A stretch of 64,000 nt of DNA from Eubacterium sp. GTDB taxonomy: Bacteria; Bacillota; Clostridia; Oscillospirales; Acutalibacteraceae. The DNA lies in assembly GCA_029258375.1 (NCBI GenBank), contig JARHZA010000002.1:253001-317000 (forward strand), given 5' to 3'. Shown in pieces: positions 1 through 64,000 of this stretch (positions within the stretch are counted from its first letter, which is position 1; the number at the start of each line of letters is the position of its first letter). The notes under the pieces are model-generated. The model made no database searches. It worked only from the letters and a program-made list of their open reading frames with translations, and was not told the origin of the DNA. The position numbers were made by a program, and so were the translations under genes.

Positions 1-841
1 CTATACGTAGTTCATCTGTTCTTAAAGGTAAACGATCGCCTTCAACAGAATATATTTTGTTTAGAACAGATGAAACTAAATCTTTATATTCTTTACTGTA
101 AGGACTGTAATTGTCTGCACCAGCAACAGAAATATATGCTTCGGTATAATAGTCAAAATTGAAAACTTCATCAGAAACATATATGAATGTTCCAAGTTTT
201 CCACTACCAATATTTGTATTGCCTCTTTCAAAAGAAATATATGTAGGAGTTCTTACAATACCAACTATTTTAAATTCAGTTATAGAAAGTTTATTTTCTA
301 TATTAGTTCCATCACCACAAAGTGAAAAAGTTTGACCAATTTTAAATTGCTCTGGGGCAGATAATTTGCTACAATCTACAACACATTCGTTAGGTGCTGC
401 AGGCCATTGACCTTCAAGCAATGTTACACGGTTCATATAATTTGGTGCAGCAGTCTTATTTTTTTCAAATTCCTTAGCATCATTAAAATTTAAAGATATT
501 GCACGGCAAGTCATTTCAGAGCCGTCAATGTCGCCAATACTGTTTCCATCAGCTTTTAATATACCGTCAACAAAACGAGATGGCATAACATTTTGAACAC
601 CATCAACTTCGTTGAGTGCAGTAATATCGTCAATATTTAGTCCAACTGGGGAAATAACACGCACATCCATTAAGTTGCTGTCTTTAAAATAAAGTTCTGC
701 AGTTTCTTTCATATCAGGAGCAGTAGCTTTTATTCCAGCAAAAAAACTTATTCCAAGAGCAACGATTGCAATTATAGAGATAAATCTTGTTTTGCTTCGA
801 CTAATAGAACGCATTATCTCTTTAAAAAGAGTTTTATTCAT
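1..841 (-). CDS. ABC transporter permease, MacB/FtsX-like, N-terminal part (continues past the left edge)
   Basis: Reverse-strand translation begins [52 protein letters not shown]..., with ATG at 841 overlapping the stop of the ATPase gene; open to the window edge. Confidence 0.85.
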   Translation of the reverse strand, partial: MNKTLFKEIMRSISRSKTRFISIIAIVALGISFFAGIKATAPDMKETAELYFKDSNLMDVRVISPVGLNIDDITALNEVDGVQNVMPSRFVDGILKADGNSIGDIDGSEMTCRAISLNFNDAKEFEKNKTAAPNYMNRVTLLEGQWPAAPNECVVDCSKLSAPEQFKIGQTFSLCGDGTNIENKLSITEFKIVGIVRTPTYISFERGNTNIGSGKLGTFIYVSDEVFNFDYYTEAYISVAGADNYSPYSKEYKDLVSSVLNKIYSVEGDRLPLRTDELRI

Positions 842-1542
842 TACCATTCTATCCTTTCAACCGGTACCGGATTATCGTTTATTTCCATTTTGTGAACTCT
901 GCCACTTCTCATAGTTATAATTCTGTTAGCCATTGGGGTAATAGCCTGGTTGTGTGTAATAACAATCACAGTCATACCGGTTTCTATACAAGTTTTCTGT
1001 AAAAGTGAAAGAATTTGCTTGCCTGTTTTGTAGTCAAGCGCACCTGTAGGTTCGTCACAAAGTAAAAGTTTTGGATTTTTTGCAAGTGCACGAGCAATAG
1101 CAACTCTTTGCTGTTCACCACCAGAAAGTTGAGAAGGAAAATTGTCCATCCTATCGCCAAGTCCAACACGCTCAAGAACTTTTGTGGCACTTAAAGATTT
1201 GTCAACAATTTGAGCCGCAAGTTCTACATTTTCAAGTGCTGTAAGGTTTGGAACAAGATTATAAAATTGAAAGACGAATCCAACGTCGTATCTTCTGTAT
1301 TCCACAAGTTTTTTAGAACTAAAATCATTTATTAGTTCGCCAGCAACACGAATCTTTCCATCGTCACAACTATCCATACCACCAAGCATATTAAGAACGG
1401 TGGTTTTTCCGGCACCACTTTCACCAACAATAACACAAAATTCGCCTTGCTCAATGTTAAATGTAACACCGTCTGCTGCGTTTATGACAATTTCACCCAT
1501 TTTGTATCGCTTGTATACGGAATCAAATTCAATAAAACTCAT
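841..1542 (-). CDS. ABC transporter ATP-binding protein (MacB/LolD type)
   Basis: Walker [10 protein letters not shown], signature [15 protein letters not shown], Walker [13 protein letters not shown]. Confidence 0.95.
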
Positions 1543-1721
1543 TTTTTCATCCCCAAAAAAATATATAAAATTAGTGTATTTATATAAAGTATATAAATAA
1601 ATTATAAATTAGTCAATGATTAGTTGACAATATAATCAATAAAACTCTAAAAGCTTCCCATAATTTTGTCAAACCTGACGAAGTGTTGAATTATCATTTT
1701 AATAATTGAAAATGAAAACAA

Positions 1722-1752
1722 AAAAAGCATCGTTTAATGATGCTCTTTTTTT
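1722..1752 (-). terminator. Rho-independent terminator downstream of the HK/RR operon
   Basis: GCATC-gtttaat-GATGC flanked by A and T runs, just after the HK stop on the minus strand. Confidence 0.7.
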
Positions 1753-1792
1753 GTTTATTCAGTTTTATTATAAAATGTAATTTTAATTTCTT

Positions 1793-3430
1793 TTATTTTT
1801 TAAAAAAGTAAAATTCTACTCCATTTTCAAGATTTTTAAATCCATATGAAAAATTGTGAATTTCAAGAATTTTTTTACTAAGTGCAAGCCCCATTCCTGT
1901 TGAATTTGAATTGTTCTTGCGTGCTTTGTCAGCTCTATAAAGCTCCTCCCATATATGCTCTGCGTCTTTTTTATCTATTTTTGAACCTTCGTTAAATACA
2001 GAAAATCCAATAAAATTTTTCTTAGTACCAGTTGAAATAATTACCTTTTTATTATTTTCAGTGTATTTAACTGCGTTAGATAAAAAGTTATCAATTACAA
2101 GCGAAATTAGTTCTTTATTGCAAGCAATTTCTGCACTACTAAAATTAGTTTCAATGTGTATATTCTTATTTTCAAAAAGCGCATAGTATTTGTTTAATTC
2201 ATTTTGTGCAAGATCTTTTAAATTACAAATTTCTTTATTTACATTATTAGCAGAAGAAACTTTGTTGTAATAAATTAGTGTTTTTACAAGCCTTATCATT
2301 CTTTTTGTTTCATCATAAATTGAATTAACATATTCAATATTTTTTTCAGGGGACACATTTTCAATTATACATTCACATTGGTTTGAAATAATTGAAAGGG
2401 GAGTTTTAAGTTCGTGTGCAGCAGCATTTGCAAAAGATGTTCGTGCGTTTTCAAGTTGCTCATTTTTTTCAAAAAACTTTTTTGAAAAGACTAAAATTAA
2501 AATAGTGAATATTGCAAAAAGAGCAGAAAACTCTATCATTAGCGATTGAAAAATATCTAAATAAAAAAAGTTTTTTAATTCATTAAAATAAGAAAATTTT
2601 ACAAAGTAGTATTTATTATCTTCAATTTCCATTAAATCAATAAACACATTTGCGTTACCTAAACTTTTATTACCTCCAAAGTTAGATGTACTATAACTAT
2701 ATTCGCCACCTTTAAAATAATCTATAAGCGAGTAATTTTTGTTAACCTCATCTAAAACTGAATCGAAATTGTTTGAATAGGCATAATCACGAAGATTTAT
2801 GTAACTGTTAAAATCAAAATTACGTGAATTATATGGTAATAGTTTAATATAAACTGATGCGTTGTCTGAAGACTTATTACTTAAAGAGTAACTTGCATTA
2901 TCGTTCGAAAAAGTTAATTCTAATTCGTTAAAATTATTAGTTAAAACGATTTTAACAGGTATTATTTTTTCGTTTTCAATATTGTAATCGAATTCATTAA
3001 CGTGAATATTTTGGTCATTATTTGCAAAGTTTTTAAGTTCTTTTATCATTTCATTTGTAAGGTATTTATCAATATTGCAGTATTTAGTATACCTATTAGC
3101 GTTATAAAAATTTATTTCAATATATGATCCTGATGATGCAATAAGATTTTTGTTTCTATCAAAAATCATTAAAATTAATGGTTGATCTTCGTTTGTGTTT
3201 TTATTGTAGTATGGGTATATGCGAGAATTATAAATAAATTCATCAAATTTTTCTTTTTTATTATATTCGTTATAAGATTGCGGAGATTTAATGTCTTTTA
3301 AATAACTATCTATTTCACGTGCTTGATTATTATTTTCTTTAATACTAACACCTATAATTATTAGTGTAGAAAACAAATAAACAAATATTAGTAATATTGA
3401 AACATATGAAAAGTATTTTTTCTTAGTCAT
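1793..3430 (-). CDS. Sensor histidine kinase
   Basis: Two TM segments, H-box AAAHELKTPLSII, N-box DNFLSNAVKYT, G-box GMGLALSKKI. Confidence 0.93.
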   Translation of the reverse strand: MTKKKYFSYVSILLIFVYLFSTLIIIGVSIKENNNQAREIDSYLKDIKSPQSYNEYNKKEKFDEFIYNSRIYPYYNKNTNEDQPLILMIFDRNKNLIASSGSYIEINFYNANRYTKYCNIDKYLTNEMIKELKNFANNDQNIHVNEFDYNIENEKIIPVKIVLTNNFNELELTFSNDNASYSLSNKSSDNASVYIKLLPYNSRNFDFNSYINLRDYAYSNNFDSVLDEVNKNYSLIDYFKGGEYSYSTSNFGGNKSLGNANVFIDLMEIEDNKYYFVKFSYFNELKNFFYLDIFQSLMIEFSALFAIFTILILVFSKKFFEKNEQLENARTSFANAAAHELKTPLSIISNQCECIIENVSPEKNIEYVNSIYDETKRMIRLVKTLIYYNKVSSANNVNKEICNLKDLAQNELNKYYALFENKNIHIETNFSSAEIACNKELISLVIDNFLSNAVKYTENNKKVIISTGTKKNFIGFSVFNEGSKIDKKDAEHIWEELYRADKARKNNSNSTGMGLALSKKILEIHNFSYGFKNLENGVEFYFFKK

Positions 3431-3431
3431 A

Positions 3432-4100
3432 TTATTTTACCTCAAAACAATATCCAACGTTTATTATAGTTTTTATACAATTTGCTTTTTCGCCAAGAAT
3501 TTTTCTTATTCTTTTGATATGGGTATCAATAACTCTTTCATCGCCTTCAAAATCATAACCCCAAACTCTGCTTAATATTATGTTTCGTTTTAAAACTATG
3601 TTTTTGTTTATCATTAGGTAATGAAGAAGTTTAAAATCTTTGTTTGAAAGTTCAATTTCATTGCCATCAATATATGCTTTATATTTATCAAGATTTAGTG
3701 TTATACCATTTAAAGAAATCTCATTGCTTTCTGATATTCCTTGGTATCTTTTAATTGTTTTTAATATTTTTTCATAAAGTACAGATAAAGGAAATGGTTT
3801 TACAATATAGTCGTCTGCTCCATACAAATATCCTTTTAATAAGTTTTGCTCGTCCCCTAAAGCAGATAAAAAGATGATAGGAGTTTTTATTGATTTTCGA
3901 ATTTCTCTGCACGCTTCAAAACCATTTACTATTGGCATCATAATGTCAAGAATAATTAAATCAAATTCTTCATTACTTGCTATATCAATAGCTTCTTTAC
4001 CATTTGAAGCAAGTTTAACTGATAAACCTTTTGAACTAAGATAATCATTAGTTGCTTCACAAATTTTTGTTTCATCGTCTGCAAAAAGAATTTTATACAT
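3432..4100 (-). CDS. Response regulator, OmpR/PhoB family
   Basis: Receiver domain LIILDIMMP...KPF and C-terminal winged helix DERVIDTHIKRIRKILGEK. Confidence 0.95.
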   Translation of the reverse strand: MYKILFADDETKICEATNDYLSSKGLSVKLASNGKEAIDIASNEEFDLIILDIMMPIVNGFEACREIRKSIKTPIIFLSALGDEQNLLKGYLYGADDYIVKPFPLSVLYEKILKTIKRYQGISESNEISLNGITLNLDKYKAYIDGNEIELSNKDFKLLHYLMINKNIVLKRNIILSRVWGYDFEGDERVIDTHIKRIRKILGEKANCIKTIINVGYCFEVK

Positions 4101-4225
4101 TTATATCATCTCCTTCATCTATAATTTATTATACTCGTTTGTATTTCGTGTGTCATTATATAAAAAATTTTTCAATTTTATTTAGTAGTTTTATATAACA
4201 AAACCTTTTATTAGATATTTATAAT

Positions 4226-4267
4226 AACTAAAAAGTCCCTCTTGATTTTTATCAAGAGGGACTTTTT
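4226..4267 (-). terminator. Terminator of the GH3 gene
   Basis: AAAAAGTCCCTCTTGAT-tttt-ATCAAGAGGGACTTTTTTT stem-loop. Confidence 0.85.
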
Positions 4268-6718
4268 TTACATTCTTTTTAAAATAAAATTCAAAACGGT
4301 TTTAGCGCTGCGTTCTATTTCAGCTCTTGTTATGCCGTCTGGTTCGTTAATTGTTTCAAGAAGTGTTTTATTGTTTTCATATTTAGATTTTAATTTGCTC
4401 ATATTGCCAGGCATAAGAACATCAACACAACTTCTAACCCTGTAAGCATTGTCTTTTAAATTTTCAAACTCTTGTGAATTTGATTTTTGCATCCACCAGT
4501 CTGTAATAACAACACCGTCAAAGTTCCATTCGTCTCTTAAAACTGTTTTTGCAAGGTCATAATTGTAATGGCTCCAAACACCATTCATCTTATTGTAACT
4601 TGTCATAATATTCATAGGTTTTGCTTTTTTTACAACTATTTCAAAACCTTTTAAATAAATCTCCCTAAGTGCTCTTTCAGATACTCGTGAGTCATTTGTG
4701 TTTCGCTTTACCTCTTGGTTGTTACAAGCAAAATGTTTAGGGCAAGCAGAACGACCTGTGCTCTGAATACCTTTAACTGTTGCAGTTGCAATTTCTCCGC
4801 TAATAACAGGATCTTCTGAATAATATTCAAAGTTTCTTCCGCAAAGGGGATTTCTGTGAATATTCATACCAGGTGCAAGAAGAATATCTATGTTGTATTC
4901 ATCAAGTTCTTGAGTTTGCTTTGCAAATAAGTTAAAAATTAACTCTTTATTCCACGTTGATGCAAGAGTAGTTCCACAAGGCAAAAGAGAAGTACATTTT
5001 CTAATTCTAATACCGGCAGGGCCGTCAGATGTAATCATTGGTGGTATTCCGTATTTATTTAGTTTATTCGTTATTCCACCATAAGCACCGGCATTGCCAT
5101 TTATGCCAAGATGACTATTCATAGCGCCACTGCCTCTTGTTAGCATTTCAAGTTCTTCGTTACTAAGTTGTGAAATAAATTCATCAAGTGAAACTTTGCC
5201 GTCTTTAACATCAACTAACTTATATCCTTTGTTACCATCAAATCCAATTTCTTTAGGAATGTTATTGATTATTCGTTCTTTTAAATCTCTTTGACCAAGA
5301 CTTAATAATTCGTATTTTTCAGTGATTTTGCCGTTACTTTCAGTTGCAATAAGCCTTTTAAAAGAATTTTTTAAAGCACAAACTTCGTTTAATTTTTCAA
5401 TAACTTCTGTTTTCTTAATGTTTATTGTGCCAACAACATTTGTAGTTCTAACACTATTTCCAACAAAGAAAATATACTCGCCTTCTTCAAGAACGTAACT
5501 TGATTTGTAGCCAGTTTTTCCTTCGTCATCGTAAGAAGAAAATTCGTATTTATCAATATCAAATGAAATTGTTTGACTTTCGTTTTTATTAAGAAGTTTA
5601 GTTTTTTCAAATTGAATTAAAGATCTTGAAGGTTTACCAAGTTTGCCACAAGGTGCTTTAACATAAAGTTCGGCAACTTCTTTACCTTTTAAATCTCCAG
5701 TATTTGTAATTTTAACATCAATATGAATTTTATTGCCATTTACTTCAAATTTTAAATTTTCAAAAGAAAATGATGTGTAAGAAAGACCAAAACCAAAAGG
5801 ATAAAGAACTCTGTTTTTTGCAAAGGTTTCAAAATATCTATATCCAACATAAATATCTTCTGCGTAATTGTTAAATTCTTTGCCACCAAAGTTTTTTGAT
5901 GAAGGGTAGTCTTCATAATGTCTTGCAATTGTATCTGTTAATTTACCACAAGGGTTAACATTTCCACAAAGTACATCTGCAACTGCATTTCCGCTTTCTT
6001 GACCACCTTGTCCAACAAGTAATATTGCAGAGATATTATCTGCATAATCTTCTGTCCAAGTCATATCAATTAGGTTGCCACAATCCATAATTACAATAAC
6101 TTTTTCAAATATAGAAGAAACAATTTTAAAGTTGTTTTTTTCCTTATCAGTTAAATAATAACTTCCTTTTTTTAGTTCGTTTTCTCTATCTTCTCCTGCT
6201 GCTCTGCCTATAACAAAAATTGCTTTGTTAGATTTTTCTTTTGCTTTTTTTACTGTTTCATAATCTAATTCCATTTCATCATAGTTCATAGGCCAGTGTC
6301 CCCAAAACCCTTCGTCAGGAATATTTTGTTCATCACTACACCAAAAACTATATTTTTCTTCAAGTTCACTGTTTATGTTTATATTACAGTTTTTCATTCC
6401 GTCAATAAGGTTTATTTTGTAAGGAGGAATAACATCGCCACCACTGCCGTATCCAACATAAAAATAGTTGTATTGGCATCTGCCAAAAACTGCCACACTG
6501 TCATTTTTTGTTATTGGCAAAACACCATCGTTTTTTAACAAAACACAGCCTTCTGCGCCAGCAGTTCGAATAAGTTTATCCATACCATCAAAACTTTTAA
6601 GTTCTGTAATATTGTTTTTATTGTTAAGTTCTTGGCTTAAATCGCCAGTTATAAATTGTGTTGCTCTGTTTACTATTTTAGAAAAACCTTTTTTTATATT
6701 TTTAACCATATTTTCCAC
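4268..6718 (-). CDS. Glycoside hydrolase family 3 beta-glucosidase with reversed domain order
   Basis: GH3 C-terminal sandwich domain first (AGAEGCVLLKNDGVLPI), then FnIII-like region, then the catalytic barrel (GIPPMITSDGPAGIR ... FDGVVITDWW). Confidence 0.93.
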   Translation of the reverse strand: MENMVKNIKKGFSKIVNRATQFITGDLSQELNNKNNITELKSFDGMDKLIRTAGAEGCVLLKNDGVLPITKNDSVAVFGRCQYNYFYVGYGSGGDVIPPYKINLIDGMKNCNININSELEEKYSFWCSDEQNIPDEGFWGHWPMNYDEMELDYETVKKAKEKSNKAIFVIGRAAGEDRENELKKGSYYLTDKEKNNFKIVSSIFEKVIVIMDCGNLIDMTWTEDYADNISAILLVGQGGQESGNAVADVLCGNVNPCGKLTDTIARHYEDYPSSKNFGGKEFNNYAEDIYVGYRYFETFAKNRVLYPFGFGLSYTSFSFENLKFEVNGNKIHIDVKITNTGDLKGKEVAELYVKAPCGKLGKPSRSLIQFEKTKLLNKNESQTISFDIDKYEFSSYDDEGKTGYKSSYVLEEGEYIFFVGNSVRTTNVVGTINIKKTEVIEKLNEVCALKNSFKRLIATESNGKITEKYELLSLGQRDLKERIINNIPKEIGFDGNKGYKLVDVKDGKVSLDEFISQLSNEELEMLTRGSGAMNSHLGINGNAGAYGGITNKLNKYGIPPMITSDGPAGIRIRKCTSLLPCGTTLASTWNKELIFNLFAKQTQELDEYNIDILLAPGMNIHRNPLCGRNFEYYSEDPVISGEIATATVKGIQSTGRSACPKHFACNNQEVKRNTNDSRVSERALREIYLKGFEIVVKKAKPMNIMTSYNKMNGVWSHYNYDLAKTVLRDEWNFDGVVITDWWMQKSNSQEFENLKDNAYRVRSCVDVLMPGNMSKLKSKYENNKTLLETINEPDGITRAEIERSAKTVLNFILKRM

Positions 6719-6787
6719 CCCAAAAGTTTTTGTTGATTTAATTATAACTTAAAAATTTAAAACCTAAAAGAAAAATTTAAAATAATT

Positions 6788-6815
6788 TGTAACAAAAAAT
6801 AATAAATGATATACT
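6788..6815 (+). promoter_or_regulatory. Candidate ECF-type promoter TGTAAC-N16-TATACT
   Basis: Shares TTTGTAACAA with the region upstream of the ECF sigma gene at 7595. Confidence 0.4.
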
Positions 6816-6858
6816 TAAATAGTAAAGCAGAAAATATTTAAAAAATAATTAAAAAGGG

Positions 6859-7470
6859 ATGACCATTATGAAAAAAATTATTTCTTTGTTTTGTACAACT
6901 ATTTTAGTAATTTCAGTTTTTAGTTTTAATGTTATAACTGCATTTGCAAAAGAAGCCTATCCAAAAGTGGATTTTAGTCAAATTCAAGATTTTGCAGTTT
7001 TTGTTAACGATGAAGTTACAGATGATATAATTGTAACTTATGATTCTGATAAAGAACAACATATTTTTAAGTATGATGGAAAGGGAATTGTAACAGAGTG
7101 GCAGTTTCCAAGAGCAGAAGAAAATAAAGATTATAAAATAGTTTCTAAAAGTAATAATGAAATAGTTATTAAGTTAATAAATAAATATAAAGCAATACCT
7201 TATATTAACGCAGTAGTAGATTTAGAAAAGAAAACAGATACCTCAAATATAACAGAAAATAAAACTCAGGAAAGTTCTACTTTGAGCGAAACAAGTGAAC
7301 AGATTTCAACAGTGAATAGTAGCACAGAAATTACCACTGATAAAAACGAAAACACAGCAGAAAAAAGTTTATTTAATGCACCAAATAATATAATTTTTAT
7401 GTGTGTTATTGGAGTTGCTATAGGTGTAACAGTTACATTTGTAATTACAAAAAATAAGAAATCTAAATAA
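6859..7470 (+). CDS. Secreted, C-terminally membrane-anchored protein of unknown function
   Basis: Signal peptide MKKIISLFCTTILVISVFSFNVITAFA, Ser/Thr/Glu-rich linker, C-terminal TM IIFMCVIGVAIGVTVTFVI followed by KNKKSK. Confidence 0.8.
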   Translation: MTIMKKIISLFCTTILVISVFSFNVITAFAKEAYPKVDFSQIQDFAVFVNDEVTDDIIVTYDSDKEQHIFKYDGKGIVTEWQFPRAEENKDYKIVSKSNNEIVIKLINKYKAIPYINAVVDLEKKTDTSNITENKTQESSTLSETSEQISTVNSSTEITTDKNENTAEKSLFNAPNNIIFMCVIGVAIGVTVTFVITKNKKSK

Positions 7471-7552
7471 AAACATTTATAATAGTTGTTTATAAGCAGA
7501 TTGTGAAATATTATAATAATGTAATATAATTTGCAATACACTTTTAATATTT

Positions 7553-7588
7553 AAAAAGAGCAGATTATTACAATCTGCTCTTTTTTAG
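7553..7588 (+). terminator. Rho-independent terminator
   Basis: AAAAAGAGCAGATT-attac-AATCTGCTCTTTTTT. Confidence 0.85.
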
Positions 7589-7594
7589 ATTATT

Positions 7595-7622
7595 TGTAAC
7601 AATAATAAAAAAATTTGTTACT
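7595..7622 (+). promoter_or_regulatory. Candidate ECF autoregulatory promoter TGTAAC-N16-GTTACT
   Basis: Same TTTGTAACAA block and spacing as at 6788-6815. Confidence 0.35.
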
Positions 7623-7653
7623 CTTATTATGACGGCGTCAAGGAGGTGGCGAA

Positions 7654-8160
7654 ATGAGCGAAAAAGAACTTGTGTTAAAAGCTCAAAAAGGTGATGTAGA
7701 TGCGTTCTGTGCTCTTTATAGTGTTTATAAAAATAAGCTTTATAATTATGCTGTTTATAAATTAGGTAATAGAGAAGATGCAGAAGATGCTGTTCAAAAC
7801 TGCGTTCTTTCAGCATTTGAACAAATAAGCAAATTAAAAAAAGCAGATGCGTTTTCATCTTGGATTTTTAGAATACTTTATTGCAGTTGTGCCGGTTATG
7901 TAAAAGACCAAATTCAAAAGCGAAAAACAGATGATATTGATAACTATATTGGTTTATCTTCACCAAATGAATTTGTAATTAGTCACGAACTTAATGAGGC
8001 ACTTAATAAACTAAGTGATGATGATAAAAATATAGTTTTGTTATCTGTTGTAGCTGGTTTAAAAAGTAAAGAAATCGCTCAAATAACTGGCTTTAGTTCA
8101 GTTAATGTTCGCCAAAAATTAAGCAGAAGTCTTGCTAAAATGAAAAAAGAATTAGTCTAA
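7654..8160 (+). CDS. ECF-type RNA polymerase sigma factor
   Basis: Region 2 (DVDAFCALYSVYKNKLYNYAVYKLGNREDAEDAVQNCVLSAFEQ) and region 4 HTH; SD AAGGAGG upstream. Confidence 0.93.
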   Translation: MSEKELVLKAQKGDVDAFCALYSVYKNKLYNYAVYKLGNREDAEDAVQNCVLSAFEQISKLKKADAFSSWIFRILYCSCAGYVKDQIQKRKTDDIDNYIGLSSPNEFVISHELNEALNKLSDDDKNIVLLSVVAGLKSKEIAQITGFSSVNVRQKLSRSLAKMKKELV

Positions 8161-8176
8161 ATAGGAGTGAAAATAA

Positions 8177-9988
8177 ATGAAAAATAAAGATTTAGATAAT
8201 TTTGATTTTATTAAGAGCAAATTTGACGAATCTTCATTTGATGTGCCGAATACTCTTGATGAGAATGAAATTAAGAAAAAAATATTATCAAAAGAAAATC
8301 ACAAAATAGTGAAGTTTGAAAACAAAAAAAGAAACAAGATTATGCCTATAATTAGTGCTGCTGCTTGCTTTGCAATTGTTTTAGGTGTTATTTTTGCAAG
8401 TAATATAAATAATTCAAGTAATTCAGATAATCCAAATAAGATTATGTCGTTTCAAAGTTATGATGAAATATCAAGTTTTACAAAAAATCTTGATTCTTCA
8501 TCAGCAGAAACTGAAATGGGTGCAGGCTACAAAAAAATAGGTAATTACGATTTTGACGACAATAAACCTGATATAGTTAAAACTTACGGAAATTACATTT
8601 TTTATTCGTATTTTGATAGTAATAACGATAAAGACAGAAACAAAATTTATATTTATAAAACTGATGCAAAAGAAGCAAACCTTGTTGCAGTTTTAGATGG
8701 GTTTGACTTAGATGAGGATTTTGAAATTTCTAATTTAATCATTAGCAATAATAAACTAATTGTTAATATTTCAGGCTCATTAGAAGAAAGCATAATTAAA
8801 TTTTATGATATTTCAAATCCAGAAAATCCTGTTTTTATTAGTGATTATAAACAAAGTGGATTTTATGTTGATTCAAAAGTTATTAACGGTGTTCTTTACA
8901 CAGTTTCTAATTATTATTGCGAGGATAATAGTATTCCAATAAGTGGTTTTAATGGTAAAATTCAAAAACTTTCACCTAAGGATATTGGGTATTTTACTGA
9001 TTCAAAGTATGCTGAATATGCGGTAATTAGTGCAATAAATATAAGAACTTTAAAAGAATCGTCAAATGCAAAAGCGGTAATCGGCAGTTTTCCTTATATT
9101 CATTTTAGTGAAAATAATATTTTCTTATTTGAAGGTGAACAAATTTATTCAGAAGATGCTGATTTTGTTGTTGATAAAACGAACGATATAAAAAACGAAA
9201 CAAATATTGTTAAAATTGAACTTAAAGCAGATGATATGAAATTATCTGATTTGTTTAAGATACAAGGTGTTATAACAAATAGGTCTTTAATAGATGAAAA
9301 AGATGGTGTGCTTAGAATTTTAACAATTTCAAATAAAAATGTTGAAAATGATTTTGTTAGTAAGTTATATACACTTGATTTAAATTTAAATGTTTTAGGC
9401 TATATTGATAGTGATTTTAAAGAAAGTTTTATCGATGTTGTTTATATAGATAATTATGCTTATATTTATACTGGTAGCGAAAACAGTTTTGTTTATGTTG
9501 TTGATTTAAGCAACCCTAAGAAACCGTTGTTAAAAAGCAAAAATAATACAGATAAAATTCCAGATTTAGTAGTTCCTATAAATGATAGTGAAGTAATTAC
9601 CGTAAGTGAACCAGAAGATTTAGATGGTGATGAAATTGGACTATATAAAATTTCTAACAATGGAGATTTAATATTATTAGATAACAAAAAGATGGATAAT
9701 GTATATACGCAGGCTACTGATGATTACCAATCATTTGTATTTAATAAAGAAAAAAATCATTATGCAATGCCTTGCTATATTGCAACAGAAAAAGAACGTC
9801 AATATGGTGTTATTACATTTGAAATTCAAAATGATAAAATTGTGTTATCAAACAAATTTATAAATGATGATGAAGAATTAATGTATGAGGGAAGATGTGT
9901 TATAATAAACGACTATGTTTATAGTTTTGATAAAAATGACGATATGCCACGTGATAAAAAATTAAGTGTTTTTTCATATAAATATTAA
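8177..9988 (+). CDS. Membrane-anchored beta-propeller-domain protein, candidate cognate anti-sigma/regulator
   Basis: Short cytoplasmic N-terminus, one TM (IMPIISAAACFAIVLGVIFAS), long extracellular region with repeated YDISNPENPVFISDY / VDLSNPKKPLLKS blades; 16 nt after the sigma gene. Confidence 0.8.
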   Translation: MKNKDLDNFDFIKSKFDESSFDVPNTLDENEIKKKILSKENHKIVKFENKKRNKIMPIISAAACFAIVLGVIFASNINNSSNSDNPNKIMSFQSYDEISSFTKNLDSSSAETEMGAGYKKIGNYDFDDNKPDIVKTYGNYIFYSYFDSNNDKDRNKIYIYKTDAKEANLVAVLDGFDLDEDFEISNLIISNNKLIVNISGSLEESIIKFYDISNPENPVFISDYKQSGFYVDSKVINGVLYTVSNYYCEDNSIPISGFNGKIQKLSPKDIGYFTDSKYAEYAVISAINIRTLKESSNAKAVIGSFPYIHFSENNIFLFEGEQIYSEDADFVVDKTNDIKNETNIVKIELKADDMKLSDLFKIQGVITNRSLIDEKDGVLRILTISNKNVENDFVSKLYTLDLNLNVLGYIDSDFKESFIDVVYIDNYAYIYTGSENSFVYVVDLSNPKKPLLKSKNNTDKIPDLVVPINDSEVITVSEPEDLDGDEIGLYKISNNGDLILLDNKKMDNVYTQATDDYQSFVFNKEKNHYAMPCYIATEKERQYGVITFEIQNDKIVLSNKFINDDEELMYEGRCVIINDYVYSFDKNDDMPRDKKLSVFSYKY

Positions 9989-9992
9989 ACTA

Positions 9993-10026
9993 AAACAAGG
10001 CTCTAATTTTAGAGCTTTGTTTTTTT
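9993..10026 (+). terminator. Rho-independent terminator
   Basis: ACAAGGCTCTAATTTTAGAGCTTTGTTTTTTT. Confidence 0.75.
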
Positions 10027-10115
10027 GTTCTCAATAATCAATAATTAACATTACAATGTTTTTGTCTTATAATATACTAATTTTATATATTATATTGAAT
10101 TTATTATATATCGTA

Positions 10116-10218
10116 TTGACAAATGGGTTAGGATATGCTAACGTAATTACCTGATCATAGGTTAGCAATTGCTAATGCTTGTATAATTAGGTTAGGTAAA
10201 ACTAACAGATTGTATAAT
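10116..10218 (+). promoter_or_regulatory. Promoter region with three GTTAG-N6-CTAAY palindromes
   Basis: TTGACA at 10116; palindromes at 10127-10142, 10161-10176 and 10191-10206; TATAAT at 10182-10187 and 10213-10218. Confidence 0.7.
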
Positions 10219-10303
10219 GCAATTTTGCTAATCTTGAAGGATAAAAATATGCTGTATTTATTTTATTAAATTAAAAATTATAAAAGTAAGGTTGTGATTA
10301 AAT

Positions 10304-12043
10304 ATGATGATAAATAAAAGGCTAATCTCAGAACTTGGAGATAGCAAAAAATATGTAGCGGGCAACGTTGCACTTCAGTGGTGTTCTCTTGGTGCAAATA
10401 TCACAATGATGGGTTCAGTTGCGAAATTGCTTCAAGATTTATTTAATAAAAGTGCAGATAGTAAAAGCATTATTACAACAATTTCAATAATGGTTGTTGC
10501 AATGATTATAAGATACGTTTGTGCTTTAGGTGTAAGCAGAATGAGTTATCTTTCATCAAAGTCGGTTAAAAAATCGCTTAGAGAAATGATTTATAAAAAG
10601 TTGCTTAGACTTGGAACTTCTTATAAAGAGCAAGTTAACACATCAGAAATAGTACAGGTGTCTGTTGAAGGTGTAGACCAACTTGAAACCTACTTTGGTG
10701 CATATCTTCCACAATTTTTCTATTCAATGTTAGCACCTTTAACACTTTTTGTTGTTTTAAGTTTTGTTAATGTTCTTTCAGCAGTAATCCTCTTAATCTG
10801 TGTACCAATGATTCCAATTTCAATTGCAGCAGTGCAAACTTGGGCAAAAAAATTGTTGTCAAAATATTGGGGACAGTATACAGCACTTGGCGATACTTTT
10901 CTTGAAAATCTTCAAGGTTTAACAACTTTAAAAATATATCAATCTGATGAGTTCAAAAATAAAGAAATGAACGAACAGTCAGAAAAGTTTAGAAAAATAA
11001 CAATGAAAGTTCTTACTATGCAACTTAATTCAATCACAATTATGGATTTAGTTGCTTATGGTGGTGCAGCCCTTGGTGTTATTGTTTCTGTTTTACAGTT
11101 TAGAGCAGGTAAAGTAGATTTAGCTGGTTGTCTTTTAATCATATTGCTTTCAGCAGACTTCTTTATTCCAATGCGTCAATTAGGTAGTTTCTTCCATATC
11201 GCAATGAACGGTATGGCAGCAAGCGATAAAATATTCAAATTACTCGATTTACCAGAAAACTCAAATAACGGCACAGAATCATTTGATGAAAATGGCGATA
11301 TAGTTTGTGAAAATGTTACTTTCTCATACGATGAAAGCAGAGAAATTTTGCATAGTGTTAATTTAGATATTAAACACGGCAGTTTTACAGCTCTTGTTGG
11401 GGAAAGTGGTTGTGGTAAATCAACAATCGCAGGTCTTTTAACCGGTAAAAACAAGGGCTATGCTGGCAGTATTACAGTTGGTGGCAAAAACTTAAATGAA
11501 ATCAACGAAACAGAATTAGTTAAAAATGTTACATACATAAGCAATAACTCTTATTTATTTAAAGGCACAGTTAAGGATAATCTTTTAATGGGTAACCCTA
11601 ACGCAAGTGATGATGAACTTTGGGCAGTTCTTGAAAAAGTAAATCTTTCAAACTTCTTAAAGGGCGAAAATGGACTTGATACAAAACTTTTAGAAAAAGG
11701 TTCAAACTTCTCTGGTGGTCAGTGTCAACGTCTTGCACTTGCAAGGGCACTTCTACACGATAGTGCAGTGTATCTTTTTGATGAAGCAACTTCAAATATT
11801 GACGTTGAAAGTGAAAACGATATTATGAAACAAATTTATGAACTTGCTAAATCAAAAACAGTTATTTTAATTTCTCACCGTTTAGCAAACGTTGTTAAGG
11901 CAGACAGCATTTATGTATTAAATAGTGGAAATATTGAAGAACACGGTAATCACAATAGTTTGCTTTCTCAAAATGGTCTTTATTCAAAACTTTGGTATGC
12001 TCAACAAAACTTAGAAAATTATGTAAAGGAGGAAACACTATGA
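10304..12043 (+). CDS. ABC transporter ATP-binding/permease, CydD-like
   Basis: N-terminal TMD, LGDTFLENLQGLTTLKIYQ motif, Walker A GESGCGKST, signature FSGGQCQRLALARAL. Confidence 0.88.
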   Translation: MMINKRLISELGDSKKYVAGNVALQWCSLGANITMMGSVAKLLQDLFNKSADSKSIITTISIMVVAMIIRYVCALGVSRMSYLSSKSVKKSLREMIYKKLLRLGTSYKEQVNTSEIVQVSVEGVDQLETYFGAYLPQFFYSMLAPLTLFVVLSFVNVLSAVILLICVPMIPISIAAVQTWAKKLLSKYWGQYTALGDTFLENLQGLTTLKIYQSDEFKNKEMNEQSEKFRKITMKVLTMQLNSITIMDLVAYGGAALGVIVSVLQFRAGKVDLAGCLLIILLSADFFIPMRQLGSFFHIAMNGMAASDKIFKLLDLPENSNNGTESFDENGDIVCENVTFSYDESREILHSVNLDIKHGSFTALVGESGCGKSTIAGLLTGKNKGYAGSITVGGKNLNEINETELVKNVTYISNNSYLFKGTVKDNLLMGNPNASDDELWAVLEKVNLSNFLKGENGLDTKLLEKGSNFSGGQCQRLALARALLHDSAVYLFDEATSNIDVESENDIMKQIYELAKSKTVILISHRLANVVKADSIYVLNSGNIEEHGNHNSLLSQNGLYSKLWYAQQNLENYVKEETL

Positions 12044-13698
12044 AAAAACGTAGTAATTTAAAAGTTATGGCAAGACTAATTACTTTAGTTAAGCCTCTTA
12101 CTCCTTATATGATTTGTGCAATAATTATGGGACTTATTGGTCATTTAACTGCATCATTTATTACAATTTTTGGTGGCTATGCAGTTCTTGATGTTTTAGG
12201 TCTTAGCACAAAAATGTCATTAACATTTATTTTTGTAAGTGTTTGTGTATTTGCACTTTTAAGAGGTGTTTTAAGGTATGCAGAACAGTCTTGTAACCAC
12301 TATATTGCATTTAAACTTTTAGCAATAATTCGTGATAAAGTATTTCAATCTCTCAGAAAACTTTGCCCTGCCAAACTTGAAGGCAAAGATAAGGGTAATT
12401 TAATTTCAGTTATCACATCAGATATTGAACTTCTTGAAGTCTTTTACGCACACACTATTTCTCCAATAGTTATTGCAATTTTGTTTAGCATTATTCTTTG
12501 TATTTTCATTGGTAGTTATCATTTTGTTCTTGGTATAATCGCTTTTCTTGCCTATGTTGTTCTTGGTGTTATCGTTCCAGTTATAACATCAAAAATAGGT
12601 GGCGATGATGCAAAGGAATTTCGTGGTAAATCAGGTAATCTTAGCAGTTTTGTTCTTGATAGTATGCGTGGATTATTTGAAATTATGCAGTACAATGCAG
12701 GAGAAAGCCGTTTAAACAAAATGAACGAGGCAACAGACAGCTTGTCTAAAGACGAAGAAAGAATGAAAAAAACTGCAGGTAAAAATGCTGCAGCAACTGC
12801 GTCTGTTATTCTTATATTTGATATAGCAATGCTTTTTGCATCATCAATGCTTTATACAAAAGGCGTAATTGGTTTTGATGGCGTAGTAATTCCAGTAATT
12901 GCAATGATGAGCTCATTTGGCCCAGTTACAGCTCTTGCAAACCTTGGTAGCACACTTCAAAATACATTTGCATCTGGTAATAGAGTTCTTGATATTTTAG
13001 ATGAAACTCCAGTTACAGAAGAAATTGATGGATTTGAAGAAGTGACATTTAACGGAGCAAGTGCAAAAAATGTTTCATTCTCTTATGATAAAGAATTGAT
13101 TTTATCTGATATTTCAGTTAATGTTCCAAAAAATTCTGTTGTTGGTATTGTTGGTAAAAGCGGTAGTGGTAAATCAACTTTATTAAAATTATTTATGCGT
13201 TTTTGGAATACACAAAAAGGTGTTGTAGAAATTTCAAACACTCCTGTTGATAAGATAAATACATCTAACTTACGTGATATGGAAAGTCTTGTTACACAAG
13301 AAACTCATTTATTCCACGATAGCATAGCAAATAACTTGCGTATTGCAAAACTTGATGCAACAGATGAAGAAATTGAAAATGCTTGTAAAAAAGCATCTGT
13401 GCACGATTTTATATTAAGCCTTCCAAATGGATATGATACTCAAGTTGGTGAACTTGGAGATACATTATCTGGTGGCGAAAGACAAAGACTTGGCCTTGCA
13501 AGAGCATTTTTACACGATGCACCATTTATGCTTCTTGATGAACCAACAAGTAACCTTGATAGCCTTAATGAGGCAATAATTTTAAAATCTCTTGCAGATG
13601 AAAGTGGAGATAAAACAGTTGTACTTGTTTCACACAGACAGTCTACTATGAGAATTGCAGACGAGGTTTACTCTGTTGAACACGGGAGGATGAGTTAA
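12040..13698 (+). CDS. ABC transporter ATP-binding/permease, CydC-like partner
   Basis: Fused TMD-NBD, Walker A GKSGSGKST, LSGGERQRLGLARAF. Start moved to 12040 because GGAGG lies just upstream; the track ORF starts at 11992. Confidence 0.88.
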   Translation: MKKRSNLKVMARLITLVKPLTPYMICAIIMGLIGHLTASFITIFGGYAVLDVLGLSTKMSLTFIFVSVCVFALLRGVLRYAEQSCNHYIAFKLLAIIRDKVFQSLRKLCPAKLEGKDKGNLISVITSDIELLEVFYAHTISPIVIAILFSIILCIFIGSYHFVLGIIAFLAYVVLGVIVPVITSKIGGDDAKEFRGKSGNLSSFVLDSMRGLFEIMQYNAGESRLNKMNEATDSLSKDEERMKKTAGKNAAATASVILIFDIAMLFASSMLYTKGVIGFDGVVIPVIAMMSSFGPVTALANLGSTLQNTFASGNRVLDILDETPVTEEIDGFEEVTFNGASAKNVSFSYDKELILSDISVNVPKNSVVGIVGKSGSGKSTLLKLFMRFWNTQKGVVEISNTPVDKINTSNLRDMESLVTQETHLFHDSIANNLRIAKLDATDEEIENACKKASVHDFILSLPNGYDTQVGELGDTLSGGERQRLGLARAFLHDAPFMLLDEPTSNLDSLNEAIILKSLADESGDKTVVLVSHRQSTMRIADEVYSVEHGRMS

Positions 13699-14042
13699 TG
13701 CCTAAAACAGTTGAGGAAAAAAGACAACGTGAACAAGAAGTTGTGTCTTTAATGATTAAATTATATTGTAAAAAAAATCATCATACAAAAGACGGACTTT
13801 GTGATGAATGCAAAGAACTTGATGAATACGCAAAACTCCGTAGTAGTAAGTGTCCGTTTATGGAAACAAAAACATTTTGTTCAAATTGTAAAGTTCATTG
13901 TTATAAACCTGAAATGAGAGAAAAAATTAAAAAAGTTATGCGTTTTTCAGGTCCAAGAATGATTTTTTATCATCCTATTTTAGCAATTAGCCATGTTATA
14001 GAATCCCAAAAAGAAAAAAGACGATTGGAAAAAGAAAACTAA
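13698..14042 (+). CDS. YgbA_NO (nitrous oxide-stimulated promoter) family protein
   Basis: Small Cys-rich protein: YCKKNH...LCDECKEL...CPFMETKTFCSNCKVHCYKPEMREKIKKVMRFSGPRMIFYHPILAISH; start/stop overlap with the upstream gene. Confidence 0.85.
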   Translation: MPKTVEEKRQREQEVVSLMIKLYCKKNHHTKDGLCDECKELDEYAKLRSSKCPFMETKTFCSNCKVHCYKPEMREKIKKVMRFSGPRMIFYHPILAISHVIESQKEKRRLEKEN

Positions 14043-14057
14043 TCAAAATTAAACGTA

Positions 14058-14102
14058 AAAAAGTCCTTTGCAGTTGTTATATAATGTGCAAGGGACTTTT
14101 AT
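14058..14102 (+). terminator. Terminator of the CydDC-like/YgbA operon
   Basis: AAAAGTCCTTTGCA...TGCAAGGGACTTTT. Confidence 0.8.
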
Positions 14103-14111
14103 GTTAAATAT

Positions 14112-14143
14112 AAAAAGCCTGTGGATTATTCCACAGGCTTTTT
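14112..14143 (-). terminator. Terminator of the teichoic-acid operon (bidirectional sequence)
   Basis: AAAAAGCCTGTGG-attatt-CCACAGGCTTTTT. Confidence 0.85.
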
Positions 14144-14149
14144 AATTTG

Positions 14150-17100
14150 TTAAATTATTCTATCACTCTTAAGAAATTCAATAAGTCTATCAGTGTTTTT
14201 ACCGTCATTAAAATCAACAAGTTTTGAATATCTATCAATATATTTTTGTTGTTGAGGGTTATCATAGTTAAATCTAATAGCGTCAGACAAGCCATCAGTA
14301 TTATAGAAGTAATCACCGTAAACGTTATCTTCATTAAGCATAAGTTTAGTTGTAGGGCCGTAGTTTGCCATACATTCGTCTTTTTCTTGCCAGTAGAAGA
14401 TAACACGTTCACCACGATAAAAAGCATCATAAGCAATTGATGAATAGTCTGTAATTAAAAGTCTTGTTTCTTTTAATATGTCATCATATCTTGCATTAAC
14501 AATCATTTTTTTGGCAACAGATTCATCAATATGTTTTAACTCATTAAGTATAAGAGGGTGAGGTAAAATTATAACTTTTTCCTTTAAGTCATCTGGAACA
14601 CTGTTATAAATGTTCATTATCATCTTAAAGTATCCAGTTTTCTTGAAATCATCACGAATTGTGTTGATTTCCCAAGGGCGCCAAGTAGGCATAATAACAA
14701 TTTTGTCTGCATCTTCATTCATTACATTGCGGTCATATTTTGGCAAACCAGATACGTAAATATCTTCTGCAAGGTGTCTTCCAAGTTGTGTAAAGTGATC
14801 GCTTTCTGCTTCTGAAGAAACAACAACTCTGTAACAACCGTTAAGTTTTTTACGGCTGAACATTTTTCTTGATTCACTATCAAGTGATACCATATACATT
14901 ACGCCATGTTGTAAAAATACATAGTTTAAGTTTTTAGAATTTATTTTACTAAGTGCGAAAACATTAAATGTTTTAAGATCAATTGCGTGAACAAGAGCTT
15001 CAGTACCAATAAATGTTTTGCTCTTAAAGAAGTACAAATAATGTTTAAATGTGTACTTATAAATTATATGAGATCTGTATTTTTCTGGAATTTTATCTAT
15101 ATATTCATAGTTCTTGTCTAATATGAAATATACATTTTGATAACCTTCGTCAATTAACTTTTCATAAAGAACGCTTGCGCTTTCTTCATATTTTGAAGAG
15201 TTTTTTTCATACAATAATACAAGTTTTTGTGATTTTTCATCGTTCCAAAACTTAGCAACAACAAATGCAACAGCTTGTTTAAACTGTTCAATGAGTTTGT
15301 CTGAATAGTTAAATGAACGAACATATAAGCTTAGTTTATTGTTAACCATCTGTCTAAATACAGCAACTGTGTCGCTCTCTTTATCATGAATGATTGGACT
15401 TCTAAGGCCAATAAACAAGTTTCCTAATAGTGAGAAATATGAAAGTTGACTTTCAACAATTTTGTTATATTGGTTTTTATAACAAATACTAATTGGGTTG
15501 TTAGAAGGCATCTTTAAAACATCACTCATTGGAACTTTTAAACTATAAATGCCAAAGTGATTTTTAGATTCAACATTATTATTGGCAAAATATTTTGGGA
15601 AATACTTATTGCCGTCAATTGTTATTGAAGTATCTTTTAAAGCAACATCACATGGGGTTTTTAGGCTAAATAAACTTACACAGTGCATATTGTTCTTTGT
15701 TGAAAAGTAAATAGGCAAAATGTTGTTCATAATAGTATTGAGTGCATAACTTTCGTGTGCTATATCACCTTTGTTATTATCAAAATAATATTTGTTTTCT
15801 TCATCGAACATATTGATTTCTTTAAATCCATTGTTCTTTTCAAAAGTTTTTGTTCTATTGATTTTATCTATTGTTTTGTTATTGCAACAGAAAAAGTCGC
15901 CGTGACTTACATAGAATTTTTCTCCACTTAATTTTGATAGAACACCGGCAAGTAAAATATTACCACAAGAAAAATCAACAATTCTATCAGGTTTAATTGA
16001 ATAGAAAATTCTATTTGCTTCTCTTTCAAAGAATTTATTGATTTTATTGCTATCTAATTTGTTACAAATGAATTGAGATGCTTCGTTTATATCCATTTGG
16101 AACGCACTTACAGTTCCAAGGGTTGAAACACTACTATCAAGTGAAGAAATAAATTCTTTGTTTAAAATATTTAAGTTTCTTCTATATGCAATTACAAAGT
16201 TGAATTCTGGATTTTCTGAAATGTATTTTTTTATAGAATCAAATTGTGTTGGAGGCAATGTGCCAGCATTGATGAGGCATAATTTTTTATCTGAATTTTC
16301 ATTTTTTTCTAATTTATAGTAATCAGATTTTCCAGTTACCATAAGTTCAAATAATTTTTCGCAAGTATTTGCACAACCGTTTGTGCAATACTTATCTAAA
16401 AACTCTTGATTATAAACTACTGGCGCTTTCATTTCATTTACAAGGTCTTCAATATTTTCAACAATTGGAAAAGGAAGACTTTCGAAAGGAATATAAACAC
16501 CTCTTGTTGATAGATACTCTTTTTTATCATACGCAAAAAGAATTATTTTTTTCTTTGTTATTGCATAATCAAAAAATACACTTGAATAGTCTGTAATTAA
16601 ACCGTCACAAGCATTAAGAACTTCATATGTGTCATATTTAGATGAAAAATATTTAATATGTTTAAACTTTTTACAGTCAATCTTGCTTGCAAGTAAAAAA
16701 TGAAGATTAACTAAAACAACAACATCATCATCTAATTTCTCGTCGAGTTTAGCTAACATATCAACTGTTTTATTAGTTTGTCTGTCTACATTTGCGGTTC
16801 TACCTGTTCCACGCCAAGTAGGCATATAAGCAAAAACAGTTTTACCTTCAAAACCAAGTGTCTTTTTCATTTCTATGCCTTGCTCTTTATCATAAAAAAC
16901 ATAGTTTCGAGGATAGTTTGCAATAAGGGAATTACCTTTAAAAATATATTTTAAATCGTAATCCTCCATAAAAACTTCACGGGTAAATTCATTTGGAAAA
17001 AGAGCATAGTCACTCATCAAATAGTTTTTTTGAATATTTGCAAGTGACGCAAGGTTAGATTTATCTGCTTTACCAAGTGTTTTTAATGGAGTACCGTGCC

Positions 17101-17491
17101 AAGTATTAAGAAAAACTTGGTCATCTCTTTTATCAAAATATGGTGGGAATGAGTTGTCGGTCATAAGATATTTTGCAGTTGCTAAGAATCTGCAATATTC
17201 ATTAGAATTTCTTTCAACAAGTCCAACTTTTTTAAAACCATAGAAATCCATTCTGTTTTTTGCTTTTTCTTTTGTGTCTTCAGTAACAACAAAAACACAT
17301 TTATAATCGCTCCAACGACTGTTTGTTTCTATCTCTTTTAGCATAGAAAACATATTGCCGTTGATGTTTGAACCTTGCCCACCTTCAATAAAAACAAGTT
17401 TGTCATTGATTGGTAGTTTTAAATAATTTAAATAATCAATCTTTATGTTAGATTTGAATCTTTTTGCTTTGTTTAATATTCTTTTTATCAT
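14150..17491 (-). CDS. Tandem-domain CDP-glycerol glycerophosphotransferase (TagB/TagF-like x2)
   Basis: Two Glyphos_transf-like modules: N-terminal FLNTWHGTPLKTLGK...GLITDYSSVFFDYA and C-terminal FLQHGVMYMV...MPTWRPWE...LLITDYSSIAYDAFYRG. Confidence 0.92.
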   Translation of the reverse strand: MIKRILNKAKRFKSNIKIDYLNYLKLPINDKLVFIEGGQGSNINGNMFSMLKEIETNSRWSDYKCVFVVTEDTKEKAKNRMDFYGFKKVGLVERNSNEYCRFLATAKYLMTDNSFPPYFDKRDDQVFLNTWHGTPLKTLGKADKSNLASLANIQKNYLMSDYALFPNEFTREVFMEDYDLKYIFKGNSLIANYPRNYVFYDKEQGIEMKKTLGFEGKTVFAYMPTWRGTGRTANVDRQTNKTVDMLAKLDEKLDDDVVVLVNLHFLLASKIDCKKFKHIKYFSSKYDTYEVLNACDGLITDYSSVFFDYAITKKKIILFAYDKKEYLSTRGVYIPFESLPFPIVENIEDLVNEMKAPVVYNQEFLDKYCTNGCANTCEKLFELMVTGKSDYYKLEKNENSDKKLCLINAGTLPPTQFDSIKKYISENPEFNFVIAYRRNLNILNKEFISSLDSSVSTLGTVSAFQMDINEASQFICNKLDSNKINKFFEREANRIFYSIKPDRIVDFSCGNILLAGVLSKLSGEKFYVSHGDFFCCNNKTIDKINRTKTFEKNNGFKEINMFDEENKYYFDNNKGDIAHESYALNTIMNNILPIYFSTKNNMHCVSLFSLKTPCDVALKDTSITIDGNKYFPKYFANNNVESKNHFGIYSLKVPMSDVLKMPSNNPISICYKNQYNKIVESQLSYFSLLGNLFIGLRSPIIHDKESDTVAVFRQMVNNKLSLYVRSFNYSDKLIEQFKQAVAFVVAKFWNDEKSQKLVLLYEKNSSKYEESASVLYEKLIDEGYQNVYFILDKNYEYIDKIPEKYRSHIIYKYTFKHYLYFFKSKTFIGTEALVHAIDLKTFNVFALSKINSKNLNYVFLQHGVMYMVSLDSESRKMFSRKKLNGCYRVVVSSEAESDHFTQLGRHLAEDIYVSGLPKYDRNVMNEDADKIVIMPTWRPWEINTIRDDFKKTGYFKMIMNIYNSVPDDLKEKVIILPHPLILNELKHIDESVAKKMIVNARYDDILKETRLLITDYSSIAYDAFYRGERVIFYWQEKDECMANYGPTTKLMLNEDNVYGDYFYNTDGLSDAIRFNYDNPQQQKYIDRYSKLVDFNDGKNTDRLIEFLKSDRII

Positions 17492-17553
17492 ATAAACCTC
17501 ATCTTTAGAACAACGTTACTAAAATTGCATTTTTAAAAATAGATTAGATATTA

Positions 17554-17988
17554 TTATTCTGGAAGTTGATCTTTTCCTTGTTCTGCTTCTTTTAAGTTTA
17601 AGTCACTCTTAATTTGAGAAGTAGAAATACCAGGTGTTCTGTCAAGGAATATAAGTTCACAGTGGTCTTTTAGATAGTCAAATTTATCTGAATCTGCCCA
17701 GTCGCTACCCATAACAACTGTGTCAATATGATAATCTTCAACATCTTTAACCTTTTGTTCCCAGTTCTCTTCTGGAATAACAAGATCAACATATCTAATA
17801 GCTTCAAGCATTTTTTTTCTTGTTTCATAATTGTGATAAGCAACTTTACCTTTTGTTGCATTAAATTCATCTGTTGAAAGTGCAACAACAAGATAGTCAC
17901 CAAGTTCTTTTGCTCTTTTTAAAAGTCTAATATGTCCATAATGAAGTAAATCGAATGTTCCATAAGTTAAAATTCTCTTCATAATCAT
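17554..17988 (-). CDS. tagD: Glycerol-3-phosphate cytidylyltransferase
   Basis: ILTYGTFDLLHYGHIRLLKRAKELGDYLVVALSTDEFN nucleotidyltransferase motif. Confidence 0.95.
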   Translation of the reverse strand: MIMKRILTYGTFDLLHYGHIRLLKRAKELGDYLVVALSTDEFNATKGKVAYHNYETRKKMLEAIRYVDLVIPEENWEQKVKDVEDYHIDTVVMGSDWADSDKFDYLKDHCELIFLDRTPGISTSQIKSDLNLKEAEQGKDQLPE

Positions 17989-19115
17989 TCTCCTTTTTTA
18001 GTAGTTAACATTATAATGAATTTTGCAAGTTTTTTAGCATTATCAGGGTCTTTTGCCTTAATATATTTATCTTTAAATTTATATAACTCACAAATATCAT
18101 AAGGTTGTGAGTCCATATTTTCTAATAATTTTTCTGCATCGAAGAAAACGTAGTTAGGGAGTTCTTCAACTAATTTAACGTTTAATCCTCTTTTAACTTC
18201 ATATTCCTCATAGTCAGGAACAAAGAAATAAAGAGGTTTCATTAAAAGGGCTGCTTCAAAAGCACAAGCAGAGTAGTCAGTTACAATGATATCAGCTATT
18301 TTCATTAAATCAATTGCAGAAAAATCGCCATTATATGAATATTTTTCATCACGTTTTATAGTTGATAAAGGATGTGCACTGATTATAAGTTGATAGTCTG
18401 ATTTGCCTTGAAATTCAACTTTTAATTCTTCAGCAATATATTTGTCTTTATCACGAAAAGTAGGTAAATAAAGAACGATTTTTCTATCTGCCATACCTGG
18501 ATTTAAAGAGAAAAATTCAGTTGAACGTGGCTTGCAGTTTAAAAGATAATCAACTCTTGGCATTGGGCAAATTTTGATTTTGCTTGCTTCATAACCAAAA
18601 GCGTCCATATAAAATTTTGCAGTAGCAGAACTTGGCGCTAAAATATAATCATAATTTTTGTGCATACACATAGCTTTGCTTATAGCTTTGCTTCTGCCAT
18701 TTTCTCTATCAAGAGATTGTAGCCCAAATTTTTTGATTGCGCCTAAAGCGTGCCAAAGTTGAATAACAGTAAGTGTTTTTTTGTGCTTTAAACAAGAGAT
18801 TGGAATTGAATAAGTGTCAAGAATAGCAACTTTTGATGTTGCAATATAATACATATCACCAATAAGTGTGAAACAATATTTGAATTTTGCAGAAAAAGAA
18901 TCGTCAATCATTTTTAAGCGAAAAACTTGTTCTATTGAAGGGTCTTCTTCGATGATTGCTTGTTCTAAAAGCTCCATATCAAGACTTTTTGTGTTGCTTT
19001 GCCTTGATAGATAAACTATACGGTTTTTAGTTTTAAATAATTTTATTGGAGCATAAATAACTCTTAATATAAATTTTAAAATGTTTATAAAAAATATATT
19101 CATATCAAGTACCAA
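17985..19115 (-). CDS. CDP-glycerol glycerophosphotransferase (TagB/TagF family)
   Basis: IQLWHALGAIKKFG...YLPTFRDKD...DIIVTDYSACAFEAALL; 4-nt overlap with tagD. Confidence 0.92.
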   Translation of the reverse strand: MVLDMNIFFINILKFILRVIYAPIKLFKTKNRIVYLSRQSNTKSLDMELLEQAIIEEDPSIEQVFRLKMIDDSFSAKFKYCFTLIGDMYYIATSKVAILDTYSIPISCLKHKKTLTVIQLWHALGAIKKFGLQSLDRENGRSKAISKAMCMHKNYDYILAPSSATAKFYMDAFGYEASKIKICPMPRVDYLLNCKPRSTEFFSLNPGMADRKIVLYLPTFRDKDKYIAEELKVEFQGKSDYQLIISAHPLSTIKRDEKYSYNGDFSAIDLMKIADIIVTDYSACAFEAALLMKPLYFFVPDYEEYEVKRGLNVKLVEELPNYVFFDAEKLLENMDSQPYDICELYKFKDKYIKAKDPDNAKKLAKFIIMLTTKKGE

Positions 19116-19455
19116 ATGGGCTATTAAAAATAAAACCCTATCCCTTAAAATTCTTATTGTTTTGTTTTGTATTTGTTGTGAATAACTGCAAAATATTTAA
19201 AAAAAATAGCAAAAAAATTATACAGTATACACACATAAATCTATTATTAAACAGTATTTTTATATAATATACCAATGCACTATGTTAACACATAATTATA
19301 TAATTTGCAATATACAATATTTATTGCTAAAAAGGTTGCTTTTAATACCTAAAGTAACGATATTTTTATAAGTAAACATAATTTGCACACATAATATAAA
19401 CTTTAAATGTTAAATTATAATTATTAGTTTGTAAACTAATAAAAACTATTGTTTA

Positions 19456-19484
19456 TTGATTAACTAATTTTCCAATGATATAAT
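19456..19484 (+). promoter_or_regulatory. Predicted sigma-A promoter of the MBOAT operon
   Basis: TTGATT-N17-TATAAT. Confidence 0.65.
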
Positions 19485-19540
19485 GGTTATATATGAGAAA
19501 TTTTTATGAATTGTAACTTTATATTTAAGAGGATTTTGTA

Positions 19541-21118
19541 ATGACCTATATATCTTTTGAGTTTTTTATACTTTATTTCGGAGTAACATTTTTGTTGTAT
19601 TGGATATTTCCTAAAAAAGCAAAGTGGATTGTTTTGTTAGCAGGTTCAATTCTGTTTTATTTGTTTGCATCTGGTGGCCATATTTTATCTTTAATTGCAA
19701 CTTCGCTAATAGTTTGGGCAAGTGGTTTAATTATTCAAAAAATAAACGATAAACATAATGAAAAAGAAAATGGTTTTTCTGCTGAAGATAGACAACCTTT
19801 AAAATCTAAATATAACAATTATAAAAAAGTTGTTTTAATATTGGGAATAATATTAAATGTTTTAATTTTGATAGTTTTAAAATATTTTAATTTCTTTAGT
19901 ATTTCTTTGCAAAACTTATTTTCAGTGGATATTCCAGAATTGTCATTTGTTGTTCCACTTGGAATTTCATTTTATACTTTACAAGCAATAAGTTATATTT
20001 GTGATGTTTATAGTGAAAAGTATAAGGCAGCAAAAAATCCTTTTCACGTAATGCTTTATTTAACATTTATGTTAACTGTTGTAAAAGGACCTATTTCAAG
20101 ATATGACCAATTAGGAACACAACTTGTTGAAGGATCAAATATAAAATCAAAAAATGTTATATTTGGTTCACAGTTAGTAATTTGGGGTTTGTTTAAAAAA
20201 ATAGTAATTGCAGATAGAGCAGCTGAATTTGTAAGTGTAGCTTTTGATCAAAATACTTTTGAAAGTGGTTCTTTAATGATTATTGCAACTTTGCTCTATA
20301 TGTTGCAATTTTATTGTGATTTCTCTGGTATTATAGATATTTTACGAGGTCTTGGCCAAATAATGGGCTTTGATATGCCAAACAATTTTGAAAGACCTTT
20401 CTTTGCAAAAACTATATGTGAATTTTGGCAAAGATTTAATATTACTTTAGGTGATTGGGTAAGAGACTATGTTTTTTATCCGGTTTCAAATTCAAAAGCA
20501 CTTAAAAAAGTTGTAAAAAATGATAAAGGGCAACTTGCTGCTTATTACTCAAAACTAATACCAATATCAATTGCGTTGCTTATTTCGTGGATAATAACAG
20601 GATTTTGGTATGGTCAAGCATTTAAGTATATATTATTCGGACTTTACTTTTATGTTTTAATGATGATAGGATTGTTGTTTGAACCATTAATGGCAAAAAT
20701 TTGTAAAAGCTTAAAAATAAATAGAGGTGGTGTTATTTACACTTTTTTTCAAAAAATAAGAACTTTCGTTTTGGTTGCTTTTTCAATGTTGATTTTTAGA
20801 TCAGATTCACTATCACAATTAAAAGCTATAATAATATCAATCATAGAAAAACCAGATATTGCATTTATAAAAAAAGGTGCAAGTAACGGTATGGGTTTAA
20901 CAGTTGAAGATTATTTAATTTTAATTGCCGGTTTTATTATTGTTCTTTTGGTAAGCATTATTTCAGAACGCAAAATTGATGTTAGAGAGAAGTTCTCAAA
21001 ACTACCATTTGTTTTTGAGTTTATTGTGTTTATAACTTTGATATTTGTTATTATTATTTTTGGTGCTTATGGAGAAGGGTATTTAATCGTTGACTTACCT
21101 GTTCAACTTTTTAGATAG
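19541..21118 (+). CDS. MBOAT family O-acyltransferase (DltB/AlgI-like)
   Basis: Multi-TM protein; YISFEFFILYFGVTFLLYW, VVKGPISRYDQ, FYCDFSGIIDILRG, ISWIITGFWYGQAFKYILFGLYF. Confidence 0.93.
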   Translation: MTYISFEFFILYFGVTFLLYWIFPKKAKWIVLLAGSILFYLFASGGHILSLIATSLIVWASGLIIQKINDKHNEKENGFSAEDRQPLKSKYNNYKKVVLILGIILNVLILIVLKYFNFFSISLQNLFSVDIPELSFVVPLGISFYTLQAISYICDVYSEKYKAAKNPFHVMLYLTFMLTVVKGPISRYDQLGTQLVEGSNIKSKNVIFGSQLVIWGLFKKIVIADRAAEFVSVAFDQNTFESGSLMIIATLLYMLQFYCDFSGIIDILRGLGQIMGFDMPNNFERPFFAKTICEFWQRFNITLGDWVRDYVFYPVSNSKALKKVVKNDKGQLAAYYSKLIPISIALLISWIITGFWYGQAFKYILFGLYFYVLMMIGLLFEPLMAKICKSLKINRGGVIYTFFQKIRTFVLVAFSMLIFRSDSLSQLKAIIISIIEKPDIAFIKKGASNGMGLTVEDYLILIAGFIIVLLVSIISERKIDVREKFSKLPFVFEFIVFITLIFVIIIFGAYGEGYLIVDLPVQLFR

Positions 21119-21134
21119 TTTGTGGTGATTTGTT

Positions 21135-22211
21135 ATGACTAAAGATAAAAATAAAAAATGTAATAAAGATGAAATAAAGGGTTGGGTTAAGATAGTCTGT
21201 TTTATAATTGCTTTTGTAATTATTTTAGAGGCACTTTCAACTACTCTTTTTTCAAGAGAATTTGCAAGTAATTATAAAAATGTATATAGAATGGCTTATG
21301 AATATGTTGGTGAAGAACAAAATTCAGTAGATATTGCAGTTTTAGGTGATAGTAATACGTATTCTTCATTTTGTCCTATGGTGCTTTGGAGAGATTATGG
21401 TTACACTTCATCTGTAATAGCATCACCAAGGCAATCATTAAGGTTATCTTATTTATCATTTTTAGATTTTCTTGAAAAGCAAAATCCAAAAGTTTTAATT
21501 CTTGAAACAGATACACTATATCTTAGATATTTAAGTGATTCTAAAATTATTTCAAAAGAAGAATTTTTAAAAACCATAAATGAAAGCAATACAGATTTAA
21601 TAGATACTAATGAGCAAGATTTTTTGACTAACAAAATTGTAAAAAAATATCCAATTTTCATAACTCATGATAGTTGGAAAAAAGCAAGGCATAATCTGTC
21701 TAAAAAGAAATCTGGCTATGATGATGGAATAATGCACCATGGTTATTTGCATAGGCGAGAAGTGGTTGAAGTTTCAGGTGAAAACCATATGAAGTATTCA
21801 GATGAATACGAACTTATGAATACAGTAGATATTAAAAATATCAAACGTTTTAAAAAACTTTGTGATGAAAAGGGAATAAAACTTATATTTTATAATGCGC
21901 CAGCAACTGCTGCTTGGACTTATCAAAGGCATAATGGAGTTCAAACACTTGCAGATTTACTTGGTGTTGAGTATTATGATTTTAATGTTCTTGAAGATTA
22001 CGATTTAGATTATGCAAAAGATTTTGGTGATAATGGTAAACACCAAAACTATAATGGTGCAAAAAAGATTACAAAATATCTTGGTAATGTTATAAATAAA
22101 GAGTTAGGTTATGAATTGATAGATAAGCGAAACGATCCTAATTATGAGTATGTTGAAGAAAACGCAAACAAGTTTTTTGAAGACGTTGGAGATATAAAAA
22201 ATAAAAGGTAG
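21135..22211 (+). CDS. SGNH/DltD-like membrane-anchored protein
   Basis: N-terminal TM, VDIAVLGDSNTYSSFCP (GDSN block I), C-terminal HQNYNGAKKITKYLG; follows the MBOAT gene. Confidence 0.75.
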   Translation: MTKDKNKKCNKDEIKGWVKIVCFIIAFVIILEALSTTLFSREFASNYKNVYRMAYEYVGEEQNSVDIAVLGDSNTYSSFCPMVLWRDYGYTSSVIASPRQSLRLSYLSFLDFLEKQNPKVLILETDTLYLRYLSDSKIISKEEFLKTINESNTDLIDTNEQDFLTNKIVKKYPIFITHDSWKKARHNLSKKKSGYDDGIMHHGYLHRREVVEVSGENHMKYSDEYELMNTVDIKNIKRFKKLCDEKGIKLIFYNAPATAAWTYQRHNGVQTLADLLGVEYYDFNVLEDYDLDYAKDFGDNGKHQNYNGAKKITKYLGNVINKELGYELIDKRNDPNYEYVEENANKFFEDVGDIKNKR

Positions 22212-22237
22212 GTGCAAATAGCATCTACCTTTTTTTG
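22203..22237 (+). terminator. Rho-independent terminator
   Basis: AAAAGGTAGGTGC-aaata-GCATCTACCTTTTTTT. Confidence 0.85.
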
Positions 22238-22244
22238 TTATTAT

Positions 22245-23213
22245 TTATTGGAATCTAAATAAGAATTTTTGATTTTCTTCATAAAACATATTTTCTTTTG
22301 TAATAAGAGATGCCTGTGTGTATACAGTCATTTCTGTTGCGTTACCTTCTATTATATCAACGGCGTGTTTTATTCCAAGGTATCCAATTGAAAAAGGATT
22401 TTGCACAATTAAAGCATCCATTTCTCCGGTTTCAAGCATATTGATAGAAAGTATATTTGAGTCAAAGCCAATAGCACGCACTTTATCAGATAATCCTAAT
22501 TGACTTATTGCATTGCCAATCCCAAGGGTCATAAACTCATTAAATCCTACAAGAACATTTATGTTTGGATATTTTTTCAAAAGGTTTATTGCTCCAATTG
22601 TAGCACTGTTTACACTACTATCAACATTAACAACTTGTAAAACATTCGCATTTTCAACATTATTGACATAGTCTTTAAATCCTTCTTCACGACGTTGACC
22701 ATTTTCTGTGCTTTCATTGCAATTTATAATTCCAATAGAAATTTTTTCGTTAGAAGAAAAACCATCAACTGCTGCTTCTGCTGCTGTTCTGCCTGCTGAA
22801 AAATTATCTGTTCCAATAAACATATTAACTGCAGAAGAGTGTACAGTGCTATCAATTGCAACAATTTTTATACCTTTTTGAGCAGCATTAGTTACTGCTT
22901 CTGCGCATCTGTCATAATCAATTGCAGATAAAACGATTGCATCAACATTTTTATTAGTTGCTTCATCAATCATTTTGATTTGAGTCATATAATCTTCTTC
23001 GTTTAAAGGACTCTCAAATTTTACCGAAACATTATATTCGGTAGCAGCGGCATCAACACCTTTTTTTACTGTTTGCCAAAATTCAGAGTCTTGTGACTTA
23101 ACAATCACTGCAATTTGCTTTTTGTTTGTTGAAATGCTGTTGTTTGTGCAAGCAACGAATTGAAAAATAAGAATGAAACAGAGTAGAAGACAAAACCAAG
23201 ATTTACGCTTCAT
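22245..23213 (-). CDS. Sugar-binding lipoprotein (periplasmic-binding-protein-like), likely sensor component
   Basis: Lipobox FQFVACTN; RbsB-like fold IAVIVKSQDSEFWQTVKKGVDAAATEY...DAIVLSAID...IVAIDST; overlaps the HK gene. Confidence 0.9.
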   Translation of the reverse strand: MKRKSWFCLLLCFILIFQFVACTNNSISTNKKQIAVIVKSQDSEFWQTVKKGVDAAATEYNVSVKFESPLNEEDYMTQIKMIDEATNKNVDAIVLSAIDYDRCAEAVTNAAQKGIKIVAIDSTVHSSAVNMFIGTDNFSAGRTAAEAAVDGFSSNEKISIGIINCNESTENGQRREEGFKDYVNNVENANVLQVVNVDSSVNSATIGAINLLKKYPNINVLVGFNEFMTLGIGNAISQLGLSDKVRAIGFDSNILSINMLETGEMDALIVQNPFSIGYLGIKHAVDIIEGNATEMTVYTQASLITKENMFYEENQKFLFRFQ

Positions 23214-24942
23214 TTTCAGGCTCCTTTCTTAGTTTTGGTATTCTAACAGTAACTTTAGTTCCTACATCAAGTTCACTTTCTATTTGAATACCATATTTTT
23301 CACCAAAGTAAATTTTTAAACGGTCATCAACATTTTTAACGCCAATACCGCAAGAATCACTTCTTTCTTTAGAAAGTATCTTTTTGCACTGTTCCTCTGT
23401 CATTCCAACACCGTTATCTTCAACAATAATTAGTATATCATTGTCGTCAGATTCTTTAACAGTTATGTTTATTTCGCCTTCATCAACCATTCGGTCAATT
23501 CCGTGGTAAATTGCGTTTTCAATAAGTGGCTGAATAGTTATTTTGTTGCAAAGACAATCCATAAGTTCTTCTTCAACATTAAATGAATATTCAAATTGAT
23601 TTCTATAACGGAAACTTTGAATAATAAGATAACTTTGAGCGTGCTGGATTTCGTCACGAATTGTGATTAGTTCGTGACCTCTGCTAATACTTATACGAAA
23701 TAGTTTAGCAAGCGCACCTACCATTTTAACAGCATCGTCATCGTTACCTTGTTCACACATCCACTGAATAGAATCTAAAGTGTTATAAAGAAAATGTGGA
23801 TTTATTTGTGCTTGTAATGCTTTAAGTTCAGTTTTTCTAAGAATAATTTCTTCGTTACGAACTTGTTCCATAAGCTGTTTTGTTTGTTTTACAAGATGTT
23901 CAAATGAATCACTTAAAACTTGTAATTCTGTTGCAGATTGTTGAGGGGCTTCATATTCGAATGAGTCTGCTGCCTCTTCAAATGATTTCATAGCACGCAC
24001 AAGTTCACGAACTGGTTCATTAACTATTTTTGAAAATACTAATAACATTACAATTGCAATAATTGTGCAGCATAAAAGAGATATAACAATACCGGTAAAA
24101 ATTTGTGTGTGTCTTTCTGTTCTTAATTCTTCTGTATAGTGCACACCAACAATTCGCCATCTACCGTCTTGTGTAGTTTTTATTGTATATATTTTGTTCT
24201 TTTCAGGATAAACACCATCTTTAAGTTTGCAAACTTCTTTGTTATCCTCTTCTTTAAGACCAGAATAAATCATTTGTTGTTGGGGATGATAAACTATGTT
24301 TCCTTTTTCATCCATTATGTAGCAGTATCCGTGTCTACCAATACCAACGTGGTCTATATATTTAGCAATTTCAGAAAATTTAAAATCAATAGCAATATAT
24401 ATGTTCTTTTTGTATAAAGATTGATATTCTTTTTGTGCAATTGTAACTACCCAAGGGTAACTGTCATCATATAATGTGTGAACGTGTGGAGGCGTAAGAA
24501 TGTAATCTTTTGATTTTTCAAAAATACTTTTATCAAAAGAAAGATCATGATGAATTTCATTTCTTATATTACCGCTTTCTGAAACGGAGTTTAAAACGTT
24601 TCCATCTTCGTCATACACAATTATTGCGTATATATCGTTTTGAAGTTCAGCTGCAATTTCTATATTGTTTGTAAATTCTTCTATACTTTTGCTTCTTGTC
24701 ATTTGAGCATTGATTTTTTCAAGTTTATCTTTCATTCCATCAAGATAGTTGCTAACTTCAACAGTAGTTTGAGATACTGCTTGCTCGGAATTAACACTTG
24801 CATCACGTAAAATGGAACGGCTATAAACTGCAGAAAATAAACTAACACAAATTGCAACTGCTGCAGTAACAGCAATACCAATACACACTATTGTTAGTGT
24901 TGAAAGACGGATTTTAGGCTTTTTAAATTTCTTTTTCATCAC
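23203..24942 (-). CDS. Sensor histidine kinase, YesM/LytS-like with dCache/HAMP
   Basis: His_kinase motif LKALQAQINPHFLYNTLDSIQWM; HATPase DNGVGM; extracellular Cache-like domain. Confidence 0.94.
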   Translation of the reverse strand: MMKKKFKKPKIRLSTLTIVCIGIAVTAAVAICVSLFSAVYSRSILRDASVNSEQAVSQTTVEVSNYLDGMKDKLEKINAQMTRSKSIEEFTNNIEIAAELQNDIYAIIVYDEDGNVLNSVSESGNIRNEIHHDLSFDKSIFEKSKDYILTPPHVHTLYDDSYPWVVTIAQKEYQSLYKKNIYIAIDFKFSEIAKYIDHVGIGRHGYCYIMDEKGNIVYHPQQQMIYSGLKEEDNKEVCKLKDGVYPEKNKIYTIKTTQDGRWRIVGVHYTEELRTERHTQIFTGIVISLLCCTIIAIVMLLVFSKIVNEPVRELVRAMKSFEEAADSFEYEAPQQSATELQVLSDSFEHLVKQTKQLMEQVRNEEIILRKTELKALQAQINPHFLYNTLDSIQWMCEQGNDDDAVKMVGALAKLFRISISRGHELITIRDEIQHAQSYLIIQSFRYRNQFEYSFNVEEELMDCLCNKITIQPLIENAIYHGIDRMVDEGEINITVKESDDNDILIIVEDNGVGMTEEQCKKILSKERSDSCGIGVKNVDDRLKIYFGEKYGIQIESELDVGTKVTVRIPKLRKEPENEA

Positions 24943-26528
24943 TGAGTTCCTCTGTTATTATTTCTAACTTTATTAGGTGATTCTCCATAAAACTTTTTAA
25001 AACAATAACTAAAATAGTGTTGATCACTGTAACCACATTTTTCTGCAACTTCTAATATTTTCATAGTAGAGTATACAAGTAAGTCATAGGCAGCTTTCAT
25101 ACGTCTTTCGGTTACAAGCGTAACAAAGTTTTTCTTTTTTGTATTTTTAATAAGTGCGCTTAAATAGTTTGGGCTAACACCTAAACGTTCGCTAACGCTT
25201 GTTAAAGATAAATCTTCGTTCCCGTATTCTTCATCAATAATTTGAATTACTTTATCGCATAAAATTTCAGTATCTCTTTTTTGATTTTTAGTAATAACAT
25301 CTTTTGCACAAATACAAAGATCTATTAGTTCTGAGCGCATTACGTTCTCACTGCTATATGATGTCATTCGAGAGAAAATAGAATTTTTTGCAATTAGTTC
25401 TGAAAGGGTAGACTTGTCCGAAACAGTGCTAACAGCACGATAAATTGTTGAAACTATTTGCATAACAAGAAGGTCTGCATTTTCCGGTGTGCTTTGTTCA
25501 TATAAACCATTTAAAAAAGATTGAAGTTCTTCTTTTTTACCAACTTTAAGAAGTTGTTCAAGTTTAAAAACATTTTGTTCAACACGGTCAAGTTCAAAAA
25601 CACTATCACGCTCTTGGTCATCAATAAAACGCACTTCGCCAGCACCGTCAGAAGTATAACGTCTTGCAGTTACTGCTTGTAAATAAGCTGATGAGCAAAG
25701 TGCTAAAGAATCTACTGTTCTACTTACGCCAATTGTGCAATCTTGTTCAAGAACTCTTTTAGAACTTTGAACAATTTCTCTTAATGGTAAGTCAAGTTTG
25801 TGGCTAATAGCATCATCTTCAAGTATTATTAGTGTAACAATTCTTCCATAAGCAAAGAAACTCTCATTTTTTAAATATGAAGAAAGGATATTTTGAATAA
25901 ATGTTATGTGACTTTTGCTTGTGCAACTTTCGCCTTGTTCATTTCTAAATTTAGAAATCATTACACAAAAATGAGGGTTTGAGTTGCTTTCAATTATACC
26001 AAGTTCGGTAGCTCTCTTTTTTAATAGGTCATCGTTAGGTTTTTCTTCGGAACTGCCTAACATAAGAGGTAGTAAAAATTCAGTTACAGAAAGTTTTCTA
26101 ACAGTTTGGTTTATATCTGATGAAACTGGATTTAATATTTTTTGAAGTCTTTCGTCCATACGATCTCTTATGTTAAAAAGTTCTTTTGAAAGTTCTTCAG
26201 AAGATATTGGTTTTAAAAGATAACTAATAATATTATATTGTATTGCAGTTTGTGCATATTCAAAACTATCGTATCCACTAAGGATAACCATCTGCGTAAT
26301 TGGTCTCATTTCACGAACTTTTGCTGCAAGTTCGAGTCCTGTTATAAGTGGCATTTTTATATCTGTAAAAATTAAATCAGGTTCAAGTTTTTCAACAAGT
26401 TCAATAGCTTCAACACCGTTTTCAGCCTCGCCAATAACTTCAAAGCCTGCTGAATTCCAGTCAACTTTTTCTATTAACGCACGGCGCTGATTAAATTCGT
26501 CATCTACCACTAAAACGGTGTAGCGCAT
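24939..26528 (-). CDS. Response regulator with AraC-type DNA-binding domain (YesN-like)
   Basis: Receiver VLVVDDEFNQRRAL...TDIKMP; C-terminal AraC HTH VSPNYLSALIKNTKKKNFVTLVTERRMKAAYDLL...YFSYCFKKFYGESPNKVR. Start given at MRYTVLVVDDE; the track ORF extends to 26564. Confidence 0.93.
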   Translation of the reverse strand: MRYTVLVVDDEFNQRRALIEKVDWNSAGFEVIGEAENGVEAIELVEKLEPDLIFTDIKMPLITGLELAAKVREMRPITQMVILSGYDSFEYAQTAIQYNIISYLLKPISSEELSKELFNIRDRMDERLQKILNPVSSDINQTVRKLSVTEFLLPLMLGSSEEKPNDDLLKKRATELGIIESNSNPHFCVMISKFRNEQGESCTSKSHITFIQNILSSYLKNESFFAYGRIVTLIILEDDAISHKLDLPLREIVQSSKRVLEQDCTIGVSRTVDSLALCSSAYLQAVTARRYTSDGAGEVRFIDDQERDSVFELDRVEQNVFKLEQLLKVGKKEELQSFLNGLYEQSTPENADLLVMQIVSTIYRAVSTVSDKSTLSELIAKNSIFSRMTSYSSENVMRSELIDLCICAKDVITKNQKRDTEILCDKVIQIIDEEYGNEDLSLTSVSERLGVSPNYLSALIKNTKKKNFVTLVTERRMKAAYDLLVYSTMKILEVAEKCGYSDQHYFSYCFKKFYGESPNKVRNNNRGTQ

Positions 26529-26653
26529 AGTAAATCCCCCAAAAATAAATGTAATAAACAACATTATAATAATATTCTATACAAAAGTCATTTTATCATC
26601 ATTCAATATAAAAAGCAATAAAAAGGAATATGCTAAAGTATAACTTTATAACT

Positions 26654-26686
26654 AAAAAAGGAACACCATTTTATGATGTTCCTTAT
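26654..26686 (-). terminator. Terminator of the gene(s) upstream on the minus strand (rhodanese) or bidirectional hairpin
   Basis: AAAAAGGAACACCAT-tt-ATGATGTTCCTT stem-loop. Confidence 0.6.
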
Positions 26687-26734
26687 CTTTTATAATTATA
26701 ATACAGAAAAATAAATACTATATATAAAACAAAA

Positions 26735-27148
26735 CTATTTTACTGTTTCATATTCCCAGTCAATTATTCCACCAAAATCTTTTATGTTTGTGTAACCAAG
26801 TTTAATTAGTTCATCAGACGCTATTTTGCTTCGCCTTCCACTTCTGCAATAAACTAAAATAAGTTGATTCTTATCTTTTAGTGTTTCTTCTGCTTTTTTA
26901 GAAATTTCATTATCTGGAATTAAAATTGCACCTTCAATATGTTCTTCTTCATATTCAAAAGGTTGTCTAACATCTAAAATTATATAGTCTGTTTGATTAT
27001 CCATAATTTCTTTAGCCTGTGCAGCAGATATTTTTTCATATTTTGATTTTACGTTAGTTTTATTCTTTTTACAAGCAATAAAAGAAAACGCAAAAAGTGC
27101 AATTAAAATAAATGTAAATAATGTTTTTATTATTATATTTAATTTCAT
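26735..27148 (-). CDS. Rhodanese-domain lipoprotein
   Basis: Lipobox AFSFIACKK; YIILDVRQPFEYEEEHIEGAILIPDNEI...VYCRSGRRSKIASDEL active-site loop. Confidence 0.93.
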   Translation of the reverse strand: MKLNIIIKTLFTFILIALFAFSFIACKKNKTNVKSKYEKISAAQAKEIMDNQTDYIILDVRQPFEYEEEHIEGAILIPDNEISKKAEETLKDKNQLILVYCRSGRRSKIASDELIKLGYTNIKDFGGIIDWEYETVK

Positions 27149-27268
27149 TTTTATAATCCTTTCATTATTATAATTAGATTGTTTAATTTTAATTACATAA
27201 TACTATAACGGTAAAAAGAAGTAAATATTTGATTTTTGTTGAATTTTAAATTTATCTATATTTATTTG

Positions 27269-27471
27269 TGTGTAATTTTTTACACATAATTCATTTTAAA
27301 CGTTGTTCCTTTGCTTTAAAAATGCACAAAAATACTGTTCATTTGTGCAAGTGTTACTAAAGAATTATAATTGTGTTGTCTATATTGCTAAATTACTTTA
27401 TAAACGTATTAAAATTTTGTAAAAAGTGAATAAAAAAATGTATTTTAATGAACAGTCTATGAAGTTATAAT
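27269..27471 (+). promoter_or_regulatory. mgl regulatory region with several inverted repeats and a TATAAT -10
   Basis: TGTGTAA-tttt-TTACACA (27269-27286); TGCACAAA-N11-TTTGTGCA (27323-27349); ACTGTTCAT (27334) / ATGAACAGT (27448); TATAAT 27466-27471 with a weak -35. Confidence 0.5.
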
Positions 27472-27515
27472 CATAACAACGAATAAAGTTCGGAACAAAA
27501 AGGGAGGAAATTTTT

Positions 27516-28604
27516 ATGAAAATGAAAAAATGGTTAGCACTTGTACTTGCTGCTGTTCTTGCTTTAGGACTTGTAGCTTGTAGCAATGGCGGCGGAGATG
27601 ACAAAGGTAGCGGCGACGCTAAAAAAGGTGAAATTTCAGTATTCTACTACACATTTAGTGATACTTATATTTCAAGCGTACGTACTTCTTTAGATAAACT
27701 TCTTGAAGGCAAGAATTTTAACGACTACGACGCAAACGGTAACCAAACAACACAAACAGAACAAGTTTCAACAGCAATCGCTAAAGGTTCAAAAATGTTA
27801 ATTGTTAACGTTGTTGACACAGGCTCAAACGACGCAGCACAAAACATTGTTGACCAAGCAAAAGCAGCTGACATTCCTGTAATCTTCTTCAACCGTTCAG
27901 TTGATGAATCAGTTATCAGCAGCTATGACAAGTGTGCATTCGTTGGTACAGACTACGAAATGGCTGGTCATATGCAGGGTGAAATGATTGGTAAATATAT
28001 CAATGAAAACTTCAAAGCAGTTGACCTTAATGGCGATGGAAAAATCAGCTATGTAATGTTCAAAGGTCAAGAAGGAAACATGGAAGCTATCGCTCGTACA
28101 CAATTTGGTGTAGAAGATTGTGATAAGGTTCTTGTTGAAAACGGCAGAGAAAAGCTTACATTCTATGATCCAGCAAATACAAAGGGTTACCTTGTAGACC
28201 AAAATGGTCTCTGGTCAACATCAGCTGCAACTGACTATATGAACACAGTTCTTGCTAAGCACAGCGAAGCAAACAAAAATATGGTTGAACTTGTAATTGC
28301 AAATAACGACGATATGGCTCTTGGTGCAATCTCTGCATTACAAAGCGCTGGCTACAACAATGGTTCTGGCACAACAATTCCAGTATTTGGTGTAGACGCA
28401 ACAGATGCTGCTAAAGAAGCAATCGCTAAGAAGCAAATGGTTGGTACAATCAAACAAGACGCTGAAGGTATGGCAAAAGTAATTGCTACAATGGCTATGA
28501 ACTTTGTAGATGGTAAAGATAAGTTTGATGGCGTTGATGCTAAAAACGTTGTTGGCACATGGCGTGTAAACATTCCTTACGAAACATATACAGGCGAAAA
28601 ATAA
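27516..28604 (+). CDS. mglB: Galactose/glucose ABC transporter substrate-binding lipoprotein
   Basis: Lipobox ALGLVACSNGG; MglB-like AAQNIVDQAKAADIPVIFFNRSVDE...VIANNDDMALGAISALQSAGY. Confidence 0.9.
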   Translation: MKMKKWLALVLAAVLALGLVACSNGGGDDKGSGDAKKGEISVFYYTFSDTYISSVRTSLDKLLEGKNFNDYDANGNQTTQTEQVSTAIAKGSKMLIVNVVDTGSNDAAQNIVDQAKAADIPVIFFNRSVDESVISSYDKCAFVGTDYEMAGHMQGEMIGKYINENFKAVDLNGDGKISYVMFKGQEGNMEAIARTQFGVEDCDKVLVENGREKLTFYDPANTKGYLVDQNGLWSTSAATDYMNTVLAKHSEANKNMVELVIANNDDMALGAISALQSAGYNNGSGTTIPVFGVDATDAAKEAIAKKQMVGTIKQDAEGMAKVIATMAMNFVDGKDKFDGVDAKNVVGTWRVNIPYETYTGEK

Positions 28605-28624
28605 AAACACAAAATTTTTTAAAG

Positions 28625-28647
28625 CAGCCGTGCTTAAAGTACGGCTG
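28625..28647 (+). terminator. Intercistronic hairpin between mglB and mglA (attenuator or 3'-end stabiliser)
   Basis: CAGCCGTGC-ttaaa-GTACGGCTG, no long T tract. Confidence 0.6.
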
Positions 28648-28690
28648 TTATTTATTGAAAATCTAAGATAACAGACAGGAGACAGGGTTC

Positions 28691-30235
28691 ATGAGCGACA
28701 ATGAAAAAAACAAAGTGAATACTACGGCTTCCAACGAAAAACCTGTTTTGTTACGCATGGAAAATATTGATAAACAATTCCCTGGTGTTAAGGCACTTGA
28801 TGGTGTTTCTTTAACAGTAAAAGCCGGAACAGTTCATGCACTCATGGGCGAAAACGGGGCAGGTAAGTCAACTTTGATGAAATGCCTTTTCGGTGTATAC
28901 AATAAAGATGGCGGTAACATCTATCTTGATGGTAAAGAAATCAATTTCAAGAACTCAAAAGAAGCTCTTGAACACGGCGTAGCAATGGTTCATCAGGAAC
29001 TCAACCAAGCACTTAAAAGAAATGTAATGGATAATATGTGGCTTGGAAGATTCCCAACAGTTTCAAAATATCTTCCATTTACAAGTGAAAAGAAGATGTA
29101 TAAAGCTACTAAAGAAATTTTTGATCAGCTTGAAATTGACGTTGACCCAAAAACAGTTATGAGCCAAATGCCAGTTTCACAACGTCAAATGGTTGAAATT
29201 GCAAAAGCAGTTTCTTATAATTCAAAAGTTATCGTATTTGACGAACCTACATCTTCTCTTACTGAAGAGGAAGTTGAGCATCTCTTTAGAATCATAAATA
29301 TGCTTCGTGATAAGGGTTGCGGAATTATTTATATTTCACACAAAATGAATGAAATTCTTCGTATTTCTGACGAAGTAACAATTATGCGTGACGGTAAGTG
29401 GATTGCAACAAAAGATGCAAAAGAACTTACAACAGATGAAATTATTAAACTTATGGTTGGTAGAGAGTTAACAAATATTTACCCACCTAAGCACAATAAA
29501 ATTGGCGAAGTTTTGCTTGATGTTAAAAACTTAACAGCAGAATATTCAAAATTAAATGATGTATCATTTACAGCTCGTAAGGGCGAAATAATTGGTGTAG
29601 CCGGATTAGACGGTTCAGGTCGTACAGAACTTCTTGAAAACCTGTTTGGTGTTGCAACTCGACGTAGTGGCACAATAACACTTGATGGTAAACCGATTAA
29701 AAACAGAAATGCACGAGAATCAATTAAAAATGGTTTTGCTTTGCTTACTGAAGAGCGACGTGCAACAGGTATTTTCGGTATACTTAATATACGAGAGAAT
29801 ACAGCAATCGCAAGTTTGAATAACTATACAGTTGGTCCTTTCCTTAGCAAAAAGAAAATGAAAGAAAGTACCGATTGGAGCATCAAGGCGATGCGAATTA
29901 AAACACCTAATCAAGAAACTAAAATACGTTCTCTTTCAGGTGGTAACCAACAAAAAGTTATTTTGGGACGCTGGCTTTTAACAGACCCAACAGTTCTTTT
30001 GTTAGATGAGCCTACAAGAGGTATTGACGTTGGTGCTAAATATGAAATTTACCAACTTATTCTTGATCTTGCTGATAAAGGTAAAACAGTAATCATGGTT
30101 TCATCAGAAATGCCTGAACTTCTTGGCGTTTGTGATAGAATTCTTGTTATGTCTGGTGGTAGACTTGCCGGCGAGGTAGATACTGCTACAACAACACAAG
30201 AAGAAATTATGACTCTTGCTGCTAAATATGTTTAA
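28691..30235 (+). CDS. mglA: Sugar ABC transporter ATP-binding protein (tandem NBD, MglA-like)
   Basis: Two NBDs: [12 protein letters not shown] and [15 protein letters not shown]...[15 protein letters not shown]. Confidence 0.93.
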
Positions 30236-30253
30236 TAAATCGGGGGAAATACA

Positions 30254-31339
30254 ATGTCTGAAACAAAAACTTTAAAAAAGAATACTTTATCAGACAAGTT
30301 TGCTGCGTTTAAGGCAATGTCTGCCACAGATAAACGCAGAACTGTGTCAGATTTACTTTTAAATAATGCGATGTACATAATAATTTTAATTGCTATTATC
30401 GCAATTGCAATTAAAGTTCCTGAGTTCATCTCAACAGCATCAATCGTAAATATCATTTCACTTACAGCTGCTAAATTGCCAATTGCTCTTGGTATTGGTG
30501 GTGCAATCGTTCTTACTGGTACTGATATTTCTGCTGGTCGTTGCGTTGGTTTAACAGCCTGCGTTGCAGCATCATTACTTCAAATGGCATCATATCCAAG
30601 TAAGATGTTCCCAAATCTTGGAGTTCTTCCACTTTGGCTTGTTCTTCTTATTGTTATAGCTATTGGTGCTGTAATTGGTTTTGTAAACGGTTTCTTCGTT
30701 GCAAAATTTAAACTTCATCCATTCATCGTTACACTTTCAACACAACTTATCGTTTTCGGTACAGTTCTTATGTATTTGATGATTGGTACAAACAATGGAC
30801 AAACACTTTCAGGACTTGATCCATCATACACAAACTTTGTTCGTGGTACTTTATTTAGAGTAGGCGGCGTTGCAATTCCAAAATATGTATTGTATTCAGT
30901 TATTTTAACTGCTATAATGTGGGTAATTTGGAACAAAACAAAGTTCGGTAAAAATATGTTTGCCGTTGGTTCAAACGAAGAATCAGCAAATGTTTCTGGT
31001 GTAAATGTTTTCTGGACAATCGTTTGCGTATTTATCCTTGCTGGTGTAATGTATGGTATTACAGGTTTCTTTGAAGGCGCAAGAATTGCTTCTTGTTCTG
31101 CAAACACTGGTCTTAACTACGAATGCGATGCTATCGCTGCTTGTGTAATCGGTGGTGTATCTTTCGTTGGTGGTACTGGTAAGATTAGCGGTATCGTAAT
31201 TGGTGTTCTTCTTCTTCAAATTATCTTCGCTGGTCTTAACTTCCTTTCAGTAGACCAAAATATGCTTTACATCATCAAAGGTTTAATTATCCTTGTTGCT
31301 TGTGCAATTGATATGCGTAAATATCTTGCTCGTAAGTAA
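30254..31339 (+). CDS. mglC: Sugar ABC transporter permease (MglC-like)
   Basis: BPD_transp_2-like; GGAIVLTGTDISAGRCVGLTACVAAS...AIAACVIGGVSFVGGTGKISGIVIG. Confidence 0.92.
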   Translation: MSETKTLKKNTLSDKFAAFKAMSATDKRRTVSDLLLNNAMYIIILIAIIAIAIKVPEFISTASIVNIISLTAAKLPIALGIGGAIVLTGTDISAGRCVGLTACVAASLLQMASYPSKMFPNLGVLPLWLVLLIVIAIGAVIGFVNGFFVAKFKLHPFIVTLSTQLIVFGTVLMYLMIGTNNGQTLSGLDPSYTNFVRGTLFRVGGVAIPKYVLYSVILTAIMWVIWNKTKFGKNMFAVGSNEESANVSGVNVFWTIVCVFILAGVMYGITGFFEGARIASCSANTGLNYECDAIAACVIGGVSFVGGTGKISGIVIGVLLLQIIFAGLNFLSVDQNMLYIIKGLIILVACAIDMRKYLARK

Positions 31340-31365
31340 TAATTAAATTACCACGGAGGTATCAA

Positions 31366-31755
31366 ATGGAAGATAAAGAAAAACAAGAACTTGATGGTAT
31401 GCCACAACTTGAAACTACTCGTAAGCCAGGCGGTTTGTATCGTCACGTTAAAATGTCAGTTAAATCTGCTAACATTTTAGTTATTGTTACATCAGCAATA
31501 CTTGTTATTGCAATGATTTTCCTTGTAAGTCATAATGGATTTACTGTTAAATTTGATACCGATGGTGGTTCACATATTGATAGTGTAAAAGTAATGCACT
31601 CTGAAACTGTTCCTAAACCTGAAGATCCCGTTAAAGAAGGTTATGTGTTTAATGGTTGGTATCTTGACCGTGCTTGCACAAATGAATGGGATATTGATAA
31701 TGATAAGGTAACAGAAAGTATGACCTTGTTTGCAGGTTGGGACACAAAAAGTTAA
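31366..31755 (+). CDS. Single-TM protein with one extracellular InlB B-repeat-like domain
   Basis: TM ILVIVTSAILVIAMIFLV then FTVKFDTDGGSHIDSVKVMHSETVPKPEDPVKEGYVFNGWYLDRACTNEWD...LFAGW. Confidence 0.88.
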   Translation: MEDKEKQELDGMPQLETTRKPGGLYRHVKMSVKSANILVIVTSAILVIAMIFLVSHNGFTVKFDTDGGSHIDSVKVMHSETVPKPEDPVKEGYVFNGWYLDRACTNEWDIDNDKVTESMTLFAGWDTKS

Positions 31756-31807
31756 ATTGCTTATTTGTTAAGCATCAAATATTCCAACAAGAATATAGAC
31801 AAAATTT

Positions 31808-31849
31808 TACACCACACATTGGCTTAATTGTCAATGTGTGGTGCTTTTA
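31808..31849 (+). terminator. Terminator of the mgl operon
   Basis: CACCACACATTG-N10-CAATGTGTGGTG then CTTTT. Confidence 0.85.
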
Positions 31850-31878
31850 TATAAGTATTAAGTTAATAAGTAAAAATA

Positions 31879-31915
31879 AAAAAGAGTAAGTTTTGTGACT
31901 TACTCTTTTTATTTT
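31879..31915 (-). terminator. Terminator of the SNF transporter gene
   Basis: AAAAGAGTAAGT-tttgtg-ACTTACTCTTTTT. Confidence 0.85.
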
Positions 31916-31927
31916 AAATATTTAAAA

Positions 31928-33412
31928 TTATTTGTTATTTGATTGTAACTTGTTTTTTGGAGTATAGAAAACTGAATATCCAATCCAAGCAAGCATTGCA
32001 ACTGCAAAACACATCCAGAAAATAAGAAGTGTAGTGCTCTTGTTTGCAAACATATCATAGTAACCTTTAAGGTAAATAACAACAACTGCAACTGGTAAAA
32101 CATATGTTAAATAACCACGAAGTTTTGTAGAGAATTTTAATCCCTTACCAGCATTTGCTTCTTTGAGGAAGTTATCCCAACCCCAACCATTTTTTCTAAC
32201 GCAGAACATAAGGTAAACAACGCTACCAAGAGGAAGAAGGTTAGAAGAAACAAGAAAGTCTTCAAGGTCCATAATATTTGTTCCTGGTCCAAGTGGTTCA
32301 AAACCTTTAAGAACATTAAAGCCAAGAACACAAGGAATTGTAAGGAAACACATAGCAACAAGGTTAACAATAACAGATTTTTTTCTGCTCCAACCAAGGT
32401 TGTCCATTGCGTAAGAAGAGATGTTTTCGAAAACTGCAATAATAGTTGTGAGTGCCGCAAATGATAAGAATAAGAAGAAAAGTGTTCCCCAAATTCTGCC
32501 ACCAGGCATATTTGCAAATACATTTGGAAGTGTTATAAATACAAGTCTTGGACCTGCACCTGGGTTAACATTAAATGCAAAGCAAGATGGAATAACAATC
32601 ATACCAGCCATAAGAGCAACAAGTGTATCTAAAATACAAATGTGAACTGCTTCACCAGGAATTGAACGGTCTTTATCAAGGTAACTACCAAATATAGCCA
32701 TAGCACCAATTCCAAGACTAAGTGTAAAGAACGCTTGACTCATAGCACCAAAAATAATAGTGCCAATACCTTTTTCTTTTACAACTTCCATATTAGGAAC
32801 AAGGTAAAATTTAAAGCCTTCAGCAGCACCTGGAAGTGTAATAGTGTTGATAACAAGAACACCCATAAGCAAGAATAAACAAATCATCATACCTTTAGTA
32901 ATCTTTTCAACACCACGGTTCATACCAAGAAGGCAGATGCCAAATGCAAGAACTATAGTAACAATTGTCCAAAACATCATTGTTTTAGGATCTGCAAGCA
33001 TATTTCCAAATTCTGCATCTATAAGATCAGGAGATTTTCCAACAAATTTACCACTTGCAGTTAAGAAGCAGTAGTAAATCATCCAACCACCCACCATTGT
33101 GTAGAACATCATCAATAAGTAGCAACCTAAAATGCCTATCCATTTCATTCTGTTCCATTTTGTTCCTTCTGGTTGTAACAACTTAAAACTGGAAGCGGTG
33201 CTTTTTTGGCTACCACGACCAACTGAAAATTCGCAAACCATAATAGGAAGACCAAGTATCAATAAGAATGCAAGGTAAAAAAGAATGAATATTGCGCCAC
33301 CGTTTTGACCACACATATAAGGAAATTTCCAAACGTTTCCAAGGCCAACCGCACAGCCAGCAGAAACGAGGATGAATCCAAGTCTTGACGTGAATCGTTC
33401 TCTATTCGCCAT
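31928..33412 (-). CDS. Sodium-dependent transporter, SNF (NSS) family
   Basis: RFTSRLGFILVSAGCAVGLGNVWKFPYMCGQNGGAIFILFY NSS signature; about 11-12 TM. Confidence 0.96.
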   Translation of the reverse strand: MANRERFTSRLGFILVSAGCAVGLGNVWKFPYMCGQNGGAIFILFYLAFLLILGLPIMVCEFSVGRGSQKSTASSFKLLQPEGTKWNRMKWIGILGCYLLMMFYTMVGGWMIYYCFLTASGKFVGKSPDLIDAEFGNMLADPKTMMFWTIVTIVLAFGICLLGMNRGVEKITKGMMICLFLLMGVLVINTITLPGAAEGFKFYLVPNMEVVKEKGIGTIIFGAMSQAFFTLSLGIGAMAIFGSYLDKDRSIPGEAVHICILDTLVALMAGMIVIPSCFAFNVNPGAGPRLVFITLPNVFANMPGGRIWGTLFFLFLSFAALTTIIAVFENISSYAMDNLGWSRKKSVIVNLVAMCFLTIPCVLGFNVLKGFEPLGPGTNIMDLEDFLVSSNLLPLGSVVYLMFCVRKNGWGWDNFLKEANAGKGLKFSTKLRGYLTYVLPVAVVVIYLKGYYDMFANKSTTLLIFWMCFAVAMLAWIGYSVFYTPKNKLQSNNK

Positions 33413-33538
33413 AACTTATTCCTCCAATAATATTAGATTTTTTGTGTTATACCCAAACATTTTAACAAAATGTAAATAAACATTCAAGTATTTGTATACA
33501 ATTATTTACAAAATAATATGTTTATTTTAAAAAGAATA

Positions 33539-33567
33539 AAAAAGAAGGTCATTTAAGACCTTCTTTC
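33539..33567 (-). terminator. Terminator of the thiI operon
   Basis: AAAGAAGGTC-atttaa-GACCTTCTTT. Confidence 0.8.
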
Positions 33568-33580
33568 AACTTGTTTTTAA

Positions 33581-34753
33581 TTATTTAATGAAAACTCTTT
33601 TAACATCTTTTAATGATCTTTCAATCATTTCATCAAGATTTTCAATCTTGTTTTCAGCAGCAATGACATCTTCAACTGTTGGGCGTGTTTTTGGATGTTT
33701 TGGTGTGAATACTGTGCAACAGTCTTCATAAGGTTGGATTGAAGTTTCAAAAGTATCTATTTTTCTTGAAATAGAAATAATTTCATCTTTGTCCATACCT
33801 ATGCAAGGACGGAAAACAGGCATTGTTGTAGCGCAGTCTGTGCAACCAAGAGCAAAAATTGTTTGGCTTGCAACTTGTCCAACACTTTCGCCAGTGATAA
33901 GTGCTTGGCAGTTTTGGCTTTCTGCAATTTTTTGACTCATTTTCATCATAATTCTACGCATTACAAGTGTGAAGTAATCTTCTGGGCAGTAATCACGAAT
34001 AGCCTCTTGAATTTCAGTAAATGGAACAACAAAAGTTGTTATAGTGCCACTGTAAGCAGCAACTTTCTTTAATAAGTCCATAACTTTCATTTCTGCAAGT
34101 TCGCTTGTGTATGGTGGAGATGCAAAGTGAACAGAAATAAGTTCAATACCTCTTTTAGCCATCATATATGCAGCAACAGGTGAGTCTATACCACCGCTAA
34201 TTAAAACTGCTGCTCTGCCACTTGTGCCAGTAGGCATACCACCAGCGCCTTTAATGTTGTTGCCACGAACAAAGGCATATTTATCTCTAATTTCAACTGT
34301 TACTGTAATTTCTGGGTTATGAACATCAACTTTAAGATGATTAAAAGCTTTAAGAATTTCTCCACCCAATTCTCTGCAAATTTCAGGAGATTTATATGGG
34401 AATTTTTTATCACTTCTTTTAGCTTCAACTTTAAAAGTTTTTGCAGTTAAAAGTTCATCTTCAAGATATTCTTTAGTAGTTTTGATAATGTCTGCCATAT
34501 CTTTTTCGCAAACAGCTGCACGTGAAAGTGCTGCAATACCAAAAACTTTTTTAAGTGCATCAACGACATCATCAAGGTCAACATCTTCATCATCAGGCTC
34601 AACCATTATAGTTGACTGACTCTTTGTGAACTTAAAAGTGCCAAGATCTGCAAGATGACGTTTCATATTTTTGATAAGTACGTCTTCAAATGAATTTCTA
34701 TTAAGTCCTTTAAGAACAAGTTCTCCATTTTTAACAAGTATAATTTCTTTCAT
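33581..34753 (-). CDS. thiI: tRNA 4-thiouridine synthase ThiI
   Basis: THUMP domain plus PP-loop VLISGGIDSPVAAYMMAKRG. Confidence 0.95.
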   Translation of the reverse strand: MKEIILVKNGELVLKGLNRNSFEDVLIKNMKRHLADLGTFKFTKSQSTIMVEPDDEDVDLDDVVDALKKVFGIAALSRAAVCEKDMADIIKTTKEYLEDELLTAKTFKVEAKRSDKKFPYKSPEICRELGGEILKAFNHLKVDVHNPEITVTVEIRDKYAFVRGNNIKGAGGMPTGTSGRAAVLISGGIDSPVAAYMMAKRGIELISVHFASPPYTSELAEMKVMDLLKKVAAYSGTITTFVVPFTEIQEAIRDYCPEDYFTLVMRRIMMKMSQKIAESQNCQALITGESVGQVASQTIFALGCTDCATTMPVFRPCIGMDKDEIISISRKIDTFETSIQPYEDCCTVFTPKHPKTRPTVEDVIAAENKIENLDEMIERSLKDVKRVFIK

Positions 34754-34764
34754 TTTAATTCCTC

Positions 34765-35901
34765 TTAATTCTTAGGATGTTTCTTTATAATTTCATCAAG
34801 AGCAACACATAACTTGTCTATATCCTCTTTTGTATTGTCTCTTGAAAAACTAATTCTAATACTTTTGTCTATTATTTCATCGCTTAATTTCATAGCTGTT
34901 AAAACGTGGCTCTTTTTGCCTTTTGCACATGCAGAACCGTTGCTAACACAAATGCCATAGTTTGCAGAAAGTTCCTGTAAAACAGTTTGACTTCTCATAA
35001 ATGTAGGAACATAAATATTTATGATATAAGGTGATGCGTCATCGCCACTGTTAAATATAATTCCGTTAATTTGACTTAATTTTTCTTTTGCGTATTCGTT
35101 AAGTTCTTTTGTTATTTTGCTTTGCTCTTTTAAGTTTGGCAAAGCGTCAACAGCAGCACCAAAACCTGCAATAAGAGGGGAAGCCTCTGTGCCTGGTCTA
35201 ATTTTCTTTTCTTGTTCTCCACCAAAAGTACGTGGCAAAATATTTACACCTTTTCTTATGTAAAGAGCACCAGTTCCTTTTGGTCCGTGAATTTTATGTG
35301 CAGTAATAGTTAAAAGATCTGCACCAAGTTTTTTAGGTCTAATATCAACTTTACCAAATGCTTGAACACAGTCGATATGAACTAATGCAGGGGATTCTGC
35401 TCGGGTAACAAGTTTTTTTATTTTTTCAACTGGAAGAATAGAACCAACTTCGTTGTTAATATACATCATAGAAACAAGAATGGTATCTTTGTTAATTGCT
35501 TTTGCCATATCTGCAAGGCTGATTTTTCCTTCGCTATCTGGCATAAGGCGAATAACTTCAAATCCTTCTTTTTCAAGTTCATCAATGCTTTGCATAACAC
35601 TTTCGTGCTCAATTGCAGTAGTAACAATTCTATTGCCTTTTCGTCTGTTTTTATGAGCAGCACCTAAAATAGCAAGGTTGTTTGATTCTGTTCCACCACT
35701 TGTAAAATATATTTCGTCTTTTTCACAGTCAAGTTTTTTTGCAATACTCTCTCTTGCATTTATAACTTCTTTCATTGCTGAAATCCCAAGAAAGTGCAAA
35801 CTTGATGGGTTGCCGAAGTTTTCGGTTATCATTCTATTTATTGCAACAATTGCTTCTTCACAAGGTTTTGTTGTTGCACTGTTATCAAGATAAACTGTCA
35901 T
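34765..35901 (-). CDS. Cysteine desulfurase (NifS/IscS family)
   Basis: VYLDNSATTKP, TSGGTESNN, TITAHKIHGPKGTGALY (PLP Lys), SNGSACAKG (active Cys). Confidence 0.95.
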   Translation of the reverse strand: MTVYLDNSATTKPCEEAIVAINRMITENFGNPSSLHFLGISAMKEVINARESIAKKLDCEKDEIYFTSGGTESNNLAILGAAHKNRRKGNRIVTTAIEHESVMQSIDELEKEGFEVIRLMPDSEGKISLADMAKAINKDTILVSMMYINNEVGSILPVEKIKKLVTRAESPALVHIDCVQAFGKVDIRPKKLGADLLTITAHKIHGPKGTGALYIRKGVNILPRTFGGEQEKKIRPGTEASPLIAGFGAAVDALPNLKEQSKITKELNEYAKEKLSQINGIIFNSGDDASPYIINIYVPTFMRSQTVLQELSANYGICVSNGSACAKGKKSHVLTAMKLSDEIIDKSIRISFSRDNTKEDIDKLCVALDEIIKKHPKN

Positions 35902-37075
35902 TTAATTTCATTTCCCTAATTTTCATTATTCCAACTATTGTTTTTGCGTCTTTAAATTCGCCAGTCATACAGCGTTTAACTGCCTCTTCAAGTGGAACTC
36001 TTTTAACATCTAAAAATTCATCTTCATCAAGATCTTGTTCGCCATAGGTTAAACCAGTAGCACCGTAAATGTGAATTGTTTCTCCACAATAGCCAGGTGT
36101 TGGATACATTTTTCCAAGATCAAAAATGTTTTTGGCAGTAGCACCACACTCTTCTTTAAGTTCACGAATACCTGCCTCAAGAGGATCTTCGTTTTTCTCA
36201 AGTTTTCCAGCTGGAATTTCATAAATTGTTTCTCTATAAGGTGCTCTAAATTGGCGAACTAACAAAATTTCATCATTTTCAGTAATTGGAACTATTGCAA
36301 CACCACCGTTGTGGCTAACAATTTCACGTTTTGCAGTTGAGCCATCAACAAGCATAACAGTATCTTCGTGAACATTTATAATTCTGCCGTCAAAAACGGT
36401 GTTAACTTCTTTTGTTTGTTCAAAAAAACCAAGTGCAATAGATTCAACATCCATAACTTTTTCAGCTATAAATTTTGCACCAGCTTCAATAAATTCAAAC
36501 TTACTTCCATAACCCCATAAAACGCCAACACTGTCAACTAAGTTTGCTTTTGCACCGTCTATGTCATAAAATCTGTCGCCAACAACAATAGCTTCTTTTG
36601 CGTTAACATTAAGTTCTTTAAGACAGCGAGAGATAATGTTTGCTTTTGATTCACAGTCTGCTGAAAAAGTTACACCGCAAATAGCGCTAAAATATTGTTT
36701 AATACCAAAATGCTCAAGTAACATTTCAATATATTCTGTTGGCTTTGAAGAAGCAATACCCATTGAAAAACCATCTTCTTTAAGATTTTTAAGAAGATCT
36801 TTAATTTCTGGGTAAAGTTTGCTTTCAAAAACACCAATGTTAGTGTATCTTTCTCTGTATTTTTTTACAAGTTCTTCTGCCTCTTTGGCATCAGCACCAA
36901 AACGTTCTTGAAATGTAATAAGAAGGGGTGGTCCAATAAAGCACTCAAGTTCTTTTTTATCTTGTGGAACATCATATCCAAAAGATTCAAGAGCATATTT
37001 AGCACAGTTTATAATACCTTCTCCAGTTTCACAAATTGTTCCGTCAAAATCAAAAATTACTGATTTGAATTTCAT
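35885..37075 (-). CDS. HAD phosphatase - Nudix (ADP-ribose pyrophosphatase-like) fusion
   Basis: N-terminal HAD motif VIFDFDGTICETGEG; C-terminal Nudix box GKLEKNEDPLEAGIRELKEECG. Confidence 0.93.
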   Translation of the reverse strand: MKFKSVIFDFDGTICETGEGIINCAKYALESFGYDVPQDKKELECFIGPPLLITFQERFGADAKEAEELVKKYRERYTNIGVFESKLYPEIKDLLKNLKEDGFSMGIASSKPTEYIEMLLEHFGIKQYFSAICGVTFSADCESKANIISRCLKELNVNAKEAIVVGDRFYDIDGAKANLVDSVGVLWGYGSKFEFIEAGAKFIAEKVMDVESIALGFFEQTKEVNTVFDGRIINVHEDTVMLVDGSTAKREIVSHNGGVAIVPITENDEILLVRQFRAPYRETIYEIPAGKLEKNEDPLEAGIRELKEECGATAKNIFDLGKMYPTPGYCGETIHIYGATGLTYGEQDLDEDEFLDVKRVPLEEAVKRCMTGEFKDAKTIVGIMKIREMKLNDSLS

Positions 37076-37461
37076 TTGTTCTCAACCTTTTTCATAAATT
37101 TTTCAGAGTTTACAACAAATCTTTCAATCTTTCCACTACCAATAATGTTATCGTTTTCATCGGTTGCAGAAACATCAAAAGTAATTTTTCTTCCGTCTAC
37201 TTCAGCAATAGTAGCTTTAGCAGTAATAGTTTCGCCAAGTGCACTTGCTTTACTGTGTGCAACGTTAATATTTGTGCCAACAGTTGTTTCATCATTTTCA
37301 AGAAATTCAAAAACAGCTTTGCAGGTAGCCTCTTCCATTAAAGCAATCATAAAAGGTGTTGCAAAAACATTAAGTGAACCACTTTTAGCAGCTTTTGCAG
37401 TGTTTGTTTCATCAACTTTTGTTGATACAGTTGCAAAAGTTCCTGTAATAATTTCTTTCAT
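37072..37461 (-). CDS. Hotdog-fold thioesterase (FlK-like)
   Basis: ATPFMIALMEEATCKAVFEFLENDETTVGTNINVAHSKASALGETITAKA. Confidence 0.88.
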   Translation of the reverse strand: MKEIITGTFATVSTKVDETNTAKAAKSGSLNVFATPFMIALMEEATCKAVFEFLENDETTVGTNINVAHSKASALGETITAKATIAEVDGRKITFDVSATDENDNIIGSGKIERFVVNSEKFMKKVENK

Positions 37462-37678
37462 AATTTTATCTCCGTTACTATTTTTTTATTTAATCATTTT
37501 TAACTTATGTATTGTAACATAAATTATAGTTTTATACAATAATTATGAATTATAATATAATTAGATGTATTAAGATGTTTAAAGATAATAAAATCATTTT
37601 CCTTTTAATTATTGTTAAATACTAATTGTTAGCAAAGTTCATATATGCTATAATACAGAAAGTCGAAAGGGTGGTTTA

Positions 37679-38446
37679 ATGAAAGAAGGCACAAAAAGAA
37701 TATATCTTCTTGATGAACTAAGGGGATTTGCCCTTGTTTGTATGGTTATTCATCACACTTTTTTTGATATTGGTTTTATTCTTCATTATGATTGGGGATA
37801 TAGGATTTTTAATTGGTTGTGTTTGTTTCAGCCGATATTTTGGGGAATTTTTATTATAATATCGGGCATCTGTTCAAGATTATCAAGAAATACAATTAAA
37901 CGAGGATTTATAGTGTTTTTTGCTGGTTTTGCAATCAGTATTGTAACGGCAGTAATTATGCCAATGATAGGTATAGTTGGTGCAGAAATTTATTTTGGAA
38001 TTTTATCTTGCCTTGGGCTTTCAATGATAATAACAGGTTTGTTTATGCCTTTAATAGAAAAAACAAATGTGTTTTTAGGTATGAGCATTTGCACCGTTTT
38101 GTTTGTTTCAACATATAGTATTAGTAAGCGAATACTACTTTTTGGTCTTATTAAATTGCCAGATTTTCTTTACACAACAAATTATTTTAGCCCACTTGGT
38201 TTTTATAATAATAATTTCCAATCAGCAGATTATTTCCCACTAATTCCTTGGTTGTTTTTGTTTCTCTTTGGTGCATTTATTGGAAAATTTGCAAAAGATG
38301 GAGCTTTTCCAAAAGGCGCTTATAAAAGCCGTTCTAAGTTTTTGCAAAAGGTTGGTAAAAATAGTTTATGGGTTTATCTTTTACACCAACCAATTTTGTA
38401 TGCAATAATGTATGTTATAAGTTTTATTCAGTTATTTTTTATATAA
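37679..38446 (+). CDS. DUF1624/heparan-alpha-glucosaminide N-acetyltransferase-like membrane protein
   Basis: RIYLLDELRGFALVCMVIHHTFFDI...ISGICSRLSRNTIKRG...PLIPWLFLFLFGAFIGK. Confidence 0.88.
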   Translation: MKEGTKRIYLLDELRGFALVCMVIHHTFFDIGFILHYDWGYRIFNWLCLFQPIFWGIFIIISGICSRLSRNTIKRGFIVFFAGFAISIVTAVIMPMIGIVGAEIYFGILSCLGLSMIITGLFMPLIEKTNVFLGMSICTVLFVSTYSISKRILLFGLIKLPDFLYTTNYFSPLGFYNNNFQSADYFPLIPWLFLFLFGAFIGKFAKDGAFPKGAYKSRSKFLQKVGKNSLWVYLLHQPILYAIMYVISFIQLFFI

Positions 38447-38478
38447 AAAATTGATTATAAAATTAAATATGTCGTAAA

Positions 38479-38520
38479 CAAAAAAGCACACCTTTCATAA
38501 AATAGAAAGGTGTGCTTTTC
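38479..38520 (+). terminator. Rho-independent terminator (bidirectional sequence)
   Basis: AAAAGCACACCTTTC-ataaaata-GAAAGGTGTGCTTTT. Confidence 0.85.
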
Positions 38521-38584
38521 AATTGTTAGCAAAAGTGGAAAATTTCCCACAGAATAGCTTTTGCCGTATCAGTTGTTTATATAT

Positions 38585-38929
38585 TTATTGGTTCGATTTC
38601 AGCCAAATACTGTTTGCTCTGTTTAAAACTACTAAACAATAAGAAAGTCTATTGTTAACAACATCTTTTGCAAGTGCAATATGTCTTGAAACAGTTGGTT
38701 GTGAAAGATGTAGTTTTCTTGATATTTCAATTTGGCTTAAATTTTGAACATATTTCATTTTTAGGCAGATTCTCTGGCGTTCTGTTAATTCATTTTTCAG
38801 AATAAGGGGCAAAACACATTCAACTGCATTTTTACTCACTTTCTGCGTATCAATGTCAGAGTAATCAAAAATATTTTGATTTACATAATAATTTTCAATT
38901 AAATCAATCATTTTCATCCTCTTCGTCAT
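38585..38929 (-). CDS. Small sigma-70 region 4-like DNA-binding protein
   Basis: HTH LTERQRICLKMKYVQNLSQIEISRKLHLSQPTVSRHIALAK; no region 2 visible. Confidence 0.8.
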   Translation of the reverse strand: MTKRMKMIDLIENYYVNQNIFDYSDIDTQKVSKNAVECVLPLILKNELTERQRICLKMKYVQNLSQIEISRKLHLSQPTVSRHIALAKDVVNNRLSYCLVVLNRANSIWLKSNQ

Positions 38930-39119
38930 AGTAATGGGTCAGCAGTGTAGAAATACATTTACATTCACACGCCATATTGTAATAAGTTTTAATTTTAGCT
39001 CTTAATTTGTATAAATCTTCGCCGGTGTAAACAGATAATAGAGGTCTTAATCCATCCATTTTTGCGTTTAAGTTGTTATACTGTTTTTCGTATTCACTTG
39101 CAAGTTCATCAATAGTCAA
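38904..39119 (-). CDS. Small protein of unknown function, first gene of a two-gene operon
   Basis: 71 aa, TTG start, AAGGG upstream, 26-nt overlap with the HTH gene. Confidence 0.65.
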   Translation of the reverse strand: MTIDELASEYEKQYNNLNAKMDGLRPLLSVYTGEDLYKLRAKIKTYYNMACECKCISTLLTHYYDEEDEND

Positions 39120-39189
39120 ACTGCTTTTCCCTTCTTTCTATTCCAAAATAAGTAATGGGTATGGGGCGGCACAACCATTAACAAATTCA

Positions 39190-39218
39190 ATAGTAATAGA
39201 ACAAATGTTCGTTGTCAA
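39190..39218 (-). promoter_or_regulatory. Predicted promoter with embedded LexA/SOS-box-like palindrome
   Basis: Minus strand TTGACA-N17-TACTAT; spacer contains CGAACATTTGTTCT (39198-39211), 13/14 to the Gram-positive SOS consensus CGAACRNRYGTTCG. Confidence 0.75.
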
Positions 39219-39376
39219 TAGAACAAGGGTAATATTTGTAAATTTTATATTTTCAAAAAAAACATAGTACATATTTTTACGCTTTTTAATTATATTCACA
39301 AAAATGATGTTGATTTGTTATAAGTAAAAAATTTATCCAAATAGTGCAATAATAACATAAATATTCCACTAAATAC

Positions 39377-39405
39377 TTGACAAATTGTACAAATTAGATT
39401 ATAAT
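39377..39405 (+). promoter_or_regulatory. Consensus sigma-A promoter
   Basis: TTGACA (39377-39382)-N17-TATAAT (39400-39405). Confidence 0.85.
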
Positions 39406-39410
39406 TCAAT

Positions 39411-39511
39411 TAACTTGATGGCAGAGCCGCAACCGCCACAAGTAATTTTGTCCTCCGACAGTTTGTTATAGACAGAGAGGGAAAGGCAGTGTGTTAACAC
39501 TGCCTTTTTCT
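39411..39511 (+). ncRNA. Candidate small RNA, about 100 nt, family unknown
   Basis: Consensus promoter immediately upstream; 5' stem ACTTG(A)TGGC/GCCACAAGT (39413-39443); ends in terminator AAAGGCAGTGT-gtta-ACACTGCCTTTTT; no convincing ORF. Confidence 0.6.
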
Positions 39512-39706
39512 TTTGTTGTTAAAATGTACTAAAGATTTATAAATATTTTATAATAATTTAACAACAAAATTTTTGACTTTTTCGTTTATAGGTTGTAAAA
39601 TATAACTTTGTATTAGAAAAGATTATTATATTTGTTAAATGTTTAGATGTAATACGCATAATATATTTTTAGATAATTATTAGTTGTTTATTGCAGAGAG
39701 GGAAAT

Positions 39707-40852
39707 ATGGAACGAACTCATATTAAAATTGATTTAGATAAACTTAATTATAATATTGATAATATTATTAAAAAAATTGACGGCAAGGCAAAACTACTTG
39801 TTGTTGTTAAGGCAGACGCCTATGGCCACGGAGCAGTTCAAATTGCAAGGGAGTTGCAAGATAAATGTGATTTCTTTGGTGTTGCTTGTATCGAAGAGGC
39901 AGTAGAACTTTTAAAGGCAGGAATTAAAACTCCTCTTTTAATTTTGGGCTATGTTTCTCCACAAGTTTATGAAACAGTTGTGGAAAATGATATACGTATT
40001 CCTGTATTTACATACGAAGTTGCAAAGGCACTTTCTGATGAAGCAGTAAAGCAAAATAAAATTGCACATTTCCATTTTGCTGTTGATACTGGTATGAGTA
40101 GAATTGGTTTTCAGTGCACAGAAGAAAGCGCTGATGATTGTAAAAGAATTTGCGAACTCCCAAATATTTGTGCAGAAGGAATTTTTTCTCATTTTGCAAC
40201 TGCAGATGAAGCAGATTTAACAAAAACTATAAACCAAAGAGAAGTGTTTAAAAATTTTGTTGAAATGCTTGAAAAAAGAGATGTAAATATTCCAATCAAA
40301 CATATGAATAATTCAGCAGGTATAATGAATTTTGATGAATTGTTTGATATGGTTCGCTCTGGCATTATAACTTATGGTATGTATCCAAGTAATGAAGTAG
40401 ATAAATCACTTGTTGATATTAAGCCAATAATGAGTTGGCACGCTATTGTTAGCCATGTTAAAACTCTTGATGCAGGCAGAGAAATTAGTTATGGTGGAAC
40501 TTACAAAACTTCTGAAAAAAGAGTTATTGCAACAGTGCCAGTTGGTTATGCAGATGGTTATCCAAGGTGCTTATCAAATATAAGTAAAGTTATTATAAAC
40601 GGTCAATACGCTAATATTGTTGGCAGAATTTGTATGGATCAGTTTATGGTTGATGTAACAGATATACCAGATGTTCACGTTGAATCAGATGTAACACTTA
40701 TTGGCACACAAAATGATAAAACAATTACAATGGAAGATATTTCTGAAACTGCTTATTCATTTAACTATGAACTTTCTTGTAGAATTTCAAGACGTGTTAC
40801 AAGAATTTACTATAAAGACGGTAAAGAAGTAGAAAAAGTAAACTACTTATAA
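39707..40852 (+). CDS. alr: Alanine racemase
   Basis: LLVVVKADAYGHGAVQIAREL PLP-lysine motif; C-terminal MDQFMVDVTD. Confidence 0.96.
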   Translation: MERTHIKIDLDKLNYNIDNIIKKIDGKAKLLVVVKADAYGHGAVQIARELQDKCDFFGVACIEEAVELLKAGIKTPLLILGYVSPQVYETVVENDIRIPVFTYEVAKALSDEAVKQNKIAHFHFAVDTGMSRIGFQCTEESADDCKRICELPNICAEGIFSHFATADEADLTKTINQREVFKNFVEMLEKRDVNIPIKHMNNSAGIMNFDELFDMVRSGIITYGMYPSNEVDKSLVDIKPIMSWHAIVSHVKTLDAGREISYGGTYKTSEKRVIATVPVGYADGYPRCLSNISKVIINGQYANIVGRICMDQFMVDVTDIPDVHVESDVTLIGTQNDKTITMEDISETAYSFNYELSCRISRRVTRIYYKDGKEVEKVNYL

Positions 40853-40875
40853 ATAACATATAATAATAAAATTAA

Positions 40876-40908
40876 AAGCCAAACGTATTACCGTTTGGCT
40901 TTTTTGTT
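40876..40908. terminator. Shared bidirectional terminator between alr and the pgcA-like gene
   Basis: AAAAGCCAAACGtattaccGTTTGGCTTTTTT. Confidence 0.85.
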
Positions 40909-40920
40909 TGCATATTTTGG

Positions 40921-41019
40921 TTAAGCAAGAAGTGCATATAAACCAGCTGTTAAACTGCTTCCTGCCATTAAAACTGCTAAAATAATAGCAGTAACTTTTA
41001 CCCATTTTCTGTTTTGCAT
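40921..41019 (-). CDS. 32-aa small membrane protein (absent from the ORF track)
   Basis: ATG...TAA encodes MQNRKWVKVTAIILAVLMAGSSLTAGLYALLA; SD GGAGG at 41029-41033 inside the final codons of the upstream gene. Confidence 0.65.
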   Translation of the reverse strand: MQNRKWVKVTAIILAVLMAGSSLTAGLYALLA

Positions 41020-41023
41020 TTAA

Positions 41024-42742
41024 TTAAACCTCCATAAACTTGTTTGCGTCGGCAATAAGTTTGTCGGCAATTTCGTTTGCATTATCTTTGCTGTTACCAA
41101 TAGCAGTTATATATGCTTTGATTTTTGGTTCTGTACCACTTGGTCTAACAATTACACCGTTACCACCAGTAACTTTGTAAGCAAGAACGTTTGATTTAGG
41201 TAAATCAATAACACTTTCAGTTCCATTTTCAAGGTCTTTAGCAACACTTGTTTTATAATCGCCAATGTAAACAACGTCCATACCAGCAATTTGTTTTGGT
41301 GGGTTAGCACGTAATGTATCCATAATTTTAGCCATTTTTTCCATACCAGAAGCACCTTCAAACTCATAGCTTTTAACGGTGTTGCAGTAATAGCCAAATT
41401 CGTCATAAAGATCATTCATTACATCAACAAGTGATTTGCCAAGTGTTTTGTAGTAAGCAGCCATTTCACAAATGAGCATTGAACCTACAACAGCATCTTT
41501 ATCTCTTGCGTGTGTACCTGCAAGATAGCCATAAGACTCTTCAAATCCCATAACAAAATCATCTGCTCTGCCTTCTTTTTCAAGGTTTGTAATAACTTCG
41601 CCAATGTATTTGAAACCAGTTAAAAGATTTTTAAATGTGCAGTTATATTTCTTAGCAATTTCTTGTGCAAGGTCTGTTGAAACGAAAGATTTAACAGCAA
41701 CTGCAGTAGGAGAGAGTGTTCCGTTTGCTTTCTTTTGAGAAAGAAGATAGTTAAGGAGCATTGCACCAACTTCGTTACCACTCATAAGAACAAATTCACC
41801 ATCATTGTTTGGAACGGCAATGCCAACACGGTCACAGTCTGGGTCAGTTGCAAGAAGAATATCTGCATCAAATTCTTTTGTAATTTTTAAAGCACATTCA
41901 AATGCTTGCTTGATTTCTGGGTTAGGGAAAGGACAGGTAGGGAAGTTGCCGTCTGGATTTTCTTGTTCGGCAACAACTCTAATATCTTCAACGCCAATTC
42001 TCTTTAAAATCTTGCGAACAGGTTTGTTACCAGTTCCGTTAAGTGGAGTGTAAATAACACGAAGTCCTGCTTTTTTGCAGATGCCAGGATTTACGCATTG
42101 TTTTTCAACTTCATCAAGGAATTCTTCAATAACATCTTCGCCAATATATTCAATAAGACCTTTTTGAACAGCCTCATCAAAATCCATTGTTTTAATGCCA
42201 GTGAAATAATCAATTTTTTGAATGTAGTTATATGTTTCTTCAGCTGCCTCGTCAGTCATTTGGTAACCGTTAGGGTCATAGCATTTGTAACCATTGTATT
42301 TTGCAGGGTTGTGAGACGCAGTTAAAATAATACCACTTGATGTGTGAAATTTGCGAATTGCAAAAGAAAGGCAAGGTGTAGGTTCAAGTTCATCGTAAAG
42401 ATAAACTTTGATTCCGTTTGCAGCAAGAACTTTTGCAGCTTCTTTTGAAAAATATTCGCTTTTAATTCTTGAGTCATAACCAATAGCAATACTTGGGTTC
42501 TCAAAATTTTTGTTAAGATAATCAGAAAGACCTTGAGTTGCTTGACCTACTGTGTAAATGTTCATTCTGTTTGTGCCAGCGCCAATAACTCCACGAAGTC
42601 CAGCAGTACCAAAATCAAGACATCTGTAAAAACGGTCTAAAATCTCTTCGTTATTTCCTTTAATGGATTCTAATTCTTCAATAAGATCTGGGTCGCCATT
42701 TGCCTTTAAAAGCCATTCGTTGTAAAGTGCGTTAACGTCCAT
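41024..42742 (-). CDS. Phosphoglucomutase/phosphomannomutase (PgcA-like)
   Basis: FGTAGLRGVIGAGTNRMN, LTASHNPAKYNGYK phosphoserine loop, ATDPDCDRVGIA, RPSGTEPKIKAY. Confidence 0.96.
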   Translation of the reverse strand: MDVNALYNEWLLKANGDPDLIEELESIKGNNEEILDRFYRCLDFGTAGLRGVIGAGTNRMNIYTVGQATQGLSDYLNKNFENPSIAIGYDSRIKSEYFSKEAAKVLAANGIKVYLYDELEPTPCLSFAIRKFHTSSGIILTASHNPAKYNGYKCYDPNGYQMTDEAAEETYNYIQKIDYFTGIKTMDFDEAVQKGLIEYIGEDVIEEFLDEVEKQCVNPGICKKAGLRVIYTPLNGTGNKPVRKILKRIGVEDIRVVAEQENPDGNFPTCPFPNPEIKQAFECALKITKEFDADILLATDPDCDRVGIAVPNNDGEFVLMSGNEVGAMLLNYLLSQKKANGTLSPTAVAVKSFVSTDLAQEIAKKYNCTFKNLLTGFKYIGEVITNLEKEGRADDFVMGFEESYGYLAGTHARDKDAVVGSMLICEMAAYYKTLGKSLVDVMNDLYDEFGYYCNTVKSYEFEGASGMEKMAKIMDTLRANPPKQIAGMDVVYIGDYKTSVAKDLENGTESVIDLPKSNVLAYKVTGGNGVIVRPSGTEPKIKAYITAIGNSKDNANEIADKLIADANKFMEV

Positions 42743-42875
42743 AATATATCTCCTTTTTATATAAGCTTTTATCTTAATTTAGATATACCTAATAGTATAT
42801 GCTTATTTTAGTATTATATATAGGTGTTGTCAATAACTTAATTATTTAGTATAATAAAAATTTAGAGGTGAGTAT

Positions 42876-44402
42876 ATGTTTGCAAAAGTAAAAAGCCTTG
42901 GAATTTTCGGTATGGATTCTTTTTCCGTTGTAGTTGAATCTGATTTAAGTAGAGGACTACCAAGATTTGATATAGTTGGTTTGCCTGATACAGCAGTTAA
43001 AGAGAGTAAAGAAAGAGTAAGAGCAAGTATTAAAAACTGTGGCTTTGATTATCCTAATTCAAGAATCACAGTAAATATTGCACCAGCTGATGTAAAAAAA
43101 GAGGGTGCTATTTATGACTTGCCAATTTTAATTGCAATTTTAAAAGCAAGCAATCAAATTAAAGGTAATGTTGATGATATTGCTTTTGTTGGTGAACTTT
43201 CGCTTGATGGCGAAATTAGGGGATCAAGAGGAATTCTTCCAATGCTTTTAAAGGCAAAAGAAGAGCAAATTGGTTCTGTGTTTGTTCCTTATGATAATAT
43301 GGCAGAGGCAAGTGTAGTTGATGAAGTAAACGTTTACCCTGTAAAAAATGTTTTTGAAGTAGTAAATCATCTAAATGGAAAATCATTGATTGAACCTTGC
43401 TATAAAGGTGTATATGATGTTGAAACTTTTAGTGAAACACTTGATTTTGAAGATGTAAAGGGGCAGCACGATGCAAAAAGAGCTTTAGAAATTGCAGCAG
43501 CAGGCGGCCATAATTGTATTATGATTGGTCCACCGGGAACTGGCAAATCAATGCTTGCTAAAAGACTTCCTTCAATTCTTCCTGATATGTCTTTTGATGA
43601 ACAACTTGAAACCACAAAATTATATTCAATAGCAGGCGAACTTCCTAAAAATGTTCAACTTATAACTAAAAGACCGTTTAGAAGTCCACACCATACAATA
43701 TCTGCTCAAGGTCTTGCAGGTGGTGGCAAAACACTTAGACCAGGAGAAATAAGTCTTGCCCATAATGGAATTATGTTTATGGACGAATTTCCTGAATTCG
43801 ACAGAAGAGCAAAAGAATCTTTGCGTCAACCACTTGAGGACGGAGTTATTACTATTACTCGAACAAGCGGAACAGTTTCTTATCCTTCAAATATTATGGT
43901 AGTTGCAGCAATGAACCCTTGCCCTTGTGGTTATTATGGTCATCCAACAAGAGAATGTACTTGTACCGATGCAGCAAGAAAAAGATATAGAGATAAGGTA
44001 AGTGGTCCAATTCTTGATAGAATAGATATACATATTGAAGTTGAACCTGTTGACTATGATAAACTTTCATCAAAAGAAAAAGAAGAAAGTTCAGTAGAAA
44101 TAAAAAAACGTGTAAATAAAGCACGTAAAATTCAGCAAAAACGTTTTAAAGGTACAAATGTTACCTGCAATGCAAAAATGAGTCCTAAAATGACAAAAGA
44201 GTATTGTGTTCTTACAGATGAAGCCTCAAATCTTCTTAAAATGAGTTTTGATAAACTTGGTTTGTCGGCAAGAGCATATGATAAAATTTTAAGGATTTCA
44301 AGAACTATTGCAGATTTAGAAGAAAGCGAAAATATTGAATTCTCACACGTTGCAGAGGCAATTCAATATCGTAGTTTAGATAGAAAATATTGGAGTGAAT
44401 AA
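42876..44402 (+). CDS. YifB/ComM family Mg-chelatase-like AAA+ ATPase
   Basis: GLPDTAVKESKERVRASIKNCGFDYP, IGPPGTGKSMLAKRLPSILP, RPFRSPHHTIS. Confidence 0.96.
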   Translation: MFAKVKSLGIFGMDSFSVVVESDLSRGLPRFDIVGLPDTAVKESKERVRASIKNCGFDYPNSRITVNIAPADVKKEGAIYDLPILIAILKASNQIKGNVDDIAFVGELSLDGEIRGSRGILPMLLKAKEEQIGSVFVPYDNMAEASVVDEVNVYPVKNVFEVVNHLNGKSLIEPCYKGVYDVETFSETLDFEDVKGQHDAKRALEIAAAGGHNCIMIGPPGTGKSMLAKRLPSILPDMSFDEQLETTKLYSIAGELPKNVQLITKRPFRSPHHTISAQGLAGGGKTLRPGEISLAHNGIMFMDEFPEFDRRAKESLRQPLEDGVITITRTSGTVSYPSNIMVVAAMNPCPCGYYGHPTRECTCTDAARKRYRDKVSGPILDRIDIHIEVEPVDYDKLSSKEKEESSVEIKKRVNKARKIQQKRFKGTNVTCNAKMSPKMTKEYCVLTDEASNLLKMSFDKLGLSARAYDKILRISRTIADLEESENIEFSHVAEAIQYRSLDRKYWSE

Positions 44403-44403
44403 T

Positions 44404-45048
44404 ATGACAGACGTAATTAAAAAAACAATGGAAAATCTTGAAAAAAATGGAATGAAACCATTTTTTGTAGAAACAAAAGAAAAAGTAGTTCCGCTTATAG
44501 AAACTCTTGTTGAAGAGGGCAGCTCTGTTTCAAATGGGGGAAGTGTTTCACTTAAAGAAACGGGTGTTATAGATTTGCTTAAAAGTGGTAAGTATGAATT
44601 TATAGACAGAACAGGACTTGAAGGGGAAGAACTTAGACAAAGTTATATTAGAACTTTTGGTTGTGATAATTTCTTTTGTTCTTCAAATGCTATTACAGAA
44701 AATGGCGAACTTTATAATGTAGACGGTAATTCAAATCGTGTTGCTTGTATAGTATATGGCCCACGTCAAGTAATTATGGTTGTTGGTGTTAATAAAATTG
44801 TGCCTGATATTAGTGCTGCAATTAAACGTGTCAAAGAATGTGCAGCACCACCAAATACGGTTAGATTAAATAAAAAGACACCTTGCGCTGTTACAGGTCA
44901 TTGTATTAGCCTTGATAGAGAGAGTTCTTATATTTGTGATGGTTGTAGTGGCGATGATAGAATTTGTTGTAACTTTGTTATTTCAGCTCATCAAAGACAT
45001 AAAGACAGAATTAAAGTAATTATTGTTAACGAAAATCTTGGTTATTGA
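44404..45048 (+). CDS. LUD-domain (LutC/YkgG-like) protein
   Basis: SVSNGGSVSLKETGVIDLLKSGKYEFIDR...CSSNAITENGELYNVDGNSNRVA...GVNKIVPD. Start at 44404 preferred over 44395. Confidence 0.9.
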   Translation: MTDVIKKTMENLEKNGMKPFFVETKEKVVPLIETLVEEGSSVSNGGSVSLKETGVIDLLKSGKYEFIDRTGLEGEELRQSYIRTFGCDNFFCSSNAITENGELYNVDGNSNRVACIVYGPRQVIMVVGVNKIVPDISAAIKRVKECAAPPNTVRLNKKTPCAVTGHCISLDRESSYICDGCSGDDRICCNFVISAHQRHKDRIKVIIVNENLGY

Positions 45049-45067
45049 TATTTAATTGAATAAATAA

Positions 45068-45109
45068 TAAAAAAGGATTTATTGATTTTTTCAATAAATC
45101 CTTTTTTTA
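45068..45109. terminator. Bidirectional terminator between the LUD and tetR genes
   Basis: AAAAAGGATTTATTG-attttt-tCAATAAATCCTTTTTTT. Confidence 0.85.
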
Positions 45110-45125
45110 GTTATATATACTTTTA

Positions 45126-45692
45126 TCATTTTATTTCGCTTATTGCCTTGAAAAACTCTGAAAAGTGAAGAACAAACTTATCTACATCAAAATTTTCATT
45201 TTGTAATGCTTCTTGCACAATTATTCCGTCAGAAACAAGAAGAATCATCCAAGTTAAAAAGTCAGAAGGAATATCAGTTCGCTCCGAAATTTTTTCGCTA
45301 ATAAGTTTTTTAAAATCATCATATCTTTTAATAAGTTTTTGTCTTACTTCTTCATCACCAGTTTGTGCCTCAGCAATTAAATGAGTTCTAAGACCATATG
45401 ATACAATGTTTCTTTCTATAACATATTTAACAAGTCTGTTAATAGAGGTATCTTTATCTTTATCTTCTGTCCAAACAACAAAGTCATTCCACTGTTCATT
45501 TAGATATTGGTCTGTTAGATCAAAAAAGATTTCACTTTTGTTTTTATAATGGTAATAAAGAGTGCCTTTAGAAATGCCGGCAGCTTTTGCAATTTCAGCC
45601 AGTGAAATTTCAGAAAAAGCTCTTTTCTTTAAAAGTTCTTTTGTGGCATCAAGTATATATACTTTAATGTTTTCGTTCCTAGGAGCAGCCAT
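45126..45692 (-). CDS. TetR family transcriptional regulator
   Basis: ILDATKELLKKRAFSEISLAEIAKAAGISKGTLYYHYKNKSEIFFDL HTH. Confidence 0.95.
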   Translation of the reverse strand: MAAPRNENIKVYILDATKELLKKRAFSEISLAEIAKAAGISKGTLYYHYKNKSEIFFDLTDQYLNEQWNDFVVWTEDKDKDTSINRLVKYVIERNIVSYGLRTHLIAEAQTGDEEVRQKLIKRYDDFKKLISEKISERTDIPSDFLTWMILLVSDGIIVQEALQNENFDVDKFVLHFSEFFKAISEIK

Positions 45693-45725
45693 TTTAATCT
45701 CCCTTTCTCAAAATATAACGTTGTC

Positions 45726-45754
45726 ATTGTAGCACTAAAAAATCATTATGTCTA
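45726..45754 (-). promoter_or_regulatory. Predicted tetR promoter
   Basis: Minus strand TAGACA-N17-TACAAT. Confidence 0.6.
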
Positions 45755-45834
45755 CTAAAAAATGTTATTTTTTTAACAAAAACTATTTGAAGTAAATAAA
45801 AAACTTCATCAAACAAGAATATTTTTAGATACTA

Positions 45835-45896
45835 TTGACAAATCGAAAAAAGAGGTGTATTATTGCAAATATATTGAGTCGGCTACTTGACCGACT
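45835..45896 (+). promoter_or_regulatory. Promoter and downstream inverted repeat of the redox operon
   Basis: TTGACA (45835)-N17-TATTAT (45858-45863); AGTCGG-ctacttga-CCGACT at 45877-45896. Confidence 0.7.
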
Positions 45897-45920
45897 TAAA
45901 CTAAAAAGGGGTGTAGATGC

Positions 45921-47624
45921 GTGAATATAAGTAGGATAAATAAAAAGTTAAACGCACGCTTTAACGGCAATGTACACGCTACACTTTCGGACGGCTCGAT
46001 TGTTCTTACCGGCCGATTGAATAAATGGAGTGATGTTGTTTCGGCTTGTCAACTTGCGGCAACAAAATATAGTACAACTCATGTTGTTAACGATATTGTT
46101 TGTGACGAAGCAAAAGACAAACCAATGCGTGTTCCAAGCTTAAAAGATGATGCACTTGAGGGAAGACATCCAGATGTCTTAATCATAGGTGGCGGTATTT
46201 CCGGTGTTTCAATTGCAAGAGAATTATCTAAATGGGATATTGATATTCTTCTTGTAGAAAAAGAAGCAGATTTAGCACTTCAAGCGTCTGGTAGAAATGA
46301 CGGCGAAGTTCATCCTGGTGTTGACTTATCAAAAGGCTCTAAAAAACATTACTATATTAGAAAAGGTAATGAGATGTACGGAAAAGTTTGTGAAGAACTT
46401 GATGTGCCTTTTAAGCGAGTTGGTCAATACGTAGGCTTTATGGATTCTTATTTAAAACCATTCGTAGCTCTTTATTGTTTATACAGAAAATACCACGACG
46501 GTATTTCAGATACAAAACTTATTTCTTCTGAAGAACTTAAAAAACACGAAAGTAATTTATCAGGCGATTTTAAGTTTGCAATTTCAAACCCAAGTTCAGG
46601 TTGTGTTTGCCCTTATGGCTTAACAATTGCTTATGCAGAAAATGCAGTTGCAAACGGTGCAGAAGTTGCCCTTAACACAGCAGTTCTTTCAATGGATGTT
46701 GAAAATGGAGAAATTAAAAGCGTTCTTACAAATAGAGGAAGAATTTATCCAACAGTTGTTATTAACGCAGCAGGCGTTTTTGCAGAAGAAATTGCAAGAA
46801 TGGCAGGCGACCGTTTCTTCTCAATTCACCCAAGAAGAGGTACAAACTCAATTCTTGATAAAAAAGCAGGTGCATTTATGCACTCAATTGCTTCTATAAA
46901 AGAGTTTAAAAAGACTAATACTCATTCAAAGGGCGGCGGTATTTTAAATACTGTTCACGAAAATCTACTTGTAGGCCCTGATGCCGTAGAAACATTTGAA
47001 AAAGAAAATACAGAAACAAATCCAGAAAGCATTAAAGCAGTGTTTGCTAAACAAAAGAAAACAATGCCAGGTCTTTCTGAAAGAGATATTATTACATATT
47101 TTACAGGTGTTAGAGCACCAACATTTGAAGAGGATTTCATCATTGAAAATGGTAGAAAAACAAATAATCTTATTCACTGTGCTGGTATTCAGTCTCCTGG
47201 TCTTACAACTGCTCCTGCCGTTGCTCTTGATATTGAAAAAATGGCAGTTGCAAAACTTGAAAGAACAAAGGCAGTTATGCCAAATAAAAACTATTCTCCA
47301 ATAAGACACGGTGTTCCAGTTTTGAATGAAATGTCAGACGAAGAACGTTCAAAACTTATTAAGGAAAATCCTGATTACGGTGTAATCGTTTGTCGTTGTG
47401 AAGAGATTAGTAAAGGAGAAATCCTTGATGCACTAAATTCTCCAATTTGTGTACCAACAGTTGACGGTATTAAAAAACGTATCCGTCCTGGTATGGGCAG
47501 ATGCCAAGGTGGTTTCTGTTCTCCACTTGTATCACAGATTATTGCAGATTATTTAGGTGTTGATATTAGTGAGGTTAAAAAATCCTCCGAAGAATCAGTT
47601 GTTACATTCGGAAGGACTAAATAA
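45921..47624 (+). CDS. GlpA-like FAD-dependent oxidoreductase with N-terminal BON-like and C-terminal [2Fe-2S] BFD-like domain
   Basis: VLIIGGGISGVSIARELSKWDIDILLVEKE; DGSIVLTGRLNKWSDVV N-terminus; CRCEEISKGEILDAL...GRCQGGFCSPLV. Confidence 0.9.
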   Translation: MNISRINKKLNARFNGNVHATLSDGSIVLTGRLNKWSDVVSACQLAATKYSTTHVVNDIVCDEAKDKPMRVPSLKDDALEGRHPDVLIIGGGISGVSIARELSKWDIDILLVEKEADLALQASGRNDGEVHPGVDLSKGSKKHYYIRKGNEMYGKVCEELDVPFKRVGQYVGFMDSYLKPFVALYCLYRKYHDGISDTKLISSEELKKHESNLSGDFKFAISNPSSGCVCPYGLTIAYAENAVANGAEVALNTAVLSMDVENGEIKSVLTNRGRIYPTVVINAAGVFAEEIARMAGDRFFSIHPRRGTNSILDKKAGAFMHSIASIKEFKKTNTHSKGGGILNTVHENLLVGPDAVETFEKENTETNPESIKAVFAKQKKTMPGLSERDIITYFTGVRAPTFEEDFIIENGRKTNNLIHCAGIQSPGLTTAPAVALDIEKMAVAKLERTKAVMPNKNYSPIRHGVPVLNEMSDEERSKLIKENPDYGVIVCRCEEISKGEILDALNSPICVPTVDGIKKRIRPGMGRCQGGFCSPLVSQIIADYLGVDISEVKKSSEESVVTFGRTK

Positions 47625-47654
47625 TTAGAATCTAAAGGAAGGGGGATTTTTTTA

Positions 47655-48914
47655 ATGCAAAATTACGATGTAGTTGTTATTGGTGGCGGTCCTGCAGGTC
47701 TTGCAGCAGCGCTATCATCACATAAAAACGGTGCTAAAACCTTGCTTGTTGAACGTGAGGCAAGGCTTGGCGGTATATTAAAACAATGTATACACGATGG
47801 TTTTGGCCTTGTTAGATTTAAAGAAAAACTTTCAGGTCCAGAATATGCAGAACGTTACATAGATATGTTTAACGAAGCAGGCATAAAGGCTTTAACTCTT
47901 ACTTTTGTTACAAGAATAGAGAAAAAGGAAGATGGCTTTAATGTTGTTCTTGTAAACAGAGACGGCGTTGAAACAGTTTTTGCAAAATCACTTGTTTTAG
48001 CAACAGGTTGTCGTGAAAGAACTGCTAAGCAAGTATCAATTCACGGAACTCGACCAGCCGGTGTATTTACAGCAGGAACTGCACAGCATTTTACAAACTT
48101 GCTTGGCCAGCTTCCAACAAAGAAATGCGTTATCTTAGGTAGTGGTGATATTGGTCTTATAATGGCAAGACGTCTTACACTTGAGGGTGCAGAAGTTCTT
48201 GGTGTTTACGAGGCAAAATCAACACCTTCTGGTCTTACAAGAAATATTCATCAATGTCTTCATGATTTTGATATTCCACTTTATCTATCTCACACAGTAA
48301 CAAGAGTTTATGGTGCAGATAGACTTGAAGCAGTAGAAATTTCAGAAGTTGATGAAAAAATGCAACCAATACCTGGAACACAACAAATTGTTGAATGTGA
48401 TGCACTTATTCTTTCAGTTGGTTTAATTCCAGAAAATGAACTTGCAGAAACACTTGGTGTTAAACTTGATCCAAGAACAAAAGGTCCTGCTTGTGATGGT
48501 CAGTTAATGACTTCTGTTGACGGTGTTTTCTCTTGTGGTAATGCACTTCACGTAAACGACCTTGTTGACTATGTTTCTGAAAGTGGTGACGTTGCAGGTG
48601 CAAATGCTGCACATTATGCAAAAAGAGAACGAAAAGAAACAGCGGTTAATGCTTCAGCAGCGCTTCTTTATGCAGTTCCTCAAAAACTTGATCTTAATAC
48701 AGATAATAGCAAAACAATATTGTATTTTAGAAGCAGAGAAATTCTTAATGGATGCACATTTAAAATTAGAATTGATGATAAAGAGGTCTTCTCAAAGAAA
48801 TATCCTTTCTTAAGACCACCAGAAATGGAAAAACTTGTAATTGATTTTAATAAGTTTGATTTAACAGAAAATTCTAAAATTGAGTTGGATGTAGAGGTGA
48901 ATTCTTGTGAGTGA
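47655..48914 (+). CDS. NAD(P)/FAD-dependent oxidoreductase (GlpB-module-like)
   Basis: YDVVVIGGGPAGLAAALSSHKNGAKTLLVERE; ATGCRERTAKQVSIHGTRPAGVFTAGTAQ; CVILGSGDIGLIMARRL. Confidence 0.92.
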   Translation: MQNYDVVVIGGGPAGLAAALSSHKNGAKTLLVEREARLGGILKQCIHDGFGLVRFKEKLSGPEYAERYIDMFNEAGIKALTLTFVTRIEKKEDGFNVVLVNRDGVETVFAKSLVLATGCRERTAKQVSIHGTRPAGVFTAGTAQHFTNLLGQLPTKKCVILGSGDIGLIMARRLTLEGAEVLGVYEAKSTPSGLTRNIHQCLHDFDIPLYLSHTVTRVYGADRLEAVEISEVDEKMQPIPGTQQIVECDALILSVGLIPENELAETLGVKLDPRTKGPACDGQLMTSVDGVFSCGNALHVNDLVDYVSESGDVAGANAAHYAKRERKETAVNASAALLYAVPQKLDLNTDNSKTILYFRSREILNGCTFKIRIDDKEVFSKKYPFLRPPEMEKLVIDFNKFDLTENSKIELDVEVNSCE

Positions 48915-49272
48915 GTTAGTTTGTATAGTTTGTCCAAGGGGTTGCACAATGCAAATTGAGGGCGAAGGCGAAAATATAAAAGTAACAGGAAACACTTGCA
49001 AAAGAGGAGCTCAGTTTGCCATTTCAGAAATGACAAAGCCAATGAGAACGATTTGTACAACAGTTAAAACATCGTTTTCTTATGCACCTGTTCTTCCTGT
49101 TCGTGTATCTTCAGAAATTCCAAAAGATAAGATTTTTGATGTTATGAAAGCAATTAACGAAGTTACTCTTGATAAGCCAGTAAAAAGAGGCGAAGTAGTA
49201 ATTCCAAATGTGCTTGATCTTGGAGTGGATATTATAGCAACAAGCGATATATTATCAAATAATGAAAATTAA
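48907..49272 (+). CDS. DUF1667 domain protein
   Basis: ELVCIVCPRGCTMQIEGEGENIKVTGNTCKRGAQFAISEMTKPMRTICTTVK four-Cys pattern. Confidence 0.9.
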   Translation: MSELVCIVCPRGCTMQIEGEGENIKVTGNTCKRGAQFAISEMTKPMRTICTTVKTSFSYAPVLPVRVSSEIPKDKIFDVMKAINEVTLDKPVKRGEVVIPNVLDLGVDIIATSDILSNNEN

Positions 49273-49285
49273 AGGAGGATGAAAG

Positions 49286-50851
49286 ATGGAAACTCCTTTA
49301 GTGTTAACTTTTGATATTGGCACACAAAGTGCCCGTTGTCTATTAGTAAGACCTGATGGAAGTTTTGCAGACATACAACAAGTAAAGTATGATGAACCAT
49401 ACTATGCAAGAAACCCTGGTTGGGCAGAGCAAAGACCAGATTATTATTACGATAGAATTTGCGAAGTTGGTAGAGCGGTTTGTGGTAGAAACCCTGAATT
49501 ATTAAAAAATATCATTGGTGTAACTGTAACTGTTATTAGAGATACGGTTCTTTGCCTTGATAAAAATAATAAGCCACTTCGTGATATAATTTTATGGCTT
49601 GATAATCGTCAAGCAGAATTTAACGATCCTTTTCCTTGCTACAAAAAATGGTTGTTTAAATTTGCCGGTATGGATGAAACAACAAAAATTATTTATCGTG
49701 CTACCGCTGCAAACTGGTTAAAACAGAATCAACCAGAGCTTTGGGCAAAAACTGATAAATTTGTTTTCTTACCAGCATATCTTCACTACAAAATGACAGG
49801 CGTTCTTGTTGATTCAGAAGCAAATATGATTGGACACCTTCCATTTGACTATAAAAGAAGAAAATGGAAAAAGAAATCTGAACTTACAAGATGTATCACT
49901 GATGTGCCAGATGAAAAATTATGCACACTGATTAAATCAGGTGAAGTTGTTGGTAAAATCACAAAAGAATTTTCAGAAAATTCCGGTGTTCCTGAAGGTT
50001 TACCACTTATCGCAACTGGTTCTGATAAAGGTTGTGAAACATTAGGACTTTCAGTAACAAAATCAAATAAAGCTGCAATTTCTTATGGTACAACGGCAAC
50101 TATTCAAATGGCTGTTAAAAAGTACTTTGAACCACAGCAGTTTATGCCGGCATATCCTGGTATTCCAAATGATATTTATAACCCTGAAATAGAAATTTTT
50201 AGAGGATTTTGGATGCTTTCTTGGTTTGTAAAAGAATTTGGTGCTGAAGATAGAATTGAAGCGGAGAAAAGAGGTTGTTCACCAGAACAACTTTTGGATA
50301 AATACATAGAAAAGATTCCACCTGGATGTAATGGACTTCTTCTTCAACCTTACTGGACACCAGGTGTGATTAACCCATACGCTAAGGGTTCAGTAATAGG
50401 TTTTGCAGATTACCATAACCGTTACCATTTTTACAGAGCAATTATTGAAGGTATGTGTTTTGAACTTTATGATTCATTAAAGCTTATGGAAAAACGCTCA
50501 GGACTTCAAATTGATGAATTGTTCGTAGGTGGCGGTGGTGCAAGAAGTGATATTGTTTGCCAAATCACTGCCGATGTATTTGGACTTCCTGTAAAACGTA
50601 TTCAAACGCACGAAGCTTGTTCGATAGGTGCTTCAATGGTTGCGTTTATAGCAGATGGTGTGTTTAAAGATTATGACGAAGCAATTGAACATATGGTTCA
50701 CGAAAAAGATGTCTTTAAACCACGTGAAAAAGAGCACGAAATATATATGGAATTATATAGTGTTGCTTATCGTAAAATTTTTGGCAAGTTAGAGCCAATT
50801 TATCGTAAATTAAACAAAGTATACAAAAGGAGAGAGCAAAATGAGCAATAA
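49286..50851 (+). CDS. FGGY-family carbohydrate (polyol) kinase
   Basis: LTFDIGTQSARCLLV; GTTATIQMAV; RAIIEGMCFELYDSL...FVGGGGARSDIVCQITADVFGLPV. Confidence 0.94.
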   Translation: METPLVLTFDIGTQSARCLLVRPDGSFADIQQVKYDEPYYARNPGWAEQRPDYYYDRICEVGRAVCGRNPELLKNIIGVTVTVIRDTVLCLDKNNKPLRDIILWLDNRQAEFNDPFPCYKKWLFKFAGMDETTKIIYRATAANWLKQNQPELWAKTDKFVFLPAYLHYKMTGVLVDSEANMIGHLPFDYKRRKWKKKSELTRCITDVPDEKLCTLIKSGEVVGKITKEFSENSGVPEGLPLIATGSDKGCETLGLSVTKSNKAAISYGTTATIQMAVKKYFEPQQFMPAYPGIPNDIYNPEIEIFRGFWMLSWFVKEFGAEDRIEAEKRGCSPEQLLDKYIEKIPPGCNGLLLQPYWTPGVINPYAKGSVIGFADYHNRYHFYRAIIEGMCFELYDSLKLMEKRSGLQIDELFVGGGGARSDIVCQITADVFGLPVKRIQTHEACSIGASMVAFIADGVFKDYDEAIEHMVHEKDVFKPREKEHEIYMELYSVAYRKIFGKLEPIYRKLNKVYKRREQNEQ

Positions 50852-52592
50852 ACCATATAAAGGATTTGAACCAAATTGGTTACGTACACCAGCACCAGAG
50901 GGAAGTTACCGTTCTATTTTCCGTTGGGGTGATCCAAACTTCTTTAAATTTCCAAAGGAATCTCTTTACAAGATGATGAAAGAGACCTTTAAAATGACAG
51001 ATGATGATTTTAAAGAATACACAGACGATATTGGTTTTGATCAGGTAGATCTTTCAGATCATCCATCAAACATTGATCCTAAACATATTAAGGCATTAAA
51101 GAAAATTGTTGGCGATGATTTTGTAACAACAGAAGATTATCCTCGTCTTGCAGTTGCATATGGTTGCACTGGTTACGACCTTTTAAGACTTCGCCATAAA
51201 CAAGTTGAAAATGTTCCTGATGTTGTAGTTTATCCAGATACTACTGAACAAGTTGAACAAATTGTTGAATATGCAGTTAAAAATGCTATTCCAATCTATG
51301 TTTACGGTGGTGGTAGTAGCGTAACTCGTGGTATGGAAGCTATGAAGGGTGGTATCACTCTTGATATGCGTAAGCGTTTCAATAAAGTTATTAGCTTTAA
51401 CGAAATCGACCAAACTATCACAGTTCAAGCTGGTATGTCAGGTCCTAAACTTGAACAAACACTTAATGATGCTCCAATCCTCTTTGGTGCAAAACGTGCT
51501 TATACTTGTGGTCACTTCCCACAATCATTTGAATACAGTAGTGTAGGTGGTTGGACAGTAACTCGTGGTGCTGGTCAAAACAGTTCATATTATGGCACAA
51601 TTGCAGATATTGTTCTTTCTCAAAAATATGCAACACCAATCGGCAAGATTGTAACAAGCCATTATCCACGTGAGGCAACAGGTCCAAACCTTAACCAAAT
51701 TATGATGGGTTCAGAAGGCACATTTGGTATTCTTACAGAAGTTACACTTCGTGTATTCCGCTATATGCCAGAAAACCGTAAGCGTTTCTCATATATGTTT
51801 AAGAACTGGGAAACAGCTATGGACGCTGCTCGTGAAATGATGCAGTGCGAAGCAGGTTATTCTTCAGTATTCCGTCTTTCAGACCCTGAAGAAACAAATC
51901 TTATGCTTAGACTTTATAACGTAGATGATACTCCTATCGCACCTATGCTTGATAAATTTGGTTACAAAGATATGGAACGTTGTATGTTCTTAGGTTTCAC
52001 AGATGGTGAAAAAGGATTTTCAAAGAACGTTGCAAAGAATATTGCCAAAATTGCTCTTAAACATGGTGCTATGCCAATGACAGGATTTGTTACAAAGAGC
52101 TGGGAAAAAGGTCGTTTCAACGATCCATATCTTCGTGATAGCCTTATGGACTTTAGCATTATCACTGATACACTTGAATGTACAGTTAACTGGTCAAATA
52201 TGGCTCAGGTACACCGTGATGTTCGTAAAGTTTGCCATGCACTTCCAAATACAGTTGTAACAACTCATATGTCACACTGCTATCCACAGGGTGCTAACCT
52301 TTACTTTATTTTCATCACAAAGATGAATGATGCAGATGAATTCAAGAGATACCATACAACAATTCTTGATGCAATTCAAAAGTCAGGTGCTGCAATTTCT
52401 CACCACCACGGTATTGGTAAGATGTTTGCTCCATGGCTCGAAGGTTACATCGGTGAAAAAGAATATGGCGTATTTAAAGTTCTTAAGAATTACTTTGACC
52501 CTGATTACTTAATGAATCCAGGCGGCACAATTGGCCTTGATTTATTACCAGAAGAAAAGAAGTTCCTTAATGAACGCAAAGATTACAGATAA
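50841..52592 (+). CDS. FAD-binding oxidoreductase, alkylglycerone-phosphate synthase (AGPS)-like
   Basis: PCMH FAD-binding domain YVYGGGSSVTRGMEAM...GSEGTFGILTEVTLRV; SHHHGIGKMFAPWLE. Confidence 0.9.
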   Translation: MSNKPYKGFEPNWLRTPAPEGSYRSIFRWGDPNFFKFPKESLYKMMKETFKMTDDDFKEYTDDIGFDQVDLSDHPSNIDPKHIKALKKIVGDDFVTTEDYPRLAVAYGCTGYDLLRLRHKQVENVPDVVVYPDTTEQVEQIVEYAVKNAIPIYVYGGGSSVTRGMEAMKGGITLDMRKRFNKVISFNEIDQTITVQAGMSGPKLEQTLNDAPILFGAKRAYTCGHFPQSFEYSSVGGWTVTRGAGQNSSYYGTIADIVLSQKYATPIGKIVTSHYPREATGPNLNQIMMGSEGTFGILTEVTLRVFRYMPENRKRFSYMFKNWETAMDAAREMMQCEAGYSSVFRLSDPEETNLMLRLYNVDDTPIAPMLDKFGYKDMERCMFLGFTDGEKGFSKNVAKNIAKIALKHGAMPMTGFVTKSWEKGRFNDPYLRDSLMDFSIITDTLECTVNWSNMAQVHRDVRKVCHALPNTVVTTHMSHCYPQGANLYFIFITKMNDADEFKRYHTTILDAIQKSGAAISHHHGIGKMFAPWLEGYIGEKEYGVFKVLKNYFDPDYLMNPGGTIGLDLLPEEKKFLNERKDYR

Positions 52593-52608
52593 TAAAATAG
52601 CAACTTAA

Positions 52609-52652
52609 ATAAAAAGGTGGCACAGATTTTTCTGTGTCATCTTTTTATTTTT
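52609..52652 (+). terminator. Rho-independent terminator
   Basis: AAAAGGTGGCACAG-attttt-CTGTGTCATCTTTTT. Confidence 0.75.
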
Positions 52653-52743
52653 TTAAATATTTTTAATTCCATAAATTGACAAATTATTTTGTAAGTATTA
52701 AAATGAATAATTATATTTATTTCATTAAAAAGAAGGCGATAAG

Positions 52744-53943
52744 ATGTTAACTCTTGATAAAGTATATAGGGCATCGCAGGTGCTTAAAGAAGTCATACGA
52801 GAAACAGATATGATTTATGCTCCTAATATCAAGAAAGGTACTAATGTTTACCTTAAAACAGAAAATTTACAGGTTACAGGTTCATTTAAAATTAGAGGTT
52901 CTTATTTCAAAATAAGCCAACTTTCTGATGAAGAAAAAGCAAATGGTGTTATTGCTTGTTCTGCAGGTAACCACGCACAAGGCGTTGCACTTGCTGCAAC
53001 AAAAAATGGTATTAAAAGCCTTATTTGTTTACCAGATGGTGCTCCTATTTCAAAAGTAGAGGCAACAAAGCGTTTTGGCGCCGATGTATGTATGGTAAAA
53101 GGTGTTTACGATGATGCCTATAAAAAAGCATTAGAATTAAAAGAAGAAAAGGGTTACAGTTTTATTCATCCTTTTAATGATCCAGATGTCATTGCAGGTC
53201 AAGGTACTATTGGCCTTGAAATTTTAGAACAACTTCCAAATGCTGATGTTGTAGTTGTTCCAATTGGTGGTGGCGGTCTTATCGCTGGTGTTGCTTACAC
53301 AATTAAGCAATTAAATCCAAACTGTCGTGTTTATGGTGTTCAGGCAACTGGTGCACCAAGTATGGAAAACTCTATTTTAAGTGGAGAAATTAAAACTTTA
53401 AAAAAAGTTCAAACTATTGCAGATGGTATTGCTGTTAAAACTCCTGGCGATATTACATACGATATCGTAAAAAATTATGTAGATGGCATTGTTACCGTTT
53501 CTGATGATGAAATTGCACTTGCAATACTTACACTTCTTGAAAAGCAAAAACTTATTGCAGAGGGTGCAGGGGCAGTTCCAGTTGCAGCTGTTATGGCAGG
53601 CAAAATTCCTGATATTGAAAATAAGAATGTTTGTTGTGTTGTTTCTGGTGGTAATATTGATGTTACTATCCTTTCAAGAGTTATTGAACGTGGTCTAAAA
53701 ATGGAGGGCAGAACTGCTAATATTACAATTGCTCTTTCAGATAAACCAGGTCAACTTTCAGAAGTATCAAGTATTGTAGCGCAAATGGGTGCTAATGTTA
53801 CAAGCGTAAATTATGATAGTACAGATCTTGATATGAATATTACTGATTGTTATTTGAGAATTGGTGTAGAAACAAGAGATTATGCTCATATAATTGCAAT
53901 TAAACAAGCACTTAAAGATGCAGGCTTTGAAGTTTGCGAGTAA
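52744..53943 (+). CDS. ilvA: Threonine ammonia-lyase
   Basis: TGSFKIRGSYFKI PLP-Lys motif, CSAGNHAQGVALAA, VPIGGGGLIAGVA, C-terminal ACT-like region. Confidence 0.93.
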   Translation: MLTLDKVYRASQVLKEVIRETDMIYAPNIKKGTNVYLKTENLQVTGSFKIRGSYFKISQLSDEEKANGVIACSAGNHAQGVALAATKNGIKSLICLPDGAPISKVEATKRFGADVCMVKGVYDDAYKKALELKEEKGYSFIHPFNDPDVIAGQGTIGLEILEQLPNADVVVVPIGGGGLIAGVAYTIKQLNPNCRVYGVQATGAPSMENSILSGEIKTLKKVQTIADGIAVKTPGDITYDIVKNYVDGIVTVSDDEIALAILTLLEKQKLIAEGAGAVPVAAVMAGKIPDIENKNVCCVVSGGNIDVTILSRVIERGLKMEGRTANITIALSDKPGQLSEVSSIVAQMGANVTSVNYDSTDLDMNITDCYLRIGVETRDYAHIIAIKQALKDAGFEVCE

Positions 53944-53954
53944 AGGAGAATATT

Positions 53955-54326
53955 ATGGAATATGTATCAACAACAAATGCACCTAATGCAATAGGTCCTT
54001 ATAGTCAAGCAATTAAATCTAATGGCTTTCTTTTTACAAGTGGTCAAATAGCATTAAATCCTGTATCAAATACAGTTGAAGCTAAAACAATAGAAGAACA
54101 GGCAACACAAGTTTGCGAAAATCTTAAAGCAGTTTGTGAGGCTGCTGGTACAAGTATTGATAAAACAGTAAAAACTGTTTGTTTTCTTGCAGATATGAGT
54201 GATTTCGCATCATTTAATGAAGTTTATGGTCAGTATTTTACAATGAAACCAGCAAGAAGTTGCGTTGCAGTTAAAGAACTTCCTAAGGGCGTTTTGTGTG
54301 AAGTTGAATTAGTTGCAGAATTATAA
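53955..54326 (+). CDS. ridA: RidA family enamine/imine deaminase
   Basis: NAPNAIGPYSQAIKSNGFLFTSGQIALNP...RSCVAVKELPKGVLCEVELVA. Start at MEYVST preferred. Confidence 0.95.
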   Translation: MEYVSTTNAPNAIGPYSQAIKSNGFLFTSGQIALNPVSNTVEAKTIEEQATQVCENLKAVCEAAGTSIDKTVKTVCFLADMSDFASFNEVYGQYFTMKPARSCVAVKELPKGVLCEVELVAEL

Positions 54327-54346
54327 TTATTATTAACAAAACAAAC

Positions 54347-54386
54347 TATAAAAAAGTAGCACTCATTAGGAGTGCTACTTTTTTTA
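54347..54386 (+). terminator. Rho-independent terminator of ilvA-ridA
   Basis: AAAAAAGTAGCACTC-attag-GAGTGCTACTTTTTTT. Confidence 0.9.
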
Positions 54387-54514
54387 TAAATTATATTATA
54401 TGGTTATTACACTTATTATTGACAAATATTATTGTTAATAAATGTGCAATATTTACAAAAATAAAGAATTGTCTTGAAAAAAATTCTTTAACGTGTTAGT
54501 ATATATAATAAATT

Positions 54515-54650
54515 AACGTACACGTGCACGATACATAATTTTATAATAAACAAATTTCAATTTTGTTTATATGCGTATCCCAAATTTACGCATCATATAA
54601 TTTCTTACCCCTTAAAATAACGGCGGATTTTCTGCCGTTATTTTAATTTT
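54515..54650 (+). ncRNA. Candidate intergenic small RNA with three hairpins
   Basis: ATAAACAAA/TTTTGTTTAT, ATGCGTA/TACGCAT, then terminator TAAAATAACGGC-N9-GCCGTTATTTTA; TATAAT at 54504. No clear -35. Confidence 0.4.
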
Positions 54651-54710
54651 ATAAAACTTTAAATAATCTGTTTAGTATCTTAAAAAAATTGTTTGAAAAT
54701 TAAAAAATAT

Positions 54711-54753
54711 AAAAAGTTCCACATTATATAATTTACAATGTGGAACTTTTATT
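54711..54753 (-). terminator. Terminator of the htrA operon
   Basis: AAAAGTTCCACATT...AATGTGGAACTTTT. Confidence 0.85.
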
Positions 54754-54766
54754 TTTTTATTTTGTT

Positions 54767-56218
54767 TTAGTTTCCTTTTGATTCAATAAGTTTACATTCA
54801 ACATCAAAAGTTTTAATTTCGTTATTTTCTATTCTTGCCATTGTAAGTTTAACTGTATCTCCTGGTTTACTCTTAGAGAGAACAGAAGTTAAAATATCAG
54901 TAGATGTTAATACAGTTCCGTTTACTGAAACAATCATATCGTATTCTTTAACATCTTTGTTTGCAAGATCTGAATCAGCCTCAATGCTGTTAATTACCAT
55001 AGCACCTTCAGCATCTTTATATCCAAGTTTGCCAAGTGCAGAAATGATAGCTTCAGAATTTGAATATGCTTTAATATTTTTATAGGTTATACCAACTTTA
55101 GGTCTACCTTCAACGTAACCTGATTTAATAAGACTGTTTGCTGTTGCAATTGCAGTGTTGCTCGGAACTGCAAAACCCATGCCCTCATATTCAGTAGAAG
55201 CGATTTTTGAAGAGTTTACACCAATTATTTGACCACTCATATTAAATAAAGCACCACCGCTGTTACCAGGGTTTATAGCAGCATCAATTTGAATACATTC
55301 AGTGTTATAACCAATCTTAGATGAAATTGGTCTTGCAAGTGCTGAAACATAACCGCTTGTTACGCTATTCATAAATTCAATACCACCAGGGCAGCCAATA
55401 GCAACAACCTGTTCACCAACAACTGTTGAATCTGAATTAGCAAATTTAGCAACTTTAAGACCAGTTGCATTTATTGAAATAACACCAATATCTGTTTGAC
55501 TATCAAAGCCTACCATAGAGGCATCATATTTTTTACCATCATTTAAAGTAACCTTAAATGTTGAACCTTCGCTTATTACGTGTGCGCAAGTTAAAATATA
55601 TGTTTTTCCGTTATCTTCAAGCATAATAATGCCTGAACCTTCACCGGATTTGTAAGAATCGCCTTTGTCCTGTGAAGAGTTAGAACCATAGCCGTAGAAG
55701 TTGCTGTAATTGTTTTCTTGAGCATAAACTGTAATTCCAACGCAAGAGTCAATACAGTTCTCTGCAATACCAGCAACAGTGTAATTACCTTTGCTGTCTG
55801 TTTTTTGAACTTCATTTTGATTTTCAGTTTCTACTTGAGAAGAAGGTGCGTTGTTTTTATCATTTTTGTTGCTTTTAGAATTCACACCAACAAATAAACC
55901 GATAACTGCAACAACGATACAAATTGCTAATACAAGAACAATTGTAATAATAGTTTTGTTCTTTTTCTTTTTTTCAATAGGATTGCCGTTTTTATCGTAT
56001 TTAATGTTGTTGTTTATATTATCATTTTGTGGTGGTGTGTAATATTGGTTTGAATTATTTTGCTGATAATTGCTGTTACCATTTTCGTTTTGATTGTTAT
56101 TGTTTTTATATGAATAATGGTAAGTAGTGTTGTTATCGTTGTTGGGTGCTCCACCAGCATTATTGTTTGGCGGATTATAACCGTTTTGTTCATTGTTGTT
56201 TTCGTTATAATCGTTCAT
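54767..56218 (-). CDS. HtrA/DegP-like membrane-anchored serine protease with PDZ domain
   Basis: TM TIITIVLVLAICIVVAVIGLFVG; catalytic ILTCAHVI, DIGVISI, NPGNSGGALFN; PDZ region AMVINSIEADSDLANKDVKEYDMIVSVNG. Confidence 0.95.
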   Translation of the reverse strand: MNDYNENNNEQNGYNPPNNNAGGAPNNDNNTTYHYSYKNNNNQNENGNSNYQQNNSNQYYTPPQNDNINNNIKYDKNGNPIEKKKKNKTIITIVLVLAICIVVAVIGLFVGVNSKSNKNDKNNAPSSQVETENQNEVQKTDSKGNYTVAGIAENCIDSCVGITVYAQENNYSNFYGYGSNSSQDKGDSYKSGEGSGIIMLEDNGKTYILTCAHVISEGSTFKVTLNDGKKYDASMVGFDSQTDIGVISINATGLKVAKFANSDSTVVGEQVVAIGCPGGIEFMNSVTSGYVSALARPISSKIGYNTECIQIDAAINPGNSGGALFNMSGQIIGVNSSKIASTEYEGMGFAVPSNTAIATANSLIKSGYVEGRPKVGITYKNIKAYSNSEAIISALGKLGYKDAEGAMVINSIEADSDLANKDVKEYDMIVSVNGTVLTSTDILTSVLSKSKPGDTVKLTMARIENNEIKTFDVECKLIESKGN

Positions 56219-57762
56219 TATTGTTTAATCTCCTTTTTGTATATAGGGCTATATTGTTTTGGCAATGTAAAAGTAAATTCAGCAGTGTTTTCATTATCAC
56301 TTTTAGCAACAATTTTACCACCGTGCATTTCAATCATAAGCTTAACAATATATAAACCAAGACCAGCACCTTTTGAATCAAGACTTCTACTTTTATCAAC
56401 CTTATAGAAGCGTTCAAAAATCTTAGATAATTCTTCAGCCTTTATTCCTTCGCCACTGTTAATAATGTTTACTTCTATAAACGAATTATTATCAACAAGT
56501 GAAACTTCAATATATCCGTTTTCGTTAGTGAACTTAACAGCATTATCAAACAAATTGTAAATTGCCTGATAAATCATATCAGGGTCAGCAACAATAAATG
56601 TTTGTTTAAGGTTATCAAGACCTCTAATATCAATATTTTTGTTTTCGATTTTTTGTTCAAAAGTTAGAAGAATGTGAATAATTTGGTCTGTAATATCATA
56701 TCGTGAAGGCTTCATTTGAAGGTCTCCACTTTCAATCTTGCTCATATTAAGCATAGAAACAACAAGTCTTGAAAGACGTCTAACTTCTGTGCTAACAATT
56801 GCTAAATAGTAATCTTGTTTGTCTTTTGGTATAGTACCGTCAAGTATACCATCAATGAAACCGGCAATAGATGTCATAGGTGTTTTTAACTCGTGCGATA
56901 CGTTAGAAACAAAGTTTCGTCTTGAACTTTCAAGAACATCAAGAGCGTCCGCCATATCATTAAATGCTTGAGCTAAATCTGCAAGTTCGTCATTGCTATC
57001 AATATTTACTCTGTATGAGAAATCTCCAATAGCGAATTTTTTAGCTGCTTTACTCATTTTTTGAAGAGGTGTTACCATTTTCTTTGTTAGGTAGTATATA
57101 CATATAAATGCGAAAATAAGACAGAAAAATGCGGTTACAACAAATATTCTAATAAATTCAAGTGTAAGTGATTGAAAACCAACACTTGAAATAGCAAAAA
57201 CAGAAGCAATTATTTTGCCATTAGAATAAACAGGGCAACCAACAACAAAACACCTTTCTCCAAACACGTATGTTTTATCAACGATTTGGCCATCTTGGTA
57301 AACAGATGATAGTATATTACTGCTCATCGTCATTTTGCTGTGTTTAGGGCAAGTAAAGAAATTTCCATAAACTGGAGACATACCTGCTTTTTCTCTACAC
57401 ATAATTATATTGCCATCAACATCGCACACAAATATATCAGCATCAATAGATTTTGAAACTGTTGAAAGAGTGCTACAAACAAGTTCTTTTTCAAGACTGT
57501 AATATTCGTTCATATCATTAACAGACATTGTGTTTTCAATTGTGTTAGATATTGAAGAAACATTTTCCTTAAGAAGTCTTGTTCGTTCTTCTGTTGAATA
57601 ATTATTTACAAGCAAAAAAAGGGAAGTTCCAAGTATTGTAAATACAACAAGAAAAATAATAGCAAAAAGTAAAAAGTACTTAGTGAAAATGTTTGTTTTG
57701 CGAGTTGAAAAGCCCTTAAAGGCATTTTTCATTGTTAATGGCTTTATTAAGTTATTAGCCAT
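56218..57762 (-). CDS. Sensor histidine kinase (HAMP, HisKA, HATPase)
   Basis: VSNVSHELKTPMTSIAGF, DNAVKFTNENGY, GAGLGLYIVKLMIEMHGG. Confidence 0.95.
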   Translation of the reverse strand: MANNLIKPLTMKNAFKGFSTRKTNIFTKYFLLFAIIFLVVFTILGTSLFLLVNNYSTEERTRLLKENVSSISNTIENTMSVNDMNEYYSLEKELVCSTLSTVSKSIDADIFVCDVDGNIIMCREKAGMSPVYGNFFTCPKHSKMTMSSNILSSVYQDGQIVDKTYVFGERCFVVGCPVYSNGKIIASVFAISSVGFQSLTLEFIRIFVVTAFFCLIFAFICIYYLTKKMVTPLQKMSKAAKKFAIGDFSYRVNIDSNDELADLAQAFNDMADALDVLESSRRNFVSNVSHELKTPMTSIAGFIDGILDGTIPKDKQDYYLAIVSTEVRRLSRLVVSMLNMSKIESGDLQMKPSRYDITDQIIHILLTFEQKIENKNIDIRGLDNLKQTFIVADPDMIYQAIYNLFDNAVKFTNENGYIEVSLVDNNSFIEVNIINSGEGIKAEELSKIFERFYKVDKSRSLDSKGAGLGLYIVKLMIEMHGGKIVAKSDNENTAEFTFTLPKQYSPIYKKEIKQ

Positions 57763-57767
57763 CTACT

Positions 57768-58463
57768 TTAATCCTTAGTTTCAAATTTGTATCCTACGCC
57801 CCAAACTGTTTTAAGTGCCCATTTATCAGAAACACCTTCAAGTTTTTCACGTAAACGTTTAACGTGAACGTCAATAGTTCTTGAATCACCGTAATAATCA
57901 AATCCCCAAACTTCATCAAGAAGTTGATCACGTGTGTAAACTCTGTTAGGGTTTGATGCAAAGTGATAAATAAGTTCAAGTTCTTTAGGTGGTGTATCAA
58001 CTATTTCACCATTTATTTTAAGTTCATAGTTAACAATATTTATTTCAAGTTTATCATAAACAACAGTTTTCTTTTCTGTTGTTGTGCTATCAATATTTTC
58101 TTTTGTGCGTCTTAATACAGCTTTTACACGAGCCATAACTTCTTTTGCATCAAAAGGTTTTGTAACATAGTCATCAGCACCAAGTTCAAGACCAAGAACT
58201 TTATCAAAAGTTTCACCCTTTGCAGTAAGCATAATAATAGGGGCAGAAGAAGTTTTACGAATTTCTCGGCAAACCTGCCAACCGTCCATTTTAGGAAGCA
58301 TTATATCAAGCAATACAAGGTCAGGTTCTTTTGCGTGGAATTTGTCCACAGCTTCTTGACCGTTGTTCGCAACAAAAACTGTATATCCTTCATTTTCAAG
58401 ATAAAGTTGAAGTAGTTCGCAGATGTTTATGTCATCGTCTACAACAAGAATTTTATTACTCAT
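57768..58463 (-). CDS. Response regulator, OmpR family
   Basis: ILVVDDDINICELLQLYLENEGY...LVLLDIMLPKMDGWQ...RTIDVHVKRLREKLEG. Confidence 0.96.
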   Translation of the reverse strand: MSNKILVVDDDINICELLQLYLENEGYTVFVANNGQEAVDKFHAKEPDLVLLDIMLPKMDGWQVCREIRKTSSAPIIMLTAKGETFDKVLGLELGADDYVTKPFDAKEVMARVKAVLRRTKENIDSTTTEKKTVVYDKLEINIVNYELKINGEIVDTPPKELELIYHFASNPNRVYTRDQLLDEVWGFDYYGDSRTIDVHVKRLREKLEGVSDKWALKTVWGVGYKFETKD

Positions 58464-58587
58464 AAATATAGTTCTCCTTTATTTTATAACGCATATGTTA
58501 TCATTAAATTTTGTTTATAAATATATTATTTAATTAACATTTAGTGAAGATTGTTAAAAAATCGTTAAAAAGAAATTATGTTTATTT

Positions 58588-59850
58588 TTACCAACTTTTT
58601 CCACGCTTTTCAGCACTCTCAACAAAGTCAATAAACTGTTTTGCACATCTTGGTGAACGTCCACCTTTTTTTGATGCCCATTGTTCAGCAATAAGGTGCA
58701 GTTTCTCACTTTCAACATTTATATTTCTGTCTTTAGCGATTTTATCAACAATATCAAGGTATTCTTTTTTGCTTGGGTTAATAAATGTTATTGAAAGACC
58801 AAAACGATCAGAAAGACTTAGTTGTTCTTGCATAACATCGTTTCTGTTTATATCGTTTTCCCTGTCTGAAAAATTCTCTTTAATAAGATGACGTCTGTTA
58901 GAAGTTGCATAAATTAAAGTGTTTTGTTTTCGTTCAGATAAACTTCCTTCAAGTGCTGCCTTAAGTTCTCCAAATGAGTCATCGTGTGAATCAAAACTTA
59001 AATCATCTATGTAAATAATAAATTTCATAGGGCTTTCTGCTAAAATCTCTCTAATTAAAGTTAAATCTGAGATATCGCCTTTTGAAATTTCTATCATTCT
59101 AAGTCCATCTTTAGCAAATTCATTAAGAACTGCGTGAACGGTAGAGCTTTTGCCAGTTCCTCTATCGCCATATAAAAGCACATTGTTTGCCGGAAATCCT
59201 TTTACAAAACTCTCTGTGTTATCAACAACCTTTTTTCTTTGAAGTTCATAATTTTTTAAATCTTCAAGTTTTATAGGGTCTGTTGAGGAAATAGGGAATA
59301 GAGAATGATTTCTCCAAGTAAATGCCATATATTTTGAAAATAAACCATAGCCGTTTGTTTTATGAAATTCTATAAGCTTGTTTACTTCGTTGTCCCAATT
59401 GGTTGTAAGAGGTAAACGGGCAGTTCCAACCTCCCAGTTTGGCATTGTAATTAAAATGCTTTTTAAATCTTGGTTGTCAACACTTCTAACAATATCGTCT
59501 GAAGTAATAGAAGATATTGCTTCAAGTTTCATAAGGTCGCTTTTTACACCATTTAACACAGAATCTGTTAAGTTTTCTGCATTACCAGAAGCAGCAGCTT
59601 TTGTAAAAACATTATCGTTAGTAAGAATTAACTTTGAAATATAAGATTTTAAAGATTTATGACACGAAACACTGTTAAAAAATATGCTTTGTTTTAATAG
59701 TACGCTTTCATTTTGAACGTTTAATAATAAATCAAGTAATGCATTTATTACAACGTCATTTTTTAAATCATAAATACAAAGTGATTCGATATAATATCTA
59801 ATTTTAGTTGTCTTATTCATATAAGGGTTCACTTTCTTTTTTAATATCAT
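58588..59850 (-). CDS. DUF815-family AAA+ ATPase
   Basis: NVLLYGDRGTGKSSTVHAVLNEF; KFIIYIDDLSFDSHDDSFGELKAALEGSL; ATSNRRHLIKENF. Confidence 0.92.
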   Translation of the reverse strand: MILKKKVNPYMNKTTKIRYYIESLCIYDLKNDVVINALLDLLLNVQNESVLLKQSIFFNSVSCHKSLKSYISKLILTNDNVFTKAAASGNAENLTDSVLNGVKSDLMKLEAISSITSDDIVRSVDNQDLKSILITMPNWEVGTARLPLTTNWDNEVNKLIEFHKTNGYGLFSKYMAFTWRNHSLFPISSTDPIKLEDLKNYELQRKKVVDNTESFVKGFPANNVLLYGDRGTGKSSTVHAVLNEFAKDGLRMIEISKGDISDLTLIREILAESPMKFIIYIDDLSFDSHDDSFGELKAALEGSLSERKQNTLIYATSNRRHLIKENFSDRENDINRNDVMQEQLSLSDRFGLSITFINPSKKEYLDIVDKIAKDRNINVESEKLHLIAEQWASKKGGRSPRCAKQFIDFVESAEKRGKSW

Positions 59851-59965
59851 AATTTTACTACTAAATAATAAATTTTACAAGTAATTATGAACAAAATGAT
59901 TGCTTCATATATGTTTAAAACTTAAGTGTTACAGAACAATGTTTTTTGTAGAAAATAAAAAAATC

Positions 59966-59994
59966 TTGACGGTTACCTGTAAATGTAATATAAT
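59966..59994 (+). promoter_or_regulatory. Predicted ilvC promoter
   Basis: TTGACG-N17-TATAAT; followed by ATAAACAT-N12-ATGTTTAT at 60007-60034. Confidence 0.8.
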
Positions 59995-60049
59995 GATGGC
60001 ATCTATATAAACATTTGCGGTTTCAGATGTTTATTGTGAATAAATTTAA

Positions 60050-61093
<1,044 letters not shown>

Positions 61094-61102
61094 TAATCTT
61101 CA

Positions 61103-61141
61103 TAAAAAAAAGACGCAAGTTTTACTTGCGTCTTTTTTTAT
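61103..61141. terminator. Bidirectional terminator between ilvC and radC
   Basis: AAAAAAAGACGCAAGT-ttt-ACTTGCGTCTTTTTTT. Confidence 0.9.
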
Positions 61142-61153
61142 TTATAATAAGTG

Positions 61154-61846
61154 TTATTTTGATTTAAAATAGTGCACAAAGCGAAGAGATGAACGCATAG
61201 AAAACACATCTTTTTCTCCAACAATTATATGGTCAAAAAGGTTTATGCCAAGTGGTCTTAGTAAATCTCTTGTTTTTAGTGTAAAGTCTATATCTTGAGC
61301 AGATGGTTCTGCATTTCCAAAAGGATGATTGTGAGAAATTATAACGTTAGATGCGTTGTCTGTTATAACAGCTTCTATAATTTTTCGTGGGCTAAATTCA
61401 ATTAAATTTACTGTGCCTTCTGAAATAATTCTGCAACTAATAATTCTGTTAGAATTATCAAGGGATAAAACAGCTATTTTTTCATTTTTTTCATCTTTTA
61501 AAAGGTTATTAAAGTATTCTTTTGTTTCATTGCTGTTGTTTAATTCTTTTATATTTGTGTTTCTATTTTTTCTAATTTTGCAGTTGATAGTGTTTAAAAG
61601 ACTTATAAGAAGCGCTGAATTTTCACCTATTCCGTCAACTTGCATAAGAAGTTCTGGTTTTGCCGAAAATATGTTTTCGAACGAACCAAAATGATTTATT
61701 AAGTCTTTCGCTATTGGTTTTACGTCTTTTCTTGGTATTGAATATGTTAAAAGGAGTTCAAGAAGCTCATAGTCATAGAGCGAATTATTATCACTTTTGT
61801 ATTTTTCTTTTAACCTTTTTCTATGACCGCTCGTGTAATCGTTCAT
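61154..61846 (-). CDS. RadC family JAB/MPN-domain protein
   Basis: LLTYSIPRKDVKPIAKDLINHFGS; metal motif VIISHNHPFGNAEPSAQDIDFT. Confidence 0.94.
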   Translation of the reverse strand: MNDYTSGHRKRLKEKYKSDNNSLYDYELLELLLTYSIPRKDVKPIAKDLINHFGSFENIFSAKPELLMQVDGIGENSALLISLLNTINCKIRKNRNTNIKELNNSNETKEYFNNLLKDEKNEKIAVLSLDNSNRIISCRIISEGTVNLIEFSPRKIIEAVITDNASNVIISHNHPFGNAEPSAQDIDFTLKTRDLLRPLGINLFDHIIVGEKDVFSMRSSLRFVHYFKSK

Positions 61847-61847
61847 A

Positions 61848-62807
61848 TTATTCCTCTTTGTCTTTTGATTGTTTTTTGTTTTCCATACTTCTTTTTGATT
61901 TTTGCGCTTTAATTATGTAGTGTAAAATTAAAATAATTCCAGTAGTACAAAGTAGAACAGAAACTACAATTAAAACTTTAGATATAGGAGACAGGGTGCT
62001 TTCTTTTTCCTTTTCGGGTATTATTATTTCTCCATTATCATTTAATAGGTTAGAATCTTCTTCTATATCTTCATTGTTTTCATCATAATCATTAGGGTTA
62101 TAATTAAACTTATTAGATTTATTGTTTTGCTCGTTTTGTTGCACGTTTCCATTATTATAATTGTTGTTGTTTTCTGGGTTATAATGGAATTTTGTTGGCT
62201 TTTCGATATTGTTGTTGTTAGAAGGTTTGTTTTGGTTATTTGGCTTTTGACTACTGCTTGTTGTTTTGTTTTCGGTTTCTTGTTCACTATTAAATTCTGC
62301 TTTTATACCACTCGCAATTTTATAATTATCATTATTTATTCTCAGTGAAACGGATATGTTGTTTACCAATTTTTTGTCTTCTTTATTTAAAAAACTAATA
62401 CCAAAATATATTTCTTGACCATTTCCAACTATCGGCGTGAATTTAGAAAGCATCTTAATTGATTTATTAGCATTTGCAGATGATGAAACAATGCCGTTTT
62501 TGTTAATAGATATTTTATATGAATTTACACCATTGTTTAATGAAATTAAAACAGTAGAAACATCATTACTATTTAACTTTTCTAATGAATAACTAATGTG
62601 AAAATAAAATGAGCTATCATCTTTTTCAGAAAAGTATTGATAATATCCATAAGGGTAGTTTAAAGATGAAGTTGTAATACTGTTGTTGTTCCATATAGAA
62701 TTACTGCCTATGTAGTCATCATTAAATGCAAATGCAGTTATACAAATAGATATTGTTATAAATAATGATAAAATAAATGTAATTGTTCGTTTTATAATAA
62801 TCACCAA
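61848..62807 (-). CDS. Secreted, C-terminally anchored protein with Asn-rich linker, unknown function
   Basis: Signal peptide ITFILSLFITISICITAFA; Asn-rich segment with FHYNPENNNNY / FNYNPNDYD repeat; TM VLIVVSVLLCTTGIILILHYII. Confidence 0.8.
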   Translation of the reverse strand: MVIIIKRTITFILSLFITISICITAFAFNDDYIGSNSIWNNNSITTSSLNYPYGYYQYFSEKDDSSFYFHISYSLEKLNSNDVSTVLISLNNGVNSYKISINKNGIVSSSANANKSIKMLSKFTPIVGNGQEIYFGISFLNKEDKKLVNNISVSLRINNDNYKIASGIKAEFNSEQETENKTTSSSQKPNNQNKPSNNNNIEKPTKFHYNPENNNNYNNGNVQQNEQNNKSNKFNYNPNDYDENNEDIEEDSNLLNDNGEIIIPEKEKESTLSPISKVLIVVSVLLCTTGIILILHYIIKAQKSKRSMENKKQSKDKEE

Positions 62808-63009
62808 AAATCGATATAATAATACATTATTCTACAATATTCTTTTGCAAAAGTAAAGTTTACTGAATTTAAGAATGAATAGTTATAAAGTGTTTTTGTT
62901 GTTGCTAAAACGTTACAGCTTTTTCAAATTATTGACAATGTTAATTTAGTTATGTAAAATAAGGGTATATTTATGAAAGGAAAAGCGTTAAATAACGCAA
63001 AAGACGATT

Positions 63010-63573
63010 ATGGGACTTATTGATAAAGTAGATAAAATGGCAGCGTCTAAAGGTAAAACAGTTGAAACTGTTTGGCAATTCGTAAAGTTTATAGTTGTTA
63101 GTATGCTTGCAGCAATCGTTCAATTTACACTTTTAAATGTTATTCCTTTAATTCCACAGGTTAAGGAACTATATGCTACTCCAGTAGATTGGTTTGTTTT
63201 TAATTATCCAGTAAATCATGATTTAGCAGGTGCAGTAATTTCTGGTGGTCTTGGATATTGTATTGCATTTAATGTTTCAAATATTGCGGCACAAATTGTT
63301 GCATTCTTTGTAAATAAAGAAAAAACATTTAATTCAAGTGCAAATATCGCTGTAACATTGCCAATATACATTGTATTTACAATTGCTTTAATTTGTTTTA
63401 GTGCTTGGCTTTCTCCAACACTTAACACTCTATTTACAGAAAAATGGGGCTGGGGAGATGCTCTTGCAAGAAATGTTTCAACAATGGTTTGCTCTATGCT
63501 TCAGTTCTTCTTATATTTTCCTGTTGATAAATTGTTATTCCACAAGAAAAAAGAAGATAAAAAATCTGTTTAA
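63010..63573 (+). CDS. GtrA-like integral membrane protein
   Basis: Four predicted TMs; VWQFVKFIVVSMLAAIVQFTLLNVI...NIAAQIVAFFVNKEKTFNS. Confidence 0.82.
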   Translation: MGLIDKVDKMAASKGKTVETVWQFVKFIVVSMLAAIVQFTLLNVIPLIPQVKELYATPVDWFVFNYPVNHDLAGAVISGGLGYCIAFNVSNIAAQIVAFFVNKEKTFNSSANIAVTLPIYIVFTIALICFSAWLSPTLNTLFTEKWGWGDALARNVSTMVCSMLQFFLYFPVDKLLFHKKKEDKKSV

Positions 63574-63602
63574 CACAAAAGTCTATAATTGAAAATAAAA
63601 GA

Positions 63603-63641
63603 AAACAGGGAATGATATGAAAAACATATCATTCCCTGTTT
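63603..63641 (+). terminator. Strong hairpin terminator
   Basis: AAACAGGGAATGATATG-aaaaa-CATATCATTCCCTGTTT, 17-bp perfect stem. Confidence 0.8.
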
Positions 63642-63646
63642 GTTTA

Positions 63647-63676
63647 AAAGCACTGCCGCTTATCAGTGCTTTTTGA
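63647..63676 (-). terminator. Terminator of the glnQ-like gene
   Basis: AAAAGCACTG-ccgcttat-CAGTGCTTTTT. Confidence 0.75.
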
Positions 63677-63691
63677 ATAAAAGTATTATAA

Positions 63692-64000
63692 TTATAATAC
63701 TTTGGAAAGGAAATCTTTAAGTCTTGGATTTTGAGGGTTTGTAAAGAATTCTTGTGGTGAATTTTCTTCTTGAATAATACCGTCATCCACAAAAAGAACT
63801 TTAGATGCAACTTCACGAGCAAATCCCATTTCGTGTGTTACAACAACCATAGTCATTCCATTATCTGCAAGACCTTTCATAACTTGAAGAACTTCTCCAA
63901 CCATTTCTGGATCAAGTGCAGAGGTAGGTTCGTCAAATAACATAACTTTAGGGTTCATTGCAAGAGAACGAACAATTGCAACTCTCTGTTTTTGACCACC
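63692..64000 (-). CDS. Polar amino acid ABC transporter ATP-binding protein (GlnQ-like), 3' part; truncated by the window
   Basis: [65 protein letters not shown], open to the right edge. Confidence 0.93.

Follow-up and report, generated by a model that had tools for sequence, protein, structure and literature searches.

Palindromes in front of a CydDC-like operon are very probably operators of a DtxR-type iron-sensing repressor in gut Clostridia

In the 64-kb stretch of Eubacterium sp. DNA analyzed here (64,000 nucleotides, hereafter the window), three palindromes precede an operon encoding a CydDC-like ABC transporter, which raises the question of what protein reads them and what the operon is for. 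From sequence comparisons within this genome and among its relatives, we conclude that a DtxR-type iron-sensing repressor very probably binds the palindromes, which recur across gut Clostridia before iron and heme uptake genes. The features of the locus are listed below, with the promoter elements proposed from their sequence.

9992..10023, + strand: terminator-like hairpin of the preceding gene, setting the CydDC-like operon apart from that gene
10116..10121, + strand: TTGACA, possible -35 just 5' of operator 1
10127..10142, no strand: predicted operator 1, GTTAGGATATGCTAAC, exact match, half-sites fitting the regulon consensus RGTTAGYNNNNRCTAACY
10161..10176, no strand: predicted operator 2, GTTAGCAATTGCTAAT, exact match
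10182..10187, + strand: TATAAT, possible -10 between operators 2 and 3
10191..10206, no strand: predicted operator 3, GTTAGGTAAAACTAAC, exact match
10213..10218, + strand: TATAAT, possible -10, 3' of operator 3
10304..12043, + strand: CydD-like ABC transporter half, 579 aa (TIGR02857, E 1e-123, below the curated cut-off)
12040..13698, + strand: CydC-like ABC transporter half, 552 aa (TIGR02868, E 6e-97, just under the cut-off)
13698..14042, + strand: YgbA_NO family protein (PF11756, E 4e-49), third gene of the operon

The original prediction had described palindromes at 10127, 10161 and 10191 at spacings of 34 and 30 bp, a TTGACA ahead of them, and a TATAAT 3' of each of sites 2 and 3, 21-22 bp from where the site begins. 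All of these were located exactly as described, with start-to-start distances of 34 bp (sites 1 to 2) and 30 bp (sites 2 to 3) and the two TATAATs at 10182 and 10213. The three palindromes, which lie between the hairpin and the CydD-like start at 10304, are the only exact matches to GTTAG-N6-CTAAY in the window, and their occurrence is far beyond chance: when the 315-bp intergenic region was shuffled 20,000 times with its dinucleotides preserved, no shuffle contained even two sites. A consensus promoter scan reported no promoter at the operators, including the TTGACA at 10116-10121. On the other side of the hairpin, an ECF sigma factor gene is followed by a gene for a large beta-propeller-domain protein (PF09826; 7654-9988 together), possibly the regulator of the sigma factor.

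A genome-wide scan for the motif, which had been proposed as a way to define a regulon, did recover one. In pattern searches of the 1.716-Mb genome with reversed-pattern controls, RTTAGN6CTAAY was found 26 times versus 7 in the control, and the stricter GTTAGN6CTAAC 14 times versus 3. All 14 strict sites are intergenic by ORF reading, before or within the following units.

feoA-feoA-feoB, with two sites upstream (one of a looser form) and one between feoA and feoB
the CydDC-like/YgbA operon of the window
a NEAT-domain gene followed by a second CydDC-like pair
an ABC pair adjoining a TetR gene
a small HMA-domain-like gene
a NEAT/Shp/periplasmic-binding-protein heme-uptake cluster (periplasmic-binding-protein/permease genes)
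DUF3793 and flavodoxin genes, with three sites
an LCM-type methyltransferase gene
a PEMT/ICMT gene and a thioredoxin gene

The combination of ferrous-iron transport, heme capture and flavodoxin is the signature of an iron-starvation regulon.

Three of these units show further regularities among relatives. At feoAAB (C2:538860-539516 in this genome, G000; L022 4361-5017), many species carry operators 5' of feoA and more of them in the feoA-feoB gap, which suggests a second regulated promoter for feoB. DUF3793 genes adjoin flavodoxin genes, ABC genes or both under the operators in several species (L026 4180-5247, L151, L157, L163), a context that ties DUF3793, a domain of unknown function, to iron limitation. 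An HMA-domain gene and several methyltransferase genes, one of them LCM-type, stand under the same operators (L159 1-3917, L165, L019 3495-4307), and possibly belong to a metallophore or heme-related pathway.

We then compared 80 loci from other Clostridia whose CydD-like protein is 67-74% identical to the one encoded here. The original prediction had named absence of the motif from orthologous operons as the outcome that would speak against it; instead, 51 of the 80 loci carry TTAGN6CTAA within 350 bp 5' of the CydD-like gene, with 90 sites and 0 reversed-control matches in 27 kb, as against 60 sites in the remaining 767 kb of the same loci. In [Ruminococcus] torques ATCC 27756, a culturable commensal, the sites are at -207 and -140 relative to the CydD-like gene. 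In several loci with no site directly before the CydD-like gene (L036, L077, L078, L092, L107), a NEAT gene opens a longer operon and the sites lie ahead of that. Two such NEAT-CydDC-like operons are preceded by regular arrays, one of four operators at exact 35-bp steps (L092 4078-4198) and one of three at 34- and 33-bp steps (L078 2095-2177). Both the genome-wide regulon and the orthologous loci thus support the proposal that the palindromes are operators of the CydDC-like operon. Searches of the open-licence literature on the motif, on YgbA and iron, on DtxR in gut Clostridia and on CydDC with NEAT found no description of the regulon, which is weak evidence given that scope.

What kind of protein would read such sites? 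From 243 distinct sites we derived the consensus RGTTAGYNNNNRCTAACY, of which only the outer R/Y and the inner Y/R are findings, as the RTTAG/CTAAY core was imposed by the search. The half-sites TTAG and CTAA lie 10 bp apart, at dimer spacing. In actinobacterial regulons, an IdeR monomer reads one CCTAA unit of TTAGGTTAGSCTAACCTAA and the 19-bp box takes two dimers; the 14-bp site TTAGGNNNNCCTAA can be bound by one IdeR dimer alone (PMC8464063), and its half-site distance is the same as that in the operators. In the window, the two best matches to the 19-bp DtxR/IdeR consensus are sites 1 and 3, each at 16/19 (for operator 3 with its flank, 10187-10205), and the next best reaches 14/19. The likeness to a DtxR/IdeR box noted in the original prediction therefore holds in kind, as the half that serves a single dimer, but not for the double-dimer box as a general form. 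We looked for a second dimer at a 5-bp offset across the 243 sites and rejected it, the mean best match being 3.00 versus 2.88 (sd 0.07) in shuffles.

The spacing between operators is also patterned. Adjacent sites in the collected loci are most often 34 bp (17 pairs) or 35 bp (13 pairs) apart, with smaller groups at 43-46 and 53-55 bp. When site pairs were sought across the whole class, 84 of 393 genomes contained them, against 5 control matches overall, and the pairs listed from this search peak at 24-27 and 34 bp. Helical periodicity was clear, with R = 0.51 at 10.5 bp, a value reached by 0 of 20,000 random sets, uncorrected for relatedness. Because the spacing carries a constant offset of about 0.3 turn, neighboring dimers would hold a fixed angle to each other and not share one face. 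Of the two steps in the window, that of 34 bp agrees with this pattern and that of 30 bp is infrequent among the pairs (3 of 75). Accordingly, the earlier description of the spacing as three helical turns is only loosely right, with family modes of about 25, 34-35 and 45 bp, of which 34-35 bp corresponds to 3.3 turns.

A candidate regulator is encoded elsewhere in the genome, in agreement with the prediction that the controlling protein lies outside the window: a 124-aa DtxR (C2:538313-538684) whose gene stands beside the feoAAB operators, with PF01325 and PF02742 both above cut-off. Among solved proteins diphtheria DtxR is its nearest match (E 4e-15), ahead of MntR (5e-11), and it keeps the iron ligands Met10, Cys102, Glu105 and His106. 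Among the relatives' DtxRs picked by their similarity to this one, Met10 is present in 30 of 32 and Cys102, Glu105 and His106 in 32 of 32. The sulfur ligands Met10 and Cys102 raise Fe(II) selectivity, and MntR has Asp/Asn and Glu at these positions (PMC10317159). The SH3-like C-terminal domain is absent from the feo-linked DtxR, the DtxR match stopping at residue 114 of 124. Shorter members of the family, such as MntR, also lack this domain.

The association of DtxR genes with the sites is not confined to this genome. The arrangement of dtxR, sites and feo was found again in relatives; a DtxR gene lies directly 5' of the CydD-like gene in eight loci (L037, L038, L043, L044, L055, L084, L087, L103) and is divergent from it in L082. 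The statement that no regulator gene lies nearby is thus true of the window, but in relatives the same operon has a DtxR gene immediately before it or divergent from it. In the DtxRs encoded inside the CydDC operons of some relatives, the residue at the Met10 position is Asp and the recognition helix differs, and the motif is often missing immediately 5' of the CydD-like gene in these operons, which counts against the model. Given its Asp and its helix, this DtxR subfamily within heme-uptake/CydDC operons may be a second sensor with its own operator or metal.

Across 118 genomes (this one and relatives), in which DtxR absence was confirmed with PF02742, the 99 with a DtxR homolog held 437 sites versus 123 in the control, whereas the 19 without one held 27 versus 21. 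One-sided Mann-Whitney tests gave 1e-4 on the difference and 2e-6 on site counts, which are indicative only as the genomes are related. Three DtxR-less genomes, G069, G078 and G088, contributed 19 of the 27 sites, and the other 16 had 8 versus 18 in the control. These three speak against the model, since operators are present while the DtxR C-terminal domain was undetected in assemblies that are 97% (G078, G088) and 79% (G069) complete. Genus mates of G078 and G088 carry sites as well as a DtxR, and it is possible that their DtxR was lost from the assemblies.

Taking the form of the operators and the associated genes into account, we propose a model that we rate as likely in its entirety, namely that the feo-linked DtxR acts on single-dimer operators and represses the CydDC-like/YgbA operon under iron. 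Each palindrome would take one DtxR dimer, most likely of this 124-aa protein, on its TTAG/CTAA half-sites. When iron is plentiful, Fe(II)-loaded dimers would fill the array and cover the promoter region, switching off the operon together with feoAAB, the NEAT/Shp heme-uptake genes and flavodoxin. Under iron shortage, release of the dimers would allow transcription of the operon, whose product probably carries heme or another iron-bearing compound across the membrane.

Other proteins of this genome have to be weighed against the feo-linked DtxR. A second DtxR-like protein (C2:488061-488423), which has Asn at the Met10 position and might sense manganese or several metals, is of the same family, and in some relatives with a good operator excess the best DtxR match is only 42-50% identical to the feo-linked protein; its presence counts against the model to that extent. 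We nevertheless think it unlikely to bind the sites, as no operator lies near its gene and the targets are iron genes, and it is the feo-linked protein that carries the iron ligand set and adjoins operators. The MarR/SlyA-type site of the original prediction, which would imply a regulator sensing antimicrobials or phenolics, was suggested by the resemblance of TTAGCAATTGCTAA to some MarR-type sites, and one operator pair in this genome does lie between a NEAT/CydDC-like unit and a divergent MarR gene. That is the sole MarR neighbor found, adjoining a single pair here; across species the genes that recur beside the sites are DtxR genes. With targets of iron and heme genes, an operator excess that tracks DtxR presence and half-sites at the spacing of a DtxR dimer, we set this reading aside as quite improbable.

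The presence of two Fur-family genes also counts against the model, and the content of the regulon is typical of Fur targets in many bacteria. The Fur box is a GATAAT-type inverted repeat. The motif is unlike it and the sites adjoin dtxR genes, making control of the operon by a Fur-family protein very improbable. Finally, each palindrome could fold into a stem of 5 bp capped by a 6-base loop and might work as a hairpin in the leader RNA, not as a protein site on DNA. We find this scarcely credible, because the half-site sequence is constant with no paired variation, the sites overlap promoter-like elements, and no Rfam family reaches gathering score here.

Compared with the actinobacterial IdeR/DtxR regulons, the system favored here, in which DtxR dimers occupy single-dimer operators, shares a DtxR-family regulator with the same four ligands, TTAG...CTAA half-sites 10 bp apart, and iron and heme uptake targets. 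It differs in using single-dimer sites, in many cases recurring at intervals of about 25, 34-35 or 45 bp, in place of one 19-bp double-dimer box; in inner bases of Y-N4-R versus G-N4-C; in a regulator without the SH3-like domain; and in having anaerobic Clostridia as hosts. Another close precedent is the IdeR site TTAGGNNNNCCTAA in the nuo promoter of Saccharopolyspora erythraea, with one dimer per 14-bp site at equal spacing (PMC8464063). There it is an exception among double sites, whereas for the predicted operators here it is the rule, in arrays.

What, then, does the operon do? The CydD-like and CydC-like genes overlap by 4 bp, and both proteins come close to the equivalog cut-offs without reaching them (CydD, score 414 versus 435; CydC, 325 versus 329 bits). 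A search of solved structures by sequence with the CydD-like half did not discriminate function, general ABC exporters scoring highest. Like the heme/thiol ABC transporter CydDC of E. coli, the pair is a heterodimer of exporter type. His85 of E. coli CydC is a heme axial ligand (PMC11442138), and it aligns with His87 of the CydC-like protein, which is invariant in 78 homologs. Unlike E. coli CydDC, the pair has iron-type operators and is linked to NEAT/Shp heme-uptake genes and YgbA. Cytochrome bd (PF01654) was found in 0 of the 118 genomes searched, this one included, with 10 of 14 control genomes positive; thus the pair does not serve cytochrome bd here.

The operators very probably place the CydDC-like transporter and YgbA in iron and heme handling and not in respiration. 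Since His87 is kept, the operators are of iron type and the neighbors are NEAT/Shp genes, heme or a related iron compound is the most likely substrate, and the operon probably moves it under iron limitation. The YgbA gene lies directly 3' of the CydC-like gene in many relatives, so YgbA probably belongs to the same pathway. A bolder and more doubtful reading is that the pair imports heme (or a porphyrin or iron chelate), or carries heme from membrane to cytosol, taking it from NEAT proteins with an exporter fold used for uptake, that YgbA is an iron- or heme-handling partner, and that tandem single-dimer DtxR arrays with a fixed helical offset control both.

RGTTAGYNNNNRCTAACY in arrays offers a simple, searchable iron-regulon signature for a large group of anaerobic gut Clostridia. 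It also gives a testable context to two families that are poorly understood, CydDC-like transporters in organisms without cytochrome bd and YgbA ("nitrous oxide-stimulated promoter") proteins. The contest for iron and heme in the gut has a practical bearing on diet, inflammation and colonization. Downstream of the operon, the window continues at 14150-21118 with genes that, from reading their translations only, resemble those of teichoic acid synthesis (CDP-glycerol transferase-like, glycerol-3-phosphate cytidylyltransferase-like and MBOAT-like).

Follow-up and report, generated by a model that had tools for sequence, protein, structure and literature searches.

The window, as we call the whole stretch of 64,000 nucleotides analysed here, contains on its forward strand a small RNA of ~100 nt (39412..39512, presumed start site first), preceded by a sigma-A promoter TTGACA-17-TATAAT (39377..39405) that agrees with the consensus at 12/12 positions, as do the promoters in 70 of 75 homologous loci. 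The RNA consists of a 5' hairpin, P1 (39413..39443), assigned by covariation and closed by the loop GCCGCA (39426-39431), a near-invariant core GUCCUCC...GUUUGUUAUAGACAGAG (39450..39477) and an intrinsic terminator (39480..39514) with the stem AAAGGCAGTGT/ACACTGCCTTT and a C/T-rich tail. The core includes the anti-Shine-Dalgarno (anti-SD) hexamer UCCUCC (39451-39456), which is found in 74/74 homologues; based on the alignments and on complementarity to the ribosome-binding site (RBS) of amt, the gene for an ammonium transporter, in relatives, we propose the core as an antisense seed. The next gene on the same strand is the alanine racemase alr (39707..40852; TIGR00492, E 2.4e-110), which we regard as a neighbour only. 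On the opposite strand lie c1 (38904..39119), a syntenic neighbour that encodes a 71-aa protein of unknown family, and c0 (38585..38929), which encodes a 114-aa protein with a sigma-70 region 4 domain (PF08281, E 6.5e-10). The gene c0, with its partner c1, adjoins the RNA in 67/75 loci, even where their relative position is altered. A LexA-type box GAACAAATGTTC (39199..39210) belongs to this divergent c1-c0 pair and travels with it, in agreement with the "SOS-like operon" that had been read from the sequence alone. Control of the RNA itself by LexA was considered and rejected: the box tracks c1-c0 and is missing near the RNA where c1-c0 is missing.

Most of what the sequence-only reading had said about the RNA was borne out. 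The promoter is exact, and the segment 39412-39513 folds with a minimum free energy (MFE) of -39.6 kcal/mol compared to -22.1 +/- 3.3 for shuffled sequences (z -5.4; 0/200 shuffles equally stable). The MFE fold contains both the bulged stem ACTTG(A)TGGC/GCCACAAGT and the terminator at 39482-39510. The suggested CCTC/GAGG pairing, however, is absent from both the MFE and the consensus structure; instead, the homologues favour a helix P2, composed of C/UUGUC...GACAG plus UAUA/UAUA with CUCC bulged out. P2 is itself weakly supported, because it is nearly invariant in one subgroup of homologues (alpha) and missing as such from the other (beta). The hairpin of the window copy is slightly degenerate, with an A-C mismatch in place of the loop-adjacent G-C pair, and our covariance model R1 scores this copy at 80.9 bits.

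The proposed check of homologues for covariation gave a clear answer. Among 41 aligned members the covariation score is 0.445 versus 0.191 in shuffled alignments (0/500 as high), 94.9% of cells in the consensus structure are paired, and 23/35 pairs have changed on both sides; when the structure is slid along the alignment, pairing falls to 43-54%. In P1, 9/10 pairs exhibit both-side changes over both subgroups, with 97.7% of cells paired and 0/500 shuffles reaching its covariation score, while the GCCGCA loop is retained in 69/74 homologues. Compensatory changes were also found in 11/15 pairs of the terminator (41 members). Between the hairpin and the terminator lies the near-invariant segment UCCUCC(U)AUAGUUUGUUAUAGACAGAG.

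Of 98 relatives searched with BLAST, 42 yielded the element, all of them members of the same genus; with the covariance model, the tally for that genus rose to 74 of 80 genomes. Beyond the genus, a single genome, G532 from a neighbouring genus, has a close copy with identical gene neighbours. No further close member emerged from model searches that covered 396 genomes from the order, 349 from the family and 288 from the class; weak members may have been missed, because stricter filters applied wherever more than 40 genomes were searched. The matches of model R1 in other families of the order are terminator-like where their sequences were read (e.g. L051, L055), with the exception of G228; none of these terminator-like matches is recovered by the core model R2. 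A scan against Rfam 15 returned 0 matches over the gathering threshold in the 64 kb, in line with the sequence-only reading, which had recognised no known class; sub-threshold matches vary from stretch to stretch and were dismissed as chance. We conclude that the RNA is real, previously uncatalogued and present in nearly every species of one genus.

The prediction that no credible ORF is present also stands. The window copy does contain a 17-codon ATG-ORF (39418-39471, read by eye), which might hint at a gene for a very short peptide, but 62/74 homologues lack a closed ATG-ORF of at least 8 codons. Indels in P1 break any reading frame, hence no ORF is conserved, and these indels together with the paired substitutions match an RNA rather than codons, so that we find a peptide gene scarcely conceivable. 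The sequence-only reading had left open two options, a trans-acting sRNA or a leader that terminates upstream of alr. A role in cis, as a riboswitch-like leader or attenuator of alr, would be compatible with the position of the RNA, which precedes alr by ~195 nt in the same orientation, and with the same-strand alr found downstream in 22/75 loci, in 19 of which it starts within 800 nt. In the remaining loci, however, the downstream gene has another identity or orientation, whereas a leader is expected to precede a fixed class of gene; moreover, alr possesses its own promoter-like site (39573-39601), and the terminator ends the RNA in all aligned members. An alr leader is therefore highly improbable. 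Since the RNA comes with a promoter and a terminator of its own and with a covarying structure, is kept in 74/80 genomes and has alr downstream only in a minority of loci, we regard it as an independent sRNA, and it is the first of the two options that survives.

The first lead towards a function came from two weak secondary matches (L045, L120), which turned out to be antisense to leaders of amt. We then searched 80 genomes for GTCTATAACAAACTRTMGGAGG, which is complementary to the core, allowing at most 3 mismatches. Only 7 non-self matches were found, 6 of which lie directly upstream of amt and overlap its Shine-Dalgarno (SD) sequence (G005, G015, G014, G017, G019 and G022); the seventh is in a second small RNA. 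The RNA:amt duplexes have calculated energies of -42.4, -39.3, -38.2, -36.4 and -36.2 kcal/mol, compared to a mean of -16 for control start regions, although part of each energy is unspecific, because any UCCUCC pairs with any SD sequence. The pairing with amt is better than that with all 32 control start regions in 18/50 genomes, and it is not separable from the controls in about half of the genomes with amt. A genome-wide search with the pattern AYAAACTATRGGAGR hit, besides amt, mostly unrelated places.

Changes in the RNA are in several cases mirrored in the amt leader. In G021 and G471, which share the deviant core/leader variant UAAUGAUUUGUU, the RNA reads UAAUGAUUUGUUAU and amt reads AACAAAUUAUUAGGAGGA / UUAUAAUAAAUCAUCAGGAGGA. 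In the beta group, the variant AAUGACA (G028, G018, G469) is mirrored by UCAUUA in amt, and AAUAACA (G008, G452, G458) by UUAUUA or UGUUAU; unmirrored variants also exist (e.g. G053, G043). The RNA and amt of the same genome pair better than permuted partners in both groups (223 and 170 of 20000 permutations, or about 1% in each, did as well; kinship is not fully controlled in this comparison). There are also genomes with an intact core in which amt was not detected (e.g. G003, G031, G047), therefore amt cannot be the sole reason for the conservation of the core. In G022, model R1 detects no RNA, while the amt leader, CUGUCUUUAACAGACUACAGGAGGA, carries an intact antisense site (L199, G022:C4:118794). 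This leader sequence predicts that G022 encodes a divergent RNA with a core close to UCCUGUAGUCUGUUAAAGACAG.

The window's own genome (G000) yielded 0 matches to amt at 98.5% completeness, and the core in the window reads GACAG where the consensus of the genus is UAUAG. With amt absent and the seed drifted, the RNA must therefore either serve other targets in this species or be losing its function. Among the genomes without a detected amt, the core has drifted in G000, G033, G030 and G035 and not in G031, G032 and G047; an association between amt loss and core drift is thus only suggested by the sequences. We scanned 759 start regions of this genome, taken from 800 kb of contig C2 and the window (about half of the genome). 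The best-scoring one, at -31.8 kcal/mol and 5.7 below the next, belongs to a gene (L250, G000:C2:60099, minus strand) that we take, from reading its sequence, to encode a MetE/YxjG-like methionine synthase. This pairing is statistically marginal, as 12/300 shuffled-tail cores do as well (the best of the 300 reached -34.4 over the 759 start regions), and the gene is a weak candidate for a predicted target in this genome, a lead rather than a finding.

Taken together, the sequence comparisons make it likely that the RNA is a trans-acting sRNA with its own promoter and terminator and an antisense seed that covers the RBS of its targets, with amt as the clearest case. Its transcription would start at the strong sigma-A promoter and stop at the terminator described above. 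The covarying hairpin P1, whose GCCGCA loop is fixed, may be a structural or recognition module, and the segment UCCUCC...AUAGUUUGU...ACAGAG may act as the antisense seed that includes the anti-SD hexamer. This seed could pair over up to ~25 nt with the RBS of the target mRNA, most clearly that of amt, and by analogy to established sRNA biology such pairing would block ribosome entry and lower amt translation. Since the core can pair with the amt RBS in many species, the RNA probably switches off amt together with other genes; as to the physiological signal, nitrogen status is our guess. The features expected of a trans-acting sRNA are in place: promoter and terminator of its own without an ORF, conservation independent of the flanking genes, and a seed complementary to target start regions, namely to that of amt in relatives.

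A refinement of this explanation, to which we give somewhat less than even weight, is that the RNA is an anti-SD sRNA whose regulon is broad, with amt as one member, and that it is mainly a metabolic regulator like RoxS/RsaE. The universal presence of UCCUCC, the retention of the core in genomes without amt and the MetE/YxjG-like start region at the top of the own-genome scan speak for it, but the last of these is marginal and drawn from about half of a genome, and amt is the only conserved long match found genome-wide. It is a good deal less likely that the RNA works through protein binding, as a scaffold or a 6S-like decoy, and that its likeness to amt is incidental or a minor second role. 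Such a function would account for the intact core where amt was not found and for a GCCGCA loop that is invariant without an obvious target, and the lack of a fitting Rfam class also speaks for it; yet it fails to explain why amt start sites account for 6/7 of the non-self matches to the core complement, or why changes in the RNA are mirrored in the amt leader. The trans-acting antisense sRNA thus remains our preferred interpretation.

The closest functional parallels to the RNA are NfeR1 and RoxS/RsaE, and by the tests made it belongs to neither. RoxS and RsaE of Bacillus and Staphylococcus are likewise short, independently transcribed sRNAs of Firmicutes, and they pair with SD regions via C-rich motifs, as we propose for the RNA of the window. 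In contrast to them, the latter has another hairpin, a single UCCUCC within a long invariant seed and amt as the predicted target, and the RsaE/RoxS model (RF01820) has no match in the window. NfeR1 (alpha-r14) of rhizobia is an anti-SD sRNA of three hairpins that is tied to nitrogen metabolism and blocks the RBS of ntrB (PMC10746234). Three CCUCCUCCC motifs lie in unpaired parts of its hairpins (PMC10746234), whereas our RNA has one UCCUCC and ~20 nt of further complementarity; the distribution of NfeR1 is alphaproteobacterial, unlike that of our RNA. FuFi-1 (RF02986) scores 21.9 against a gathering score of 59.6, which does not support membership. The RNA represents a new family, probably with a mechanism of a known kind. 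Base-pairing sRNAs are poorly described in little-studied Clostridia-like lineages, and the predicted target with mirrored changes on both partners makes this one directly testable; if the prediction is true, it would represent sRNA control of ammonium uptake through a covered RBS, with drift of the seed where the target gene was lost.

A sister sRNA also came to light; in at least 13/16 loci (L121-L136, e.g. L124:1541-1620, plus strand) it is divergent from lexA, and it consists of a GCCGCA-loop hairpin followed by UCUACCCUCCUCAAUAUACCCCUCAAG and a terminator. Its distribution covers at least 8 genera within the family (8 of the 50 genera sampled gave matches); as far as tested this sRNA is not in Rfam (the copy from G228 scores 18.4 against RF01820, gathering score 79), and we found no name or description for it. 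It resembles the window's RNA in the GCCGCA-loop 5' hairpin, the C-rich middle and the terminator, and differs in the middle sequence, UCUACCCUCCUCAA...UACCCCUCAAG, in its neighbour lexA and in extending to other genera of the family. From these sequence features the two RNAs probably share an ancestor, and the sister family suggests a wider clan.

The second small RNA mentioned above lies between a larE-like gene and putP (L231:571-668, plus strand; L196:958-1059, minus strand) and comprises a promoter, a hairpin, the anti-core CTGTCTAAAACAAACTATGGGGGA and a terminator. It was found in only two genomes (G013 and G017) and could be a sponge of the window's RNA, similar to RosA, the known sponge RNA of RoxS (PMC8216469). 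In the window's own genome the sponge model hits C3:126802, which proved to be a terminator following an HxlR-like gene. More speculatively, and with considerable doubt on our part, the GCCGCA hairpin might mark a clan of riboregulators of this clostridial family, one type beside lexA and the other beside the LexA-box sigma-like operon, whose hairpin would be recognised by an unknown RNA-binding protein or partner; the RNA of this genus would then have become specialised for regulating ammonium uptake through a long seed, co-evolving with its target and opposed in some species by a sponge RNA that is dedicated to it and lies next to putP. The c1-c0 pair itself, kept behind its LexA-type box across the genus, represents an uncharacterised SOS-type operon.
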